From the NCBI RefSeq assembly GCF_023369855.1, contig NZ_JAMBPP010000004.1, forward strand, positions 124,001 through 188,000: DNA of 64,000 nucleotides, in the 5' to 3' direction. Under the pieces are notes generated by a model, which was not told the DNA's origin, ran no database searches, and was given only the letters and a program-made list of their open reading frames with translations. The first letter of the stretch is position 1; every line of letters starts with the position of its first letter. Of this stretch, positions 1 to 64,000 are shown piece by piece. The stretch is from Actinotalea alkalitolerans (lineage in GTDB: Bacteria; Actinomycetota; Actinomycetes; Actinomycetales; Cellulomonadaceae). Made by a program: the position numbers and the translations under genes.

Positions 1-831
1 GGTCGTGGACAGCAGCGCCTGGGCCCGCTCGACAGCCGCGGCCTGGGTGAAGTGCACCAGGTACACCGGTGAGCGACGGGTCGAGACGAGCTCCTCGACC
101 AGCTCGTGCAGGGGCTCCACCGCATAGCTGTAGGTCAACGGCACAGGGCGTTCGGTGTTGGTCACCGTCGCGACAGCACGACCGCTGCGGCGCTCGAGGT
201 CCTCGGCGAAGAAGCCCACCTCGCCGAGGGTCGCGGACATCAGCAGGAACTGGGTCCGTGGCAGCTCCAGGAGCGGGACCTGCCACGCCCACCCGCGCTG
301 CGGGTCGGCGTAGAAGTGGAACTCGTCCATGACGACCTGACCGACGGCGTCCACCCCCGGCACGGCGGGGTCGTCGACGTGGTCGGGCGCCTCGGCGGTG
401 CCCTCACCGGTCCGCAGCGCGATGTTGGCCAGGATCTCGGCGGTGCAGCAGACGATCGGTGCACCGGGGTTGACGCTGCTGTCCCCGGTCATCATCCCGA
501 CGTTGTGCGAGCCAAAGGCCGCGACCAGGGCGAAGAACTTCTCGCTCACCAGCGCCTTGAGCGGCGCGGTGTAGTAGGTGCGACGCCCCTGCGCCAGGGC
601 GACGAAGTGCGCTGCGGTGGCGACCAGGGACTTCCCCGAGCCGGTGGGCGTGGAGAGGATCACGTGCGAGCCGGTCACGAGCTCGAGCAGCGCGTCCTGC
701 TGCGCGGGGTACAGCTCGAGCCCCTGGTCCGCAGCCCAGCCGACGAAGGCCTCGTACAGCGAGTCCGGGTCGGGTCGTGCGGGGATGCGCTCGGCGAGGT
801 TCCGGCTCGGGTCGATCGGCTGTGTGGTCAT
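1..831 (-). CDS. DEAD/DEAH-box RNA helicase (Ski2-like), N-terminal part, cut by the window edge
   Basis: The 277 visible residues are the N-terminal RecA-like half of a superfamily 2 helicase. The motifs read in order: YPAQ before motif I, Walker A TPTGSGKS near residue 57, [10 protein letters not shown] (Ia), TGD (Ib), DEFH (motif II) and SAT (motif III). The DEFH box and the spacing resemble actinobacterial Ski2-like helicases that end in a DUF3516 domain; that C-terminus lies outside the window, so the subfamily is inferred. The ATG at 831 is preferred over the in-frame ATG at 840 because GGGAGG sits about nine bases before 831 but touches 840. It is divergent from the GGDEF-EAL gene. Confidence 0.88.
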
Positions 832-942
832 CTCGGCCATCCTCCCAGGTCTGCCGGCCCGCGATCCCTTGATCGTGCCCGATGTCGGTCGATAGGTCGG
901 CCGTGCCCGGTGGGTGCCGAACCACCAGAGGGGGACGAGCGG

Positions 943-3504
943 GTGCTCACGCACGACTGGGCGCGCAGCGGACGCTACGCGGTCGCCTTCACGGTGATGG
1001 TCGTCCTCGGCCGGCTGATGCGCACCGAGCCCGCGAGCCTGTCGTTGGTGTGGCCGGCGGCCGGTGTGGCCCTGATGTGGCTCACGGGCTCGGCCTCGCG
1101 CCGCGCCCGTCTCCTGGACGGCTCGCTGATGCTGGTCATCGCGACGGTCGCCGCCGTCGCGACCGGGGCGCCTGCCAGCACGGCCTTCGTCCTGTCCTCC
1201 TCGACCCTGGGCGGGGCAGCGTGCGCCGGGCTGGTCCACCGGCGTGGGCGTGAGGGTGCCCCGACCCTGGCCAGCGTCCAGGACGGCCTGCGGCTGCTGC
1301 TCGCCTCGCTCGTCGCCGGTCTGTCCAGCGCCCTGGTCGTGGCCGTGGCCTCGCTCGTGGTCCGGGACGTCGACCTGCTCGCCTACACGCTCCTGCTGGT
1401 CGTGCGCGCCGTGCTGGGCTCGCTGATCGTCGGTGCGGTCGTGCTGACCTGGCGCTCGGGTCGTCCACGGCGCGGGGCACGTCGGGGGTGGGCCGGCGAG
1501 GTGGTGCTCGAGGGAGCGGTCACGGCGGTGGTCCTCACGGCGATCTTCGCGGTGGCGGACGGCGTGCCGCTGGCCTTCGCCGCGATCCCGGTCACGCTGT
1601 GGGTCGCCCTCCGCTCGGACGTGCTGCGGTCGGCGGTGCACGTGACCGTGGCCGGGACCCTCGTCGTGGCGTTCACGCTGACCGGCTCGGGTCCCTTCCT
1701 CGACTGGCCGGTGACCACCGCCTTCCTGCTCGCCCAGGGCTTCATCGCCGTGGTGGCCCTGACCGGACTGGGGCTGGCCCTGGTCCAGGCCGAACGGCTC
1801 GCCGCCGCGCAGGACGCCCGCTCGGCGGCCGACCGGCTGCGGAGCACCATCGACAGCGCACTCATCGCTCACCTGACCGTGCACCGCACCCCCGCCGGGC
1901 CTGTGCTGGGCCGGGTGAACCCGGCGGCCACGACCTTCCTCCGACGCTCGGCGCACGAGCTGACCGGGCGGCCCTGGCTCGAGCTCGTCGCCCCCTCGCA
2001 CCGTGCGGTCGTGCTGGCCGGCCTCACGTCGCTGGGCGCGGACGACACGTGGCAGGCCGAGGTCCTGCACGTCCTGGACGACGGCTCCGAGCACTGGGCC
2101 CAGGTCTCGGCCGCTCCGATGGCGGGTGACGCCGCGCCGGACGGATGGTTGACCGTCCAGCTGCTCGACGTCACCTCACGCAAGGAGGTCGAGGACCGTC
2201 TGGCGCACATGGCGCTGCACGACGACCTGACCGGGCTCGCGAACCGCATCCTGCTCCAGGACCGCATCGAGCAGGCCCTGCTGGCCTCACGGGGGCCGGG
2301 CACCGAGGTCGCACTGATCTTCTTCGACCTCGACCACTTCAAGACCGTCAACGACTCCCTGGGGCACGCCGCGGGCGACCTGATGCTGCTGACGATCGCC
2401 GAACGACTGCGCGGCTGCGCGCGGGCCGGGGACACCGTCGCGCGCATCGGTGGTGACGAGTTCGTCGTGTGCTGCCCCGGTGTGCGCAGCGACGCCGAGG
2501 CCCAGGAGGTCGCCGACCGGATGCTGGAGGTCGTCGCGCACGACATCGAGGTCGGGGGTCGGCTCGTCACGGTGACGGTCAGCGGTGGCCTGACGCTGTC
2601 CGGTCCGGGCAGCAGCGCGAGTGACCTGCTGCGGGAGTCGGACGCTGCGATGTACGAGGCCAAGGCCAAGGGACGCAGTCGCATCGAGCGGTTCGCCGAC
2701 CGCCTCACGGCTCAGGCCGACCGCCACCTCGAGCTCGACGAGGCCCTGCGGGTCGCCCTGCGCGAGGACCAGTTCGTGCTGCACTTCCAGCCGATCGTGC
2801 AGATGGCCACGGGACGCACCGTGGGGCTCGAGGCCCTGGTGCGCTGGGACCACCCGGACCGTGGGCTGCTGGCCCCGGGGGAGTGGCTCGACGTCGCGGA
2901 GAACACCGACCTCATCATCGGTCTGGGTCGATGGGTCCTGGAGCAGGCGTGCCGCGAGGGGGCCGCTCAGGTCGCCGCCGGGCGCGACCTCACGATGCAC
3001 GTCAACGTCTCGGCCCGCCAGCTGCGCGAGGCGGGCATGGTCTCCACGACACGGGAGGCGCTGGCTGCGAGCGGGCTGCCCGCGTGCCGGCTCGTGCTCG
3101 AGCTCACCGAGACCCACCTGCTGGACGTGCACCACAGCCTGACCCGCGACCTGCAGCGGTTGCGTGACCTCGGCGTGCGGCTCGCGGTCGACGACTTCGG
3201 CACCGGGTACAGCTCGTTGCAGCAGCTCGTCGAGCTCCCGATCGACGCCCTCAAGATCGACCGGTCCTTCGTCGACCGGATGGTCGGTGACCAGCGGTCC
3301 GCGGCCGTCGTGCAGGGCATCCTCGGCATGGCGGCGGCGCTGGGTCTTGACGTGGTGGCCGAGGGTGTCGAGACCTCCGCCCAGCGCACCGCCCTCCTGC
3401 GGGCCGGCTGCACGGTGGCCCAGGGATACCTGTGGTCCCGTCCAGCGCCCGTCGTCGAGCTCGCCCTCGACCGGCGGGGCCGCCACGAGGTCGGCGCTGC
3501 CTGA
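943..3504 (+). CDS. Membrane MASE1-PAS-GGDEF-EAL cyclic-di-GMP turnover protein
   Basis: An 853-residue protein. The first roughly 290 residues are hydrophobic helices with the VWPAAG element typical of MASE1 sensory domains. A PAS-like segment follows (about 310-420), then GGDEF and EAL domains. The cyclase active site is GGDEF, and an inhibitory I-site (RAGD) lies exactly five residues before it, so product inhibition is expected. The EAL half keeps [33 protein letters not shown] and AEGVET, so both synthesis and hydrolysis of cyclic-di-GMP look possible. The GTG start at 943 has a GA-rich RBS (about 928-938). The frame stays open far upstream, but that sequence opposes the helicase and has no membrane or domain content. 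Confidence 0.9.
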
Positions 3505-3532
3505 CGCCCGCCGCGTGTCGCCCCAGGGCCGC

Positions 3533-4561
3533 TCAGGCCAAGGTCTGCCGGACAGCGCCCCCGTCGATCGACCACGACACCGTGGCCAGGGCACCGTTGA
3601 CCAGGGCGAGGTGCGGCGGCACGTGGCCGCACTCGACGTCGCCCACGATCGGCAGCCCGAGACCTCCCAGCGCGTCCATGACTGCCTCGCGCTGCGACAG
3701 GGACGGGGCACCCGGGGCGCGGGTGCGTGCGACGAGTACGCCGTGGGCCTGGTCGAACCACCCGGCCAGGCGCATCCCGTGCAGTCGCCGGGCGATGTCG
3801 AAGGACGGCGCCTCAGCGGCCTCCAGGTACACGACCAGTCCCTCGGGCGCGTGGTCGCGAGCGAACGCGGGGACGTCACCGAACGGTGTGCCGACCAGGT
3901 TGGAGAGCGTCTCGATGCAGCCGCCGACGAGCCGACCGCTCACCGTGACCTCGTCCTCGCCGTCGAAGCGCGTCCAGGTCCCCGGGGTGTCCAGCGTGAA
4001 CGTGTCGACCGTCGGGTGCGTGGCGTAGTCGTCGAAGCCTTCGGCGCGGTACGCAGGTGCAGGACCCTGGTCGATGCTGGACCCCGACGGTGCCTGCACG
4101 ACGTCGAGCCACGAGACCAGCGGCGGTGGGACGGTGTACGGCGTGTCCATCAGGTTCTGGCCGTGGACCGTGGCGACCCCGGTGCGCAGGGTCAGCGGGG
4201 TGATCAGCGTCGAGATGTCGGAGAACCCGACCATCCAGGTCGGCCGCGCGCGCGCGATCGCGTCCCAGTCGAGCAGGTCGAGCAGGTCGATGGCCGTCTC
4301 TCCGCCCCACGGCGGCACCACGGCACGGATCGTGGGGTCCACGAGCATCGCGGTCAGCTCGGCGGCGCGTTCGCGGGCGGGTGCGCTGACGTGCCCGAGC
4401 CCGTCCATGCACGCGCCGACCACGACGTCGAAACCCTGGTCGCGCAGGGCTCGCACGCTGACCTCGAGTCGCTCGCGCAGCGGTGGCGCCACACCGCTCG
4501 ACGGTGCGGTGACACCGATGCGGTCGCCGGGTGCCAGGGGGTCGGGGTAGCGGATCGTCAT
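3533..4561 (-). CDS. S66-family peptidase (LD-carboxypeptidase / MccF-like)
   Basis: A 342-residue protein with the S66 architecture. It opens with the PGDRIGVTAPSSG strand-loop of the N-terminal domain, carries PPWGGE and then GFSD, which contains the candidate nucleophile Ser, and ends with the substrate-domain segments FDGEDE and VGGCIETL. The family cleaves LD-peptide bonds in recycled muropeptides or inactivates microcin C-type peptidyl-nucleotides; the length and the GGE/GFSD signature resemble the MccF branch more than LdcA. No signal peptide is visible, so it should be cytoplasmic. The ATG at 4561 follows a GGAGG RBS. The substrate cannot be decided from sequence alone. Confidence 0.85.
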   Translation of the reverse strand: MTIRYPDPLAPGDRIGVTAPSSGVAPPLRERLEVSVRALRDQGFDVVVGACMDGLGHVSAPARERAAELTAMLVDPTIRAVVPPWGGETAIDLLDLLDWDAIARARPTWMVGFSDISTLITPLTLRTGVATVHGQNLMDTPYTVPPPLVSWLDVVQAPSGSSIDQGPAPAYRAEGFDDYATHPTVDTFTLDTPGTWTRFDGEDEVTVSGRLVGGCIETLSNLVGTPFGDVPAFARDHAPEGLVVYLEAAEAPSFDIARRLHGMRLAGWFDQAHGVLVARTRAPGAPSLSQREAVMDALGGLGLPIVGDVECGHVPPHLALVNGALATVSWSIDGGAVRQTLA

Positions 4562-4604
4562 GGAGCACCTCCGGGTCGCTGTCGGCTGTCGGCAGGGGAC
4601 GAGG

Positions 4605-5498
4605 TCAGGCGAGGACCGTCTCGCACACCTCGACGAGGTGTTGCCGCAGCGGGACGGTCCGCTCGGCGAAGCCTCGTTGGCGGGTCACGTACTCGGCCCG
4701 CCCCCGTGGTGTCTCGATCCTCACCGCGGGTGCTCCCAGGGTCGAGACGTCGTAGGGCGAGGCCTGCATGTCCAGGGTCCGGATGTCGCGGGCCAGCTCG
4801 AAGCAGTCCAGGAGCAGGTCGCCGGGGACGGCGGGACCCAGCTTCAGGGCCCACTTGAGGCAGTCCATGTTCGCGTGCAGGCACCCGGGCTGCTCCATCG
4901 CGACCTGGGTGGCCCGGGTGGGCTGCAACCGGTTGAGGGCGACGGCCTGCGGGGTGAAGAAGCGGAAGGCGTCGACGTGGCTGCACCGCACGGGGTGGGA
5001 CTCGACGACCGCGTCGGTGCCCTCGCGACCGAGCCGCAGCGGCAGGTCGTGGCGGCGCCGGGCGTCGTCCTGCCGGTAGACCATGGCCCACTCGTGCAGA
5101 CCGAGGCAGCCCGCGAAGGCCGGGCGCGACGCGGTCGCGACGAGCAGGTCCCGGATGTAACGCACGGTCGGGCCACGGTCGGTCAGGAAGGCGGTGACGT
5201 CGAGCCCGACGGCGCCGTCGTCCCCCGTCGCGTACCAGCGCCACGAGGCGTGCTCACCCGGCCCGGGGGCCAGCATCGCACCGACCCCGGGGTGCCAGCG
5301 CCGCAGCCTGCCGGGCGTGACTCCGTAGTAGTCGTAGAGGAAGTCGTCGATCGGGTGCGAGGCCCCGGCGGCACGGCGCTCGCGACGGCTCACCGTCAAC
5401 GCGTCCGCGCGCTCGGCGTGACGCCGGGCGCGCTCGGTCCAGTCCTGCACCTCCAGGACGGGGCGGGTCGCCGCCGCCCCGCGGGCGCGTTCGGTCAC
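4605..5498 (-). CDS. Conserved actinobacterial hypothetical (often labelled 3-methyladenine DNA glycosylase)
   Basis: A 297-residue soluble protein. I recognise the family by FLYDYYGVTPGRLRRWHPG near the N-terminus and by LHEWAMVYR and CLHANMDCLKWALK further on. These are conserved in actinobacterial proteins that databases often name 3-methyladenine DNA glycosylase, but I see no helix-hairpin-helix or Mpg-type active site, so the function is not supported here. The GTG start at 5498 is chosen because the -10 hexamer TACGAT lies exactly six bases upstream, the leaderless pattern seen throughout the window. The gene is divergent from pdxH with only 34 bases between start codons. It ends 43 bases before the S66 peptidase start on the same strand, so the two may be cotranscribed. 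Confidence 0.8.
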   Translation of the reverse strand: MTERARGAAATRPVLEVQDWTERARRHAERADALTVSRRERRAAGASHPIDDFLYDYYGVTPGRLRRWHPGVGAMLAPGPGEHASWRWYATGDDGAVGLDVTAFLTDRGPTVRYIRDLLVATASRPAFAGCLGLHEWAMVYRQDDARRRHDLPLRLGREGTDAVVESHPVRCSHVDAFRFFTPQAVALNRLQPTRATQVAMEQPGCLHANMDCLKWALKLGPAVPGDLLLDCFELARDIRTLDMQASPYDVSTLGAPAVRIETPRGRAEYVTRQRGFAERTVPLRQHLVEVCETVLA

Positions 5499-5504
5499 CA
5501 GGTC

Positions 5505-5510
5505 ATCGTA
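5505..5510 (-). promoter_or_regulatory. -10 hexamer TACGAT of a leaderless promoter
   Basis: TACGAT ends six bases before the GTG at 5498 on the minus strand. It lies back to back with the pdxH -10 element, so two promoters share about 20 bp. Confidence 0.6.
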
Positions 5511-5520
5511 GGCGCGTGGG

Positions 5521-5526
5521 TAGGGT
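5521..5526 (+). promoter_or_regulatory. -10 hexamer TAGGGT of the pdxH leaderless promoter
   Basis: TAGGGT is followed by exactly six bases and the GTG start of pdxH at 5533, which puts the expected transcription start on the start codon. Confidence 0.62.
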
Positions 5527-5532
5527 CGGTCG

Positions 5533-6219
5533 GTGGACCAGGACGAGGAGACGACCATGGGTGACCGGCTCACGATGCGTACGCGACTTCGGCGGATGCC
5601 CGCCCTTGCCGGCGACCTGCCCTCCTTCGTCCCCGAGGCGCTGCCCCCCGACCCCGTCGACCTGTTCCTCTCCTGGTTCGAGCAGGCGGTCGACGCCGGG
5701 GTCCCCGAGCCGCACGCGGTGACCCTGGCCACGGCCGGGGCGGACGGCGCCCCGAGCTCGCGCGTGGTGGTGCTCAAGGACGTGCGTGAGGGTGCCTTCG
5801 AGTTCGCCACCGACCGGCGCAGCCGCAAGGCCCGTGACCTGGACGTCAACCCCCGGGGCGCGCTCTCCTTCTACTGGCAGCCGCAGGGGCGCCAGGTGCG
5901 CGTGGCCGGGCCGGTACGGGCCCTCGACGCGGTGCTCTCGGCGCAGGACTACCTCGCCAGGTCGCCGGCCTCACGGGCGGCGGCTCTGGCCACTTGTCCG
6001 GGTGAGCGGCTGGGCAGCGCCACCGAGCTCGCGGAGGCGATCGAGCGGGCGCGCGAACGGGTCGATGCCGAGCCGGGTCTGGTGCTGCCCGAGTGGGTGG
6101 TCTACTCGCTGGTCCCGGACGAGGTCGAGCTGTGGCAGGGCAGCCCGACCCGTGCCCATGTGCGCGTGCTCTACCGCCGGGACGGGCAGGGATGGACGCA
6201 TCGGCTCGAGTGGCCGTGA
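5533..6219 (+). CDS. pdxH: Pyridoxamine/pyridoxine 5'-phosphate oxidase
   Basis: A 228-residue FMN-dependent oxidase that makes pyridoxal 5'-phosphate, the last step of vitamin B6 salvage. Family features are [18 protein letters not shown] (FMN-binding strand), [27 protein letters not shown] and the C-terminal WTHRLEWP, which matches the R-L-x-P ending of PNPOx. [12 protein letters not shown] carries the substrate-contacting arm. The GTG at 5533 is supported by a -10 hexamer six bases upstream; an in-frame ATG at 5569 is the alternative and would still leave the fold intact. Confidence 0.92.
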
Positions 6220-6248
6220 GCGCACCGCCCCGCCGTAGGGTGGGCGCC

Positions 6249-6761
6249 ATGCCTGCGCAGCCCGACCTCGTACCCGCCGGGACCGATCCGGGTGCAACCG
6301 CTGTCCCGGTCGTGCAGATGTGGACCGACGGGGCGTGCAAGGGCAACCCGGGGGTGGGTGGCTGGGGGGCGTGGATGCGCGCGGGGGACCACGAGCGCGA
6401 GGTCTTCGGCGGTGAGCCGGTCACCACGAACAACCGGATGGAGCTGACCGCGGTCATCGAGGGCCTGCGCGCCCTGACCCGTCCGTGCGCCGTGACCCTG
6501 CACGTGGACTCCACGTACGTGATGAAGGGCATGAGCACCTGGTTGGCGGGGTGGAAGCGTAACGGGTGGCTCACCGGTGACAAGAAGCCGGTCAAGAACA
6601 AGGAGCTGTGGCAGGCCCTGGAGATCGAGGTCGCGCGGCACGCCGTGACGTGGGTGTGGGTCAAGGGCCACTCGGGAGACATCGGCAACGAGCGGGCCGA
6701 CGATCTCGCCAACCGCGGCGTCGAGGTGGCGCGGCAGGCACCTCCGTCGACCGCTGGGTGA
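6249..6761 (+). CDS. rnhA: Ribonuclease HI
   Basis: A 170-residue RNase H that cleaves the RNA strand of RNA-DNA hybrids. The four carboxylates of the DEDD active site are visible: D in [12 protein letters not shown] in NRMELTAV, D in VDSTYV and D in ERADDLAN. The handle-like segment around WKRNGW and the His of VKGHSGD are also present. It starts at the ATG at 6249, seven bases after TAGGGT (6236-6241), so it probably has its own near-leaderless promoter rather than depending on pdxH, which ends 29 bases upstream. Confidence 0.95.
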
Positions 6762-6814
6762 GACATCCCGTCTTGGAACTTGATACGCGCCTCCAGGTGC
6801 GGGTTACTGGCACC

Positions 6815-7627
6815 GTGACCCCCCAGGACGTCTACACGCACGGTCATCACGAGAGCGTGCTGCGCTCGCACCGGTGGCGTACCGCCGAGAACTCTGCGGC
6901 CTACCTGCTGCCGGTGCTGCAGGCCGGGCAGCGGCTCCTGGACGTCGGCTGCGGCCCGGGCACGGTCACGGTGGACCTCGCCGCGATGGTCGCGCCCGGT
7001 GAGGCGGTGGGGCTGGACCGGTCCGAGGCCGTGATCGAGGTCGCCCGCGAGTCGGCCCTCGCGGCGGGCGTCGCCAACGTCACCTTCCGGCACGGGGACG
7101 TCTACGCCCTGCCCTTCCCCGACGCCGCCTTCGACGTCGTGCACGCCCACCAGGTGCTCCAGCACCTCTCGGACCCCGTCGCCGCGCTGCGCGAGATGCG
7201 CCGCGTGACCCGACCGGGGGGAGTGGTCGCGGTCCGTGACGCCGACTACGCGGCGATGACCTGGTACCCGCCGTCGAGCGGCCTGGAGGAGTGGCTCGCC
7301 CTCTACCACGAGGTGACGGCCGCGAACGGGGCCGAGGCCGACGCCGGAAGGCGTCTGCTGTCGTGGGTGCGCGAGGCGGGGTTCGACCCGGCCGGCATCA
7401 CACCCAGCGCGGGGGTGTGGTGCTACGCGACACCTGAGGACCGCGCCTGGTGGGCCTCGCTGTGGGCAGACCGGGTGACCTCCTCGGACTTCGGCGCACA
7501 GGCGCTCGCGACGGGTCTGGCCGACGACGTCGCCCTGGAGACCCTCGCCGAGGCGTGGCGCACCTGGGGTGAGAGCCTCGACGGATGGTTCTCGATCGTC
7601 CACGGCGAGATCCTCGCGAGGGTCTGA
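6815..7627 (+). CDS. Class I SAM-dependent methyltransferase (UbiE/Methyltransf_11-like)
   Basis: A 270-residue Rossmann-fold methyltransferase. Motif I is LLDVGCGPGTVTVDLA, motif II GLDRSEAVIEVAR, and the motif IV region FDVVHAHQVLQHL fits the Methyltransf_11 group that includes UbiE/MenG relatives. The C-terminal 100 residues are Trp-rich (WWASLWADRV, EAWRTWGESLDGWFSIVHGEI) and recur in actinobacterial small-molecule methyltransferases. The GTG start at 6815 lies soon after rnhA. The substrate is unknown and the neighbours give no pathway clue. Confidence 0.88.
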   Translation: MTPQDVYTHGHHESVLRSHRWRTAENSAAYLLPVLQAGQRLLDVGCGPGTVTVDLAAMVAPGEAVGLDRSEAVIEVARESALAAGVANVTFRHGDVYALPFPDAAFDVVHAHQVLQHLSDPVAALREMRRVTRPGGVVAVRDADYAAMTWYPPSSGLEEWLALYHEVTAANGAEADAGRRLLSWVREAGFDPAGITPSAGVWCYATPEDRAWWASLWADRVTSSDFGAQALATGLADDVALETLAEAWRTWGESLDGWFSIVHGEILARV

Positions 7628-7669
7628 GGCCGGACCTCGACGGATCGGACCGGTCGAGGAGCGCCGGTC

Positions 7670-8719
7670 TCAGCGCCGCGCGTCGCTGGGTTCGGGCTCG
7701 GTGGGCACCAGGGCGTGCGCGAGCGCCCCGGAGCCCGCGTGCAGCGCGCGTTCGAGCGGCCCTCGTCCCAGCGTGAGCCGCCAGGCGGTGGCCGCCGCGA
7801 GCGTGACGAGCACGAAGGTCGCCAGCCGGAGGTTGCTCGGGTCCCACACCGCGTCCTCGCCGATGATCGCGATCGCCACGAGGTGCGAGCAGTACGCGGT
7901 CAGGGCCAGGGCTCCGGTAGCGGCCAGCGGCGCCAGCAGGCGAGGTGCGCGCGCGGTCACGGCCAGGCAGGTGGCCAGCACGAGCAGCGCCACCCCGATG
8001 TTCCCCACGACCTCGGGGCCGGTGCTCGAGTGCGGCTCGGAGGTGAGCAGGTCGCGTGCCGCAGATCCTGGCGGCAGGACGCGCCTCGCGACGGCTGCGG
8101 TCCCGTAGCCCAGGACGACGCACAGCGCCCCTGCTCCGGCCAGGCGGCGACCCACCTCCGGGGACCGGAGGTCGGTGCGCCCGACGGCCAGGCCGACCAG
8201 CAGGTAGGCGATCCAGACGGCTGCCGGGTAGTAGTCACCGACCAGGACGTCGACGTGCTGACCGGCCTCCCGGGGGTCGCCCAGTGCGACCTGCGCGAGC
8301 CGGACCACGGGTGGGCCGACGACCACCACGACGCCGGCGATCAGCAGCAGCGTGCGTGGAGGCAGCCGCAGCAGTCCTGCGGTGACCGCGAACATCACCG
8401 CGTAGGCGGGCAGGATCACCACCACGGGGGTGTCCAGGGCGATCAGCAGCGCGCCCAGGGGCCACAGCGCCACCGCGCGTGCCACGATCCTGACCCGGGC
8501 TTGGCGCAGCGCCGCTCCGTCGACGGGCGTCCGGCCTCCGCTCAGCAGCGCTGCCGACACCCCGGCCAGCAGGGCGAAGGTGGCGGCCGACCGGCCGTCA
8601 GCGACCTGGAGCCAGCCGGTGCGTGTCCAGAACTCCTCGTCGCTCGCCCCGAGGTGTGCGGCGAACATGCCGAGCACGGCCAGCCCGCGGGCGACGTCGA
8701 TCCCGACCACTCGTTCCAC
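7670..8719 (-). CDS. Polytopic membrane protein, heparan-alpha-glucosaminide N-acetyltransferase-like / DUF418-like
   Basis: A 349-residue integral membrane protein with roughly nine to ten hydrophobic helices. The N-terminal R-x-x-G-I-D-V-A-R-G-L-A-V-L-G-M element followed by an H-containing helix is the hallmark of the HGSNAT/DUF1624-DUF418 acyltransferase superfamily, which transfers acyl groups across membranes; the acceptor here is unknown. The GTG start at 8719 has TACGCT exactly six bases upstream. The C-terminal tail is short and charged. It is convergent with the methyltransferase and stands alone on its strand, 33 bases downstream of the second GGDEF-EAL gene. Confidence 0.8.
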   Translation of the reverse strand: MERVVGIDVARGLAVLGMFAAHLGASDEEFWTRTGWLQVADGRSAATFALLAGVSAALLSGGRTPVDGAALRQARVRIVARAVALWPLGALLIALDTPVVVILPAYAVMFAVTAGLLRLPPRTLLLIAGVVVVVGPPVVRLAQVALGDPREAGQHVDVLVGDYYPAAVWIAYLLVGLAVGRTDLRSPEVGRRLAGAGALCVVLGYGTAAVARRVLPPGSAARDLLTSEPHSSTGPEVVGNIGVALLVLATCLAVTARAPRLLAPLAATGALALTAYCSHLVAIAIIGEDAVWDPSNLRLATFVLVTLAAATAWRLTLGRGPLERALHAGSGALAHALVPTEPEPSDARR

Positions 8720-8725
8720 CGTCGC

Positions 8726-8731
8726 AGCGTA
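8726..8731 (-). promoter_or_regulatory. -10 hexamer TACGCT of a leaderless promoter
   Basis: TACGCT ends exactly six bases before the GTG start at 8719. It gives the acyltransferase-like gene its own promoter despite the close upstream gene. Confidence 0.58.
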
Positions 8732-8752
8732 CGGCGCACGCAGGGGGGCCGG

Positions 8753-10159
8753 TCAGGCGATCGCGGCGTCCTCGAGCGCGCCGCACTGCTCGGGGATGCC
8801 GCGCGACGACCAGGCCGAGGCGTCCAGGGCGACGTCGCGCACGGCCACCGGACGAGCCAGGAGGAAGCCGGCAGCCGCGTCGCACCCGGTGCTCTGGAGG
8901 CGGGCGAGCTGCTGCTGGGTCTCGACCCCCTCGGCGATGACCTCGGCGCCGAGCCCCTTGGCGAGGGTGACGATGCCGTTGACCACGGCGTCACCGGTGG
9001 TCGACCCGAGCTCGTTGACGAAGGAGCGGTCGATCTTGATCACATCGACGGGGAACCGGACCAGGCGGGCCAGCGAGCTGTACCCCGTGCCGAAGTCGTC
9101 GATCGCGATCTGGACGCCGAGGTCCTCGATCCGCCGCAGCTCGGCCGCGGCCTCGTTCTGGGCGGCCAGGGCCGACTCGGTCACCTCGATGCCGAAGCGG
9201 TGCGGTGCGAGCCCGACCCTGACCAGCTCGGACTGCAGGAAGGTGGCCAGCCCGGCCTGCGAGAGCTGGCGTGGGGAGACGTTGACCCAGACGGTGAACC
9301 CGGGGATCGGCGCCCACAGGGCCGCCTGGTCCATGGCCGTGCGGATCACCCATGAGCCGAGCGGCTCGATCAGCCCGGTCTCCTCGGCCATCGTGATGAC
9401 CTCGAGGGGCGGGATGACGCCGCGCTGCGGGTGGTGCCAGCGCAGCAGGGCCTCGACCCCGATCACGGCTCCCGTCCCCAGGTCGAAGGCCGTCTGGTAG
9501 TGCAGCTGGAGCTGGGCCGAGTCGAGCGCCGACCGCAGGTCTCCCTCGAGGGAGGCCTGGCCCATCCGTGTCTCGAGATCCGCGTCGAGCTCCTCGGCGA
9601 ACCACATCGTGCGGTTGCGCCCCGCCAGCTTGGCGTGGTGCAGCGCGAGGCCAGCGTGACGCATCAGCGTGTCCACGGCAGACGCGGGCTCGGTGAGGGC
9701 CAGCCCGAGGCTGACCGTGACGACCACGTCGCGACCGGGCGCGCTGATCGGCTCGGCCATCGTCGCGGTGACCGCGGCGGCGAGGAGCTCGACCTCCTCG
9801 CGGGTCGTGCCGAACAGGGCGAGAAGGAACTCGTCGCCCCCGATGCGGCCGGCCACGCAGGCGCCCCCCGTCAGCTCCGCCAACCGGGAGCCGAGGGTGG
9901 ACAGCACGAGGTCGCCGACGGTGTGGCCCAGGGTGTCGTTGATCAGCGCGAACCGGTCCACGTCGACCACGACGGCGCCGACCGTCCGGTCGGGGTGCGC
10001 CTCGAGCTCGGCGGCGAGCAGCTCGGTGAGGGCATGACGTGAGGTGAGCCCCGTGAGGGCGTCATGATGAGCTCGCGCGCTCGCGAAGGTGTCCTGCATC
10101 CGGCTGACCTGCTTCCCGTACCGTCCTGGCGGGGCTGATGTCGGCACATCCATGTGCAC
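8753..10159 (-). CDS. Soluble GGDEF-EAL cyclic-di-GMP protein lacking the I-site
   Basis: A 468-residue cytoplasmic protein with almost no N-terminal extension. GGDEF covers about 30-190 and EAL about 205-450. The cyclase motif GGDEF is intact, but the I-site position reads GGAC instead of RxxD, so the usual product inhibition should be absent. The EAL domain keeps [35 protein letters not shown] and AEGVET. No sensor domain or membrane segment is visible. GTG at 10159 (AGGA six bases upstream) and ATG at 10153 are both plausible starts. It is divergent from the FAH-family gene. Confidence 0.9.
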   Translation of the reverse strand: MHMDVPTSAPPGRYGKQVSRMQDTFASARAHHDALTGLTSRHALTELLAAELEAHPDRTVGAVVVDVDRFALINDTLGHTVGDLVLSTLGSRLAELTGGACVAGRIGGDEFLLALFGTTREEVELLAAAVTATMAEPISAPGRDVVVTVSLGLALTEPASAVDTLMRHAGLALHHAKLAGRNRTMWFAEELDADLETRMGQASLEGDLRSALDSAQLQLHYQTAFDLGTGAVIGVEALLRWHHPQRGVIPPLEVITMAEETGLIEPLGSWVIRTAMDQAALWAPIPGFTVWVNVSPRQLSQAGLATFLQSELVRVGLAPHRFGIEVTESALAAQNEAAAELRRIEDLGVQIAIDDFGTGYSSLARLVRFPVDVIKIDRSFVNELGSTTGDAVVNGIVTLAKGLGAEVIAEGVETQQQLARLQSTGCDAAAGFLLARPVAVRDVALDASAWSSRGIPEQCGALEDAAIA

Positions 10160-10213
10160 TCACAGTCCTATCGGCACCTCTGGCGGCGACATGAGTCCGG
10201 TCCGGGATGCGAA

Positions 10214-10219
10214 TACCCT
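10214..10219 (+). promoter_or_regulatory. -10 hexamer TACCCT of a leaderless promoter
   Basis: TACCCT is followed by six bases and the ATG at 10226. Confidence 0.6.
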
Positions 10220-10225
10220 GGCCCG

Positions 10226-11008
10226 ATGCGCATCGCCAGGTTCACCACCGGAGACGACCCCCGCTACGCCCTCGTGGACGGTGAGCCGGGGAACGAGCAC
10301 CTCACCGTCCTGACCGGGGACCCGATCTACACCCCGGTGCAGCCGACGGGGGAGCGGGTCGCGCTGACCGACGAGGTCCGGCTCCTGGCCCCGGTCATCC
10401 CGCGGTCCAAGATCATCGGCGTGGGACGCAACTACGTCGACCACGCCGCCGAGATGGGTAACGAGGTGCCGACCAGCCCGCTGCTCTTCCTCAAGCCCAA
10501 CACCTCGGTCATCGGACCGGACGACCCGATCGTCCTGCCGACGTGGACCGAGGACGTGCACCACGAGGCCGAGCTCGCCGTGATCATCGGCAAGGTCACC
10601 AAGGACGTCTCGGTGGCGCGGGCGCTGGACCAGGTCTTCGGCTTCACCGTCGCCAACGACATCACCGCACGCGACGTGCAGCGTGCCGACAACCAGTGGA
10701 CGCGCGCCAAGGGATTCGACGGGTCGTGCCCGATCGGCCCCTGGGTCGTGCCCGGGCTCGACGTCGACGACCTGCGGGTCACCGCCAGGGTGAACGGGCA
10801 GGCGCGGCAGGACGGCCGGACGTCCCAGATGGTCTTCGACGTCGCGACGCTGATCTCGTACATCTCCGAGGTGTTCACCCTGCTCCCGGGGGACGTCATC
10901 CTCACCGGCACCCCGGCCGGCGTGGGACCGGTCGTGCACGGAGACGTGGTCGAGGTCGAGGTCGAGGAGATCGGCGTGCTGCGCAACCCGGTCCTGCGCC
11001 GGGCCTGA
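10226..11008 (+). CDS. Fumarylacetoacetate hydrolase family protein
   Basis: A 260-residue FAH-fold enzyme. The C-terminal catalytic domain starts at KIIGVGRNYVDHAAEMG. The metal-binding acidic residues are recognisable in HHEAELAVIIG (E-x-E) and in NDITARDVQ, followed by KGFDGSCPIGPW and LTGTPAGVG. Actinobacterial members are hydrolases or decarboxylases of acylpyruvates or oxaloacetate; the exact substrate is not decidable. It sits 52 bases before gltX, a pairing common in actinobacteria, but gltX has its own -10-like element. The ATG is fixed by a six-base spaced -10 hexamer. Confidence 0.9.
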   Translation: MRIARFTTGDDPRYALVDGEPGNEHLTVLTGDPIYTPVQPTGERVALTDEVRLLAPVIPRSKIIGVGRNYVDHAAEMGNEVPTSPLLFLKPNTSVIGPDDPIVLPTWTEDVHHEAELAVIIGKVTKDVSVARALDQVFGFTVANDITARDVQRADNQWTRAKGFDGSCPIGPWVVPGLDVDDLRVTARVNGQARQDGRTSQMVFDVATLISYISEVFTLLPGDVILTGTPAGVGPVVHGDVVEVEVEEIGVLRNPVLRRA

Positions 11009-11060
11009 GACCCGGGCCGCGCGGCCCGGCGTGCGGTCGCGCGGATAGGCTGGCCGGACC

Positions 11061-12590
11061 ATGCCAGAGAACCTCACACCCCTGTCCGACGTCCGCCCCG
11101 CAGCCTCGGGGGTCCGGGTGCGCTTCTGCCCCTCCCCGACCGGGACGCCCCACGTGGGGCTGATCCGGACCGCACTGTTCAACTGGGCGTACGCACGCCA
11201 CACGGGTGGCACCTTCGTGTTCCGGATCGAGGACACCGACGCCGCGCGGGACAGCGAGGAGAGCTATCAGCAGCTGCTCGAGGCGCTGCGGTGGCTGGGG
11301 CTGGACTGGGACGAAGGGGTCGAGGTCGGTGGGCCGCACGAGCCGTACCGGCAGTCCCAGCGGATGGATCGCTACGCCGACGTCGCGCGTCGTCTGCTCG
11401 AGGCCGGTCACGCCTACGAGTCCTACTCGACCCCCGAGGAGGTCGAGGCGCGTCACCGGGCGGCCGGACGTGACCCCAAGCTCGGCTACGACGGCTTCGA
11501 CCGGGACCTCACCGACGCCCAGCGCCAGGCCTTCCGGGCCGAGGGCCGCGAGCCGGTGCTGCGCGTCCGGATGCCGCAGGACGACGTCGTCTTCACCGAC
11601 CTCATCCGTGGCGAGCTGTCCTTCCAGGGCGGCTCGGTGCCCGACTTCGTCATCGTGCGCGGCAACGGCCAGCCGCTCTACACGCTGACCAACCCTGTCG
11701 ACGACGCCCTGATGGGCATCACGCACGTGCTGCGCGGCGAGGACCTGCTCTCCTCGACCCCGCGCCAGGTCGTCCTGTACCGCGCGCTCATGGACATCGG
11801 CGTGGCCGAGGTCGAGCCGGTCTACGGACACCTGCCCTACGTCATGGGCGAGGGCAACAAGAAGCTCTCCAAGCGCGACCCTGAGTCCAACCTCTTCCTG
11901 CACCGTGACCGGGGCTTCACCCCCGAGGGGTTGCTCAACTACCTCTCGCTGCTCGGCTGGGGCATCGGACCGGACCGCGACATCTTCACCGTCGACGAGC
12001 TGGTCGAGGCCTTCGACGTGGTGGACGTCAACCCCAACCCCGCCCGCTTCGACGTCAAGAAGGCCGAGGCGATCAACGGCGCGCACGTCCGCATGCTCGC
12101 GCCCGAGGACTTCCGTGCGCGTCTGGTGCCGTACCTGCACACGGCCGGCCTGGTCTCGGCACCGTCCTACGACGGTCTGCGGGACGACGAGCGCGCCGTG
12201 CTGGACGCCGGGGCTCCGTTGGCGCAGGAGCGGATGACCCTGCTGGGGGAGTGCGTGGGGATGCTCGGGTTCCTCTTCGTGACCGACGAGGACCTCGTCG
12301 TCGAGGAGGACGCGCTCAAGGGTCTGCGGGACGGTGCGACCGAGGTCCTGGACGCGGCGAGGACCGCGCTCGAGCCCATCGCGTCCGGCGACTTCACCAC
12401 CGCGGCCACCCAGGCGGCGCTGACGGTCGCCCTGGTCGAAGGGCTCGGGCTCAAGCCCCGGCTGGCGTACACCCCGTTGCGCACGGCCGTCTCAGGGCGC
12501 CGTGTGTCGCCGCCCCTCTTCGAGTCGCTCGAGATCCTCGGCAAGGAGTCGACCCTGGCCCGCATCGCGTCCCTGCGCGCGAGCCTGTGA
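11061..12590 (+). CDS. gltX: Glutamyl-tRNA synthetase
   Basis: A 509-residue class I aminoacyl-tRNA synthetase. The HIGH-equivalent lies in [19 protein letters not shown] (residues about 25-43) and the KMSKS-equivalent is [10 protein letters not shown] near residue 267. FRIEDTD and the anticodon-binding C-terminal helical region are complete. It charges tRNA-Glu, and in an actinobacterium probably also misacylates tRNA-Gln for GatCAB; a tRNA-Gln and a tRNA-Glu gene lie about 3 kb downstream. The ATG at 11061 lies nine bases after TAGGCT (11046-11051). The last four bases overlap the HAD gene as GTGA. Confidence 0.96.
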
Positions 12591-13372
12591 GCTGGCCCTT
12601 GTCGCCGGGCTCGGATCAGGTCGACGGTGTGCTCTTCGACATCGACGACACCCTGGTCGACACGCGTGCCGCCTTCGGCCGCGCACTGGAGGCCGTCGCC
12701 GGCCGCTACCTGCCCGACCTCGGGGAGGACGAGCACGGACAGGTGCTGGCGACCTGGCGGGCCGACCGGGACGGCCACTACGCGCGGTACACCCGGGGCG
12801 AGATCGACTACCGCTCGCAGCGGATGGCCCGGGCGAACGCCCTGCACGCGGCGTTCGGCGGGCCGGTGCTCGACGACACCGCCTACGACGCCTGGGACGT
12901 GCTCTTCGAGCAGGGTTTCTCCGCCGCGTGGTCGGCCCACGCCGAGGCGTCGCAGGTCGTCGACGACCTGACGGCGGCGGGGTTCGTGGTCGGGGCGCTG
13001 TCCAACGCTGCGGTGGCGTACCAGTCGAGCAAGCTCGAGAGGGTCGGTCTGATCGACCGGGTGCCGATGCTGGTCGGTGTCGACACCCTGGGTGTGGGCA
13101 AGCCCGACCCGCGGGTGTTCCGCGAGGCGTGCCGGCTCCTGGGCACCAGCCCGGGCAGGACGGCCTACGTCGGGGACGAGCTCGACGTCGATGCGGTCGC
13201 AGCGGTGCGGGCTGGGCTGGTGGGCATCTGGGTCGACCGTCCCGGGCCGCGCAGGGTGCCCGTGCCGCAGGGCGCGGTCACCGAGGCCCGGCGCGCCGGG
13301 GTGCACGTCATCGGCTCCCTGGGCGAGCTCCCGGCGCTGCTGGGGCAGGTGGCTCAGCGACCCACCGCGTAG
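12587..13372 (+). CDS. HAD-superfamily hydrolase (phosphoglycolate phosphatase-like)
   Basis: A 261-residue HAD phosphatase. Motif I is [10 protein letters not shown] with the nucleophilic and acid/base Asp, motif II ALSNA, motif III Lys in GKPDPRVF, and motif [10 protein letters not shown] helical cap of about 90 residues lies between motifs I and II (subclass I). It is translationally coupled to gltX by a GTGA overlap, which fixes the GTG start. The 3' end overlaps the convergent gamma-glutamyltransferase gene by 19 bases. The substrate is unknown. Confidence 0.9.
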
Positions 13373-15207
13373 GCCTGCATCCCTCGGGGGGTCGCCGCTG
13401 CGCGCAGCATCCCGTCGGGTCGGACCCCCACCGCGGTGAGCCGGCCGAGCGACCACGGCCCGGTCGTCGTGACGCGGTGCCCACGCCGTCGGAGGTCCTG
13501 CAGGACGCTCGCCCCGAGCCGCTCCTCGGCGTGCAGGCCGAGCAGCTCGATCTCGCGCGGGTCGAAGGACGAGACCAGGTGGGTGGTGTGCCACGTCGGG
13601 GCGTCGATGGCCTGCTGCAGGTCCATCCCGAACACCAGGTGGTTGAGCAGGAAGGGCAGCTGCCACTGGTCCTGCTGGTCACCGCCCGGGGTCCCGCAGG
13701 CCAGCACGGCGACCCCGTCGCGCAGCACGAGGGTGGGGCTGAGGGTGGTGCGCGGCCGTCGGTGCGGGCCGACCGAGTTGGGCAGCCCGGGCTCGAGCCA
13801 GAACATCTGGGCACGGGTCGACAGGGCCATGCCCAGCGACCCGACCAGCGGTGAGCTCTGGAGCCAGCCGCCGCTGGGGGTGACCGAGACGATGTTCCCG
13901 GCGGCGTCCACCACGTCCAGGTGGCACGTGTCGCCGCGCACGGTGCCGTCAGCGCCGGTGGGCAGGTCGGCGTCGGTGGCGAACGTGGGCTCACCCGTCC
14001 CGGCGGCGGCCGGGCGGGCGCCCGGACCACCGTGGCCGTCCTCGCGTCGCAGCCGTGCGATCTCGGCGGTGACGCGGAGCGGCAGCCGGGGTGGACGGCC
14101 GGCCGGGCTGCCGGGGCGCAGCGTGCCCGAGGCGGTCGGGGTGACGAGGTCACCGCGCACACGGGCGTAGTCGGCGGACAGCAGCGCGGCGAGTGGCACG
14201 TCGGTGTGGTCCGGGTCGCCGTACCAGGCGTCGCGGTCGGCGTAGGCGAGCTTGGCGTTCTCGACGACGGTGTGGACCAGCTCGGCCGAGCCGGGTCGGG
14301 TGTCCTGCAGGTCCGTGCCTCGCAGGACGGCGAGCTGCTGCAGGAGGGCCGGCCCCTGGCCCCACGGGCCGGTCTTGGCCACGGTGCACCCCGCGATGTC
14401 GATCGTCGCGGGGGGCTCCTCACGGACCCTCCACGCCGTGAGGTCGTCTCCGGTGAGCAGACCGCGGTGCGGCCGACCGGAGGAGTCCATCACCTCCTGG
14501 GCGCAGAACCGGTCGATCTCCTCGGCGACGAAGCCCTCGTAGAAGGCCGCGCGTGCCGCCTCGATCTGGTGCTCTCGGCGGGGGCCCGCCGCCTGCGCCT
14601 CGACCACGATCCGTTCGAGGGTGGTCGCGAGCGCCTCGTTGCGGAGCCGCTCGCCGGCTGTGGGCACCTGCCCGCCGGGGAGGTAGACCGCGGCCGACGT
14701 CGGCCAGTGGCGCTCCAGGTGGTCCGCGACCCGGTCGATCGTCGCCGCTGCCTGGGCGAGCAGGGGGTGCCCGTGCCGGGCGTACCCGATCGCGTAGGCC
14801 ATGACGTCGGCGACGTACCAGGTCCCGTAGCGGGCGAGAAGGTCCATCCAGGTCGCGAAGGCGCCCGGCACGACGGCGGCCAGCAGGCCCGTCCCGGGGA
14901 TCAGGTCGAGGCCCAGGGCGGCGAAGGCCTCGGGGGTCGCGGACGCAGGGGCGGTGCCCTGGCCGCAGAGGACGAACGGCTGGTCGGAGCCCGCCACGCA
15001 CCCGATCACCGGGACGTCGCCGCCGAGGCCGTTGAGGTGCGGCTCGACCACGTGCAGGACCAGGCCGGCCGCGACCGCGGCGTCGAAGGCGTTGCCGCCC
15101 GCCTCGAGCACGGCCATCCCGGACTGGGAGGCGAGCCAGTGGGTCGAGGAGACCATGGCGTGGGTGCCGAGGAGCTCGGGTCGGGTGGTGACGGGTGGGG
15201 GGCTCAC
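13354..15207 (-). CDS. Gamma-glutamyltransferase family protein, without a signal peptide
   Basis: A 617-residue Ntn-hydrolase of the gamma-glutamyltranspeptidase family. The N-terminal VSSTHWLASQSGMAVLEAGG and the mid-region GPWGQGPALLQQL are family signatures. The autoprocessing Thr, the future N-terminal nucleophile of the small subunit, is in GDTCHLDVVD near residue 428. The oxyanion/substrate segment ends in SPTLVLRDG and GTPGGDQQDQW. Unlike secreted GGTs, the protein begins directly with the enzyme domain and has no hydrophobic leader, so it should be cytoplasmic. GGT, cephalosporin acylase or CapD-like activities cannot be separated from sequence alone. It is a single gene, convergent with the HAD gene. 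Confidence 0.9.
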   Translation of the reverse strand: MSPPPVTTRPELLGTHAMVSSTHWLASQSGMAVLEAGGNAFDAAVAAGLVLHVVEPHLNGLGGDVPVIGCVAGSDQPFVLCGQGTAPASATPEAFAALGLDLIPGTGLLAAVVPGAFATWMDLLARYGTWYVADVMAYAIGYARHGHPLLAQAAATIDRVADHLERHWPTSAAVYLPGGQVPTAGERLRNEALATTLERIVVEAQAAGPRREHQIEAARAAFYEGFVAEEIDRFCAQEVMDSSGRPHRGLLTGDDLTAWRVREEPPATIDIAGCTVAKTGPWGQGPALLQQLAVLRGTDLQDTRPGSAELVHTVVENAKLAYADRDAWYGDPDHTDVPLAALLSADYARVRGDLVTPTASGTLRPGSPAGRPPRLPLRVTAEIARLRREDGHGGPGARPAAAGTGEPTFATDADLPTGADGTVRGDTCHLDVVDAAGNIVSVTPSGGWLQSSPLVGSLGMALSTRAQMFWLEPGLPNSVGPHRRPRTTLSPTLVLRDGVAVLACGTPGGDQQDQWQLPFLLNHLVFGMDLQQAIDAPTWHTTHLVSSFDPREIELLGLHAEERLGASVLQDLRRRGHRVTTTGPWSLGRLTAVGVRPDGMLRAAATPRGMQAYAVGR

Positions 15208-15246
15208 AGGCCTCAGGCTGCCACGGCCGGGCGCTCGGGTGCTGGT

Positions 15247-15275
15247 TTGGTTCCACCGGCCCGCTCAGGTAGTGT
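15247..15275 (+). promoter_or_regulatory. Sigma-70-type promoter for the tRNA-Gln gene
   Basis: A TTGGTT -35 element (15247-15252) and a TAGTGT -10 element (15270-15275) are separated by exactly 17 bases. It is the best promoter in the gap before tRNA-Gln and implies a 5' precursor of about 85 bases. Confidence 0.6.
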
Positions 15276-15367
15276 TCCCCGGCGGTACGACGTCCGTCTG
15301 CGGTCGCTCGAGAAGGCCCTTCGTGGGGCCTGGCGAGAGCGCGACGCGGGGGAGGCGGAATACCCCA

Positions 15368-15439
15368 TGGGGTATGGTGTAATTGGCAGCACGAGTGATT
15401 CTGGTTCACTTAGTCTAGGTTCGAGTCCTGGTACCCCAG
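15368..15439 (+). tRNA. tRNA-Gln (CUG anticodon)
   Basis: A 72-nt cloverleaf: acceptor TGGGGTA pairs with TACCCCA, the anticodon stem AGTGA/TCACT encloses the loop TTCTGGT giving anticodon CTG, and the T-arm has GGTTCGAGTCC. Discriminator G; CCA is not encoded. The seven bases immediately 5' of the tRNA (TACCCCA) repeat its own 3' acceptor strand. Confidence 0.95.
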
Positions 15440-15545
15440 CGCGATCTGGTCCCACGAGCGCCGGTGTCACCGGTGGTCAGCGGCACGGTGAGCATGCTGT
15501 AGCATTTCTGCGGTCGATCCCCCTGACGGGGGAGAGACGGTCCAG

Positions 15546-15618
15546 GCCCCCATCGTCTAGAGGCCTAGGACGCCGCCCTCTCACGGCGGTAACAGGGGTT
15601 CGAATCCCCTTGGGGGTA
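15546..15618 (+). tRNA. tRNA-Glu (CUC anticodon)
   Basis: A 73-nt cloverleaf with acceptor GCCCCCA/TGGGGGT (a G-T first pair), anticodon stem CCGCC/GGCGG and loop CTCTCAC giving anticodon CTC. The T-arm is AGGGGTTCGAATCCCCT. CCA is not encoded. It follows tRNA-Gln by 106 bases and is followed at once by a strong terminator. Confidence 0.95.
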
Positions 15619-15624
15619 CAGAAG

Positions 15625-15656
15625 AAGGCCCGGTCACCTCACGGTGACCGGGCCTT
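15625..15656 (+). terminator. Strong intrinsic-terminator hairpin after the tRNA pair
   Basis: A perfect 14-bp stem, AAGGCCCGGTCACC with GGTGACCGGGCCTT, encloses a TCAC loop just 6 bases after tRNA-Glu. It has no long T run, as is common in actinobacteria. The symmetric arms could also stop ndgR transcripts arriving from the other strand. Confidence 0.85.
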
Positions 15657-15709
15657 CGTGCGTCGGTGTCCCTCAGGGGGCGCCGACCGCCTTCACGGCC
15701 GGCGACATC

Positions 15710-16429
15710 TCACTCGCTGGTACGCCGCAGCACCTCGGTCAGCCGGTTCGCCGCGGCGACGACGGCGCCGGCGTGCAGCCGCCCGGGCTGGCGGCTGAGC
15801 CGCTCGACCGGGCCGGAGATCGACACGGCGGCGACCACCCGGCCGGACGGCCCCCGGACCGGCGCGGACACCGAGGCGACGCCGGCCTCACGCTCGGACA
15901 CCGACTGGGCCCAGCCCCGACGCCGGACCCCCGACAGGATCGTCGCCGTGAAGCGGGCACCCTGCAGGCCACGGTGCAGCCTGTCCGGCTCCTCCCACGC
16001 GAGCAGGATCTGTGCCGCCGAACCGGCCTGCATCGTCAGCGTCGCGCCCACCGGGATGGAGTCGCGCAACCCGATCGGGCGCTCGGCGGCAGCGACGCAG
16101 ATGCGCTGGTCGCCCTGGCGCCGGTAGAGCTGGGCGCTCTCCCCGGTGTGGTCCCGCAGGGCGGTGAGCACGGGGTTCGCCGCGGCGAGCAGGCGGTCCT
16201 CGCCGGCCGCGGTGCTGAGCTCGGAGAGCCGGGGGCCGAGCACGAAGCGCCCCTGCATGTCGCGCGCCACGAGACGGTGGTGCTCGAGGGCGACCGCGAG
16301 CCGGTGGGCGGTGGGCCGGGCGAGGTGGGTCGCTGCCACGAGCTGTGCGAGGGTGGCAGGGCCGGCCTCCAGCGCGCTGAGAACCGAGGCGGCCTTGTCC
16401 AGAACGCCGACTCCGCTAGAGTTGTCCAT
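15710..16429 (-). CDS. ndgR: IclR-family regulator NdgR (LtbR-type) of leucine biosynthesis
   Basis: A 239-residue IclR protein with an N-terminal winged helix-turn-helix (VLDKAASVLSALEAG to TAHRLAVALEHHRLVARD) and a C-terminal effector domain ending in VSISGPVERLSRQPG. The opening MDNSSGVGVLDKA is the hallmark of actinobacterial NdgR/AreB/LtbR proteins, which control leuCD and other amino-acid genes. It is divergently transcribed from leuC with 94 bases between them, the arrangement known for this regulator. A 6-bp-arm dyad in that gap is a candidate operator. Confidence 0.9.
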   Translation of the reverse strand: MDNSSGVGVLDKAASVLSALEAGPATLAQLVAATHLARPTAHRLAVALEHHRLVARDMQGRFVLGPRLSELSTAAGEDRLLAAANPVLTALRDHTGESAQLYRRQGDQRICVAAAERPIGLRDSIPVGATLTMQAGSAAQILLAWEEPDRLHRGLQGARFTATILSGVRRRGWAQSVSEREAGVASVSAPVRGPSGRVVAAVSISGPVERLSRQPGRLHAGAVVAAANRLTEVLRRTSE

Positions 16430-16442
16430 AGGTCGATATTGC

Positions 16443-16461
16443 CGTCTCGTTGACTGAGACG
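16443..16461. promoter_or_regulatory. Inverted repeat in the ndgR-leuC divergent region, candidate NdgR operator
   Basis: CGTCTC and GAGACG form 6-bp arms separated by 7 bases. The spacer holds TTGACT, a good -35 element for leuC. The dyad begins 14 bases upstream of the ndgR start codon, so binding here could control both genes. Confidence 0.5.
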
Positions 16462-16523
16462 CAACCTCGCCGCCCCAACTGGTCCGCCCGGACGCCCGGG
16501 AAGCACGTGAGAGGAAGCATCAC

Positions 16524-17978
16524 ATGGCCGGCACGCTGGCAGAGAAGGTATGGGACGCGCACATCGTGCGACGTGGCACCGACGGGGCTCCCGACCTCCT
16601 CTACATCGACCTGCACCTGGTGCACGAGGTCACCAGCCCGCAGGCCTTCGAGGGGCTGCGTCTGGCCGGTCGTCCCGTGCGACGACCCGACCTCACCATC
16701 GCCACCGAGGACCACAACACCCCGACCCTGGACATCGACCGGCCCATCGCCGACCTCACCAGTCGCACCCAGATCCAGACCCTGCGCAACAACGCGGTCG
16801 AGTTCGGCGTCCGGCTGCACTCCCTGGGAGACGCCGACCAGGGGATCGTCCACCAGGTCGGTCCCCAGCTGGGCCTCACCATGCCGGGGCTGACCGTGGT
16901 GTGCGGCGACTCCCACACCTCGACCCACGGTGCGTTCGGCGCGCTCGCCTTCGGCATCGGGACGAGCGAGGTCGAGCACGTGCTGGCCACCCAGACGCTC
17001 CCGCTCGCGCCGTTCAAGACCATGGCGATCACCGTTGACGGGACGCTTCCCCCGGGCACCACGTCCAAGGACATCATCCTGGCGATCATCGCCAAGATCG
17101 GCACCGGCGGCGGGCAGGGCTACGTGCTCGAGTACCGCGGCGAGGCGATCCGTGCGCTGTCCATGGAAGCGCGGATGACCATCTGCAACATGTCCATCGA
17201 GGCCGGCGCCCGGGCGGGGATGATCGCCCCCGACGAGACCACCTTCGAGTACCTGCAGGGTCGCCCGCACGCCCCCGAGGGGGCCGACTGGGACGAGGCC
17301 GTCGAGTACTGGCGCACGCTGCGCACCGACGACGACGCCGTCTTCGACGCCGAGGTGGTGCTGGGTGCCTCGGACCTCGAGCCGTTCGTCACCTGGGGCA
17401 CCAACCCCGGCCAGGGGCTGCCGCTCTCGGCGAACGTCCCCGTCCCGGAGCAGATCGCCGACGAGGGCGAGCGTCAGGCCGCCGAGCGGGCCCTGGAGTA
17501 CATGGGTCTGACGCCGGGCATGCCGCTGCGCGACATCGCCGTGGACACCGTCTTCATCGGCTCGTGCACCAACGGCCGCATCGAGGACCTCCGTTCGGTC
17601 GCCAAGCTCATCCAGGGGCGCCGCAAGGCCGACTCGCTCCGGGTCCTGGTCGTGCCGTCCTCGGCGCGCGTGCGGCTGCAGGCCGAGGCCGAGGGGCTCG
17701 ACCGGATCTTCCTCGACTTCGGCGCCGAGTGGCGCAACGCGGGATGCTCGATGTGCCTGGGCATGAACCCCGACCAGCTCGCCCCCGGCGAGCGCAGCGC
17801 CTCGACCTCCAACCGCAACTTCGAGGGTCGGCAGGGGAAGGGCGGACGCACCCACCTCGTCTCGCCGCTCGTCGCGGCCGCGACGGCGATCCGTGGCACC
17901 CTCTCCTCGGTCGCCGACCTGGGACCCGACGTCGTCGCCCCTGACGGGAGCCCGTTGGACACCCTGCAGGACGCCTGA
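16524..17978 (+). CDS. leuC: 3-isopropylmalate dehydratase large subunit
   Basis: A 484-residue aconitase-superfamily subunit. With LeuD it isomerises 2-isopropylmalate to 3-isopropylmalate in leucine synthesis. The [4Fe-4S] ligands appear as Cys in IGSCTNGR (about residue 351) and the GCSMC pair (about 406-409). [22 protein letters not shown] and the ending [17 protein letters not shown] are family motifs. The ATG at 16524 follows AGAGGAAGC. leuD follows after 68 bases. Confidence 0.97.
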
Positions 17979-18046
17979 CCCACCCGCCTGACGGACCGGC
18001 AGGTGTGCGCCTGCGCCGGGTCCAGGATCGAAGGAACGTGAGAACG

Positions 18047-18721
18047 ATGGAGAAGTTCAGCCAGCACACCGGCGTCGGGGTCCCGCTGCGGCGCAGCAAC
18101 GTCGACACCGACCAGATCATCCCTGCCGTCTACCTCAAGCGCGTCACCCGCACGGGCTTCGAGGACGGCCTCTTCGCGGCCTGGCGCAACGACCCGGACT
18201 TCGTGCTGAACCGGGACGCCTACACGACAGGTTCGGTGCTCGTGGCGGGGCCCGACTTCGGCACGGGCTCCTCCCGCGAGCACGCGGTCTGGGCGCTCAA
18301 GGACTACGGCTTCCGCGCGGTCCTCTCCTCGCGCTTCGCGGACATCTTCCGCGGCAACTCGGGCAAGCAGGGTCTCCTGGCGGCCCAGCTCTCCCAGGAG
18401 GACGTCGAGCTCCTCTGGAAGATCCTGGAGACCGCCCCCGGCACGGAGGTCACGGTGGACCTGGCCGCCCGCCAGGTCACCTGCGCAGACGTCGTGGTGC
18501 CGTTGCACGTCGACGACTACACGCGGTGGCGGCTGATGGAAGGGCTCGACGACATCGGGCTGACCCTCCAGCACGAGCCGGAGATCACCGAGTTCGAGAG
18601 CACCCGAGCACCGTGGCGCCCGCGGACGCTGCCCGCCAAGCACCTGCCACCGGTCGAGATCGTGGCCGCTCGGCCGGTCGCCGCACCGGTCCTCAAGCAC
18701 AAGGACGACGCGCTCGCCTGA
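18047..18721 (+). CDS. leuD: 3-isopropylmalate dehydratase small subunit
   Basis: A 224-residue swivelling-domain subunit that closes over the LeuC iron-sulfur site. Family features are [20 protein letters not shown], the substrate-binding [17 protein letters not shown], and [17 protein letters not shown]. It starts with [11 protein letters not shown] at the ATG at 18047; an in-frame GTG three codons upstream is less likely because AAGGA would lie only two bases before it. It is cotranscribed with leuC and probably under NdgR control. Confidence 0.96.
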
Positions 18722-18738
18722 ACCCGACGGGTGGTGCG

Positions 18739-19581
18739 TCAGAGCTCGGGCGGACCACGACGGATCCGTGCGAGGAGCGCCTCGGGCGTGGCGCCGGGCC
18801 CCTCCCAGCGTGACTCGACCCACCACGTCGCCCCGGCCTCGGCCAGCGGGTGCAGGTGCTCGACGGCCTGCACGTCGTCCTCGGGGAGCACACCCTGCAG
18901 CACGACGTCGTACGGACCGTCGGGCGCCCCGGCACCCGCCCGCCTGCGGCAGGACACCCATGCGACCAGGTCGCTGACCTCGGCGGCGCTCAACGGGTCG
19001 GACGAGCCGCGTCGCTGCGGGACGACGCCGTCCCACGCCGCGGCCCGGCCGGTCGAGCGCTCGCTCGGCCAGGCCGCGACCACCCACACCGGGATGCGCG
19101 GGCGCTGCACGGGCCTGGGCCGGAAGACGAGGTCGGTGACGGTGTGGTGACGACCGGTGTACGAGAACGGCTCACCCGACCAAGCGCTTACCAGGATCTC
19201 GAGCGCCTCGTCGAGCCGCTCCGCGCGCTCCCGGGCGGTGCTCGCCTCGCCGCTCACCCGGGACACGCCACCGTCGTCCACGGCTCCCAGCCCGACCGGG
19301 AGCACGAGCCTGCCACCCGAGAGGTGGTCCACCGTGATCGCCTCGCGCGCCACCTTCCAGGGGCGACGACGGGGGAGCGGGAAGACCATGGCACCGAGCC
19401 GGATCCGATCGGTCAGGACCGCGACAGCCCCGAGCAGGGTCCACGGGTCGAAGGTGTCCATCTCCCCGATGCTGATGCCGTCCCAGGTGAAGAAGCCGTC
19501 CCAGCCGTGGGCCTCGGCCTCGACCGCCATGTCGAGCACCTGCTGCGCGCTCCCGGCGCTGGCCACCATGCCGAACCTCAT
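18739..19581 (-). CDS. LLM-class flavin-dependent (F420-type) oxidoreductase
   Basis: A 280-residue TIM-barrel protein of the bacterial luciferase-like family. MRFGMVASAG opens strand 1, FFTWDGI and LLGAVAVLTDRIRLGAMV follow, and SGGRLVLPVGLGAV is the typical phosphate-binding turn. Actinobacterial members mostly use coenzyme F420 rather than FMN, but the cofactor is inferred. The ATG at 19581 is chosen because GGGAGG lies five bases upstream. It is convergent with leuD (17-base gap) and divergent from murA. The substrate is unknown. Confidence 0.88.
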   Translation of the reverse strand: MRFGMVASAGSAQQVLDMAVEAEAHGWDGFFTWDGISIGEMDTFDPWTLLGAVAVLTDRIRLGAMVFPLPRRRPWKVAREAITVDHLSGGRLVLPVGLGAVDDGGVSRVSGEASTARERAERLDEALEILVSAWSGEPFSYTGRHHTVTDLVFRPRPVQRPRIPVWVVAAWPSERSTGRAAAWDGVVPQRRGSSDPLSAAEVSDLVAWVSCRRRAGAGAPDGPYDVVLQGVLPEDDVQAVEHLHPLAEAGATWWVESRWEGPGATPEALLARIRRGPPEL

Positions 19582-19729
19582 CGCGCCCTCCCGTCGTGGT
19601 GTGACCCTCGACACGGTACGTCCGCCCACCGACAGCTCGACCAGGTCGGTGGCCCGGCACGAGCAGCGGTCGGCAGGTCCGAGACCGAAGCGATGTGACG
19701 TACCCCCCGCGGTAGGCGACGATAGGGAC

Positions 19730-21046
19730 ATGGACGACGTTCTCTACATCAACGGCGGCAATCCCCTGCAGGGCGAGATCACCGTCAGGGGTGCCAAGAA
19801 CTTCGTCTCGAAGGCCATGGTCGCCTCGCTGCTGGGCGAGGGGCCCAGCGAGCTCCGCAACGTGCCGCGGATCCGCGACGTCGCGGTGGTCACCGGCCTG
19901 CTCGAGCTCCACGGGGTCATGGTCACCGCGGACGAGCAGGGAGGGGTGCTGCGCCTCGACCCGAGCAACGTCGAGTCGGCGCACGTCGCGGACATCGACG
20001 CCCACGCCGGGTCCAGCCGTATCCCGATCCTCTTCTGCGGGCCCCTGCTGCACCGTCTTGGCGAGGCGTTCATCCCGGACCTGGGCGGGTGCCGCATCGG
20101 CGACCGGCCGATCAACTACCACCTCGACATCCTGCGTCAGTTCGGCGCCGTGGTCGAGAAGCGTGAGCAGGGCATCCACATCCGTGCGCCGAGGGGCCTG
20201 CACGGGACGAAGATCGAGCTGCCGTACCCGAGCGTGGGTGCCACCGAGCAGCTGCTGCTCACGGCCGTGCGGGCGGACGGTCTCACCGAGCTGTCCAACG
20301 CCGCGATCGAGCCCGAGATCATGGACCTCATCAACGTCCTGCAGAAGATGGGCTCGATCATCTCGGTCGACACCGATCGGGTGATCCGGATCGAGGGTGT
20401 CGAGCGGCTCGGCGGGTACCAGCACACCGCGCTCTCCGATCGCATCGAGGCCGCGTCGTGGGCCTCTGCCGCCCTGGCGACCCGCGGGGACATCTACGTC
20501 CGCGGTGCCACCCAGCCCGAGATGACAGCCTTCCTCAACACGTTCCGCAAGGTCGGTGGTGAGTTCGTCGTGGACGACGACGGCATCCGGTTCTTCCACC
20601 CCGGCGGCGACCTGCGCTCGATCGTGCTCGAGACCGATGTGCACCCGGGCTTCATGACCGACTGGCAGCAGCCCCTCGTGGTGGCGCTGACCCAGGCCAA
20701 GGGGCTGTCCATCGTCCACGAGACCGTCTACGAGAACCGGTTCGGCTTCGCGGACGCGCTGCGCGGCATGGGCGCCACGATCCAGGTCTACCGCGAGTGC
20801 CTGGGTGGGCACCCGTGCCGCTTCGGGCAGCGCAACTTCTACCACTCGGCCGTGGTCTCAGGCCCGACCGCGCTGTCGGCCGCCGACATCGAGGTGCCGG
20901 ACCTGCGCGGCGGGTTCAGCCACCTGATCGCGGCGCTTGCGGCCAAGGGCACCTCCTCGGTGCGCGGGATCGGCCTCATCGACCGGGGGTACGAGCACTT
21001 CCAGGACAAGCTGAGCGCGCTGGGTGCCGAGTTCTCCCACGGCTGA
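19730..21046 (+). CDS. murA: UDP-N-acetylglucosamine 1-carboxyvinyltransferase
   Basis: A 438-residue EPSP-synthase-fold enzyme that transfers enolpyruvate from PEP to UDP-GlcNAc, the committed step of peptidoglycan synthesis. GAKN near the N-terminus is the conserved Lys-Asn motif, and the fosfomycin-sensitive Cys is at 121 in LGGCRIGDRP. The C-terminal half has ENRFGFADAL and DLRGGFSHLIAALAAKG. The ATG at 19730 starts MDDVLYINGG. It heads murA-plsC-gpsA, mixing wall and lipid precursors, an arrangement recurrent in actinobacteria. Confidence 0.95.
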   Translation: MDDVLYINGGNPLQGEITVRGAKNFVSKAMVASLLGEGPSELRNVPRIRDVAVVTGLLELHGVMVTADEQGGVLRLDPSNVESAHVADIDAHAGSSRIPILFCGPLLHRLGEAFIPDLGGCRIGDRPINYHLDILRQFGAVVEKREQGIHIRAPRGLHGTKIELPYPSVGATEQLLLTAVRADGLTELSNAAIEPEIMDLINVLQKMGSIISVDTDRVIRIEGVERLGGYQHTALSDRIEAASWASAALATRGDIYVRGATQPEMTAFLNTFRKVGGEFVVDDDGIRFFHPGGDLRSIVLETDVHPGFMTDWQQPLVVALTQAKGLSIVHETVYENRFGFADALRGMGATIQVYRECLGGHPCRFGQRNFYHSAVVSGPTALSAADIEVPDLRGGFSHLIAALAAKGTSSVRGIGLIDRGYEHFQDKLSALGAEFSHG

Positions 21047-21082
21047 CCCGCCCGGCGGCCGGCGGCGGTAGCATCGGCTCCC

Positions 21083-21832
21083 GTGCCAGCCCCCACACGT
21101 TCCAACCGCGCCTACCGCAACGTCGCCCGTGTCGTGCGTCCCGTGCTCCTGGCGATCACCCGTCGTGACTGGCGGGGCGCGGAGCACCTGCGCATCGACG
21201 GTGGGTTCATCGCGGCGCCGAACCACATGACCAACCTCGACCCGCTGACTGCGGCCCACTACCTGTACGACAACGGCATCGCCCCGAAGATCCTGGCGAA
21301 GTCGTCCCTCTTCGGGGTGCCCGTCCTGGGCCGGATCCTGCGGGCCACGGGTCAGATCCCCGTGTACCGCAACACCGCTGACGCCGGGAGGTCGCTGCGC
21401 GCCGCGATCGACGCCCTCGAGGCGGGGGAGTGCGTCGCCGTCTTCCCCGAGGGCACCCTGACCCGCGAGCCCGACCTGTGGCCGATGGTCGGCAAGACCG
21501 GGGTCGCCCGGCTGGCCCTGACCACCCGGGTGCCCGTCGTGCCGATCGCCCAGTGGGGCCCGCAGGACATCCTCGGGCGGTACTCCAAGCTCTTCAAGCC
21601 GTTCCCGCCGAAGAGGGTCACGATCGTGGCCGGTCCTCCGGTGGACCTGTCCGACCTGTACGACCGCCCGCAGGACACCGTGGTGCTCCGCGAGGCGACC
21701 GAGCGCGTCATGGCCGCGATCACCGGGCTGCTCGAGCAGATCCGCGGGGAGCAGGCGCCGCCCGTGCGGTTCGACCCACGTCGGACGGCGCCGCCCACCA
21801 CCTCTGACGAGGGCCCCGGGGCCACCTCGTGA
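21083..21832 (+). CDS. plsC: 1-acyl-sn-glycerol-3-phosphate acyltransferase
   Basis: A 249-residue glycerolipid acyltransferase. The catalytic NHxxxxD motif is NHMTNLD (about 48-54) and the substrate motif is FPEGTLTREPDLWPMVGKTG (about 131-150). A short hydrophobic, basic N-terminus fits membrane association. It makes phosphatidate for phospholipid synthesis. The GTG at 21083 lies eight bases after TAGCAT (21069-21074). It overlaps gpsA by GTGA, which couples two successive steps around glycerol-3-phosphate. Confidence 0.93.
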   Translation: MPAPTRSNRAYRNVARVVRPVLLAITRRDWRGAEHLRIDGGFIAAPNHMTNLDPLTAAHYLYDNGIAPKILAKSSLFGVPVLGRILRATGQIPVYRNTADAGRSLRAAIDALEAGECVAVFPEGTLTREPDLWPMVGKTGVARLALTTRVPVVPIAQWGPQDILGRYSKLFKPFPPKRVTIVAGPPVDLSDLYDRPQDTVVLREATERVMAAITGLLEQIRGEQAPPVRFDPRRTAPPTTSDEGPGATS

Positions 21833-22842
21833 CGGCACCGGCCACCCGTGCCGCGGTGATCGGCACCGGCAGCTGGGGGACCACCTTCGCGGCGGTCCTG
21901 GCCGACGCGGGGTGCGAGGTCACCCTGTGGGGTCGACGCGAGGAGGTCTGCACGCAGATCTCCACCGAGCACCGGAACGACGCCTACCTGCCGGGGGTGC
22001 GTCTGCCGGACGCCGTCCGCGCGACCACCGACGTCAGGGTGGCCCTGGCCGGTGCGCAGATCGTCGCCATCGCGATCCCGGCGCAGAGCGCCCGGTCGAC
22101 GCTCGAGCCGCTGCGCGGCCTGATCGAGCCGGGAGCGATCGCCGTGTCGCTGATGAAGGGGGTCGAGCTCGAGTCGGACCGTCGCATGAGCGAGGTCGTC
22201 GCGGAGGCGCTCAGCCTGCCTCCCGAGCGGGTGGCCGTCGTCTCCGGTCCCAACCTCGCGCGGGAGATCGCCGACCGGCAGCCCACCGCCACCGTGGTCG
22301 CCGCGACCTCCCAGGAGACCGCGCAGCGGGTCGCGCAGGCGTGCGCCTCGGGCTACTTCCGTCCCTACACCAACGTCGACGTGGTCGGTGTGGAGCTGTG
22401 CGGGGCGGTCAAGAACATCATCGCGGTGGCCGTGGGGATCGCCCAGGGCAGCGGTTTCGGCCACAACACCATGGCCACGGTGATCACCCGTGGGCTGGTC
22501 GAGATCACCCGCCTGGGTCTGGCCCTCGGGGCGGACGCCGAGACCTTCTCGGGCCTGGCCGGCATGGGCGACCTGGTCGCGACCTGTGCCTCGCCGCTCT
22601 CGCGCAACCACACCCTCGGGGTGCACATCGGCCAGGGCAAGAGCCTTGACGAGGCGATCGCCGCGACCGGGGGGACCGCCGAGGGGGTCAAGTCCTCCGC
22701 CTCGGTCCTGGAGCTCGCGGGCACCGTGGGTGTCGAGATGCCGATCACCGCGGCCGTGGTCGCCGTGCTGCACCACGGGCTCCCGGTGGACCAGATGGCA
22801 CAGCTGCTGCTCGCACGGCCCCACAAGGCCGAGAAGGTCTGA
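21829..22842 (+). CDS. gpsA: Glycerol-3-phosphate dehydrogenase [NAD(P)+]
   Basis: A 337-residue enzyme reducing dihydroxyacetone phosphate to glycerol-3-phosphate for lipid synthesis. The N-terminal GTGSWGTTFAAVLAD is the dinucleotide-binding loop. The substrate-binding Lys is in GAVKNIIAVAVGIAQG, and the family-specific GLAGMGDLVATCASPLSRN is present. GTG at 21829 overlaps the plsC stop by four bases, so translation is coupled. Confidence 0.96.
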   Translation: MTAPATRAAVIGTGSWGTTFAAVLADAGCEVTLWGRREEVCTQISTEHRNDAYLPGVRLPDAVRATTDVRVALAGAQIVAIAIPAQSARSTLEPLRGLIEPGAIAVSLMKGVELESDRRMSEVVAEALSLPPERVAVVSGPNLAREIADRQPTATVVAATSQETAQRVAQACASGYFRPYTNVDVVGVELCGAVKNIIAVAVGIAQGSGFGHNTMATVITRGLVEITRLGLALGADAETFSGLAGMGDLVATCASPLSRNHTLGVHIGQGKSLDEAIAATGGTAEGVKSSASVLELAGTVGVEMPITAAVVAVLHHGLPVDQMAQLLLARPHKAEKV

Positions 22843-22867
22843 CCGCGGCGGTCGCCCGGGGTGTCGG

Positions 22868-24073
22868 CTAGGCCGGTCGCCCGGCCCGCAGCGCCTGGTC
22901 GAGGTCGGCCCAGAGGTCCTCGACGTCCTCGATCCCGACCGAGAGCCGCACCAGGTCCTCGGGGACGGTGGGGGACTCGGTGGCGAAGCGACGGCGACGC
23001 TCCAGGGTCGACTCGACCCCTCCCAGGCTTGTCGCGGGGACCCACAGCCGGACAGCCTCGGTCAGCGCGTCGGCGGCCGGAGCACCACCGCCCGGCCGCA
23101 GGCACAGGATCGCCCCGAACCCGTCCATCAGCGCCAGGGCCCGGGCATGGCCCGGGTCGCCGGGCAGGCTCGGGTGGCGCACCTCGACCACGGACGGGTG
23201 CTCTGCGAGCCGTGCGGCGAGCACGGCCGCGCTGGACTGCGCCCGCTCGACCCGCAGCGCCAGGGTCCGCAGGCCGCGCAGCGCGAGCCACACCTCCCAC
23301 GGTCCGGCGACCGCGCCGTGCACCGTGCGGTAGGAGTGCAGCCGGGCGCGCAGGTCGTCGTCGTCGGTCACCACTGCTCCCAGGACGACGTCCGAGTGCC
23401 CCGCGAGGTACTTCGTGACCGAGTGCACCACGACGTCCGCGCCCTGGGTGAGCGGGCGCTGGACCAGCGGGGTCGCGAAGGTGTTGTCGACCACGACCAG
23501 GGCACCGACGTCCCGGGCCCCGGCGGCCAGAGCCGGCAGGTCCGCGACCTCGAGCATCGGGTTGGTCGGTGACTCGACCCAGAGCATCGCCGCGGGCGCC
23601 CGGGTGGCGTCCCCACGTACCGCTGCGAGCACCGCGGCGGTGTCGTCGATGTCCACGAGCTCTGTCTCGAGCCCCGTGCGCGAGGCGAGGTCGGCGGCCA
23701 GGCCCAGGCTGACCTGGTAGGCGTGGCGTGGCAGGACCAGCCGTCCACCCCGGGGCACGAGCGACATCGCAGCGGCGATCGCCGCCATCCCCGAGCCCAG
23801 CACCAGCGCAGGGTGCCGTGAGTGCTCGAGGCGACCCAGGGCGTCCTCGAAGGGGTGCCAGGTCTCGGTGTCGATGCGGGCGTACAACAGCTCACCGGCC
23901 GGCGGGGTGCCCGTCGAGACGTAGGTCGAGGAGAGCACCACGGGGGGGTTCACCGGGGCGCCCCGTGTGCGCGCGGGCCGGCCCGCGGTGACGGCGAGGG
24001 TGGCGGGCCTGACGGTGCCGTGCGGGTCTGCGTCGATCGGCCCGGGGACCGGCTGCTCGAGGTCTGTGCTCAC
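22868..24073 (-). CDS. Cys/Met metabolism PLP-dependent enzyme (cystathionine gamma-synthase/lyase type)
   Basis: A 401-residue fold-type I PLP enzyme. The cofactor Lys is in [20 protein letters not shown] and [15 protein letters not shown] are family signatures, and [18 protein letters not shown] resembles the Y-x-R phosphate-binding turn. Synthase, gamma-lyase and beta-lyase cannot be separated confidently from sequence. The GTG start at 24073 is fixed by TACGCT exactly six bases upstream. It is convergent with gpsA and divergent from ddl. Confidence 0.88.
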
Positions 24074-24079
24074 CACGGA

Positions 24080-24085
24080 AGCGTA
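24080..24085 (-). promoter_or_regulatory. -10 hexamer TACGCT of a leaderless promoter
   Basis: TACGCT ends six bases before the GTG at 24073. The start codon is the first position where transcription is expected. Confidence 0.6.
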
Positions 24086-24135
24086 GTGCGCGGCATGGCC
24101 GACCACCGCGTCCGCGCCCGGTAGGGTCGACCGCG

Positions 24136-25302
24136 ATGGACGCCACCCCCGCCCCCGCCTCGCGCCCCCGTGTCGCCGTCGTCTTCGGTGGCCGCTCCGG
24201 GGAGCACGGCATCAGCTGTGTCACCGCGGCGGGCGTGCTGCGTGCGATCGACCACGACCGTTATGACGTCCTGCCGATCGGCATCACCCGGTCGGGTCGC
24301 TGGGTCCTGGCCTCTGCCGACCCGGCCGCGTGGGAGATCACCGACGGTCGGCTCCCCGAGGTCGGCAACGGCAACCTCGTCCGGCCGGGGACCTCGCTGA
24401 CCGCCCGCGGCCCCGAGGTCGTGCTGCCCCTGGCCAGCGACGACTCCGAGCTGGTCGGTCTCGAGCACGGCGTGCTGCCCGAGCGGCTCGGTCGGGTGGA
24501 CGTGGTGCTGCCCCTGCTGCACGGGCCCTTCGGCGAGGACGGCACGATCCAGGGCATGCTCGACCTGGCGGACGTGCGCTACGTCGGAGCCGGCGTGCTC
24601 GCCTCGGCCGTCGGCATGGACAAGCACTACATGAAGCTGGTCCTGGCCGGGCAGGGCATCCCTGTGGTGCCCTACGTCGTGCTCCGGCCCGGTGCGTGGG
24701 AGGCCGACCAGGCGACCTGGACCGAGGCCGTGGAGGCTCTCGGCCTGCCGGTCTTCGTCAAGCCCGCGCGGGCCGGGTCGAGCCTGGGCATCTCACGGGT
24801 CGATGACCTCGTGGACCTGCCCGCGGCCGTCCGTGCCGCTCAGGAGCACGACCCCAAGGTGATCGTGGAGTCCGGGATCGAGGGTCGCGAGATCGAGTGC
24901 GGCGTGCTCGGCGGTCGTGCAGGGGGCCGCCCTCGCACCTCGGTGCCGGGAGAGATCGTCGTCACCGACCCGCAGCACAGCTTCTACGACTTCGAGGCCA
25001 AGTACCTCGACGAGGAAGGTGTCACGCTCAGCTGTCCTGCCGACCTGCCGCCAGGGGTCGCCGCACGGGTCCGCGAGCTCGCCGAGCGGTGCTTCGAGGC
25101 GATCGGGTGCGAGGGTCTCGCCCGGGTCGACACCTTCGTCACCGCGGACGGCGACGTAGTGGTCAACGAGATCAACACGATGCCGGGCTTCACACCCTTC
25201 TCGATGTACCCGCGGCTGTGGGAGGCGACCGGCCTGGCCTACGCCGATCTCATCGACGAGCTGCTGCAGCTCGCGCTCGCACGTGGGACCGGGTTGCGCT
25301 GA
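24136..25302 (+). CDS. ddl: D-alanine--D-alanine ligase
   Basis: A 388-residue ATP-grasp ligase that makes the D-Ala-D-Ala terminus of peptidoglycan precursors. FGGRSGEHGISC is the N-terminal loop, LLHGPFGEDGTIQG the central signature, and the metal-binding end reads RVDTFV and VNEINTMPGFT. The omega-loop FYDFEAKYLDE keeps the Tyr/Lys typical of D-Ala-D-Ala ligases rather than the His of D-Ala-D-Lac ligases, so intrinsic vancomycin resistance through this gene is not expected. The ATG lies eight bases after TAGGGT (24122-24127). Confidence 0.95.
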   Translation: MDATPAPASRPRVAVVFGGRSGEHGISCVTAAGVLRAIDHDRYDVLPIGITRSGRWVLASADPAAWEITDGRLPEVGNGNLVRPGTSLTARGPEVVLPLASDDSELVGLEHGVLPERLGRVDVVLPLLHGPFGEDGTIQGMLDLADVRYVGAGVLASAVGMDKHYMKLVLAGQGIPVVPYVVLRPGAWEADQATWTEAVEALGLPVFVKPARAGSSLGISRVDDLVDLPAAVRAAQEHDPKVIVESGIEGREIECGVLGGRAGGRPRTSVPGEIVVTDPQHSFYDFEAKYLDEEGVTLSCPADLPPGVAARVRELAERCFEAIGCEGLARVDTFVTADGDVVVNEINTMPGFTPFSMYPRLWEATGLAYADLIDELLQLALARGTGLR

Positions 25303-25311
25303 TCCCCGGGC

Positions 25312-25806
25312 TCACAGGCACCGGCGGTCCTGCTCGACGCGGGACACCGCCGGACCCAGATCCATCAGGAACGCCGTCGAGCGGTCCGCGGTGACTGAGG
25401 CCGGGACCTGCACCTCGACCGCGGGCACCCGACCGTAGGTGGTGAAGGTCCAGGCCGTCCCACCGTCCGGCTCCTGGGCTCCGGGCACCGCCAGCCAGTC
25501 CACGCTGGTCACGCCGTCGTCGGCCGTCACGCAGTCGTCGGTGGTGGGTCCGGGTGGCTCGACCCCGCACCGCAGCACCACCGGGTCGGTCGGGTCGCCC
25601 CACGCAACGGTCGCCTGGCTGCTGGTCGCCAGACGCTCGCCGCCGGCCAGGGTCTGCGGGAGCGCCAGGACCACCTCGGCGCACCGCGGGTCCGCGGCGA
25701 AAGGACCGGGCTCGACGACGACCGTGCCCGAGCACCCGCTCAGCCCGGCCACGCAGAGCAGCAGCCCCACCCGCAGTCGGCCGGGGCGCGGTTCGGGGGA
25801 GGGCAC
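25312..25806 (-). CDS. DUF3515 lipoprotein
   Basis: A 164-residue exported lipoprotein. A charged N-terminus and a short hydrophobic stretch end in the lipobox LSGC (Cys about residue 25). The mature part contains a spaced Cys pair and ends in VSRVEQDRRCL. DUF3515 proteins sit between ddl and thiL in many actinobacteria; their role is unknown. The GTG at 25806 has TACCGT exactly six bases upstream. Its promoter lies back to back with that of thiL (-10 boxes 15 bases apart). It is convergent with ddl. Confidence 0.85.
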   Translation of the reverse strand: MPSPEPRPGRLRVGLLLCVAGLSGCSGTVVVEPGPFAADPRCAEVVLALPQTLAGGERLATSSQATVAWGDPTDPVVLRCGVEPPGPTTDDCVTADDGVTSVDWLAVPGAQEPDGGTAWTFTTYGRVPAVEVQVPASVTADRSTAFLMDLGPAVSRVEQDRRCL

Positions 25807-25812
25807 GTGACC

Positions 25813-25818
25813 ACGGTA
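25813..25818 (-). promoter_or_regulatory. -10 hexamer TACCGT of a leaderless promoter
   Basis: TACCGT, six bases, then GTG at 25806 on the minus strand. Confidence 0.6.
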
Positions 25819-25833
25819 GCCCGCGAGGATGGG

Positions 25834-25839
25834 TAGCGT
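25834..25839 (+). promoter_or_regulatory. -10 hexamer TAGCGT of the thiL leaderless promoter
   Basis: TAGCGT, six bases, then GTG at 25846. Confidence 0.6.
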
Positions 25840-25845
25840 GGCCGG

Positions 25846-26886
25846 GTGACCCCTCCCGCCGTGCTCCGTCCGGAGGGTGGTCCGACCGTGGCCGACCTCG
25901 GCGAGGACGCCCTGCTCGAGCAGGTGTTCCCCCGTCTCCCGCTCGGTACGGCCACGCGCCTGGGCCCTGGGGACGACGGTGCGGTCCTGTCCACACCGGA
26001 CGGTCGCGTGGTGGTCTCGACCGATGTCCTGGTCGAGGACCGGCACTTCCGACGAGCATGGTCCACCGGCGAGGACGTCGGTCGACGGGCGGCCGTGCAG
26101 AACCTGGCCGACATCGCCGCGATGGGGGCCAGACCCACGTCTGTCGTGGTGGGCCTGGTCATGCCGGCCCACCTGCCCGTCAGCTGGGTCCTGGGGCTGG
26201 CTGACGGTCTCCGGGAGGAGTGCGCCCCGCTGGGTGTCGGGGTGATCGGTGGTGACCTGTCGGGCGGTGACCAGGTCGTGGTGGCGGTCACGGTGCTCGG
26301 CGACCTCGAGGGCCGAGAGCCCGTGCTCCGGTCGGGTGCGCGCCCGGGCGACGTCGTGGCGCACGTGGGGGTCTGCGGGCGCTCGGCCGCCGGGCTGGCG
26401 GTGCTGCTCGCGGGGCAGGGGAGTGAGCTCGAGGACGACGGCGACGACGCTCGCGATGAGCTGCGGGACGCGGTGCGGGGCTACCTGAGGCCGCGCTCGC
26501 CGGTGGCGCTGGGTGCAGCGGCGGCCGATCTCGGGGCCACGGCCATGCTCGACGTGTCGGACGGACTGCTGCGTGACGCCGGGCGGATCGCCCGGGCGTC
26601 ACGCGTGGTGCTCGACCTCGAGCGACCTGAGGTGGTCTTCGCCGAGGACGTCGAGGCTCTCGCCGCGATCGGTCGGCGGCTCGGGGTCGACCCGGTCGAG
26701 TGGGTGCTCACGGGTGGAGAGGATCACGGGCTGCTCATGACCTTCCCGGCCGGGACCGTCCTGGCGGAGCCGTTCCGGAGGGTCGGCACGGTCCTGGCCC
26801 CGGGTTCGAGCCCCGCTGGCAGCGTGCTCGTCGAGGGACGCCCTCCGCGGACCCGGGGGACGGGCTGGGACCACTTCCGACGCTGA
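25846..26886 (+). CDS. thiL: Thiamine-monophosphate kinase
   Basis: A 346-residue AIRS-fold kinase that phosphorylates thiamine monophosphate to the active diphosphate. GPGDDGAVLSTPDGRVVVSTD carries the metal-binding Asp pair, DRHFRR and NLADIAAMGARP follow, then GGDLSGGDQVVVAVTVLG and DVSDGLLRDAGRIA. The start GTG is fixed by the -10 hexamer TAGCGT six bases upstream. It ends 60 bases before a convergent acetyltransferase gene. Confidence 0.94.
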   Translation: MTPPAVLRPEGGPTVADLGEDALLEQVFPRLPLGTATRLGPGDDGAVLSTPDGRVVVSTDVLVEDRHFRRAWSTGEDVGRRAAVQNLADIAAMGARPTSVVVGLVMPAHLPVSWVLGLADGLREECAPLGVGVIGGDLSGGDQVVVAVTVLGDLEGREPVLRSGARPGDVVAHVGVCGRSAAGLAVLLAGQGSELEDDGDDARDELRDAVRGYLRPRSPVALGAAAADLGATAMLDVSDGLLRDAGRIARASRVVLDLERPEVVFAEDVEALAAIGRRLGVDPVEWVLTGGEDHGLLMTFPAGTVLAEPFRRVGTVLAPGSSPAGSVLVEGRPPRTRGTGWDHFRR

Positions 26887-26946
26887 GCGGGGGAGGCGAT
26901 GGTGCGTTCGTCGGCCGGCCGGGTGCTCCGTGCGGATGCAGCCGCG

Positions 26947-27468
26947 TCAGCCGCGGCGGTAGCGGATCTCCTTGAGACGGTCGCCGCCGAACTCCTCGAG
27001 CCGTTCGACACCGTCGGCCACGAAGCCGTTGCGCCGGTAGAAGTGGCGGGCGCGGTCGTTCGCGGCGAGCACCCACAAGGTCACCGTCGCCCCGCCGGGC
27101 ACGGCTGACAGCACCGTGCGCATCAGCTCTCGGGCCACACCGTGGCCCCAGAAGGACGGCTCGAGGTAGATCGTGTAGATCTGGAGCGTGTCGCGGTCGG
27201 CATCCTCGTCGAGGCTCGGACCGAGCGAGGCGAACCCGACGACCTGGCCCTCGAGCTCGGCGACCCAGACCGAGGTTCCTCGTCGCGAGCCGTCCAGGAC
27301 CTCGGTCCACCAGGCTGTGCGCGCCGTGACGTCGAGTCCGGCGAGGTAGTCCTCGGCGACCACCCCGGTGTAGGCCTCGCGCCACGAGGCGATGTGCACC
27401 GTGGCGATCGGTGCCGCGTCGTCGAGGGTTGCGGGCCGGATCACGACGTCCAGGAGATCGTCCACCAT
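26947..27468 (-). CDS. GNAT-family N-acetyltransferase
   Basis: A 173-residue GNAT protein. The acetyl-CoA-binding loop is WGHGVARELMRTVL, a variant of R/Q-x-x-G-x-G/A that begins with WGHGVA. The C-terminal NDRARHFYRRNGFV is the classic motif B. IRPATLDDAAPIATVHIASWR and YLEPSFWGHG fit RimI-like small GNATs. Substrate not inferable. The ATG at 27468 is preceded by a -10-like CAGGGT six bases upstream, a weak form of the window's leaderless pattern. It lies downstream of the rpmB terminator on the same strand. Confidence 0.87.
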   Translation of the reverse strand: MVDDLLDVVIRPATLDDAAPIATVHIASWREAYTGVVAEDYLAGLDVTARTAWWTEVLDGSRRGTSVWVAELEGQVVGFASLGPSLDEDADRDTLQIYTIYLEPSFWGHGVARELMRTVLSAVPGGATVTLWVLAANDRARHFYRRNGFVADGVERLEEFGGDRLKEIRYRRG

Positions 27469-27539
27469 GGGTCCACCCTGCCATCCTCCGCGGCGCAGCC
27501 CAAGCCCGCGGCACCCGCGGGCAGGTGCGGGCACGCAGA

Positions 27540-27576
27540 AAGAAGCCCGCGGAGGCAGGACCTCCACGGGCTTCTT
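27540..27576 (-). terminator. Intrinsic terminator after rpmB
   Basis: AAGAAGCCCG and CGGGCTTCTT form the outer stem, GGAGG and CCTCC the inner stem (a C/A mismatch between them), with a 5-base loop. It begins 14 bases after the rpmB stop on the minus strand. Confidence 0.8.
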
Positions 27577-27590
27577 CCATCGAGCTGGGC

Positions 27591-27782
27591 TCAGGCGGTG
27601 CGCTGCACCTTGCCGGCCTTGAGGCACGAGGTGCACACCTGCAGGCGCTTGGGCGCACCCGCCACCACTGCGCGCACGCGCTGGATGTTCGGGTTCCAGC
27701 GACGCTTGGTGCGGCGGTGGGAGTGCGAGATGCTGTGCCCGAAGCCCGGGCCCTTGCCGCAGACGTCGCAGTTGGCAGCCAC
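27591..27782 (-). CDS. rpmB: 50S ribosomal protein L28 (zinc-ribbon form)
   Basis: A 63-residue L28. [20 protein letters not shown] and [12 protein letters not shown] are the family core. Two CxxC pairs (CDVC near the start, CTSC near the end) form a zinc ribbon, so this is the zinc-dependent paralogue type. The GTG at 27782 has AGGAGA four bases upstream. A strong terminator follows. It is divergent from the DAK2-domain gene across a 232-base gap. Confidence 0.96.
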
Positions 27783-28014
27783 GTTCTCTCTCCTGATCGT
27801 CGTGCACGCCGCGCTCGTCGAGGAGGGCGGCGACAGGTGTGTGATTCCGTCAGATGTCGGTGGGCGTGGTCCGAGCCGATGGGCGGCGAACCGTCCCACC
27901 GGGGTGTTCCACGCCGCCCGGGCGAGCCCGGGCAACCTCGATAGGGTAGCCGATCGCGGCCCGGGGCCCAAAAGAGGCTCCGGCACGCAGGCACGGCAGC
28001 AGGCTGGAGGCAGG
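27783..28014. other. rpmB / DAK2-gene divergent intergenic region
   Basis: A 232-base gap with no credible gene. On the plus strand TAGGGT at 27942-27947 is the best -10 candidate for the downstream gene and would give a leader of about 65 bases. I could not find a convincing rpmB promoter or any riboswitch-like structure. Confidence 0.4.
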
Positions 28015-29745
28015 ATGACGGAGCTGGACGCACGCGGTTGCGTCGTCGACGCGACGACGCTGCGGCAGTGGTCGGACCTCATGGTCGACCTCCTGGACGA
28101 GCAGCGGTACGCCCTGGACTCCCTCAACGTCTTCCCCGTGGCCGACTCCGACACCGGGACCAACCTCCTGCTGACGGTCGTCGAGGCCGCCGCGGCGGTG
28201 GGCCGCCTGCCTGTGACGGCGACGGTGGACGAGCTCTCGGTCGCCCTGACGCGGGGCGCACTGGTGGGCGCTCGCGGGAACTCCGGGGTGATCGTGAGCC
28301 AGTACCTCGGGACGTTGGTGCCCTCACTCGTCCGGTCCTCGCCGCTCACCGCGGACGGCGTGGTCGCCGCGCTGGGGGCGGCGTCCGACGCCGCGCACGA
28401 GACCGTCGCACGGCCGGTCGAGGGGACCATGCTCACCGTCGCCCGTGCCGTGTGGCGCGGCGGGGCGGCCCGGGTGGCCGACGCCCGAGCCGCCGGCGCG
28501 GACACGGCGGCCCCGGACGTGCTGGGCGCAGGGCTCGACGCCGGGTACGTGGCTCTGGACCGGACGCCGGACCAGCTCGAGGCGCTGCGGCGGGCGGGCG
28601 TGCTCGACGCGGGAGCCTGGGGCCTCCTCCTGCTGCTCGACGCGCTCGCCCGTGCCCTGGGCTGCCCGGTCCCCGCGCGTGCCGTGGCGACGACGGGGGG
28701 GCGCCTCGCGCTCGGCCCGGTCGGATCGGGCCACGCGACGGACCGGTCTCACCCGTGCGGCGACGGCGAGTTCGAGGTCATGTACCTGGCCACCGGGCTG
28801 CCCGACGTCGGCGGCGCGGCCGGCACCGCCTCGGCCACCGCTGCTGAGCCCGCTGACGCCGCGCCGGACCTGCGGAGGATGCTCGCCGCCATCGGCGAGT
28901 CGGTCGCGGTCGTCGGGGGTCGGGGGCTCTGGCAGGTGCACGTCCACACCGACCACGCACGGTCGGCGATCGAGGTGGCAGCGGCCGCGCGCATCGAGCA
29001 CGGCACCGTGCACGTGCGGCACCTGGGTAGTCAGGCCGGCGTGCACGGCGCCCGCCGACCGGTGCTCGGGCTCGTCGCGGTGACCACCGCGCCGGGCCTG
29101 GTGGAGGACCTCGCCCGCGCCGGCGCCGTGGTTCTCCTGCGGCGCGAGGGGTCGGACGTCGACCACGACGACCTGCGCCGCGCGGCGCAGGACACCGGCG
29201 CCGCGCACGTGCTGGTCCTGGCAGCCGTCGGCCTGGTCGCAGGTGCCGCGGGCGGGGCGACACCCCGCCCGAGCGGCTCGGCGGCCTCGCCGGTGCTCGA
29301 CGTGCACGAGGGGCTGACCGAGGTGCAGGTGGTCACCGGCGTGGCCACGCTGGCGAGCCTGACCACGGCTCCCGAGGTGGTGGACGGGTCGGACGCGGAC
29401 CGGACGGCGGGAGGGGCACCACCCGCGACCGCGGTCGCGGTCGTCGATGCGTTGCGGCACTCCACGACGACCGCTCTCCACGACGTCCTCAGCCGTGACG
29501 TGCTGCTCGATGCCGATGCCCAGCGGCAGACTGAGCAGATGCTCGCGGTGACGATCGACCTGATGGGACGTCTGGCGGACACCGGCCGGAGCCCCGAGCT
29601 CGTGACCGTGGTCAGGGGCGCCGGGACCGAGCCGCGGGCCGTCGAGGGGCTGCGCGACCGGATCGGTCACGACCGCCCCGGCGTCGAGCTCCTGGTGCTC
29701 GCCGGGGACCAGCCGGGGCCCCACGTGGTGCTGGGGGTCGAGTGA
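28015..29745 (+). CDS. DAK2-domain (FakA/YloV-like) kinase
   Basis: A 576-residue protein with an N-terminal DhaL/DAK2 nucleotide-binding domain. [15 protein letters not shown] carries the Asp ladder that binds Mg-ATP, and [14 protein letters not shown] is the second signature. The middle (about 245-330) includes [11 protein letters not shown] and WQVHVHTD, and the C-terminal domain is DegV/EDD-related. The family includes FakA, which phosphorylates fatty acids bound to FakB; that role here is inferred. The ATG follows GGAGG by four bases. recG overlaps its stop by GTGA, a pairing conserved in many Gram-positives. Confidence 0.88.
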
Positions 29746-31988
29746 GCGGGCCCGACCGCCTCACCGAGCCGCTCTCGGCCGTGCTCGGACCGCGCACGGC
29801 CGCGCCTCTGGCCAAGCTGGGCCTGGAGTCCACCGGCGACCTGCTCCGGCACTACCCGCGCCGCTACTCCGAGCCGGGACGGCTGACCGACCTCTCCTCG
29901 GTCGTCGTGGGTGAGCACGTCACCGTCATGGCCGAGGTCCGTCAGGCCACCGTCCGGCAGATGAGGTCCCGGGGCGGCGCGATGCTGCAGGCCGTGGTGA
30001 CCGACGGACGCCGCTCGCTGTCGCTGACGTTCTTCGCCAAGCGGGCGGGCGTGCTCAACCTGCACGAGCACCGCCTGCGCCCGGGGAGGGTCGGGCTGTT
30101 CACCGGTGTCGCGAGCCTGTACCGGGGTGAGCTGCAGCTCACCCATCCGGACTACCAGATCGTGGGCGTGGACGCCGACGACGAGGCCGCGGCGCTGGTC
30201 GAGGCGACCCGGCCGATCCCGATCTACCCAGCCAGCGCTGCCGTGCCCACCTGGCGGATCGCCAAGGCTGTCCGCACGGTCCTCGACCCGCTCACCCCGG
30301 ACGACCTGGTCGACCCCCTCCCGCCCGCCGTGCGGTCACGGCGTGGTCTGGTCGACCTGCACCAGGCGCTACGCGACGTCCACGAGCCGTTCACCGACGC
30401 GGAGTGGCGACGCGGCCAGCAGCGCCTCCGCTTCGAGGAGGCGTTCGTGCTGCAGGCGGCACTGGCCCGGCGGCGTGCGCAGGTGGCGGCGACCGACGCG
30501 GTCGCCCGGCGCGGCGCCCCACCTGAGGGCCCCGGTCTGCTGCCCGACCTCGACGCCGCGTTGCCGTTCACCCTGACCGCTGGCCAGCGCGAGGTCGGTG
30601 AGCAGATCGCGGCCGACCTGGCGCGATCGCACCCCATGCAACGGTTGCTCCAGGGTGAGGTCGGCTCGGGCAAGACCGTGGTCGCGCTGCGCGCGATGCT
30701 CCAGGTGGTCGACTCGGGGGGCCAGGCCGCCCTGCTGGCCCCCACGGAGGTCCTGGCCGCGCAGCACCTGCGCACCCTGCGCGCCCTGCTGGGGCCGCTC
30801 GGGGAGCAGGGGATGCTCGGCGGGGCGGACCGAGCGACGCGGATCGCGTTGCTCACCGGCTCCCAGTCGACCGCTGCACGCCGTGAGGCACTGCTCGACG
30901 CCGCGTCAGGTCGGGCGGGGATCGTGGTCGGTACCCACGCACTGCTCGGCGAGAAGGTGCAGTTCGCCGACCTCGGCCTGGTGGTCGTGGACGAGCAGCA
31001 CCGCTTCGGCGTCGAGCAGCGGGACACGCTGCGCAACCGTGCGGGCACCCCGCCGCACCTGCTGGTGATGACCGCGACACCCATCCCCAGGACGGTGGCG
31101 ATGACGGTCTTCGGTGACCTCGAGGTCTCGACCCTGACCGAGGTGCCCGCCGGTCGGTCCGGTGTGGTCACCCACCTCGTGCCCAGCCAGAACCCCGCGT
31201 GGACCACGCGCACCTGGCAGCGCATCCGGGAGGAGATCGACGCCGGTCACCGGGCGTACGTGGTGTGCGCCCGGATCAGCCTCGACGACGCCACCGTGCA
31301 GGAGGCCACCGACGACGCGGATCTCCTGGTCCTGACCGGCGACGGGGACGACGGCGAGCAGCCCTTGCGCCGGCCCCTGCGGGCGGTGCTCGAGGTCGCC
31401 GACGAGCTCGCAGCACTGCCCGCGTTGGCGGGTGTGTCGATCGGGGTCCTGCACGGCCGGCTCCCCGCAGGGGAGAAGGACGAGGTGATGACCCGGTTCG
31501 CCACGGGTGACGTGCAGCTGCTGGTCTCGACCACGGTGATCGAGGTCGGTGTCGACGTCCCCGAGGCCACCGTGATGGTCGTGCTCGACGCGGACCGGTT
31601 CGGGCTCTCCCAGCTGCACCAGCTCCGCGGCCGGGTGGGTCGGGGTGCCGCCCCGGGCCTGTGCCTGCTCTTCTCCGACGCGCCGGCCGGGTCCGACGCG
31701 TCGACCCGGGTGCAGACCCTGGTCGAGACCACCGACGGGTTCAGGCTGGCAGCGGTCGACCTCGAGCTCCGGCGTGAGGGTGACGTGCTCGGCGCCTCGC
31801 AGTCCGGTGGAGCCAGCTCGTTGCGCCTGCTGCGGGTGGTGCGCGACGCCGAGGTCATCGCACAGGCCCGCGCGGACTCGGCGCTCCTGATCGACGAGGA
31901 TCCCGGGCTGGACGGCTGGCCGGCGCTGCGGCACGCCATCGCCGGCTGGCTCGACCCGGCGCGCGAGGAGTTCCTCGAGCGCACCTGA
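29742..31988 (+). CDS. recG: ATP-dependent DNA helicase RecG
   Basis: A 748-residue superfamily 2 helicase that remodels stalled replication forks and Holliday junctions. The N-terminal wedge domain contains HYPRRYSE and the OB-fold segment. Helicase motifs are GEVGSGKT (I, near 305), PTEVLAAQH (Ia), DEQHRFGVEQR (II, near 416), TATPIPRT (III), VIEVGVDVP (V) and QLRGRVGRG (VI). It starts with GTG overlapping the upstream stop by four bases. It is somewhat longer than E. coli RecG (693), with the extra length in loops. Confidence 0.96.
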   Translation: MSGPDRLTEPLSAVLGPRTAAPLAKLGLESTGDLLRHYPRRYSEPGRLTDLSSVVVGEHVTVMAEVRQATVRQMRSRGGAMLQAVVTDGRRSLSLTFFAKRAGVLNLHEHRLRPGRVGLFTGVASLYRGELQLTHPDYQIVGVDADDEAAALVEATRPIPIYPASAAVPTWRIAKAVRTVLDPLTPDDLVDPLPPAVRSRRGLVDLHQALRDVHEPFTDAEWRRGQQRLRFEEAFVLQAALARRRAQVAATDAVARRGAPPEGPGLLPDLDAALPFTLTAGQREVGEQIAADLARSHPMQRLLQGEVGSGKTVVALRAMLQVVDSGGQAALLAPTEVLAAQHLRTLRALLGPLGEQGMLGGADRATRIALLTGSQSTAARREALLDAASGRAGIVVGTHALLGEKVQFADLGLVVVDEQHRFGVEQRDTLRNRAGTPPHLLVMTATPIPRTVAMTVFGDLEVSTLTEVPAGRSGVVTHLVPSQNPAWTTRTWQRIREEIDAGHRAYVVCARISLDDATVQEATDDADLLVLTGDGDDGEQPLRRPLRAVLEVADELAALPALAGVSIGVLHGRLPAGEKDEVMTRFATGDVQLLVSTTVIEVGVDVPEATVMVVLDADRFGLSQLHQLRGRVGRGAAPGLCLLFSDAPAGSDASTRVQTLVETTDGFRLAAVDLELRREGDVLGASQSGGASSLRLLRVVRDAEVIAQARADSALLIDEDPGLDGWPALRHAIAGWLDPAREEFLERT

Positions 31989-32004
31989 CGGTGCGAGCCG
32001 GCCC

Positions 32005-32010
32005 TACCCT
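32005..32010 (+). promoter_or_regulatory. -10 hexamer TACCCT of the rsmD leaderless promoter
   Basis: TACCCT, six bases, then GTG at 32017, in the 28-base gap after recG. Confidence 0.58.
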
Positions 32011-32016
32011 GGTGCG

Positions 32017-32619
32017 GTGACCAGGATCGTGGCCGGAACCGCTGGGGGGCGTGCGCTCCAGGTCCCGCCGAAGGGGACCCGACCCACCAGCGACCGGGTC
32101 CGCGAGGCGCTCTTCTCCTACCTCGAGCACTCGGGGGTGCTCGACGGCGCCCAGGTGCTGGACCTGTACGCCGGGTCGGGGGCGCTCGGGCTCGAGGCCG
32201 CCAGTCGAGGGGCCGACGGCGTCGTCCTGGTCGAGGCGGCCCGCCCCGCCGCGGCGGTCTGCCGCCGGAACGTGGAGAGCCTCGGCCTCGCCGGTGTCCG
32301 GGTGGTGGCGGACACCGTGCTCGCCCACCTGCGTCGACCGGTCAGGGAGCGGGTCGACCTGGTGATGGTCGACCCGCCCTACGACCTTGCCGAGCCGGAC
32401 CTGGCGGAGGTCCTCACGGCCCTGGTCGCCCATCTTGCGGTCGGTGCGGTCGTGATGGTCGAGCGGTCGACGCGCAGCCCCGAGCCGATCTGGCCCGCGG
32501 CCCTGGTGCCGATCCGTGACCGGCGCTACGGCGAGACGCGACTGTGGTTCGCCGAGCACCACCCGGACGACCCGGCACCTGCACCGGTCTCGACCGTCGG
32601 CCCTACAGTGGTCGGGTGA
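32017..32619 (+). CDS. rsmD: 16S rRNA (guanine(966)-N2)-methyltransferase
   Basis: A 200-residue methyltransferase of the RsmD family. RIVAGTAGGR and RPTSDRVREALFSYL are the substrate-side signature. Motif I is LDLYAGSGALGLEAASRGA, and the catalytic motif IV is the N6/N2-type VDPPYD. The start is supported by a six-base spaced -10 hexamer. The gene ends in a GTGA overlap with coaD, and its last codons contain a -10 element for coaD. Confidence 0.93.
   Translation: MTRIVAGTAGGRALQVPPKGTRPTSDRVREALFSYLEHSGVLDGAQVLDLYAGSGALGLEAASRGADGVVLVEAARPAAAVCRRNVESLGLAGVRVVADTVLAHLRRPVRERVDLVMVDPPYDLAEPDLAEVLTALVAHLAVGAVVMVERSTRSPEPIWPAALVPIRDRRYGETRLWFAEHHPDDPAPAPVSTVGPTVVG
32604..32609 (+). promoter_or_regulatory. 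-10 hexamer TACAGT inside the rsmD 3' end, promoter for coaD
   Basis: TACAGT lies within rsmD coding sequence, exactly six bases before the coaD GTG at 32616. coaD can therefore be read both as a coupled cistron and as a leaderless transcript. Confidence 0.55.
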
Positions 32620-33095
32620 CCATCGCCGTCTGCCCGGGTTCCTTCGACCCGATCACGCTGGGGCACCTCGACGTCATCCGCCGTGGCGCCCGTCTCTTCG
32701 ACGAGGTCGTGGTGGGCGTGGCGACCAACACCTCCAAGACCGCGGTGCTCGAGGTCGCCGAGCGGGTCGAGCTCGCCTCGCGCGCGGTGGCAGACCTCCC
32801 GGGCGTGCGGGTCGTCGAGGTCCCGGGGCTGCTGGTCGACCTGTGTCGCGAGATCGGTGCCACGGTGCTCCTCAAAGGGCTGCGCGGCGGTGCCGACTAC
32901 GACGCCGAGCTGCCCATGGCGCTGATGAACCGCCATCTCACCGGGATCGAGACGGTCTTCGTCCCCGCGGACAGGTCGGTGGCGCACATCGCCTCGTCGC
33001 TGGTCAAGGACGTGGCCCGGCACGGCGGGCAGATCGCGGACCTGGTCCCGCCGGGCGTCGCCGAGGCGTTGCAGGCCCGGCTGGCGGGATCGTGA
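32616..33095 (+). CDS. coaD: Phosphopantetheine adenylyltransferase
   Basis: A 159-residue nucleotidyltransferase that makes dephospho-CoA, the penultimate step of coenzyme A synthesis. CPGSFDPITLGHLDVIRR has the T/HxGH nucleotide-binding motif, LKGLRGGADYDAELPMALMN the pantetheine pocket, and SSSLVKDVARHGG is the usual SSS-x-V/L-K ending. It starts by a GTGA overlap with rsmD. Confidence 0.96.
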   Translation: MTIAVCPGSFDPITLGHLDVIRRGARLFDEVVVGVATNTSKTAVLEVAERVELASRAVADLPGVRVVEVPGLLVDLCREIGATVLLKGLRGGADYDAELPMALMNRHLTGIETVFVPADRSVAHIASSLVKDVARHGGQIADLVPPGVAEALQARLAGS

Positions 33096-33147
33096 CCGTC
33101 GGGGCAGGCTCGCCGAGCAGGCACCGGTACCCAGGCGAGGAGGAGAC

Positions 33148-33648
33148 GTGAGCGAGCACCCGTCGGACGACCAGCGCCGCCGGCCCGAGGGCCTGACAGG
33201 GATCCTCGAGGCGCTCGAGCAGCTCGTCGCCCAGGCCAGGGCGATGCCCATGTCCTCGTCGGTGATCGTCAACCGCGCGGAGGTCCTGGACCTCGTCGAG
33301 CAGGCCCATGCCGTGCTGCCCAGCCAGCTCAGCGAGGCTGACACCGTCCTCGCCGGGGCGGGGACCGTCCTGGAGGAGGCCAGGCGCGAGGCGGCCGGCA
33401 TCCTCGAGGGCGCACGGCGGCGCGCCGAGGAGCTCGTGGGGACAGACGAGGTCGTCGTGGCCGCGAGGGTCCGCGCCGGAGAGATCGTCGACGAGGCCGA
33501 GAGGACCGCGGCGGACTTGCGGCGTGACGCGGACGACTACTGCGACCGTCGACTGGCCGACTTCGAGATCGACCTCGGCAAGGTCCTCAGCCAGGTCCAG
33601 GCGGGCCGCGCGAAGCTCGCAGGTCGGCTCGACGCCACGGAGGGCTGA
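33148..33648 (+). CDS. SepIVA-like coiled-coil cell-division protein
   Basis: A 166-residue acidic, helical protein. A short polar N-terminus is followed by GILEALEQLVAQARAMPMSS and a long coiled coil rich in EARREAAGILEGARRRAEEL-type heptads. Gene order (this gene, DUF177, rpmF, rnc, mutM) matches mycobacterial Rv2927c (SepIVA, a DivIVA-domain septation factor) to Rv2924c, which is the basis of the call. No membrane segment is seen. The GTG at 33148 follows AGGAGG. An ATP synthase b-subunit-like name is common for such coiled coils but is not supported by context. Confidence 0.72.
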   Translation: MSEHPSDDQRRRPEGLTGILEALEQLVAQARAMPMSSSVIVNRAEVLDLVEQAHAVLPSQLSEADTVLAGAGTVLEEARREAAGILEGARRRAEELVGTDEVVVAARVRAGEIVDEAERTAADLRRDADDYCDRRLADFEIDLGKVLSQVQAGRAKLAGRLDATEG

Positions 33649-33687
33649 CCTGCGCGGCGTGTTGTGCGAACGGCCGGGCGGATGCCG

Positions 33688-33693
33688 TAGCAT
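33688..33693 (+). promoter_or_regulatory. -10 hexamer TAGCAT before a TTG start
   Basis: TAGCAT, six bases, then TTG at 33700. The spacing fits the leaderless rule of the window and argues for a TTG start in the DUF177 gene. Confidence 0.5.
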
Positions 33694-33699
33694 TGCCGG

Positions 33700-34338
33700 T
33701 TGGTCCTGCCGCTCGCGGCGCGGACCGAGACCCCTCGACCCAGGACTGACGCCGTGGAGCGCCCCATCACTCTCGATCCCCGTTCGCCGCTCGTGCTCGA
33801 CACCCATGAGCTCGGTCGACGTCCGGGGACGATGCGGACGGTGCGTCGCACGGTGCCTGCGCCGGTGGATCTCGGTACCGCCGTGATCGGCGTCCCCGCC
33901 GGTGACGACCTCGACCTCGATGTGAGGCTCGAGGCCGTCATGGAGGGGGTCCTGGTCACCGGATCCGTCCGTGGCCGTACGGTCGGCGAGTGCGTGCGCT
34001 GCCTGGAAGAGGTCGTCGAGGAGCTCGACGTCCCGATCCAGGAGCTGTACGTGTATGCCGAGCGTGCTCGTGTCGCCGTCGAGGACGGCGACGACGAGGA
34101 GGACGTGCGTGAGCTGGACGGCGAGCTGATCGACGTCGAGCCCGCGCTCAGGGACGCGGTGGTGCCTGCGCTACCGTTCCGCCCGGTCTGCTCGACGGAC
34201 TGTCCCGGGTTGTGCTCCGAGTGCGGAGCGCGCCTGGCAGACCCGGAGAACGCCGACCACACGCACGAGATCCTGGACCCCCGGTGGGCTGAGCTCGACC
34301 GGATGAAGAGCATGTTCGACGACACGAAAGAGAGCTAG
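33700..34338 (+). CDS. DUF177 (YceD-like) protein, probable TTG start
   Basis: A 212-residue protein. SPLVLDTHELGRRPGTMR and CVRCLEEV are conserved near the middle, and the C-terminal zinc-type motif is CSTDCPGLCSECGA. YceD/DUF177 genes precede rpmF almost everywhere and take part in rRNA or ribosome maturation. The TTG at 33700 is chosen because TAGCAT lies exactly six bases upstream; the alternative GTG at 33754 would remove 18 poorly conserved residues. rpmF follows after two bases. Confidence 0.85.
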   Translation: MVLPLAARTETPRPRTDAVERPITLDPRSPLVLDTHELGRRPGTMRTVRRTVPAPVDLGTAVIGVPAGDDLDLDVRLEAVMEGVLVTGSVRGRTVGECVRCLEEVVEELDVPIQELYVYAERARVAVEDGDDEEDVRELDGELIDVEPALRDAVVPALPFRPVCSTDCPGLCSECGARLADPENADHTHEILDPRWAELDRMKSMFDDTKES

Positions 34339-34340
34339 CC

Positions 34341-34535
34341 GTGGCTGTTCCGAAGCGCAAGATGTCGCGCAGCAACACCCGTGCGCGTCGGTCGCAGTGG
34401 AAGACGACCGCCGCGACCCTGACGACGTGCCCGCAGTGCAAGGGCAACAAGCGGCCGCACGCTGCGTGCCCGACGTGCGGGGCCTACAACGGCCGTCAGT
34501 ACGTCGAGGCGCTGCGCACCGAGCACGCAAGCTGA
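34341..34535 (+). CDS. rpmF: 50S ribosomal protein L32 (zinc-binding form)
   Basis: A 64-residue L32. VPKRKMSRSNTRARRSQW is the conserved N-terminus, and the two pairs CPQC and CPTC form the zinc ribbon, so this is the zinc-dependent version. It starts with GTG two bases after the DUF177 stop and is followed by rnc after 18 bases, the classic yceD-rpmF-rnc order. Confidence 0.97.
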   Translation: MAVPKRKMSRSNTRARRSQWKTTAATLTTCPQCKGNKRPHAACPTCGAYNGRQYVEALRTEHAS

Positions 34536-34553
34536 TCCAGCCTGCTGACTGAC

Positions 34554-35288
34554 GTGGCAGCTGCGACGTCGGCCGACCAGCTCGTCGAGAAGCTCGGGGT
34601 CCACATCGACCCCGAGCTTCTCGTGCTGTCCTTGACGCACCGGTCGTTCGCGCACGAGGCCGGGGGCATCCCGACCAACGAGCGGCTTGAGTTCCTGGGC
34701 GACACGGTGCTGGGTCTGGTCGTCACCGAGGCGCTCTACCGACGACACCCCGGGTTCAGCGAGGGCGAGCTCGCCAAGATGCGTGCCGCGACGGTCTCTC
34801 AGCGCGCGCTCGCGGCGATCGCCCGTGACCTCGACCTCGGCCCGTACCTGCTGCTCGGGAAGGGAGAGCTGTCCACCGGTGGTCGCGACAAGGACTCGAT
34901 CCTCTCGGACATGCTCGAGGCGATCTTCGGGGCCGTCTACCTGAGCCACGGGCTCGAGGTGGCCCGAGGGCTGATCGAGCGGCTGGTCGACCCGACCCTG
35001 GCGATCGCCGCCGACCTGGGCGCCGGGCTGGACTGGAAGACGTCGGTCCAGGAGCTCGCGGCACGGCTGGACCTGGGGGTGCCCGAGTACGACTGCGCAG
35101 GGGAGGGGCCCGACCACGCCCGGGTCTTCACCGCACGCATCGTGCTCGGCGGTGTGGTCTACGGCACCGGTACCGGCTCGGCGAAGAAGGTGGCCGAGCA
35201 GGAGGCTGCCGCGGCGGCCTACCACGCGTTGCAGTCCCTCGAGACGGGCGCGTCCGCGACGGTCGGCGAGCCCTCGACCGGTGCCTGA
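34554..35288 (+). CDS. rnc: Ribonuclease III
   Basis: A 244-residue double-strand-specific endoribonuclease for rRNA and mRNA processing. The catalytic signature is [15 protein letters not shown], and the second acidic cluster is [12 protein letters not shown]. The C-terminal double-stranded RNA-binding domain spans about 160-230 and ends with [17 protein letters not shown]. The GTG start at 34554 has no strong RBS, consistent with coupling to rpmF. It overlaps mutM by eight bases. Confidence 0.96.
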
Positions 35289-36255
35289 GCTGCCCGAGGT
35301 CGAGACCGTCCGGTCAGGCCTCGCCCGGCACGTGCTGGACCACGTGGTCACCCGCGTCGAGGTGCGCCGCGACTCGAGCGTCCGCCGGCACGTGGGCGGC
35401 CCCCCCGACTTCGCGGCCCAGCTGGTCGGACGGCAGCTGACGGCAGCGGTCCGCCGGGGGAAGTACCTCTGGGTCCTGCTGGACGGCAGCGACGCCGCAC
35501 ACGGGGGAGAGGCGCTGGTGGCTCACCTGGGCATGAGCGGTCAGCTCCTGGTCCGGTCGCAGGCCGACCCTGATGGTCCTGTGGCCGGTGGTGCGGCGGA
35601 CTCGCCGCACCTGCGCACCCGCCTGCACCTGTCCGACCGTGACGGCCGTGGTGCGCGGCTGGACTTCGTGGACCAGCGGACCTTCGGCCACCTGGCGGTC
35701 GCCGAGCTGGTGCCCACACCTGACGGGGCTCCGGCGGGCCAGGGGAGCCCGCTGGCGCTGGTGCCCGCCCCGGTCGCCCACATCGCCCGGGACCTGCTCG
35801 ACCCGGCCCTGGACCGCGCGGCGCTCGTGGCCGCGCTGCGTCGCCGTCGTACCGACGTCAAGCGTGCGCTGCTGGACCAGACGCTCGTCTCGGGCGTGGG
35901 GAACATCTACGCCGACGAGGCGCTCTGGCGGGCCGGTCTGCACTACGCGCGAGCGACCGACGCGCTACGACCCGTGCAGGTGAGGCGGCTGCTCGACGCG
36001 GCGGAGGAGGTCATGAGGCAGGCGCTGCAGGCCGGGGGGACGAGCTTCGACGCGCTCTACGTCAACGTCAACGGTGCGTCGGGGTACTTCGACAGGTCGC
36101 TCGCGGTCTACGGGCAGGAGGGTCGACCCTGCCCGCGCTGCGGGGCGCCGGTGGTCCGTGACGCCTTCATGAACCGGTCCTCGTTCTGGTGCCCGGTCTG
36201 CCAGAGCCGTCCACGTACGGCACGCCGTCACCCACTCGGGCGCCGAGTTCTCTAG
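35281..36255 (+). CDS. mutM: Formamidopyrimidine-DNA glycosylase
   Basis: A 324-residue bifunctional glycosylase/lyase that removes 8-oxoguanine and formamidopyrimidines. The protein must begin at [10 protein letters not shown] because the Pro exposed after Met removal is the nucleophile; this fixes the GTG at 35281, inside the end of rnc. The helix-two-turn-helix region has [15 protein letters not shown], and the C-terminal zinc finger is CPRC plus CPVC. Its stop codon overlaps the -10 element of the regulator gene downstream. Confidence 0.95.
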
Positions 36256-36258
36256 GAT
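36253..36258 (+). promoter_or_regulatory. -10 hexamer TAGGAT of the DevR-like gene, overlapping the mutM stop
   Basis: TAGGAT (its first three bases are the mutM TAG stop) is followed by six bases and the GTG at 36265. Confidence 0.6.
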
Positions 36259-36264
36259 GCGAGC

Positions 36265-36945
36265 GTGGTAGCCAACGTCCCGCCCCCGCCCGCCGACCGC
36301 GTCGCCGACATCGCGGTCATGATCGTCGACGACCACGAGGTCGTCCGGCGAGGGATCGCCGAGGTGATCGACAGATCCGAGGGGATGGGGGTCGTCGCCG
36401 AGGCGGGGTCGGTCGCCGAGGGCATCCGTCGCGCGAGCCTGGTGCGGCCCCAGGTCATGCTGGTGGACCTGCAGCTGCCCGACGGGACAGGCATCGACCT
36501 GATGACCGCGCTGCGTGAGACCCTCCCGGACACCCGGGCGATCGTCCTGACGAGCTTCGACGACGACGACGCGCTCGCCGCGGCGCTCAAGGCGGGTGCG
36601 GCCGCGTACATCCTCAAGAGCGTGCGTGGCGCCGAGATCGCCGATGTCATCCGCTCGGTCGCGGCGGGGCGCACCCTGCTCGACGAGCGCACGGTCACCC
36701 GGCGTCGGGCCGACCACGACGACCCGACGGCCGACCTGACGCCCAGCGAGCGCAAGGTGCTCGACCTCATCGGCGAGGGGATGTCCAACCGGGAGATCGC
36801 CGAGCGGCTGGGTGTCGCGGAGAAGACCGTCAAGAACCACATCACCTCGCTGCTGTCCAAGATGGGGCTGCAGCGACGCACCCAGGTCGCGGCCTGGGTC
36901 GCCGGGCACAAGCACAGCGCCTGGCGGTCCGAGCCCGGCGACTGA
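36265..36945 (+). CDS. DevR/DosR-like NarL-family response regulator
   Basis: A 226-residue regulator. The receiver has the acidic pair VDDHE, phosphoacceptor Asp68 in VMLVDLQLPDG, Thr96 and Lys118. The LuxR-type DNA-binding domain has LTPSERKVLDLIGEGMSN and the recognition helix AEKTVKNHI, where Lys187, Lys190 and Asn191 correspond to the DNA-contacting Lys-Lys-Asn set of mycobacterial DosR. LLSKMGLQRRTQVA also matches DosR. It is convergent with the sensor kinase gene and probably its partner. A matching DosR-type box lies upstream of cydA. The GTG start is fixed by the -10 hexamer. Confidence 0.9.
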   Translation: MVANVPPPPADRVADIAVMIVDDHEVVRRGIAEVIDRSEGMGVVAEAGSVAEGIRRASLVRPQVMLVDLQLPDGTGIDLMTALRETLPDTRAIVLTSFDDDDALAAALKAGAAAYILKSVRGAEIADVIRSVAAGRTLLDERTVTRRRADHDDPTADLTPSERKVLDLIGEGMSNREIAERLGVAEKTVKNHITSLLSKMGLQRRTQVAAWVAGHKHSAWRSEPGD

Positions 36946-36971
36946 GCCTGCCCCGCGGACCTGCTCCACAG

Positions 36972-36991
36972 GGTGCCCGGTGGCGGGCGCC
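36972..36991. terminator. Hairpin between convergent regulator and kinase genes
   Basis: GGTGCCCG and CGGGCGCC (one G-T pair) form an 8-bp stem with a GTGG loop in the 47-base gap. There is no T run. It could serve as a bidirectional terminator. Confidence 0.5.
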
Positions 36992-36992
36992 G

Positions 36993-38693
36993 TCATCCGC
37001 GTGACAGCGGTGCCCTCCAGGCCAGCAGCGTGCCGCAGCCGCTCACCGCGGTGCCCAGGGTGAACGTGCCGCCGTGCCGTCGCGCCCGTGCCGCGAGGTT
37101 GTCGGTGCCCGATCGGCGGTCGCGCTCGGGGGGAAGGCCGGCGCCGTCGTCCTCGACCTCGACCGTGATGGTGCCCAACGGGCCCGTCCCGCTCAGGTCC
37201 ACCCGGACGGCCACGGACTGTGCCCGCGCGTGACGCGCGGCGTTGGCGAGCCCCTCTCGGACCACCGCGACGACGTCGTCGGCCATGTCCTCACCCACGC
37301 GGTCGTCGAGGGCGCCGGCGTCGCCGTCCTGCGCCTCGGCGGAGTCCAGCACCCTCTTGTCGACCGTGATGAGCAGGGACGGGGCGAAGCCCAGGCCGGT
37401 CCGCGCGAGGGAGGCCTCCCGTCGCAGCCGCTCGGCGAGGGGTGCGGTGGCGTCGGGGTCACGCAGGGCGTGGACGATCGACCGGATCTGCCGGACGGTC
37501 GAGTCCACGTTGTCGAGCGCGTCCTCGATGATGCCGGTCAGCTCGGCCGGGTCGACCCCCCTGGCAGCGCGGCGGCGCACCGTCTCGAGCTGCATCCCGG
37601 TGGCGAAGAGCTGCTGGATCGCCAGGTCGTGCAGGTCACGGGCGATACGCTCCCGCTCGTCCAGCAGGGCCGCGACGTCCTGGGCATGACGGGCCTCGGC
37701 GAGGACCAGCGCCAGGGCCGCCTGTCCGGCGTAGGCCTCGGCTGTGGCCAGGTCGCTCGGGGCGAAGGGCGGGCGCCCGACCCTGCGCAGCAGCATCAGC
37801 ACACCCACCCCGGTCTTGTCCGAGTGCATGGGTGCGTACATCGCGGGACCGAACTGGCGCAGGGCGTCCACACGCATGCTGCGCGAGCGGGACAGCGAGT
37901 CGACGACCAGACCGTTGCCGTCCCGCAGCACGGTCCGCGCCCGACCGTCGTGGGGCATCACGGTGCCGATCAGGTCGTCCGCGCCGGCGCCGTCGACGAT
38001 CTCCATGACCCAGCTGTCCTCGCCGACCCCTGGCAGGACGAGAGCCGCGGTGTCGGCCCCGGCGACCTCGCGCGAGGAGGCCGCGATCCGCGCCAGGACG
38101 TCCTCCTCCTCGGCGCCCGAGAGCAGCATCGTGGTGATCTCCTGGCCGGCGTGGAGCCAGCGCTCGCGCCGCTGCGCGTCCGCGTACATCTGGGCGTTCT
38201 GGATCGCCACGGCAGCCGCGGCGGCGAGGGTGATGACGGCCTCGTCGTCGTCGTCGGAGAACCCTCCGGGCTTCTCCGAGAGGTACAGGTAGCCGAAGAC
38301 CCTGTCACGAACCCGGACCGCGCTGCCCAGGAACGAGCCCATCGGGGGGTGGTTGGGAGGGAAGCCCTTGAAGCTGGGGTGCTGCATCAGGTCGTCGAGC
38401 CGCAGGGTGCCGTGCGGCGGGATGGCGCTCAGGACGCCGATCGCGTGCGGGGGGCGGCCCAGCATGGCTGCGAGCCGCTCGTCCATCCCGGTGTGCACGA
38501 AGGTCGTGGACCGGCCCCGGGAGTCGAGCACGTTGATCGCCGCGTAGCGCGCACCCGTCAGGTCGGCGCTCGCGCTGACGAACCGTTGCAGGACGGTGGG
38601 CAGGTCCAGGTCGGAGGCCAGGCCGAGGGCCGCCTGGAGCAGGTCCGCCGCGGCGAGCGAACCGTCGTGGTGGTCCGTGGGCGGTGGGGACAT
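36993..38693 (-). CDS. DevS/DosS-like two-GAF sensor histidine kinase
   Basis: A 566-residue soluble kinase with tandem GAF domains (about 27-175 and 195-340), a HisKA_3 dimerisation domain with the phospho-His in ARDLHDLAIQQLF, and a HATPase with EGLANAARHARA and DDGAGL. In GAF-1, FPPNHPPM (His115) and FGYLYLSEK (Tyr137, 22 residues later) align with the haem-ligating His149 and distal Tyr171 of DosS, so haem binding is likely. It is the last gene of the cyd operon: its ATG overlaps the cydC stop as TGATG. The regulator gene faces it. The signal (oxygen, NO, CO or redox) cannot be read from sequence. Confidence 0.88.
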   Translation of the reverse strand: MSPPPTDHHDGSLAAADLLQAALGLASDLDLPTVLQRFVSASADLTGARYAAINVLDSRGRSTTFVHTGMDERLAAMLGRPPHAIGVLSAIPPHGTLRLDDLMQHPSFKGFPPNHPPMGSFLGSAVRVRDRVFGYLYLSEKPGGFSDDDDEAVITLAAAAAVAIQNAQMYADAQRRERWLHAGQEITTMLLSGAEEEDVLARIAASSREVAGADTAALVLPGVGEDSWVMEIVDGAGADDLIGTVMPHDGRARTVLRDGNGLVVDSLSRSRSMRVDALRQFGPAMYAPMHSDKTGVGVLMLLRRVGRPPFAPSDLATAEAYAGQAALALVLAEARHAQDVAALLDERERIARDLHDLAIQQLFATGMQLETVRRRAARGVDPAELTGIIEDALDNVDSTVRQIRSIVHALRDPDATAPLAERLRREASLARTGLGFAPSLLITVDKRVLDSAEAQDGDAGALDDRVGEDMADDVVAVVREGLANAARHARAQSVAVRVDLSGTGPLGTITVEVEDDGAGLPPERDRRSGTDNLAARARRHGGTFTLGTAVSGCGTLLAWRAPLSRG

Positions 38694-40456
38694 CAGGACT
38701 CCTGGACTTCGGCGAGCCAGGCGTCGCGGTAGGGGGCGACGCCGTCGTGGTCACGGGCGACCAGCTCGCTGTGCCGACCTCGTGCTCGCACGGTACCGGT
38801 CCTGTCGAGCAGGATCACCTCGTCCGCCCCCTCGAGGCCTGCCAGCCGGTGCGTCACGACCAGGACTCCGCGGTCGGGTGTGAGCGTGCGGTCCAGGAGC
38901 GAGCGGAGCACGGCCTCGCCCCCGGTGTCGAGGTGCTCGGTGGGCTCGTCGACCAGCAGCAGGGGGGCCGGGCACAGCAGCGCCCGGGCGAGCAGCAGTC
39001 GTCGGCGCTCGCCGCCCGAGATGCGCGCGGCGTCGGCACCCAGGACGGTACCCAGGCCCTGGGGCAGCCCGGCGAGCCAGCGCCCGAGCCCCACCGAGGT
39101 CAGCGCGTCCAGCGCCTCGTCCGGGGTCACGTCACCACGACCGACCCGCAGGTTCTCCAGGATCGTGGTGTCGAAGACGTGGGCGTCCTCGGCGGTCATC
39201 GCGACGCGGCTCGCCGCGACCTCGCGAGGCAGGTCGGCCGGTGGGTCGCCGTCCAGGGTCAGGGTGCCGCCGACGGCCGGGAGCAGTCCGGCCAGGGTCA
39301 GCAGCAGGGTGGTCTTGCCCGCCCCGCTCGGCCCGACGACGGCGACCGTCCGTCCGGTGCTCAGGTCGAGGTCGAGGCCCGTGAGCAGCGGTTCCTGCCC
39401 GGGCCAGCCGCAGGCCAGCCCTCGGACCACGAGGCCGCGCCCGGGGGCTGCGGGAGGCATGGGGGCGGGCTGCGTGGCGGTCGGCTCCTGAGCGACCTCG
39501 TCCAGCAGCGACATGATCCGGCGGGCGGCCTGGCGTGAGCGCAGCACCTGCACGCCGGCCGCGGGCATCAACGACACCGCCTCGAAGGCCGCCAACGGGG
39601 TCAGCACGACCACCGCGAGCTCGACTGGCGTGAGCAGCCCCTGGGTCGTGGCCGGGACGGCGAGCGCGAGCGCGGCGAGCACCGCGAGACCGGTCGCGAG
39701 GGGTCCCGCTGCGGCCGCCAGCGCGGCGGGGCGGGCACCGGTGTCGGTCGCCCGCGCGAGGTCTGCCTCGACCCGCGCGAGCTCTCGGCGCAGGTCCGGG
39801 GTGCGCCCCTGGACGGTGAGCTCGCCTGCACCGTCGAGCAGGGCGAGGGTGACCGCGCTCATCTCGACCCGGGCGTGCGCGGTGAGTCGTTCGGTGGTCC
39901 GTGCGGCACGGACCGACCACCAAGGTGCGACGACGCCTGCCAGCACCAGGCAGCCGGCCAGTGCCAGCCCCGCCGTCGGCAGGAAGACCCCCAGGAGAAC
40001 CACGCTGCCCAGGCTGACGACCGCGGCCACCGCTGCCGGCAGCAGGCCCCGGACCACGACGTCGCCCACCGCGTCCACGTCGGCGCCGACCCGGGCGAGC
40101 AGGTCCCCGCGCCGCAGGGCCATCACGGGCTCGGTCCGCCCCACGGCGAGACGTCGGTAGATCTGCTCGCGCAGGGTGGCCATGCCGCGCAGCGCGACGT
40201 CGTGGGAGACGAGCCGTTCGACGTACCGCAGCAGCCCGCGGGAGATGCCGAAGGTGCGGACCGCGACCGCCGCGATGGACAGCTCCATCACCGGTGGCAT
40301 CTGCGAGGCACGCGCGATCAGCCAGGCCGACACGGCTGCCAGGGCCACGGCGCTGCCCAGCCCGCCCGCGCCCGCCAGCACCGCGAGGACCACGCGGCGC
40401 CAGGACACACCCAGCAGCAGGACGGCCCGCCAGAGCGGGTCCTGGCGGCCCGTCAC
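38693..40456 (-). CDS. cydC: Heterodimeric ABC exporter subunit CydC
   Basis: A 587-residue half-transporter with six transmembrane segments and a C-terminal ATPase. Walker A is GPSGAGKTTLL, the signature ISGGERRRLLLARALL, Walker B LLLVDEPTEHLD, and the switch His is in VTHRL. CydDC exports cysteine/glutathione or moves haem and is required to assemble cytochrome bd. GTG at 40456 overlaps the cydD stop as GTGA; a second GTG one codon upstream is possible. It is coupled to the kinase gene downstream. Confidence 0.93.
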   Translation of the reverse strand: MTGRQDPLWRAVLLLGVSWRRVVLAVLAGAGGLGSAVALAAVSAWLIARASQMPPVMELSIAAVAVRTFGISRGLLRYVERLVSHDVALRGMATLREQIYRRLAVGRTEPVMALRRGDLLARVGADVDAVGDVVVRGLLPAAVAAVVSLGSVVLLGVFLPTAGLALAGCLVLAGVVAPWWSVRAARTTERLTAHARVEMSAVTLALLDGAGELTVQGRTPDLRRELARVEADLARATDTGARPAALAAAAGPLATGLAVLAALALAVPATTQGLLTPVELAVVVLTPLAAFEAVSLMPAAGVQVLRSRQAARRIMSLLDEVAQEPTATQPAPMPPAAPGRGLVVRGLACGWPGQEPLLTGLDLDLSTGRTVAVVGPSGAGKTTLLLTLAGLLPAVGGTLTLDGDPPADLPREVAASRVAMTAEDAHVFDTTILENLRVGRGDVTPDEALDALTSVGLGRWLAGLPQGLGTVLGADAARISGGERRRLLLARALLCPAPLLLVDEPTEHLDTGGEAVLRSLLDRTLTPDRGVLVVTHRLAGLEGADEVILLDRTGTVRARGRHSELVARDHDGVAPYRDAWLAEVQES

Positions 40457-42171
40457 CACGCACCCCCGTCGTGGGGTGGGCCGGTGGTCGACGTGCGCGG
40501 TCTGCCGGCCACGGCCACGACGGCGTCGGCGGCCTGTCGCAGGGACGCGCGGTGGGTGACCACGAGCACGGTGCGGCCCCCTTCGCGTGCGGCCTCGATC
40601 ACCTGCCGCACCGTCGCGTCGCCGTCGCTGCCCAGGTGGGCGCTCGGTTCGTCGAGCACCACGAGCTGGGCGTCACCCAGCAGCGCCCGGCTGAGCGCGA
40701 CGCGCTGACGCTGCCCCAGGCTCAGGCCGGCGCCACCCTGCCCGACCGCGGTACCCCACCCGAGCGGGAGCGCCGCGACGACCTCGGCCAGACCGGTCAG
40801 CTCCGCGACCCGGCCGAGCTCCCGGCGGTCGGTGCGGCGACCAGCGGTGACCAGGTCCTCGATCGTCCCGGGGGTCAGCACCGGACGCTGCGGGACCCAG
40901 GCGATCTGCTCCCACCAGGTGCCGGGGTCCACGTCTGCGAGGTCGATGGCCGGGGTGTCGAGGGCGTCGCCCGCGGGGAGCACCTGGACCGTGCCCGTGT
41001 CCCGGTCGCCGAGGGGTATCAGCCCGAGCAGCACCCCCAGGGCAGTGGACTTGCCCGCGCCGTTGGGTCCCACCAGGGCGGTCACCGTTCCCGGGAGGAG
41101 GTCCAGGTCGAGCCCGGCCGGGGCGAGCGCGTCGCGGTCCGGCGCGTCCACACCCAGATCGCGGACCCTGACCGTGCTGCTCCGCAGGTCGGGGGCCGAG
41201 ATGGTCCCACGGACCGGGAGCGGCTGCTCGAGGACGTCGAAGGTCTGCTGGGCCGCGGCGACGCCGTCGGCCGAGGCGTGGAAGTGGGCGCCGACCTGGC
41301 GCAGGGGCAGGTAGACCTCAGGGGCCAGGACCAGCACCGCGAGGGCGGTGGTCAGGTCGAGGTGACCGTAGACGAGGCGGAAGCCGACCCCCACGGCGAC
41401 CAGGGCGACCGACAGGGTCGTCAACAGCTCCAGGACCATGCCGGACAGGAACGCGATCCGCAGCGTGCCCATGGTCGCCGAGCGGTGCGCCTCTCCCAGG
41501 GCTCGCACCCGGTCCGCCGGTCCGCGCTCGCGGCCCAGGGCGCGCAGCGTGGGCAGCCCCGCCACGAGATCGAGGACCTGATGCCCCAGACGCTGCATGA
41601 CCTCCAGGCGCCGGCTGGCGTGGCCCTGGGTGAGCAGGCCGACCAGGACCATGAAGACCGGCACCAGAGGGATCGTCACCGCGATCGTCACCGCGGCGAC
41701 CCAGTCCAGACCCAGCACGACGGCGAGCGCCGCGGGGGTCACGGTCACGGCGAGCAGCAGCTGGGGGAGGTACCGCACGAAGTAGGGCTCGAGCGCGTCG
41801 AGACCGCGGGTCGCCAGCGTCGCCACCGTCGGCCCGTTCCCCGAGATCCACCGCGGCCCCAGACCCACCGCGTGACCGACCACCTGCGCACGGAGCTCGG
41901 CGATGGTCCGGGTCGCGGCCCGGTGGGCGTAGCGCTCCTGGACCGCCGTGACGAGCACCCGCGCACCGATGACCAGTGCCAGCAGCCCGACCGTGGGGGC
42001 GACGTCCGGCCAGCGCGACACCCCGGTGACGACCGGCGCGAGCGCCGCGGCCAGCAGGAGTGCCTGGGCCACCACGAGACCGGCGGTCGCCGCGCCGAGG
42101 CCGGCGGTGAGCAGGACGTAGCGTCGTGCTGCGCGGGCCCTGCGGAGCAGCCGGGGGTCGAGCGGTCTCAC
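40453..42171 (-). CDS. cydD: Heterodimeric ABC exporter subunit CydD
   Basis: A 572-residue partner of CydC. It has six hydrophobic helices in the first 310 residues, with PVFMVLVGLLTQGHASRR in the first intracellular loop region, then the nucleotide-binding domain: GPNGAGKSTALG (Walker A), LSLGQRQRVALSRALL (signature) and LVVLDEPSAHLG (Walker B). GTG at 42171 overlaps the cydB stop by four bases, which fixes the start. It is cotranscribed with cydAB. Confidence 0.93.
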   Translation of the reverse strand: MRPLDPRLLRRARAARRYVLLTAGLGAATAGLVVAQALLLAAALAPVVTGVSRWPDVAPTVGLLALVIGARVLVTAVQERYAHRAATRTIAELRAQVVGHAVGLGPRWISGNGPTVATLATRGLDALEPYFVRYLPQLLLAVTVTPAALAVVLGLDWVAAVTIAVTIPLVPVFMVLVGLLTQGHASRRLEVMQRLGHQVLDLVAGLPTLRALGRERGPADRVRALGEAHRSATMGTLRIAFLSGMVLELLTTLSVALVAVGVGFRLVYGHLDLTTALAVLVLAPEVYLPLRQVGAHFHASADGVAAAQQTFDVLEQPLPVRGTISAPDLRSSTVRVRDLGVDAPDRDALAPAGLDLDLLPGTVTALVGPNGAGKSTALGVLLGLIPLGDRDTGTVQVLPAGDALDTPAIDLADVDPGTWWEQIAWVPQRPVLTPGTIEDLVTAGRRTDRRELGRVAELTGLAEVVAALPLGWGTAVGQGGAGLSLGQRQRVALSRALLGDAQLVVLDEPSAHLGSDGDATVRQVIEAAREGGRTVLVVTHRASLRQAADAVVAVAGRPRTSTTGPPHDGGAW

Positions 42172-43187
42172 CGGCGCAGGAAGGTGAGCCCGGTGTGCTC
42201 GGGGATCTGCTCGGCCGTGATGCGCTTGCGGAACACCCAGTAGGTCCAGCCCTGGTACAGCAGGACGACCGGCGTGAGGATCACGGCGACCCAGGTCATC
42301 ACGGTCAGCGTGTAGTCGGTCGACGACGCGTTGTCGACGGTGAGGGAGTTCGCGGGGTCGAGCGCGGGCATCACGTCGGGGAACATCGACCCGAAGATCA
42401 GCACCACGGCTGCGACGATCGCGACCGCGGACCACGTGAAGGCGATGCCTTCACGACCCACGCGGGTCGCGCGGACGGTACCCAGCAGCGCGACGGCTGC
42501 GACCCCGGTGGCCAGCCAGGTCCACGTCGTGGAGTAGGCGATCTGGGTCCACACCGCCCAGCCCCCCGCGACCAGGAGCGTGACGACCGACAGCCGTGTC
42601 GCCAGTGCCCGGGCACGGTGGCGCACGTCGCCGTCCGTCTTGAGTGCCAGGAAGATCGCCCCGTGGGTCAGGAAGATCAGGAAGGTGGTCGCGCCGCCCA
42701 GCAGCGCGTACGGGTTGAGCAGGTCGAAGAAGGTCCCGACGTACTGGTGGTCGGCGTCCAGGTGGACCCCGCGCACCAGGTTGCCGAAGGCCACGCCCCA
42801 CAGGATCGCCGGCACGACCGACCCGAAGACGATCGCGCGGTCGGCCCAGGCGCGCCAGCCGTCGTCGTCGATCTTGCCGCGCCACTCGAAGGCGACGACG
42901 CGCACGATCAGGGCCACGAGGATGAGCAGCAGCGGGATGTAGAAGCCCGAGAACATCGTGGCGTACCACTCGGGGAAGGCCGCGAAGGTCGCGCCGCCCG
43001 CGGTCAGCAGCCACACCTCGTTGCCGTCCCAGACCGGGCCGATCGTGTTGATCAGGACCCGACGGTCCTTGTCCTTGCGGCCGAGCACGGGCAGCAGCAT
43101 GCCCACACCGAAGTCGAAGCCCTCCAGGACGAGGTAGCCGGTCCACAGGACGGCGATCAGCAGGAACCAGATGACGGCGAGGTCCAT
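42168..43187 (-). CDS. cydB: Cytochrome bd ubiquinol/menaquinol oxidase subunit II
   Basis: A 339-residue membrane subunit with eight to nine helices. GYLVLEGFDFGVGMLLP near the N-terminus and GPVWDGNEVWLL are the family signatures, and WRGKIDDDGWRAW is a cytosolic loop. With CydA it reduces oxygen to water using quinol without proton pumping. The ATG at 43187 has GAGGGG as RBS and lies 11 bases after cydA. Confidence 0.96.
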   Translation of the reverse strand: MDLAVIWFLLIAVLWTGYLVLEGFDFGVGMLLPVLGRKDKDRRVLINTIGPVWDGNEVWLLTAGGATFAAFPEWYATMFSGFYIPLLLILVALIVRVVAFEWRGKIDDDGWRAWADRAIVFGSVVPAILWGVAFGNLVRGVHLDADHQYVGTFFDLLNPYALLGGATTFLIFLTHGAIFLALKTDGDVRHRARALATRLSVVTLLVAGGWAVWTQIAYSTTWTWLATGVAAVALLGTVRATRVGREGIAFTWSAVAIVAAVVLIFGSMFPDVMPALDPANSLTVDNASSTDYTLTVMTWVAVILTPVVLLYQGWTYWVFRKRITAEQIPEHTGLTFLRR

Positions 43188-43198
43188 CGTCGCCCCTC

Positions 43199-44698
43199 TC
43201 AGTACGCGAAGGACAGCGGGCGGTCGGGCGCGCCGTCGTCGGTGGGGTCGGTGTCGTCCGGGCCGGTGCGACGGGCTTCGGGGCTCGGGTCGGTCTCGGT
43301 GTCGGCCACACCCTCGCTGGCGTACCGCTTCATCAGCCGGAACCACACCACGGCGAGCACTCCGTACAACGCGGTGAAGGTGACCATGGAGCCGATCACG
43401 CTCCCCGCCCCGACCGAGGTCGAGACACCGCGCATCGTCAGCAGCCACACGCCGTCGACCCCGGTGGGGTCAGGGTTGGGGTGCACGACCCAGGGCTGAC
43501 GGCCCATCTCGGTGAAGATCCAGCCGAAGGCCGAGGCGAGGAAGGGCATCGGGATCGCGATGATCCCCAGCACGCCGAACCAGCGCTTGTCGGTCACGCG
43601 GCGACCGCGGGTGAGCCAGAGCGAGGCTGCCGCGAGCAGGGCGCTGCCCAGGCCCAGGCCGATCATGAGCCGGAAGCTCCAATAGGTCACAGCAAGGTTG
43701 GGGACGTAGTCGACGTCGGAGCCGTAGAGCTCCTCGTAGCGGGCCTGGAGGTCGTCGACCCCCTCGACGGTCGCGGTGAAGTCGCCCGAGGCGAGGAACG
43801 AGGTCAGGCCGGGGATCTCGATGAGGTGGGTCACCCCGGAGCAGTCGTTGGCGAGGTCACCCACGGCCAGGATCGAGAAGGACGCACCGTCCTCGGTGGC
43901 GCACAGCCCCTCGGCGGCGGCCATCTTCATCGGCTGCTGCTGGAACATGATCTTGGCCTGCCAGTCACCTGTCCCCGCGACGGCGATGCCGGCCACGAGC
44001 ATGGTCACCAGGCCCAACCGGACCGCCGGGCGGTAGACGTCACGAGCGAGGTCCAGGTCGCCGCGACGCGATGCGCGGACCATCCACCACGCGCCGATCC
44101 CCGCCACGAAGGTGCCCGACGTGAGGAAGGCCGCGGCGATCGTGTGGGGGAACGCGGCCAGCAACGTCGGGTTGGTCAGGACCGCGACGATGTCGACCAT
44201 CTCGGCCCGACCGGTCTCGAGGTTGAAGATGGCACCGACGGGGTGCTGCATCCACGAGTTGGCGGCCAGGATGAAGTACGCCGAGAGGTTGGTGGCGATC
44301 GCGACCGCCCAGATGCATGCGAGGTGGATCTTCTTGGGCAGCTTGTCCCAGCCGAAGATCCACAGCCCCAGGAAGGTCGACTCGACGAAGAACGCCGCGA
44401 GGGCCTCCATCGCGAGCGGGGCGCCGAAGACGTCCCCGACGAAGCGGGAGTACTCCGACCAGTTCATCCCGAACTGGAACTCCTGGACGATCCCGGTGGC
44501 CACGCCGATCGCGAAGTTGATCAGCATGAGCTTGCCGAAGAACTTGGTCAGGCGCAGCCAGCGCTCGTTCCCGGTCCGGTACCAGGCCGTCTGCATGATC
44601 GCGACGAGCGGTGCGAGCCCGATCGTCAGCGGCACGAAGATGAAGTGGTAGACGGTCGTGATGCCGAACTGCCAGCGGGCCAGCTCGAGTGCTTCCAC
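43199..44698 (-). CDS. cydA: Cytochrome bd ubiquinol/menaquinol oxidase subunit I
   Basis: A 499-residue haem-bearing subunit. The axial His of haem b595 is in TTVYHFIFVPLTIG (residue 18). FQFGMNWSEYSRFVGD and GWIFTEMGRQPW (the GRQPW quinol-site signature) are intact. The Q-loop is short, as in Gram-positive enzymes. About 45 polar C-terminal residues extend past the last helix. The GTG at 44698 follows AGGAGA. The promoter has TACCGT as -10 with a DosR-type box centred near -41. It heads cydABDC plus a DevS-like kinase. Confidence 0.96.
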   Translation of the reverse strand: MEALELARWQFGITTVYHFIFVPLTIGLAPLVAIMQTAWYRTGNERWLRLTKFFGKLMLINFAIGVATGIVQEFQFGMNWSEYSRFVGDVFGAPLAMEALAAFFVESTFLGLWIFGWDKLPKKIHLACIWAVAIATNLSAYFILAANSWMQHPVGAIFNLETGRAEMVDIVAVLTNPTLLAAFPHTIAAAFLTSGTFVAGIGAWWMVRASRRGDLDLARDVYRPAVRLGLVTMLVAGIAVAGTGDWQAKIMFQQQPMKMAAAEGLCATEDGASFSILAVGDLANDCSGVTHLIEIPGLTSFLASGDFTATVEGVDDLQARYEELYGSDVDYVPNLAVTYWSFRLMIGLGLGSALLAAASLWLTRGRRVTDKRWFGVLGIIAIPMPFLASAFGWIFTEMGRQPWVVHPNPDPTGVDGVWLLTMRGVSTSVGAGSVIGSMVTFTALYGVLAVVWFRLMKRYASEGVADTETDPSPEARRTGPDDTDPTDDGAPDRPLSFAY

Positions 44699-44740
44699 GT
44701 GGGTCTCCTGAACGGTGCCGCGGACCAGTCTGTCCCTCGA

Positions 44741-44746
44741 ACGGTA
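44741..44746 (-). promoter_or_regulatory. cydA -10 hexamer TACCGT
   Basis: TACCGT on the minus strand, 43 bases before the GTG. There is no -35 match at 17 bases, as expected for an activator-dependent promoter. The inferred transcription start is near 44735. Confidence 0.5.
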
Positions 44747-44767
44747 GGAACCCGTCCCGCGAGCGGC

Positions 44768-44785
44768 TTGGGACCTAGGTCCCTC
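44768..44785 (-). promoter_or_regulatory. DosR/DevR-type box upstream of cydA
   Basis: TTGGGACCTAGGTCCCTC holds the perfect palindrome GGGACCTAGGTCCC (44770-44783), that is GGGAC-N4-GTCCC, the core of the mycobacterial DosR box. Its centre lies about 41 bases upstream of the inferred cydA start, the usual distance for DosR activation. The DevR-like regulator that could bind it is encoded at 36265-36945. Confidence 0.65.
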
Positions 44786-44788
44786 TTT

Positions 44789-44805
44789 GGTGACGAGACG
44801 TCACC
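44789..44805. promoter_or_regulatory. Second dyad beside the DosR-type box
   Basis: GGTGACG and CGTCACC are perfect 7-bp arms around AGA, five bases beyond the GGGAC box. It looks like a protein-binding site for another factor acting on cydA or rne; the binder is unknown. Confidence 0.45.
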
Positions 44806-45104
44806 TCGTATGTGGCTCGATGATCGGCCTGTCGCGTAGGCCTCAGGTGCTGCTGTGCGATACTGACGACGGCAGAGCGGGTCGCCACACCGTCCCCTCT
44901 GCTCCTGACGTTCCCGCTGGACCCGCGGTCCGCGGCCCGCCGGGCGCCGCCGTCATCGATCCAGATGGCAGGGCAGGCGCCGGTGCCGCCCGCCCGTGCA
45001 GCGAACGACACCGACGACTTCCGTCGCGTCGCGCCTACCGCGCACGGGACGACCGAGTGCCTCAGGGCTGGCGAGTGTGGTCAGCCCGAGGTGAGGAGCA
45101 TCCC

Positions 45105-48100
45105 TTGACGATCGAGAACAGCCCCACCGCCGACACCACCACGCCGAGCGAGGGGACCACCCGGGCGCCGCGGCGCTCGCGCCGGGCCGCCAGCGCGCCC
45201 GCGCAGACGATCAGTGCCCCCGCCACGACGGGTGCCGCTCCGGTCGTCTCGGAGCCCCAGGCCGAGTCCGCCCCGGCATCGACGCCGCGCCAGGACGCGG
45301 CGACCGAGGGTGGCGAGCAGGCGACGCCGCCCCGCGCCAAGCGCACCCGTCGGGCACCCGCCACCGCCCAGGCCGAGCCCCCCGCCGCCCCGGACGAGCC
45401 GCGGACCGCGACGCAGACCACCGCCGACGCACCTCCGGCCGCACGCCGCGGGTCCGGACGCTCGCGTCGGGCGACCTCACCGGTCACCGCGCCCGAGGGG
45501 GAGAGCGCCCCTGCCGGTTCGGCCCCGGCCCAGCAGGCCGCCTCGGAGGACGTGGCCGCTCCCACGGACGAGGCTGCCGAGCCTGCCCCCACGAGTCGCG
45601 CCGCGCGGTCCCGGTCACGCAAGACCGCGGCCAAGGGCACCACCCAGGCCGAGCCGACCGCGGGGACGTCCGAGGTCGCCCAGGGCGAGCCGGCCGACGC
45701 CGCGTCCTCGCCTCAGGAGGAGCCGGCCGCACCGCAGCAGGTCGAGAGCGAGCAGGCTGCTCCTCGTAGCCGCTCGCGCCGCACGCGCAAGCCGGCGACC
45801 GAGAAGGAGGCGCCCGAGCAGGAAGCGACCGAGCCGACCTCGGAGCAGCCCTCCACCGCTGCCGCGGGATCGCGCGACGTCGGGCAGACCTTCGACGTCT
45901 TCGCGGCGCTGGGCAAGGAACGCGGGGAGTCCACCGTCGAGCCGGACACCTCCGAGCCCCGCCTCGCCAGGACGGCACTGCTCTTCCAGGCGCCCGACCC
46001 GGAGTCGCGTCCCAAGCGGCGCCGCGCGCAGGCGCCGGCCGGCCCGCCCCGGCCGATCGAGGACGAGGCCGTCCCGGTCGTGGACGACGACCAGGACGAG
46101 GACGAGACCACGCAGGGCGCCGAGCAGAGCACCGCGGGTGTCCCCGAGCAGCGTGAGCCCACCGACCGGTCGGCCGGCGCGGACGAGGACGACGAGGACG
46201 GGGCCGAGGACGACGAGGACGGCCGCGACGGTGGCCCGCGCCGTCGCCGCCGCCGAGGCGGGCGCGGTCGCCGGAGTCGCTCGGGTGGTTCGGCGGACCC
46301 GTCGGACGCATCGCAGGACACCTCCACGAACGACACGGCTGACCGTGCCACCCAGCAGGACGACCAGTCCGACGAGGGCTCCGACGAGGATGCCGACAGC
46401 GACAGCGACAGCGACAGCGACGAGGGCAGCTCCTCGAGCCGTCGTCGTCGCCGTCGTCGTCGCAGCGGCCGCTCCGGGGACGCCCCCGAGGAGCAGGCGC
46501 CGGCCGCGAACGGTCGTGGCCGCTCGCGCAGCGGGCGCACGGCGTCCGACGAGGTCACCGCGCTCAAGGGATCGACGCGGCTCGAGGCCAAGCGCCAGCG
46601 CCGCCGTGAGGGCCGCGACGCCGGGCGCCGTCGGTCGGTCATCACCGAGTCGGAGTTCCTCGCCCGTCGTGAGGCGGTCGATCGGACGATGGTCGTCCGC
46701 GAGAGCGACGGACGCGTCCAGATCGCCGTGCTCGAGGACAACGTCCTGGTCGAGCACTTCGTCTCCCGCACCGCCCAGAACTCCCAGGGTGCGATGGCCG
46801 GCAACGTCTACCTCGGCCGGGTGCAGAACGTGCTGCCCAGCATGGAGGCAGCCTTCGTCGACGTGGGCAAGGGCCGCAACGCGGTGCTCTACGCCGGTGA
46901 GGTCAACTGGGACGCAGCGGGGCTCGAGGGACAGCCGCGCCGCATCGAGCAGGCCCTGAAGTCGGGCGACTCGGTGCTGGTCCAGGTCACCAAGGACCCG
47001 ATCGGGCACAAGGGGGCCCGGTTGACCTCGCAGGTCACCCTGGCGGGGCGCTACCTGGTGTACGTGCCGGGCGGGGGGATGACCGGTATCTCGCGCAAGC
47101 TCCCGGACACCGAGCGGGCACGGCTCAAGAAGATCCTCAAGGAGGTCGTCCCGGACGCAGCCGGGGTCATCGTGCGCACGGCTGCCGAGGGAGCCTCCGA
47201 GGAGGAGCTGCGCAACGACGTCCAGCGGTTGCAGGACCAGTGGGCCGCCATCGAGAAGAAGGCCAAGACCGCGTCGGCGCCCGCGCTGCTCCAGGGCGAG
47301 CCCGACCTGGCCATCCGTGTGGTGCGCGACATCTTCAACGACGACTTCCGCTCGCTCGTGGTCCAGGGGGACGACGCATGGACGACCATCTCCGCCTACG
47401 TGGACGCCATGGCACCGGACCTCGCCGAGCGTGTCTCGCGCTGGTCGGGCTCCGGTGACGTCTTCGCCGAGCACCGCATCGACGAGCAGCTCGTGAAGGG
47501 CATGGACCGCAAGGTCTTCCTGCCCTCGGGTGGTTCGCTCGTCATCGACCGCACCGAGGCGATGACGGTGGTCGACGTCAACACGGGCAAGTTCACCGGC
47601 TCGGGCGGGACCCTCGAGGAGACGGTCACCCGCAACAACCTCGAGGCAGCCGAGGAGATCGTCCGCCAGCTGCGGCTGCGGGACATCGGCGGAATCATCG
47701 TGATCGACTTCATCGACATGGTCCTGGAGTCCAACCGCGACCTCGTGCTGCGCCGTCTGCTCGAGTGCCTGGGCAGGGACCGCACCAAGCACCAGGTCGC
47801 CGAGGTCACCTCGCTCGGGCTGGTCCAGATGACCCGCAAGCGCGTCGGTCAGGGCCTGGTCGAGGCGTTCAGCGAGACGTGCGAGCACTGCCACGGGCGT
47901 GGGTTCATCGTGCACAGCGAGCCCCTGGACTCGGCCGCTGCAGCCGACACCGGCGGCGGAGAGCCCTCGAGCGACGGTGCGACGTCGGGCGAGTCCACCC
48001 CACGGCAGCGCCGCAAGAAGGCCACCGGTGGCGGTGGGTCCACCTCTGCCTCCCAGGTCAGCGTCCCGGTGCTGCCGGAGGCCCGGGAAGCCGTCAAGGC

Positions 48101-48329
48101 CACGCTGGCCACGATCGCGGCCGCGGCCGCGCACGCCCACGAGCACGAGCACGAGCACGGCGGGGAGCTGAGCGCCGAGGGTGCCCAGGCCCTCGCCGAG
48201 GCGATCGTGCAGCGGGCCACCGGGCACGCCAGCACGGGGGAGTCGACCCCGCAGACCTCCTCGGACACCGAGTCACGTCAGGCGGAGGCCGACGCCGAGG
48301 TGCCCGTGGGTCAGGATGCGGAGGGCTGA
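45105..48329 (+). CDS. rne: Ribonuclease E/G with long disordered N-terminus
   Basis: A 1074-residue RNase E. Residues 1-510 are low-complexity: Ala/Pro/Glu-rich, with acidic patches, two poly-Arg blocks and an Asp-Ser repeat. The catalytic half begins near 513; an S1-like fold covers about 545-610, magnesium-binding Asp residues lie in MTVVDVNTGKF and IVIDFIDM, and the zinc-link is CEHCHGRG (near 926). A His/Glu tail HAHEHEHEHGG lies near 1005. In actinobacteria the disordered part is N-terminal rather than C-terminal as in E. coli. The TTG start at 45105 is supported by GAGGTGAGGAG six bases upstream; the open frame further upstream is not protein-like. Confidence 0.93.
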   Translation: MTIENSPTADTTTPSEGTTRAPRRSRRAASAPAQTISAPATTGAAPVVSEPQAESAPASTPRQDAATEGGEQATPPRAKRTRRAPATAQAEPPAAPDEPRTATQTTADAPPAARRGSGRSRRATSPVTAPEGESAPAGSAPAQQAASEDVAAPTDEAAEPAPTSRAARSRSRKTAAKGTTQAEPTAGTSEVAQGEPADAASSPQEEPAAPQQVESEQAAPRSRSRRTRKPATEKEAPEQEATEPTSEQPSTAAAGSRDVGQTFDVFAALGKERGESTVEPDTSEPRLARTALLFQAPDPESRPKRRRAQAPAGPPRPIEDEAVPVVDDDQDEDETTQGAEQSTAGVPEQREPTDRSAGADEDDEDGAEDDEDGRDGGPRRRRRRGGRGRRSRSGGSADPSDASQDTSTNDTADRATQQDDQSDEGSDEDADSDSDSDSDEGSSSSRRRRRRRRSGRSGDAPEEQAPAANGRGRSRSGRTASDEVTALKGSTRLEAKRQRRREGRDAGRRRSVITESEFLARREAVDRTMVVRESDGRVQIAVLEDNVLVEHFVSRTAQNSQGAMAGNVYLGRVQNVLPSMEAAFVDVGKGRNAVLYAGEVNWDAAGLEGQPRRIEQALKSGDSVLVQVTKDPIGHKGARLTSQVTLAGRYLVYVPGGGMTGISRKLPDTERARLKKILKEVVPDAAGVIVRTAAEGASEEELRNDVQRLQDQWAAIEKKAKTASAPALLQGEPDLAIRVVRDIFNDDFRSLVVQGDDAWTTISAYVDAMAPDLAERVSRWSGSGDVFAEHRIDEQLVKGMDRKVFLPSGGSLVIDRTEAMTVVDVNTGKFTGSGGTLEETVTRNNLEAAEEIVRQLRLRDIGGIIVIDFIDMVLESNRDLVLRRLLECLGRDRTKHQVAEVTSLGLVQMTRKRVGQGLVEAFSETCEHCHGRGFIVHSEPLDSAAAADTGGGEPSSDGATSGESTPRQRRKKATGGGGSTSASQVSVPVLPEAREAVKATLATIAAAAAHAHEHEHEHGGELSAEGAQALAEAIVQRATGHASTGESTPQTSSDTESRQAEADAEVPVGQDAEG

Positions 48330-48341
48330 TCGCGCGGTCAT

Positions 48342-48371
48342 TTGACCGCAGGGCAGTGGCTTCCGTACTCT
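48342..48371 (+). promoter_or_regulatory. Sigma-70-type promoter for rplU-rpmA
   Basis: TTGACC (48342-48347), an 18-base spacer and TACTCT (48366-48371). It is among the best -35/-10 pairs in the window and gives a leader of about 120 bases. Confidence 0.7.
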
Positions 48372-48378
48372 GGAATGT

Positions 48379-48465
48379 CGGTGCGCCGGGTGCGCACCGT
48401 TTCCACGTGCCCCAGGCGCCGGACCAGTCAAGGACTGTCGAGTGCTGAGCACGTCACAAGACGTG
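48379..48465 (+). promoter_or_regulatory. Structured leader of rplU-rpmA
   Basis: Two hairpins lie between promoter and start. CGGTGCGC/GCGCACCG (48379-48399) has an 8-bp stem with a 5-base loop, and CACGTC/GACGTG (48450-48465) has 6 bp with loop ACAA. The second overlaps an alternative GTGCT/AGCAC pairing (48442-48452), so two folds may compete. This could be an L21-responsive leader, but no known motif was matched. Confidence 0.45.
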
Positions 48466-48497
48466 AGAACGCCGTACGAGTAGAGATGAGCAGCAAC

Positions 48498-48806
48498 GTG
48501 GTGTACGCGATCGTCAAGGCTGGTGGCCGCCAGGAGAAGGTGTCGGTCGGCGACGTCGTCGTCGTGGACCGGCTGTCCGGTGACGCCGGCTCGACCGTCC
48601 AGATGCCCGTGCTCCTTCTCGTCGACGGGGAGAAGGTGACCTCCGACGCCGCGGCGCTCGCGAAGATCACCGTGACCGCGGAGATCGTCCGGGACGAGAA
48701 GGGCCCGAAGATCGACATCCTCAAGTACAAGAACAAGACGGGCTACCGGGTGCGCAAGGGCCACCGGCAGAAGCTGACCCGCCTCAAGGTCACCGACATC
48801 ACGTGA
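48498..48806 (+). CDS. rplU: 50S ribosomal protein L21
   Basis: A 102-residue L21. [18 protein letters not shown] is the conserved N-terminus and [18 protein letters not shown] the C-terminal signature. The GTG at 48498 gives the usual MVYAIV start; an ATG at 48486 would add four residues, and the GTG at 48501 would remove one. rpmA follows after 69 bases. Confidence 0.95.
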
Positions 48807-48875
48807 CGCACGGCGGCCACGGCCGCTGAGTCCTGTTCCTCCCCAGTCTCCGCACAGCACGAAAGCAGGTCAGTC

Positions 48876-49133
48876 ATGGCACACAAGAAGGGTGCGAGCT
48901 CCTCGCGGAACGGTCGCGACTCGAACTCGCAGCGCCTCGGCGTCAAGCGGTTCGGCGGTCAGGCCGTCAACGCGGGCGAGATCATCGTCCGTCAGCGGGG
49001 GACCCACTTCCACCCCGGCATCAACGTCGGACGCGGCGGGGACGACACGCTGTTCGCGCTGGCCGCCGGTGCGGTGCAGTTCGGTGTGCGCCGCGGCCGC
49101 AAGGTCATCGACATCGTGACGGCTGACGCCTGA
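48876..49133 (+). CDS. rpmA: 50S ribosomal protein L27
   Basis: An 85-residue L27. [20 protein letters not shown] begins directly with the mature N-terminus that reaches the peptidyl-transferase centre, so there is no Firmicute-type cleaved prepeptide. [20 protein letters not shown] follows. A strong hairpin lies 15 bases after the stop, separating it from obg. Confidence 0.97.
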
Positions 49134-49148
49134 CCCGATCCTCTTGAC

Positions 49149-49180
49149 GAAGGGGCGCACCGGCACCGGTGCGCCCCTTC
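49149..49180 (+). terminator. Strong hairpin between rpmA and obg
   Basis: GAAGGGGCGCACCGG and CCGGTGCGCCCCTTC are perfect 15-base arms separated by CA. There is no long T run. It probably reduces readthrough from the ribosomal genes into obg. Confidence 0.8.
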
Positions 49181-49224
49181 GTCGTCCTCCAGCACGTCCC
49201 TGACCGTCGAGAAAGGAGCACCTC

Positions 49225-50748
49225 GTGGCCACTTTCGTCGACCGCGTCGTCCTGCACGCATCCGGCGGGGACGGCGGGCACGGTGTCGCCTCGATCCGCC
49301 GCGAGAAGTTCAAGCCCCTAGCAGGTCCGGACGGCGGCAACGGCGGCAGCGGGGGCAGCGTGATCCTCGAGGTCGACCCGCAGGTCACCACCTTGCTCGA
49401 CTACCACCACTCGCCGCACCGCCACGCACCGTCGGGCACCCAGGGCATGGGCGACCACCGGTCCGGATCCACCGGCGCGGACCTCGTCCTGACCGTACCG
49501 GACGGCACGGTGGTGAAGTCCCTGGACGGGAAGGTGCTTGCCGACCTGGTCGGCGCCGGTGCTCGCTACGTCGTCGCGTCGGGCGGGCGTGGCGGGCTGG
49601 GCAACGCTGCCCTCGCCTCGCCCCGTCGCAAGGCCCCTGGGTTCGCGCTCCTGGGCGAGCCGGGGACCTCGCAGGACGTCCTGCTGGAGCTCAAGACGAT
49701 CGCCGACGTCGCGCTCGTCGGCTACCCGAGCGCGGGAAAGTCGAGCCTCGTCGCGGCCATCTCCGCTGCGCGACCCAAGGTCGCCGAGTACCCGTTCACC
49801 ACGCTGGTGCCCAACCTCGGCGTGGTGCAGGCGGGCTCGGCGCGCTACACGGTGGCCGACGTCCCCGGCCTGATCCCGGGTGCGAGCGAGGGCAAGGGAC
49901 TGGGGCTGGAGTTCCTGCGCCACATCGAGCGGTGCGCCGTGATCGTCCACGTGCTGGACTGCGCGACCCTCGAGCCTGACCGCGACCCGATCAGCGACCT
50001 GGAGGTCATCGAGGCCGAGCTCGCCGCCTACGCCGGAGACCTGGGCATCACGGGCGGGAGGGTGCCCCTGACCGAGCGCCCCCGCATGGTCGTCCTGAAC
50101 AAGGTGGACGTGCCCGAGGCTCGTGAGCTCGCCGAGCTCGTACGCCCCGACCTCGAGGCCCGCGGGCTGCGTGTCTTCGAGATCTCCGCGGTGAGCCACG
50201 AGGGGCTGCGTCCGTTGACGTTCGCGCTGGCCGAGATGGTGGCCAGGTCGCGCGCCGACGCGCCGGCCGACGCCCCGACCCGCACCGTCCTGCGTCCGCA
50301 GGCCGTGGACGACGCCGGGTTCACGGTGACCCGCCACGAGAGCGGTGGACGGGTCTGGTTCCAGGTGCTGGGCAGCAAGCCCGAGCGCTGGGTGCGCCAG
50401 ACGCAGTTCTCGAACGACGAGGCCGTGGGCTACCTCGCGGACCGTCTGGCCCGTCTGGGTGTCGAGGAGAAGCTCTTCGCCGCGGGTGCGGTCGCCGGGG
50501 CCGAGGTCGTCATCGGGCCGGAGAGCGATGCCGTCGTCTTCGACTGGGAGCCCACTCTGCTGACCGGTTCGGAGCTGCTGGGCGGTCCCCGTGGTACCGA
50601 CCTACGCCTGGACGACTCCTCGCGGCCGACCCGGACGGACAAGCGCAACGAGTACAAGGAGCGGATGGACGCCAAGGCCGAGGCCCGCGCGGAGCTGTGG
50701 ACCGAGCGGCAGAGCGGGATCTGGACCGATCCGGAGAAGGAGCAGTGA
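49225..50748 (+). CDS. obg: GTPase Obg/CgtA
   Basis: A 507-residue essential GTPase linked to 50S maturation and stress control. The Gly-rich Obg domain (1-160) contains [17 protein letters not shown]. The G domain has G1 GYPSAGKSS (about 169-177), G3 [12 protein letters not shown] and G4 NKVD. A C-terminal OCT domain (about 340-420) is followed by about 80 residues including [20 protein letters not shown]. The GTG at 49225 has AAAGGAG upstream. It overlaps proB by GTGA. Confidence 0.96.
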
Positions 50749-51872
50749 CGCTCGGGCGTCGAGGACTGGCCACCGCCCCCCGGGTCGTGGTCAAGGTCGG
50801 GTCCTCGTCGCTCACCGGTACGGACGGTCGGCTCGACGAGGACGCCCTGCGTGCGCTGGTCGACGTGCTGGCCGCACGGCGATCGGCCGGCGGCCAGGTG
50901 GTCCTGGTGACCTCGGGCGCGATCGCCGCAGGGCTGGGTCCGCTGGGCCTGACGAGTCGTCCTCGTGACCTCGCCACGGCCCAGGCGACGGCTTCGGTCG
51001 GCCAGGGCCTGCTCGTGGCGCGCTACACCGCGGCGTTCGCCGCGCACGACCTGCGGGTCGGTCAGGTGCTGCTGACCGCCGAGGACACCGTCCGGCGTGG
51101 TCACTACCGCAACGCCCAGCGCGCCCTGGACCGGCTCCTGGCACTCGGGGTGGTGCCGATCGTCAACGAGAACGACACGGTCGCCACCGACGAGATCCGC
51201 TTCGGTGACAACGATCGCCTCGCAGCCCTTGTCTCGCACCTGGTGCGGGCCGACGCGATGGTGCTGCTGACCGATGTCGACGGCCTGTACACCGGCCCGC
51301 CCTCGGCGCCGGGCTCTCGTCGTATCGAGACGGTGAACGGCCCGACCGACCTCGAGGGCGTCGTGGTCAGCGCGCGGGGGAGCGCGGTCGGCACCGGCGG
51401 CATGGTGACCAAGCTGGCGTCGGTCACCATCGCGACAGGCTCGGGCATCCCCGTCGTGCTCACCTCGGCCGCCCAGGCCGCCGAGGCGCTCGCGGGCCAG
51501 TCCGTCGGCACCTGGTTCGCCGCGACCGGTCGGCGGGTCTCGACGCGCATGCTGTGGCTCGCCCACGCGGCTCACGCCGAGGGCCGCCTGGTCCTGGACG
51601 ACGGCGCGGTGCGGGCGGTCGTCGAGCGACGGACGTCTCTGCTGCCCGCCGGGATCACCGCGGTCGAGGGCTCGTTCGAGGCAGGGGACCCGGTCGAGCT
51701 GGTGTCGGCAGCGGGTCTCGTGGTCGCGCGCGGCCTGGTGGCCTTCGGCTCGGTCGAGCTGCCCGACCTGCTCGGCAGCTCGACCCACGAGCTGCGCGAG
51801 CGGCTCGGTGCCGGGTACGACCGCGAGGTCGTCCACCGCGACGACCTGGTGCTCGTGCGACCTCGCCGCTAG
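50745..51872 (+). CDS. proB: Glutamate 5-kinase
   Basis: A 375-residue amino-acid kinase with a C-terminal PUA domain, the first step of proline synthesis. [12 protein letters not shown] is the phosphate loop, [16 protein letters not shown] and [22 protein letters not shown] the substrate sites, and [20 protein letters not shown] the nucleotide end. The GTG start overlaps the obg stop by four bases with AGAAGGAG upstream. proA follows after 15 bases. Confidence 0.96.
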
Positions 51873-51875
51873 GCC

Positions 51876-51881
51876 TATCCT
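51876..51881 (+). promoter_or_regulatory. -10 hexamer TATCCT of the proA leaderless promoter
   Basis: TATCCT, six bases, then ATG at 51888. It may let proA be expressed apart from obg-proB. Confidence 0.58.
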
Positions 51882-51887
51882 GCGGCC

Positions 51888-53213
51888 ATGGAACCGACCG
51901 CACCCCACCATCCTGACCGTCCTGATCACGAACGCGACGCGGTCCCGGACGAGGTGCGCGATGCGGTGCTGGAGGTCGCACGTCGCGCGCAGGTCGCGGC
52001 ACGCGAGCTCGCGTCCGCGACCCGCGCCACCAAGGACGCGGCCCTGCACGCCATGGCCGACCACCTCGTGGCCGCCTCGCCGGAGATCGTCATGGCGAAC
52101 GCCGTCGACCTCGAGCGGGGCAGGGCCGCAGGTACCTCCGAAGGGCTGCTCGACAGGTTGGCCCTGACCCCGGACAGGGTCGCGGCCATCGCGGACGCGC
52201 TGCGAGAGCTCGCGGCGTTGCCCGACCCGGTCGGTGAGGTCGTCCGTGGGTCGACCCTGCCGAACGGGCTGCGGCTGCGTCAGGTCCGCGTGCCGATGGG
52301 TGTGGTCGGCATGATCTACGAGGCGCGGCCCAACGTCACTGCCGATGCTGCGGGGCTCGCCCTCAAGAGCGGCAACGCGGCCGTCCTGCGTGGAGGCTCG
52401 GCAGCCTCGGGCTCGAACACGGTGATCGTCAAGGTGCTCTCCGACGCACTGGTCTCGGTCGGCCTGCCGGCCGACGCGGTGCAGTCGATCGACGAGCACG
52501 GGCGTGCCGGTGCGGTGGCGCTCATGCACGCCCGCGGCCTGGTCGACCTGCTGGTCCCGCGGGGTGGGGCGGACCTGATCCGAACGGTCGTGCAGGAGGC
52601 GACCGTGCCGGTCGTCGAGACGGGGACGGGCAACTGCCACGTGTACGTGGACGCCTCGGCCGACCCCGCGGTCGCCCTCCCGATCGTGATGAACTCCAAG
52701 ACCCACCGGGTCGGGGTGTGCAACGCCGCCGAGACGCTCCTGGTGCACACCGACGCAGCAGCGGGGTTCCTTCCGGGGGCGCTGCGCGCCCTGGCGGAGG
52801 CGGGGGTCGTGCTGCACGGCGACCCGCGGACGGCCGAGCTGGCACCGGTGGGGGTCGACGTCGTCCCGGCCACGGACGAGGACTGGGCGACCGAGTACCT
52901 GTCGCTGGACCTCGCGGTGCGGGTCGTGACCGACCTCGAGGCGGCGATCGAGCACATCCGGACCTGGTCCTCGGGTCACACCGAGGCGATCGTGACGCGT
53001 GATCTGGCCGCCTCCGAGCGGTTCGTCGCGGCCCTGGACTCCGCAGCGATCATGGTCAACGCCTCGACCCGGTTCACCGACGGAGCGCAGTTCGGCCTCG
53101 GGGCGGAGATCGGCATCTCGACGCAGAAGATGCACGCCCGAGGGCCGATGGGGCTGCCCGAGCTGACCACGACGAAGTGGATCGTCAACGGCGACGGACA
53201 GATCCGGACCTGA
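51888..53213 (+). CDS. proA: Glutamate-5-semialdehyde dehydrogenase
   Basis: A 441-residue NADPH-dependent reductase of the aldehyde dehydrogenase superfamily, the second step of proline synthesis. [15 protein letters not shown] and [13 protein letters not shown] are the cofactor region. The catalytic Cys is in [17 protein letters not shown], and the C-terminal [20 protein letters not shown] is the family signature. The ATG at 51888 is supported by a -10 hexamer six bases upstream. Confidence 0.97.
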
Positions 53214-53229
53214 CCTCGGCGGACGTCGT

Positions 53230-53243
53230 CCCAGAGCGAACAT
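53230..53243 (+). repeat. 14-base motif shared with the 62.1 kb gap
   Basis: CCCAGAGCGAACAT, 17 bases after the proA stop, is repeated exactly at 62111-62124, where it forms the right part of a dyad. Here the left arm is missing. Confidence 0.4.
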
Positions 53244-53367
53244 CCGGCCCACGGGTCACCCGTACGGTCCATGGCGTGGGCCTCGTCCCGTCGTCCGGAC
53301 GTGCGACACTGGGAGCACCGCCGTGCCCCGTCGCGCACGCGGTGAGCCGAACCACCAGGAGGTCGAT

Positions 53368-53520
53368 GTGCACGCTGCCCTGCTCGCTGCGGAGGAGTCG
53401 GCGGAGGCCGTTCAGCACCTTCCCATGGTGCCCGAGGCCTACGGCCTGGTCGCCTTCGGAGGACTGATGGTCCTGCTCGCCGTCACCTACGCGTTCCGGA
53501 GCGTCGGCGCACGCCACTGA
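53368..53520 (+). CDS. Small single-pass membrane protein
   Basis: A 50-residue protein. About 20 polar/acidic residues are followed by one transmembrane helix ([20 protein letters not shown]) and a short basic tail SVGARH. Similar tiny genes sit between proA and nadD in related actinobacteria; the function is unknown. The GTG at 53368 is fixed by AGGAGG five bases upstream. The cytoplasmic basic tail suggests an N-out orientation. Confidence 0.75.
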
Positions 53521-53542
53521 ACGACCAGGAGGACGACTGCGG

Positions 53543-54145
53543 ATGACTGAGCACCGGGCCCGGATCGGGGTGATGGGCGGGACCTTCGACCCCGTCCACC
53601 ACGGCCACCTGGTCGCCGCGAGCGAGTCCGCAGCCCGGTTCGCCCTGGACGAGGTGGTGTTCGTCCCGACCGGTCGACCGTCCACCAAGCAGCACCCGGG
53701 TGTCACGGCGGCGGAGCACCGGTACCTGATGACAGTCATCGCGACGGCGTCGAACCCTCGCTTCACGGTGAGCCGGGTGGACATCGATCGGCCGGGACTC
53801 ACCTACACGGTCGACACCTTGACCGACCTCCGAGCGCAGCGCCCTGACGCGGACCTGTTCTTCATCACCGGGGCGGACGCCGTCGAGCAGATCCTGACCT
53901 GGAAGGATGCCGAGCGGCTCTGGGGCATGGCGCACTTCGTGGCGGTCACCCGTCCGGGTCACACCTTGAGCCTCGACGGGTTGCCGACCGAGGCTGTCAG
54001 CCTGCTGGAGGTCCCGGCGCTGGCGATCTCGTCGACCGACTGCCGTGAGAGGGTGCGGGCCGACAAGCCCGCCTGGTACCTGGTTCCGGACGGGGTCGTC
54101 CAGTACATCGCCAAGCATGGTCTCTATCGGGGTGAGGATGTCTGA
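53543..54145 (+). CDS. nadD: Nicotinate-nucleotide adenylyltransferase
   Basis: A 200-residue enzyme that adenylates nicotinate mononucleotide in NAD synthesis. [20 protein letters not shown] carries the nucleotidyltransferase GxFxPxHxGH motif, [11 protein letters not shown] the substrate loop, and [10 protein letters not shown] the C-terminal ISST-x-R motif. The ATG at 53543 follows AGGAGGAC at some distance. It overlaps the next gene by eight bases. Confidence 0.95.
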
Positions 54146-55994
54146 CCAGCAGGAGTGGGGGGAGCGCCGGCGCCGGCGCGAGACCGAGCGACTTCGCGCA
54201 CTGGCGGACGCCGAGCAGCAGCAGGCGGCGTCCTCCTCGACGTCGGGCGCCGGGGCGCAGGCTGGAGACCCAGGAGCACCTTCGTACCCGGCCGCGCCGC
54301 CGGCGCTGCCGTCGCGTCCTCTCTCTCGCCGGGAGCTGCGCGAACGTGCCGAGGCCGCGGCGTCGCAGGCGAGCCCTGCGCAGGAGCCCGACCCCGGGCC
54401 TCGCGCGCCCGTCGAACGACCGACGGCACAGCGCACCGCACCGGAGCAGGCGACCGTGCAGCGCCCGGCGATGGAGCGACTCACGCCGGAGCGGCCGTGG
54501 ACGGACCGGTCGCAGAGCGGGGTCGCCGATCGTGCCCCGACGGAGCAGGCGGCCCGCCCGACCTCTCGCCGTGCGCTCAGGGCCCCGACGGCGCCCGCGG
54601 CGGACCGGCGTGACGCGGGCGAACGGTTGACCCCTGGCGTCCAGCCCCCACCCGTGACCGGCGGGATCCGACGCGTGTCGCCCGCGGGCAACCTCTCGTC
54701 GGTCGAGTCGGTGGGTACGCCCGGCCAGGCGAGCGGGCCGGCGGCGGCAGCGCGTGAGGGGGACCGTGGTGGCGCCCAGCACGGTGCCTCCCACCCGGCA
54801 GCCCGGTCGGCGGTCGCCTTCTCCCCGCAGGCCAGGGCGCAGGCGGTCCGGGCACAGGCCGCTCGCGCCCAGGCCGAGCGTGAGCAGGCTGCCCGCGAGA
54901 ACGCCGAGCGGGCACAGGCCCAACGCGTCGACATCCAGCGGGCCGGGGCGGAGCGGGCCGAGGCAGAGCGCCTCCAGGCCGAGCGACTCCGGGTCGAGCG
55001 CGTCCAGCGCGCACAGCGGTCCGCAGGGCAGCGCGCCGAGCCGGACGGTGACGCCGCCGGTGGGCACGACCGCTCTGCTCGGCTCGGGGGTGCGCACCCC
55101 CAGCACCCCGACGTCCGACGCGCAGAGCCCCCGGTCGATCCGAGGAAGACATGGACCGGCCGGCAGGGGACCGAGGACCGTCCCGCGGCCCCGCGGGGGG
55201 GCGAGCGCCCGGGTGCGGCGCCGGCGATCCCGGGGCAGCGTCCCGCACCGTCCGAGCCGACCGACGGCGCCGGTGTCGCCACCCCGGAACCTGCGCCGAC
55301 CTCGCGCCGTTTCGCCGTTCCCGGAGCACCTCCGGGCGGCTCGCGCCCGGCGCCCGGCGGTCGTTCGAGCTCAGCCGGGGTGCGCCCCGCAGCCTCGGGA
55401 GCCGCGTTCAGTACCGGGAGCCCGGGGCCGACTCCCGTCGCGGCCCCCGCGGTGGCCCGACCGACACCCGGCATGTCCAGCACCTCGGGTGCCGGGGTCC
55501 CGGCCGCGACCCGGTGGGACACCGCGACTGGGGCGTCGTGGATGCCGACAGCGCCGTCCGCGACGGACCGGACCACCCGGGACGGCGCGACGGGCCGGCT
55601 CCAGCCCGTCGTCCTGGTCCCCGCCGACGCCACTCCCCGGGTCGGTGAGACCCTCGGTGTCCTCAGCATGCCCGACCCCGACCCGCCGACGCCGGACTGG
55701 CCGACGGTCGAGCCGGCCACGACGAGCGGCCCGGTCTTCCCGACGCTGCCGGCCCAGCGCCCCACGCAGGGCGACCACGACGACGAGCAGGAGGTGCACG
55801 AGGACGACACCTCCGGGCGCCGCCACCCGTACACGTGGTTCCACATGCTCGCGCTGATCGTGGTGGCCTTCGTCCTGGGCATGCTGATCTTCATGCTCAT
55901 CCTGCGGGACTCACCTCCCACGGCTGCTCCGACCGATGCGACGGCGGCGGCGATCCTCGCCCTCGACGTGACCGACCAACGAACTGGGGACTAG
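54138..55994 (+). CDS. Large disordered, C-terminally anchored membrane protein
   Basis: A 618-residue protein of no recognised family. It starts with a charged helix ([17 protein letters not shown]), continues with Pro/Ala-rich disorder, and has an Ala-Arg-Gln-Glu coiled coil (about 235-300, repeats of the form RAQAxRAQAE). A second Pro-rich stretch precedes a single transmembrane helix near the end ([20 protein letters not shown]) and a short tail, so most of it faces the cytoplasm. It lies between nadD and rsfS, where related genomes often have a LytR-type or hypothetical gene. The ATG at 54138 follows GGGGTG. It overlaps nadD by 8 and rsfS by 1 base. Confidence 0.8.
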
Positions 55995-56389
55995 TGCCAG
56001 CCACCGAACGCGCTCTCGACATCGCCCTCGCAGCCGCCCGGGCGGCCTCCGCGCTCAAGGCCGACGAGATCATCGCCCTGGATGTCAGCGAGAGGCTCGT
56101 CCTGACCGATGTCTTCCTGATCGCCTCGGCGAGCAACGAGCGTCAGGTCTCCGCGATCGTCGACGCCGTCGAGGAGGCGCTGCGAAAGAAGGACGTCAAG
56201 GCCATCCGGCGGGAAGGACTGCGCGAGGCTCGCTGGGTCCTGCTGGACTTCGGCGACGTCGTCGTGCACGTGCAGCACTCGGACGATCGTGTCTACTACG
56301 CCCTCGAGCGCCTGTGGGCGGACTGCCCTGTCATCGACCTCCCCGAGGACGCGCGAGGCGGCGACGGGTCGGTGGAGCCTTCCGAGTGA
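55994..56389 (+). CDS. rsfS: Ribosome silencing factor RsfS
   Basis: A 131-residue DUF143/Iojap protein that binds L14 on the 50S subunit and blocks subunit joining in starvation. Core motifs are ALDVSERLVLTDVFLIASA, KDVKAIRREG and RWVLLDFGDVVVHVQHSDDR. GTG at 55994 shares one base with the upstream stop (TAGTG). A short acidic C-terminal tail follows. The next gene overlaps by GTGA. Confidence 0.94.
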   Translation: MPATERALDIALAAARAASALKADEIIALDVSERLVLTDVFLIASASNERQVSAIVDAVEEALRKKDVKAIRREGLREARWVLLDFGDVVVHVQHSDDRVYYALERLWADCPVIDLPEDARGGDGSVEPSE

Positions 56390-57084
56390 CCGCGGGGACG
56401 GTGCTGCTCTGGCGGCACGGGCGGACGGCGTTCAACGCCCAGGCCCGGCTCCAGGGCCAGGTCGACATCGAGCTCGACGAGGTCGGCCGGTGGCAGGCCT
56501 CCGAGGCCGCCGCCGAGCTCGCCCGCCGGGTGCGGCCCGACCGGATCGTCGCGTCCGACCTCGTGCGTGCGGCCGGTACGGCACGGGCGCTGGCGCAGGT
56601 GACGGGGCTTGAGGTCCACCTCGACCCGAGGCTGCGCGAGCGCAACTTCGGCGCCTGGGAGGGTCTGACGGGTCCCGAGATCGCCGAGCGGTGGCCCGAG
56701 CAGTACGCGGCGTGGCGGTCGGGGAACGACCCCGAGCGCACCGGTGCCGAGAGTCGCGCGCAGGTGGCCGAGCGGATGGCCTCTGCCGTGATCGCGCACA
56801 GCGCCGACCTGTCCGAGGACCAGACCCTCGCCGTGGTCTCGCACGGTGCGGCGATCACGCTGGGCATCACGACCCTGCTGGGCCTCGACCCGCACGGCTG
56901 GCGCGGGGTCGTGGGCCTGCACAACGCGCACTGGGCGGTGCTGCACGCGAGCACCGGCCACAGCGTGCCTGCCTGGCGACTCGGTGGGCACAACATCGGC
57001 CCGTCGGTCCACGTCAGCGACTGGAACGCGGGGCGTCGGTCGGAGTCGCTCCCGAGCAGCACCGAGGACGCGTTGCGGTCCTGA
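56386..57084 (+). CDS. Histidine phosphatase family protein
   Basis: A 232-residue phosphoglycerate-mutase-like phosphatase. The phosphohistidine motif is LLWRHGRTAFNAQARLQGQ, the catalytic acid lies in RLRERNFGAWEGL, and the second His in VSHGAAITLGITTLLGL. Genes downstream of nadD-rsfS in actinobacteria are often this phosphatase (sometimes named GpgP-like), but the substrate here is unknown. It is coupled to rsfS by GTGA. Confidence 0.9.
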   Translation: MTAGTVLLWRHGRTAFNAQARLQGQVDIELDEVGRWQASEAAAELARRVRPDRIVASDLVRAAGTARALAQVTGLEVHLDPRLRERNFGAWEGLTGPEIAERWPEQYAAWRSGNDPERTGAESRAQVAERMASAVIAHSADLSEDQTLAVVSHGAAITLGITTLLGLDPHGWRGVVGLHNAHWAVLHASTGHSVPAWRLGGHNIGPSVHVSDWNAGRRSESLPSSTEDALRS

Positions 57085-57209
57085 CCTGAACCCGAGCCCG
57101 ACGGGGTGACGTGACGGACCTCTCAGCGATCCGTCCGGGGTTGTGCACGGTGACGATTGGATCTGTCGCCCGACTTCCGCCTAGACTGCAGTTCGCCCTC
57201 CGGGGCAGC

Positions 57210-57282
57210 GGGGCTGTGGCGCAGCTGGTAGCGCACCTGCATGGCATGCAGGGGGTCAGGGGTTCGAGTCCCCTCAGCTCCA
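57210..57282 (+). tRNA. tRNA-Ala (GGC anticodon)
   Basis: A 73-nt cloverleaf. Acceptor GGGGCTG/CAGCTCC includes the G3-U70 pair that specifies alanine, the anticodon arm CCTGC/GCAGG encloses ATGGCAT (anticodon GGC), and the T-arm is GGGGTTCGAGTCCCC. CCA is not encoded. TAGACT (57182-57187) upstream is the likely -10. Confidence 0.96.
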
Positions 57283-57286
57283 CCGT

Positions 57287-57318
57287 ACGAGCCGTCCTTC
57301 GGGGCGGCTCGTGGTGTT
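57287..57318 (+). terminator. Terminator after tRNA-Ala
   Basis: ACGAGCCGTCC and GGGCGGCTCGT pair over 11 bp (one G-T) with a stable TTCG tetraloop, followed by GGTGTTT. It starts five bases after the tRNA. Confidence 0.8.
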
Positions 57319-57376
57319 TCCAGGCTCGTCCTCGGGTGTACGTGCGGTGCGGTTGCTCGGGTGGTAGGCAGGGGCG

Positions 57377-57880
57377 ATGTGGTTCGACACCTGGGCCGAT
57401 CTCGGTCGTGTGCTCGCGGTGGGTTCGGCCGCGTACGTGACGCTCGTGCTGGTCCTGAGGTTCTCGGGCAAGCGCACCCTCTCGAAGCTCAACGCCTTCG
57501 ACCTGGTCGTCACCGTGGCCCTGGGCTCGACCCTCGCGACGATCCTGCTCAGCGCGGACGTGTCCTGGGCAGAGGGTGCCGTGGCGCTGGTGCTCCTCGC
57601 CGTCCTGCAGCTGACGGTCTCGGCCACATCGGCCCGGATGCCGCGCGTGCGCTCCGCGGTCACGGCCCGACCCACCGTGCTGCTGCGTGACGGGGAGCCG
57701 CTCCAGAGCGCGCTCCGCAGGCAGCGGATCACCCTCGACGAGCTGCGGCAGGCTGCCCGCAGCACCGGTGTCGGCGGGCTGGACCAGGTCTGGGCGATCG
57801 TCCTGGAGAGCGACGGCACCCTGAGCGTGATCACCCGGTCGCAGCGGGGGGACGGCTCAGCCCTCGACGGACTGGCGTAG
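57377..57880 (+). CDS. DUF421 (YetF-like) membrane protein
   Basis: A 167-residue protein with three N-terminal transmembrane helices (to about residue 85). RFSGKRTLSKLNAFDLVVTVALGSTLAT is split across helix and loop as in DUF421. A soluble YetF-type C-terminal domain follows: VLLRDGEPLQSALRRQRIT, GGLDQVWAIVLESDGTLSVI. The role is unknown; in Bacillus such proteins affect spore or membrane properties. The ATG lies six bases after TAGGCA, a weak form of the leaderless pattern. Its end overlaps the convergent channel-like gene by 24 bases. Confidence 0.88.
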   Translation: MWFDTWADLGRVLAVGSAAYVTLVLVLRFSGKRTLSKLNAFDLVVTVALGSTLATILLSADVSWAEGAVALVLLAVLQLTVSATSARMPRVRSAVTARPTVLLRDGEPLQSALRRQRITLDELRQAARSTGVGGLDQVWAIVLESDGTLSVITRSQRGDGSALDGLA

Positions 57881-58558
57881 CGCCGACGCGCGGCGGTCAG
57901 GTCCTGCCCTGCCCGGGTGATCCAGGAAGTACGCGCCCACGGCGCCCGCCAGGGTCGCGAAGACCGCGACCGAGTACACCGCGAGCACCACTTCGAGGAC
58001 GCGGCCGAACCCGTCCTGCGCGCCCCACGCCTGCCCCGTGACGGTGGCGAGCGCAGCAGAGTGCAGGGCGTCGCCATACGCCTCGTCGGGGCCCAGGAGG
58101 AACAGCAGCTGGCTGCTGGACAGCACGACCACCCCGGTGACCACGGCCAACCAGCCGATCCGGCCGGTGAGCAGACGGCCCGCCGAGCGGGAACCACGGA
58201 CAGCGCTGGTCAGCACACCACCGACGCGGGCGACGCGCGTCAGACGCAGCAGGCTGATGGCTCTCGCGAACCTCAGGAACGGCACTGCGAGGAAGAGAAC
58301 CTGCCACCAGTTGCGGCGCCAGAAGAGCCGCTGGTCCTTGGCGATGTACGCGCGCAGTGCCAGCTCGGCGACGAAGACCGACCAGAGCACCCAGCCGACC
58401 ACCGCGAGGATGCTCGTGAGCCGGGGCCCCGTCGCGAGGTTCTGACCGAGCACCACGAAGAGCAGCACCAGGCCAAGGGCTCCCATCGGGGTGTCCAGGC
58501 GCCGAGCCAGTGCATCGGCCTCGCTCAGGTCTCGGCGTGGCGCGCTCTCGTCCACCAT
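57857..58558 (-). CDS. Voltage-gated-channel-like membrane protein with an atypical pore
   Basis: A 233-residue protein with six hydrophobic helices laid out as S1-S6. The S4-like segment is RLTRVARVGGVLTSAVRGSR with Arg every third or fourth residue. The pore region before the last helix reads ALATVTGQAWG where K+ channels have TVGYG, so the potassium selectivity filter is lost. The C-terminus is short and basic. ATG at 58558 has GAGGAGG almost touching it; GTG at 58555 would give better RBS spacing. It is divergent from the large hydrolase gene. Confidence 0.78.
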   Translation of the reverse strand: MVDESAPRRDLSEADALARRLDTPMGALGLVLLFVVLGQNLATGPRLTSILAVVGWVLWSVFVAELALRAYIAKDQRLFWRRNWWQVLFLAVPFLRFARAISLLRLTRVARVGGVLTSAVRGSRSAGRLLTGRIGWLAVVTGVVVLSSSQLLFLLGPDEAYGDALHSAALATVTGQAWGAQDGFGRVLEVVLAVYSVAVFATLAGAVGAYFLDHPGRAGPDRRASALRQSVEG

Positions 58559-58693
58559 GCCTCCTCGTGCTGTCGTCGGGTTCTGGCACCCCACCCTCGT
58601 ACGAGCGGCCAGGTTCCGCGAGGCCGCCACCGGGTCGCGTTCCTCGCGCTGCGGGCTAGCGTGGGAGCACGGCGAGGTCAGGGGGCGGGCGAC

Positions 58694-61255
58694 ATGGGAT
58701 CGCGTGCGGTGCCGAGGTGGTCGGCCCGTCGGGTGCTCGAGCTGCGGATCCACGGCGTCGACAACGCCGCCCCGCACACCACCCTGGACCTGGGAGCCCG
58801 GGACGTCGAGCGGGTCGCAGGCGACGAGCTGGGCAGCTTCTGGCGTCCCACCCGGCGGGCCTTGCTCAGGACGGGCCCCGACCACCCGGGTCATGTCCCG
58901 CCCGGGGTGATCCGCGAGGTGTACTCGTGGGGTGGTCTGTCCCGCACGACGCCGCTCGCGGGGACCGGGGCACCTACTCCGGCCCAGGCCCTCGTGGGTG
59001 GGTTCGTCCGCCTGGGCTGGGCACTCATGCTGCCGTTCGGTCTGCTCAACGTGGCGTTCTGGAGTCGTCGTCTGGAGCCCGGAGGCCAGGCGAGCGGTTG
59101 GCAGGACGGGGTCGGCGCCGCAGCGACGCGTCTCTTCGCGCTCCTGCTCACCCTGCTCCTGGTCTCGACGGTCGGGGTGGTCGCCCTGGACCTGCTGGCG
59201 ACGCAGTGCTTCGCGGGCGGGCAGCTCGCGTGCGAGCGCGTCCCGGGTGGCCTCGAGGCGCTCGCGTCGGCGACGCACGGTCAGCGCCTTGCGGTGGCGG
59301 GCCTGGTACCGGTCGCCGTGCTGGGCCTGGTCGCTCTGCTGTCGATGGTCTCCCGCACCCGGTACGAGCAGCTCGTGACCGTGCCGTCAGGTGGCGGCGC
59401 CAGGTCGCAGCCGCCGCTCGCCACGCACGGGTTCTGGTCGAGCGCGTGCCTCACCGCGGCGACGGCACGCCTGCACCTCGCCGGAGGGCTCTTCCTGGTG
59501 GTGCTGTCCACCGCATGGCACCAGGTGGTGGTGGCGGTCCACGGCTGCACGGCCGGTGCGGTCCTCGTCTGCGGGGTGGGCGTGCTCTCCTCTCCCTCGG
59601 CGGTGCCCTTCGGCCTGACCGCGGCTCTCGCGCTCGCGGGCCTGCTCGTGGTGGGGGTGGTGGTGGCCTCGCGTGCCTCGTGCCACCTGGCACGTCCCGG
59701 CGGGGCCGGTGCACGTGGGGTGGAGCGGCGGGCGAGCGTCGTCCTGGCGTTCGGCTCGCTGCTGATCGTCGCCCAGACCGTGCTCCTGGTCGTCGTGCCG
59801 CACGACGTGGGCGACACCGCGTTGCAGGGCTCCGCCGGCGTCCCGGTCGTGCTGACGGTGGCGATGCTCGGGATCGCGGTCCCGGCGTTGCGGTGGCGCG
59901 GAAGGGCGGGCCGCCGTCACGAGGCCTGGGGTGGTCGGGCACCGGGCGTCGTGCTGATCCTCGCCCTGGGCTCGGCTCTCGCCCTGTCCAGCCTCGTGGT
60001 CGTCGCAGCGGGCGACTGGCTCAACGGGCGCCGACCGGCGGGGGACCTGGCGCGCCAGGGCGACTCCCTCCTGGTGGTCCCACCGGTGCTGCTGTGGTTC
60101 GGGGTGGCCGCGCTGGTGGCCCTGGTCGGCGTCGGTGCGGTCGTCGGAGTCGCTGCGGCCCGTACCGCCCGCACCCTCGAGCCGGCGGGCAGCCTGGTCG
60201 ATGCGGGCGCGGGGCCCGCGGCCGGGCGCAAGGGGGCTCGTGGCACCGCATCGTCGAGGTTCCTCGGGCGCGCGGGGGCTGGTGCGGCTCTCGGGCGGGC
60301 CCGACGTTCGGCTGCCCTCGCCCACCGCGCCGAACCCCTGCTGGGTGTCCTGGCGCTCGCCGTCGGGCTGAGCGTGGTCGTGGCGCTCGCGCTCGCGGCG
60401 ACCGTCGGGCAGGGGGGCGACGGGCGACCCCTGGCGGGGGTCGCGGACCGTGCCGTGGCGGGAGCGAGCCTCCCGGGTCAGGTGGTGGGCGTGCTGGTCG
60501 ACGTGGCGCTGTGGAGTGTCGGTGCGGTGGCGGCGCTGGTCGCGGTGTCGCTGGTCGGCGGGGTGATGATCGCCAGGAACCGCCCGCTGGGAGTGGTGTG
60601 GGACATCGTCTGCGTCCTGCCGCGTGCCGGGCACCCCTTCGGTCCTCCGTGCTACGCCGAGCGGGCGGTACCCGAGCTCGTCCATCGCTACGACGCCGCG
60701 CTGCGCGAGGGGTCGGGCAGCGGGAGGGTCGTGGTCAGCGCGCACAGCATGGGAGCCGTCCTGGCCGTCGCGAGCGTCATCGCGGCCCGGGTCGAGCTGG
60801 GGGCCGCTGCGGTGCGGCGCCTGGCGCTGCTGACCTACGGCACCCAGCTCGGGCCCTGGGCCGGTCGGCTCCTGCCTGAGCTCGTCGGGCCGGCTGCGAC
60901 CGGCGCCGCTCCCGTCCGAGGCGCCCGGCTCTTCGCGCCCGACCCCTGGACGGACCTCGATGTCGCTCGAGGGCGACCTCGCGCCGTCACGGCCTCAGAC
61001 GACCGCACGTGGACCCTGGTGGGTCTGCTGAGCGGGCGTGCGGGGTTGCGCTGGGTCAACCTGTGGCGCCGCACCGACCCCCTCGGGCTTCCCGTCGAAC
61101 CCCGGTGCACCGACGCGCCGGGGGTGCGAGGGGTCGACCGTGCCGCCGAAGAGGTCGAGACCAGCGGGTACCTGCCGGTGGTCGCCGGGCACGGGGGTTA
61201 CCCGCGGACGGCGGCCTACCGGACCGCGATGGAGGATCTGCTCAGAACGTTCTAG
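58694..61255 (+). CDS. Large membrane protein with a split alpha/beta-hydrolase signature
   Basis: An 853-residue protein of unknown function. The N-terminus has VLELRIHGVDN, like the first hydrolase strand and oxyanion His-Gly. Residues about 110-640 hold about ten hydrophobic helices with charged loops. The C-terminal 200 residues carry the nucleophile elbow VVSAHSMGAVLAV (Ser about 684), a candidate Asp in WRRTDPLG and a candidate His in VAGHGGY. I recognise related actinobacterial membrane proteins with an LRVHG start, but no characterised one. The ATG at 58694 follows AGGGGG, and TAGCGT upstream is the likely -10. Confidence 0.78.
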   Translation: MGSRAVPRWSARRVLELRIHGVDNAAPHTTLDLGARDVERVAGDELGSFWRPTRRALLRTGPDHPGHVPPGVIREVYSWGGLSRTTPLAGTGAPTPAQALVGGFVRLGWALMLPFGLLNVAFWSRRLEPGGQASGWQDGVGAAATRLFALLLTLLLVSTVGVVALDLLATQCFAGGQLACERVPGGLEALASATHGQRLAVAGLVPVAVLGLVALLSMVSRTRYEQLVTVPSGGGARSQPPLATHGFWSSACLTAATARLHLAGGLFLVVLSTAWHQVVVAVHGCTAGAVLVCGVGVLSSPSAVPFGLTAALALAGLLVVGVVVASRASCHLARPGGAGARGVERRASVVLAFGSLLIVAQTVLLVVVPHDVGDTALQGSAGVPVVLTVAMLGIAVPALRWRGRAGRRHEAWGGRAPGVVLILALGSALALSSLVVVAAGDWLNGRRPAGDLARQGDSLLVVPPVLLWFGVAALVALVGVGAVVGVAAARTARTLEPAGSLVDAGAGPAAGRKGARGTASSRFLGRAGAGAALGRARRSAALAHRAEPLLGVLALAVGLSVVVALALAATVGQGGDGRPLAGVADRAVAGASLPGQVVGVLVDVALWSVGAVAALVAVSLVGGVMIARNRPLGVVWDIVCVLPRAGHPFGPPCYAERAVPELVHRYDAALREGSGSGRVVVSAHSMGAVLAVASVIAARVELGAAAVRRLALLTYGTQLGPWAGRLLPELVGPAATGAAPVRGARLFAPDPWTDLDVARGRPRAVTASDDRTWTLVGLLSGRAGLRWVNLWRRTDPLGLPVEPRCTDAPGVRGVDRAAEEVETSGYLPVVAGHGGYPRTAAYRTAMEDLLRTF

Positions 61256-61292
61256 GGTCGCGGTGCAGGGACCGACCACCACCGGAGCCGTC

Positions 61293-62075
61293 GTGAACCA
61301 CCCCGTCCGAATCGGTGTGCAGATCCAGCCGCAGCATGCCGACTACTCCCAGATCCGCCGTGCGGTCGCCGCCGCCGAGGAGGCGGGGGTCGACGTGTGC
61401 TTCAACTGGGACCACTTCTTCCCGCTGCACGGCGAGGCCGACGGCAAGCACTTCGAGTGCTGGACGATGCTCGCCGCGTGGGCCGAGGCCACCGAACGGG
61501 TCGAGATCGGCGCGCTGGTCTCGTGCAACAGCTACCGCAATCCCGAGCTCCTGGCCGACATGGCCCGGACCGTCGACCACATCAGCGGGGGACGACTGAT
61601 CCTGGGCATCGGCTCGGGGTGGTTCGAGAGGGACTACGACGAGTACGGCTACGAGTTCGGGACGGCCGGGAGCCGGCTCGACGACCTGGCTCGGGCGATG
61701 CCGCGGATCCGGGCCCGGTGGGCGGCGCTCAACCCCGCACCCACCCGGGAGATCCCCGTGCTGATCGGGGGCGGGGGTGAGCGCAAGACCCTGCGGATCG
61801 TGGCCGAGCACGCCACCACGTGGCACAGCTTCGGGGACCTGGCCACCTTCACCCGCAAGAGCTCGGTCCTGGACGACTGGTGCGCGCAGGTGGGACGGGA
61901 CCCCCACGAGATCGAGCGGTCCGTCGGCACCGGGGCGATGAGTTCCCCGGGGCCTGCGGCCGAGGCCTTCCGCCAGGCCGGCGTCGGGCTGTTCACGGTC
62001 GACGTGTCCGGGCCCGTCTACGACCTCGGGCCGCTGCGCGAGTGGATCGCGTGGCGTGATGAGGTCAACGCCTGA
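61293..62075 (+). CDS. LLM-class F420-dependent oxidoreductase
   Basis: A 260-residue luciferase-like TIM-barrel enzyme. RIGVQIQPQHADYSQI opens the barrel, FNWDHFFPL carries the His/Asp typical of F420-binding members, LVSCNSYRNPELLADMARTVDHISGGRLILGIGSGW is the classic core (split over residues 78-115), and IPVLIGGGGERKTLRIVAEHA the cofactor end. The GTG at 61293 has GGAG six bases upstream; TAGGGT at 61253-61258 overlaps the upstream stop and would give a 28-base leader. Substrate unknown. Confidence 0.88.
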   Translation: MNHPVRIGVQIQPQHADYSQIRRAVAAAEEAGVDVCFNWDHFFPLHGEADGKHFECWTMLAAWAEATERVEIGALVSCNSYRNPELLADMARTVDHISGGRLILGIGSGWFERDYDEYGYEFGTAGSRLDDLARAMPRIRARWAALNPAPTREIPVLIGGGGERKTLRIVAEHATTWHSFGDLATFTRKSSVLDDWCAQVGRDPHEIERSVGTGAMSSPGPAAEAFRQAGVGLFTVDVSGPVYDLGPLREWIAWRDEVNA

Positions 62076-62104
62076 GAGAGCCGGCTGGCGGTCGGGTCGC
62101 CCGG

Positions 62105-62123
62105 TGTTCGCCCAGAGCGAACA
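62105..62123. promoter_or_regulatory. Dyad upstream of the metallophosphoesterase gene
   Basis: TGTTCGC and GCGAACA are perfect 7-bp arms around CCAGA. The right part with flanks (CCCAGAGCGAACAT, 62111-62124) recurs at 53230. It is a candidate operator, or a weak hairpin after the oxidoreductase gene. Confidence 0.45.
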
Positions 62124-62190
62124 TGCCTGAGGGTTCGTGCCCCTGCCGAGCGGTGCCCGCCGGACGATAGGAGAGGGGAGGAGGACGGTC

Positions 62191-64000
62191 ATGGAACAGC
62201 CAGCGGATCGCCGCCCGTCGGGCTCGGCCGGTCTCGGCCATCGCCTTGCCCGGTGGCTGCTCGTCGTCCTGGCGGTGCTGGTCCCCGCGGCGCTCTTCGG
62301 TGTGACCACCGCGCGGGCCGAGGCATCCCTCGGCCCGCACCTGGCGCGGTACGAGGTCACCACCGACCACCTGGTGACCGTCGACCTCGGACCGTTGGGC
62401 ACGCTCGTCATCGACTCGCCACTCCCGTTGACGCTCGGCGCCCGGGTGGTGGTCCAGGAGATCCCCCGTGACGTGACCGCGGTCGAGCAGGCCGACACGC
62501 TCGCCGCGCTCGGGACCGACCTGGAGAGCTACGTGCAGTTCTTCAGCGGTCCGCAGGCTGCGCTGGACGTCGCCGTGCGCGCACTGGTGACCGATGCTGT
62601 CCGCCGCACCGTCCTGGCAGCTCTCGCCGTCGCGATCGGTGCCGGGCTGGTGCGCGTACTGCTGGGCCGTGCACGACGTGAGGAGCTGGAGGCGAGACTC
62701 GCCCCTCACCGTCGTGACACGGTCCTGGCCACCGGCATCGTCCTGGTCCTCGCTGCCACGGTCACTTCGAGCGACCGAGCCGAGCCGAGGCTGCCCGACG
62801 GCGCCCTGGCCTCGCGGGTGTTCGACGACACCCCGCTGGAAGGTGCGCGCCTGACCGGTCGGCTCGCCGGCGTCATCGACACCTACGGCGGCTACGTCGT
62901 GGAGGCGTACCTGGACAACGAGACCTTCTACGACCAGGCCAGGAGCAACCTCCAGGTCGCGTGGGAGGCGCGTGCTGCCGCAGATGCCGAGCTCGGCGCC
63001 CTGCGCGCCGCGATCCGCGACGGGAGCCCCCTCCCCGCCCCGAGCCCGCCCCCTCCCGCGACCGGCGAGCAGGACGAGGTGGACGGCCCGACGCCCGCAC
63101 CGACGTCGAGCCCGAGCCCGACCCAGGGTGCGGAGGACGGAGACGACGACGCCGTGCCTCGGCAGGAGGCAGGAGCGCAGGGGACCGGCGCGGCGGAGGG
63201 CGACCAGGCGGTCGAGGCCTCCGACGGCCCTGAGGTCGAGCCGGTGACCCTGCTGGTCGTCTCCGACCTGCACTGCAACGTGGGGATGGCACGCGTCATC
63301 CGGGAGGCTGCCGAGCTCGGGGAGGTCGACGTGATCCTCAACGCGGGCGACACCACCGTCAACGGCACCGCGGTCGAGTCCTACTGCATCACCGCCTTCG
63401 CGGGCGCGGTCCCGCCGGGGGTGACGATGGTCGTCTCGGACGGCAACCACGACAGCGTCGAGACCTCGGCGCAGGAGCGCCGCGCGGGGATGACCGTCCT
63501 GGACGGGAAGGTCGTCGAGGTCGCCGGCCTGCGCATCCTGGGCGACAGCGACCCGAACGCCACCCGCATCGGTATCGGGACGAGCCCCGTCGGCGACGAG
63601 TCCGCAGGCCAGATGGGACGCCGGCTCGCCGAGGCCGCGTGCGCCGATCCCGACGGCGTCGACCTGCTCCTGGTGCACACCCCCTCGGTCGGGAGCTACC
63701 CGCTCGGTACGGGATGCGTCCCGGCGCAGGTCTCCGGGCACGCCCACCGCAGGATCGGACCGGTGTCCATGGGCGAGGGGGTGCGGTACGTGAGCTCGAG
63801 CACCGCGGGAGCGGCACACGGGCAGCCGACGGTGGGTCCGCTCAACGGCATCGCCGAGATGACGATCCTGAGGTTCGACCCGCAGAGCAGGCGCTTCCTG
63901 GACTACCGCCTGATCCGGGTCCACCCGGACGCCGCGGTGGACGTCGGCCTCGCACTGCGCTGGCCCGGGACCTCCGACCCGTGGCTGCGCCGCGGCATCC
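62191..64000 (+). CDS. Membrane-anchored metallophosphoesterase, C-terminus beyond the window
   Basis: At least 603 residues. An N-terminal helix (about 20-38, WLLVVLAVLVPAALFGV) leads to an extracytoplasmic region of about 85 residues, then two more hydrophobic segments (about 145-160 and 178-192), a Pro/Ala/Asp-rich linker (about 280-350) and a calcineurin-like phosphoesterase. The metal-binding blocks are VSDLHCN (DxH), NAGDTT (GD), DGNHD (GNH), a lone His in LLVHTPS and SGHAH (GHxH). The linker and helices suggest an outer-face enzyme; substrate unknown. The ATG at 62191 follows GAGGGGAGGAGG. Confidence 0.85.
   Translation, partial: MEQPADRRPSGSAGLGHRLARWLLVVLAVLVPAALFGVTTARAEASLGPHLARYEVTTDHLVTVDLGPLGTLVIDSPLPLTLGARVVVQEIPRDVTAVEQADTLAALGTDLESYVQFFSGPQAALDVAVRALVTDAVRRTVLAALAVAIGAGLVRVLLGRARREELEARLAPHRRDTVLATGIVLVLAATVTSSDRAEPRLPDGALASRVFDDTPLEGARLTGRLAGVIDTYGGYVVEAYLDNETFYDQARSNLQVAWEARAAADAELGALRAAIRDGSPLPAPSPPPPATGEQDEVDGPTPAPTSSPSPTQGAEDGDDDAVPRQEAGAQGTGAAEGDQAVEASDGPEVEPVTLLVVSDLHCNVGMARVIREAAELGEVDVILNAGDTTVNGTAVESYCITAFAGAVPPGVTMVVSDGNHDSVETSAQERRAGMTVLDGKVVEVAGLRILGDSDPNATRIGIGTSPVGDESAGQMGRRLAEAACADPDGVDLLLVHTPSVGSYPLGTGCVPAQVSGHAHRRIGPVSMGEGVRYVSSSTAGAAHGQPTVGPLNGIAEMTILRFDPQSRRFLDYRLIRVHPDAAVDVGLALRWPGTSDPWLRRGI

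Follow-up and report, generated by a model that had tools for sequence, protein, structure and literature searches.

The cytochrome bd operon studied here appears to carry its own gas-sensing kinase, and this kinase, together with a response regulator encoded convergently to it, probably activates the cydA promoter; we put the probability of this reading at about three in four. The operon lies in the window (the whole 64-kb stretch of DNA that was analysed), which belongs to a genome of 4.37 Mb. A putative DosSR-type sensor is located here, in environmental relatives of mycobacteria, within the operon of the low-oxygen oxidase, and sensor, promoter and output make up a small wired unit that can be tested together.

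Gene block, sensor kinase and regulator

The genes of the block in the window are:

36265..36945, plus strand: NarL-family response regulator of DosR type, facing the kinase and 9 bp past the end of mutM
36993..38693, minus strand: DosS-like kinase with GAF-A (His115, Tyr137), GAF-B, HisKA_3 (His355) and HATPase
38693..40459, minus strand: cydC, thiol reductant ABC exporter subunit (TIGR02868, 568 bits, cut-off 329)
40453..42171, minus strand: cydD, thiol reductant ABC exporter subunit (TIGR02857, 550 bits, cut-off 435)
42168..43187, minus strand: cydB, cytochrome bd subunit II (TIGR00203, 1e-105)
43199..44698, minus strand: cydA, cytochrome bd subunit I (PF01654, 2e-163; GTG start)

As the preliminary description had stated, cydA, cydB, cydD, cydC and the two-GAF kinase lie on one strand with overlaps, which were read directly from the sequence as GTGA between cydB and cydD (42171-42168), GTGA between cydD and cydC (40456-40453, provided that the second of two GTGs is the cydC start) and TGATG between cydC and the kinase (38695-38691); the five genes would be cotranscribed. 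The regulator faces the kinase, as was also described, and since its annotated start is 9 bp past the mutM stop, it is probably expressed together with mutM rather than with cyd.

A search of PDB chains matched GAF-A of the kinase to DevS of Mycobacterium tuberculosis (Mtb; 4ynr, 1.4e-33) and its ATPase domain to both DevS and DosT, and a domain search identified a second GAF, HisKA_3 and HATPase, as in DosS/DosT. With DosS residue numbers set onto the alignment, His115 (in FPPNHPPM) aligns with the proximal haem ligand His149 and Tyr137 (in FGYLYL) with the distal Tyr171, and a Thr presumably occupies the place of Glu87. The roles of these three DosS residues have been described (PMC4082495). 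The GAF-A match and the retention of both His and Tyr support the earlier designation of the kinase as a probable DosS-like sensor. Its named relatives at 81-83% identity are from Actinotalea, family Cellulomonadaceae.

The best PDB match of the regulator was DevR (3c3w, 1.5e-53). It has the receiver Asp (in VDLQLPDG) and a NarL-type HTH in which the DosR recognition helix AEKTVKN is unchanged, a helix that contacts DNA in DosR-type regulators; the proposal of a DosR-like regulator is likewise borne out at the level of homology. Among 65 regulator matches the helix read AEKTVKN in 61 and AEKTIKN in two; of the other two, one ends before the helix and one (L094) is an unrelated regulator. Only one kinase of this type was found in the source genome at E<=1e-3, and only one regulator passed E<=1e-45, so that the pairing is unambiguous at the thresholds used. 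A regulator at 77-100% identity was found in all 10 block-bearing genomes sampled, and a close one in none of 33 other genomes, where the best reached 52% or no match was obtained at E<=1e-45.

The linkage of cyd with a DosS-like kinase had been called unusual, a view that comparison with relatives overturned. The kinase was present in all 19 genomes of the genus. Of 396 genomes sampled across the order, 201 had it at E<=1e-60, a count that includes weaker, unlinked relatives. Among loci picked by kinase match, not randomly, the kinase had cyd as its neighbour in 33 of 40 from the family (five of the seven misses having been fetched as second-copy kinases) and in 31 of 40 from the order (one of the 40 being an empty placeholder). 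The linked order loci span eight families (f1, f3, f9, f11, f12, f13, f15 and f20), and the usual arrangement is rne, then cydA-B-D-C-kinase, then regulator-mutM-rnc. Named examples come from Actinotalea and Cellulomonas, and from Actinomycetaceae including Actinomyces, Arcanobacterium, Gleimia and Winkia. The kinase tree, a quick tree with long branches, agrees well with the families, needing 10 changes for 10 groups where 9 is the minimum. Because the block spans families and the kinase tree matches them, the linkage looks old and common in the order, not peculiar to the source genome.

The cydA promoter

Three elements were identified upstream of cydA:

44741..44746, minus strand: predicted -10 element TACCGT, at the TANNNT spacing; predicted transcription start about 44734
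44770..44783, minus strand: candidate regulator box GGGACCTAGGTCCC, with a footprint across relatives
44790..44804, minus strand: upstream inverted repeat GTGACGTCTCGTCAC, its centre 20.5 bp ahead of that of the box

The box reported earlier at this position is present and is the sole exact GGGACNNNNGTCCC match in the 64 kb. Its centre, previously placed about 41 bp before the cydA start, measured 78 bp before the cydA GTG; a distance of about 42 bp fits the predicted transcription start instead. With TANNNT taken as the -10 element, the centre of the box falls near -42, which is where an activator would sit.

In the scan suggested earlier, for whether this box is the main or only one of its kind, the bare GGGACNNNNGTCCC was near chance genome-wide, with 24 sites compared with 18 when the pattern was reversed as a control, and was set aside as uninformative. 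With at most two mismatches it occurred 71 times in the window, fewer than the shuffle mean of 131. GGGACCWWGGTCCC was above chance: exact matches gave two sites in the source genome (control, 0) and 31 over the 19 genomes of the genus (control, 0), and with at most one mismatch 15 sites in the source genome (control, 3). The case for the box is made by the WW at its centre, by its distance from the -10 element and by the footprint across relatives, the last of these being the strong evidence.

In a first family set, the box was found in 34 of 34 cydA promoters (21 with no, 12 with one and one with two mismatches), each with a TANNNT that starts 36-38 bases downstream of the first base of the box. 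Over all linked cydA promoters, the box (at most two mismatches) with TANNNT at +36 to +38 was present in 53 of 66 (31, 19 and three with no, one and two mismatches, respectively), and mononucleotide shuffles of the 66, a control that ignores the relatedness of the promoters, gave a mean of 0.2 and a maximum of two. Conserved columns in the 53 are almost solely those of the box, with the consensus centre C-W-W-G. That the box is a chance palindrome in GC-rich DNA would agree with the bare count over the genome and is contradicted by this footprint across families; we regard it as almost certainly wrong. The 13 linked promoters without a box at the -10 spacing are eight of family f3, which is Actinomycetaceae-type (L141-L145, L171, L172 and L174), two of f15 (L152, L167) and three of genus g3 (L175, L177, L180); the named Actinomyces and Arcanobacterium cydA promoters also have none at that spacing.

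Of the 53 box promoters, 28 have a TGAC-N5-GTCA repeat (at most one mismatch) that begins 19-20 bases ahead of the box; for N4 and N6 versions, no offset was shared by three or more promoters. The spacing of the upstream repeat is five bases, not four, and it may belong to another factor. As a CRP/FNR or Rex site, GTGAC-N5-GTCAC was judged unlikely from the spacing of such sites. Mtb DevR uses a site that overlaps the -35 and has more sites packed tightly beside it (PMC3029386), so the repeat is possibly a secondary, low-affinity site of the same regulator.

Repression of cyd from the box under plentiful oxygen would have a parallel in mycobacteria, where RegX3 reportedly represses cydB in air (PMC7719681). 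The centre near -42 and the near-fixed distance to the -10 element fit activation, however, and the Mtb DevR site by the start, which overlaps the -35, serves induction (PMC3029386); we consider a repressing regulator very improbable.

In the activation that we favour, the kinase would bind haem in GAF-A via His115 and, by analogy with DosS/DosT, would be kept off by O2 on the haem and switched on by O2 loss, NO or CO. The active kinase would phosphorylate the convergent regulator, itself supplied from the mutM/rnc side, and the phosphorylated regulator would bind GGGACC-WW-GGTCCC near -42, perhaps aided by the weaker upstream site, and recruit RNA polymerase to the cydA promoter. CydABDC and the kinase would then rise together, with positive feedback via the kinase. 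The local feedback loop proposed earlier would accordingly need to be narrowed: its arm through the kinase, encoded in the cyd operon, fits the layout, and its arm through the regulator does not, because the regulator gene lies outside that operon.

Rex operators, loss of the haem domain and possible other targets

CydA was searched in 48 same-family genomes, mostly chosen for having no close kinase match, and the best 30 of 52 matches were analysed, with genera such as g8, g13 and g24 falling outside this set. Three of the 30 (the g3 loci named above) proved to be linked and were added to the linked promoters; the other 27 were called unlinked from the missing close kinase match, not from a reading of the downstream genes. 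Among these best 30 of 52 matches, none of the 27 unlinked promoters had the box with -10 spacing, and 24 had a Rex operator (at most three mismatches); L176, L179 and L181 had neither. In linked promoters, a Rex operator by the same threshold was found in two of 66 (L075 and L089). Since box and -10 element occur in 53 of 66 linked and 0 of 27 unlinked promoters, and the Rex operator in 24 of the latter, it appears that a DosSR-type gas sensor and Rex have replaced one another in controlling cyd. As this apparent exchange falls on the same promoter within one family, sister genera can be compared directly, and why cyd answers to different signals is open to the same comparison.

The cydA promoter of the window showed no Rex operator at up to four mismatches, although the source genome has a match to the Rex-type domain PF06971. 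This domain was over its cut-off in the source genome and in 30 of 37 genomes tested, and also in seven of 14 control genomes, so that a match is no proof of Rex. If the PF06971 protein is Rex, the switch would reside in the promoter, not in the presence of Rex.

Thirteen of the 27 unlinked promoters (among the best 30 of 52 CydA matches) have both a box with at most one mismatch and a Rex operator, and 11 of these boxes, from genera g5, g15 and g16, have the WW centre. The best regulator in g5, g15 and g16 genomes is at 46-47% identity, and at such Rex-adjacent boxes without a close regulator another protein may read the box. These boxes would suit an explanation in which another NarL-family regulator acts at the box and the linked pair, encoded nearby, serves other targets. 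Against it, the source genome has no second regulator at E<=1e-45, and box with -10 tracks the linked block (53/66 against 0/27, the latter among the best 30 of 52 CydA matches); we consider it quite improbable.

Extraction of 80 kinases gave 64 that keep the haem His, nine of GAF-A length without it (among them L158, counted here though its match begins at residue 190) and seven without GAF-A. On the kinase tree, domain loss needs at least two changes, and the three-state character at least six. Sixteen of the 80 have no haem His or no GAF-A at all, so gas sensing is not a general property of these kinases. GAF-A is absent in f1 genera g12, g21 and g22 and in f13 genus g72, where box and -10 are retained, and the haem His is replaced in all three f20 kinases, two of which have cydA in the stretch and keep box and -10. 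What GAF-B does can be addressed here by comparison of sister genera. Both sets of loci, and the reported activity of the isolated Mtb kinase domain (PMC4082495), would agree with a system in which the linked regulator drives cyd from the box and the kinase responds to a signal from redox state or the respiratory chain, not to gas. We think this unlikely for the window, however, whose kinase retains His115 and Tyr137 and is strongly similar to DevS in its GAF-A.

Gas sensing by the linked kinase remains our preferred reading. A regulon scan of the source genome at no more than one mismatch of GGGACCWWGGTCCC left four of the 15 sites with TANNNT at 36-38, namely cydA, an ArsR-type gene, feoA (a short ORF before feoB, named by eye) and a MarR-type gene; the second exact GGGACCWWGGTCCC site of this genome (L012/L131) is without TANNNT at that spacing. 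The Mycobacterium dormancy regulon comprises about 48 genes (PMC3029386). Over the genus, 24 of the 31 GGGACCWWGGTCCC loci were read singly, the other seven being at cydA loci, and TANNNT at 36-38 occurred in four: L132 (cydA), L124, L126 and L129. L129 is YwiC-like, L124 and L126 look alike by eye, and a 70-residue fragment at L124 had no Pfam match; L115 and L134 have TANNNT at 39.

FeoB gave 11 matches at E<=1e-60, spread over nine of the 19 genomes in the genus. Six of the eight loci at 58-100% identity have a box with at most two mismatches just before an iron-box-like repeat, and four of these six also have TANNNT at the spacing; L300 and L301 have no such box. The three loci at 39-42% have weak box matches, with TANNNT inside the iron-box-like repeat (by eye). 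It looks likely that feoAB is a second target of the regulator in part of the genus. Upstream of atpB (PF00119) in the 19 genomes, a box with at most one mismatch was present in 10 (nine WW-centred, one exact without WW), a Rex site (at most three mismatches) in nine and both in four; the source genome has a Rex-like site with three mismatches and no box at up to one mismatch. The atp operon is a lead only, because none of the four atpB loci inspected had the -10 spacing at its box.

A wider scenario, to which we give somewhat less than an even chance, is that an ancient cyd-dedicated relative of DosSR was the ancestral cyd switch of the order, the operon making its own gas sensor as a self-reinforcing hypoxia switch. 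Some lineages would have exchanged control of cyd (in Actinotalea possibly also of atp) with the NADH sensor Rex, and others would have dropped the haem domain and kept the promoter wiring, with the GAF-B kinase reading another signal.

Comparison with known systems

The kinase resembles DosS/DosT (DevS) of the Mycobacterium DosSR (DevS-DevR) system in its GAF-A, which retains the haem His and the distal Tyr, and in having GAF-B and HisKA_3, and the regulator resembles DosR in being of NarL type with the same recognition helix and GGGAC-N4-GTCCC outer half-sites. As for Mtb DevR, a candidate site lies next to the -35 with a possible further site close by. Unlike in mycobacterial DosSR, the kinase gene here closes the cyd operon and the regulator gene faces it from the side of mutM. 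The box is centred on C-WW-G, where Mtb has T-WW-A, and Thr presumably stands at the Glu87 position of DosS. The mycobacterial cyd regulators named in one source are SenX3-RegX3 and CRP (PMC7719681), and a CO study of M. smegmatis treats Cyd separately from DosR-regulated proteins (PMC8125079).

OsdK-OsdR of Streptomyces coelicolor is likewise a non-mycobacterial DosSR-type pair, and the OsdR palindrome is reported to conform to the DevR site; it differs in its consensus, AGGGCCGATCGGCCCT, and in that the pair has its own osdR-osdK operon (PMC5069765). The main text of that paper mentions neither cydA nor cytochrome. Rex, which senses NADH/NAD+, controls the same cyd operon, acting on Streptomyces cydABCD via TTGTGAANNNNTTCACAA and also controlling atp (PMC5355995), but is a one-protein redox repressor, unlike the kinase-regulator pair. 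HrrSA of Corynebacterium glutamicum, set beside the pair by its description, is also a two-component system with haem-tied control of terminal oxidases; it differs in responding to haem (PMC7337898). The literature on cyd regulation and linkage, as far as it was covered, yielded no recognised account of a DosS-like kinase linked to cyd. The parts are of known kinds, and it is their wiring, with a DosSR-type sensor in the cyd operon, that appears new.

Kinases with altered haem domains and further kinase copies

Among the kinases encoded in cyd operons, those of loci L080-L083, L160, L161 and L165 lack GAF-A, the predicted haem domain, and the DosR-type box (GGGACC-WW-GGTCCC) and the usual spacing to the -10 element (TANNNT beginning 36-38 bases after the first box base) are still present. 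In family f20 (L153, L154 and L168), the haem histidine, His115 in the window's kinase, is substituted and sequence of GAF-A length is retained. At L112 (G001:C480), an exact box lies 52 bp upstream of the listed start of a second DosS-like kinase copy (58% identity), with no -10 element at the usual spacing from that box. In genome G181, the regulator is adjoined by two DosS-like kinases in tandem (L073), and cyd genes were absent from the stretch fetched around them.

The box at other promoters and beside Rex-type sites

The feoA promoter of the window's own genome carries a box (L287, G000:C4:11584-11597), an iron-box-like repeat and a -10 element at the same spacing; of the genus's 8 close FeoB loci, 6 have the box. 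Upstream of atpB (L308-L326, n=19, same genus), the box was found in 10/19 regions, the operator of the NADH-sensing repressor Rex in 9/19 and both in 4/19. At the cydA promoters of L178, L182-L186 and L188-L192, from genomes without a close relative of the window's regulator, a Rex operator lies immediately downstream of the box. Cellulomonas-type promoters (L075, L089, L210, L217) combine the box with a Rex-like repeat (2-3 mismatches), located between box and -10 element in L075 and L210.

Linkage outside the order

Outside the order, in Yinghuangia soli (L244) and Streptomyces sp. SID3343 (L250), a kinase of 39-41% identity adjoins the cyd genes and has a regulator convergent with it; the Y. 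soli cydA has a Rex operator with 1 mismatch.
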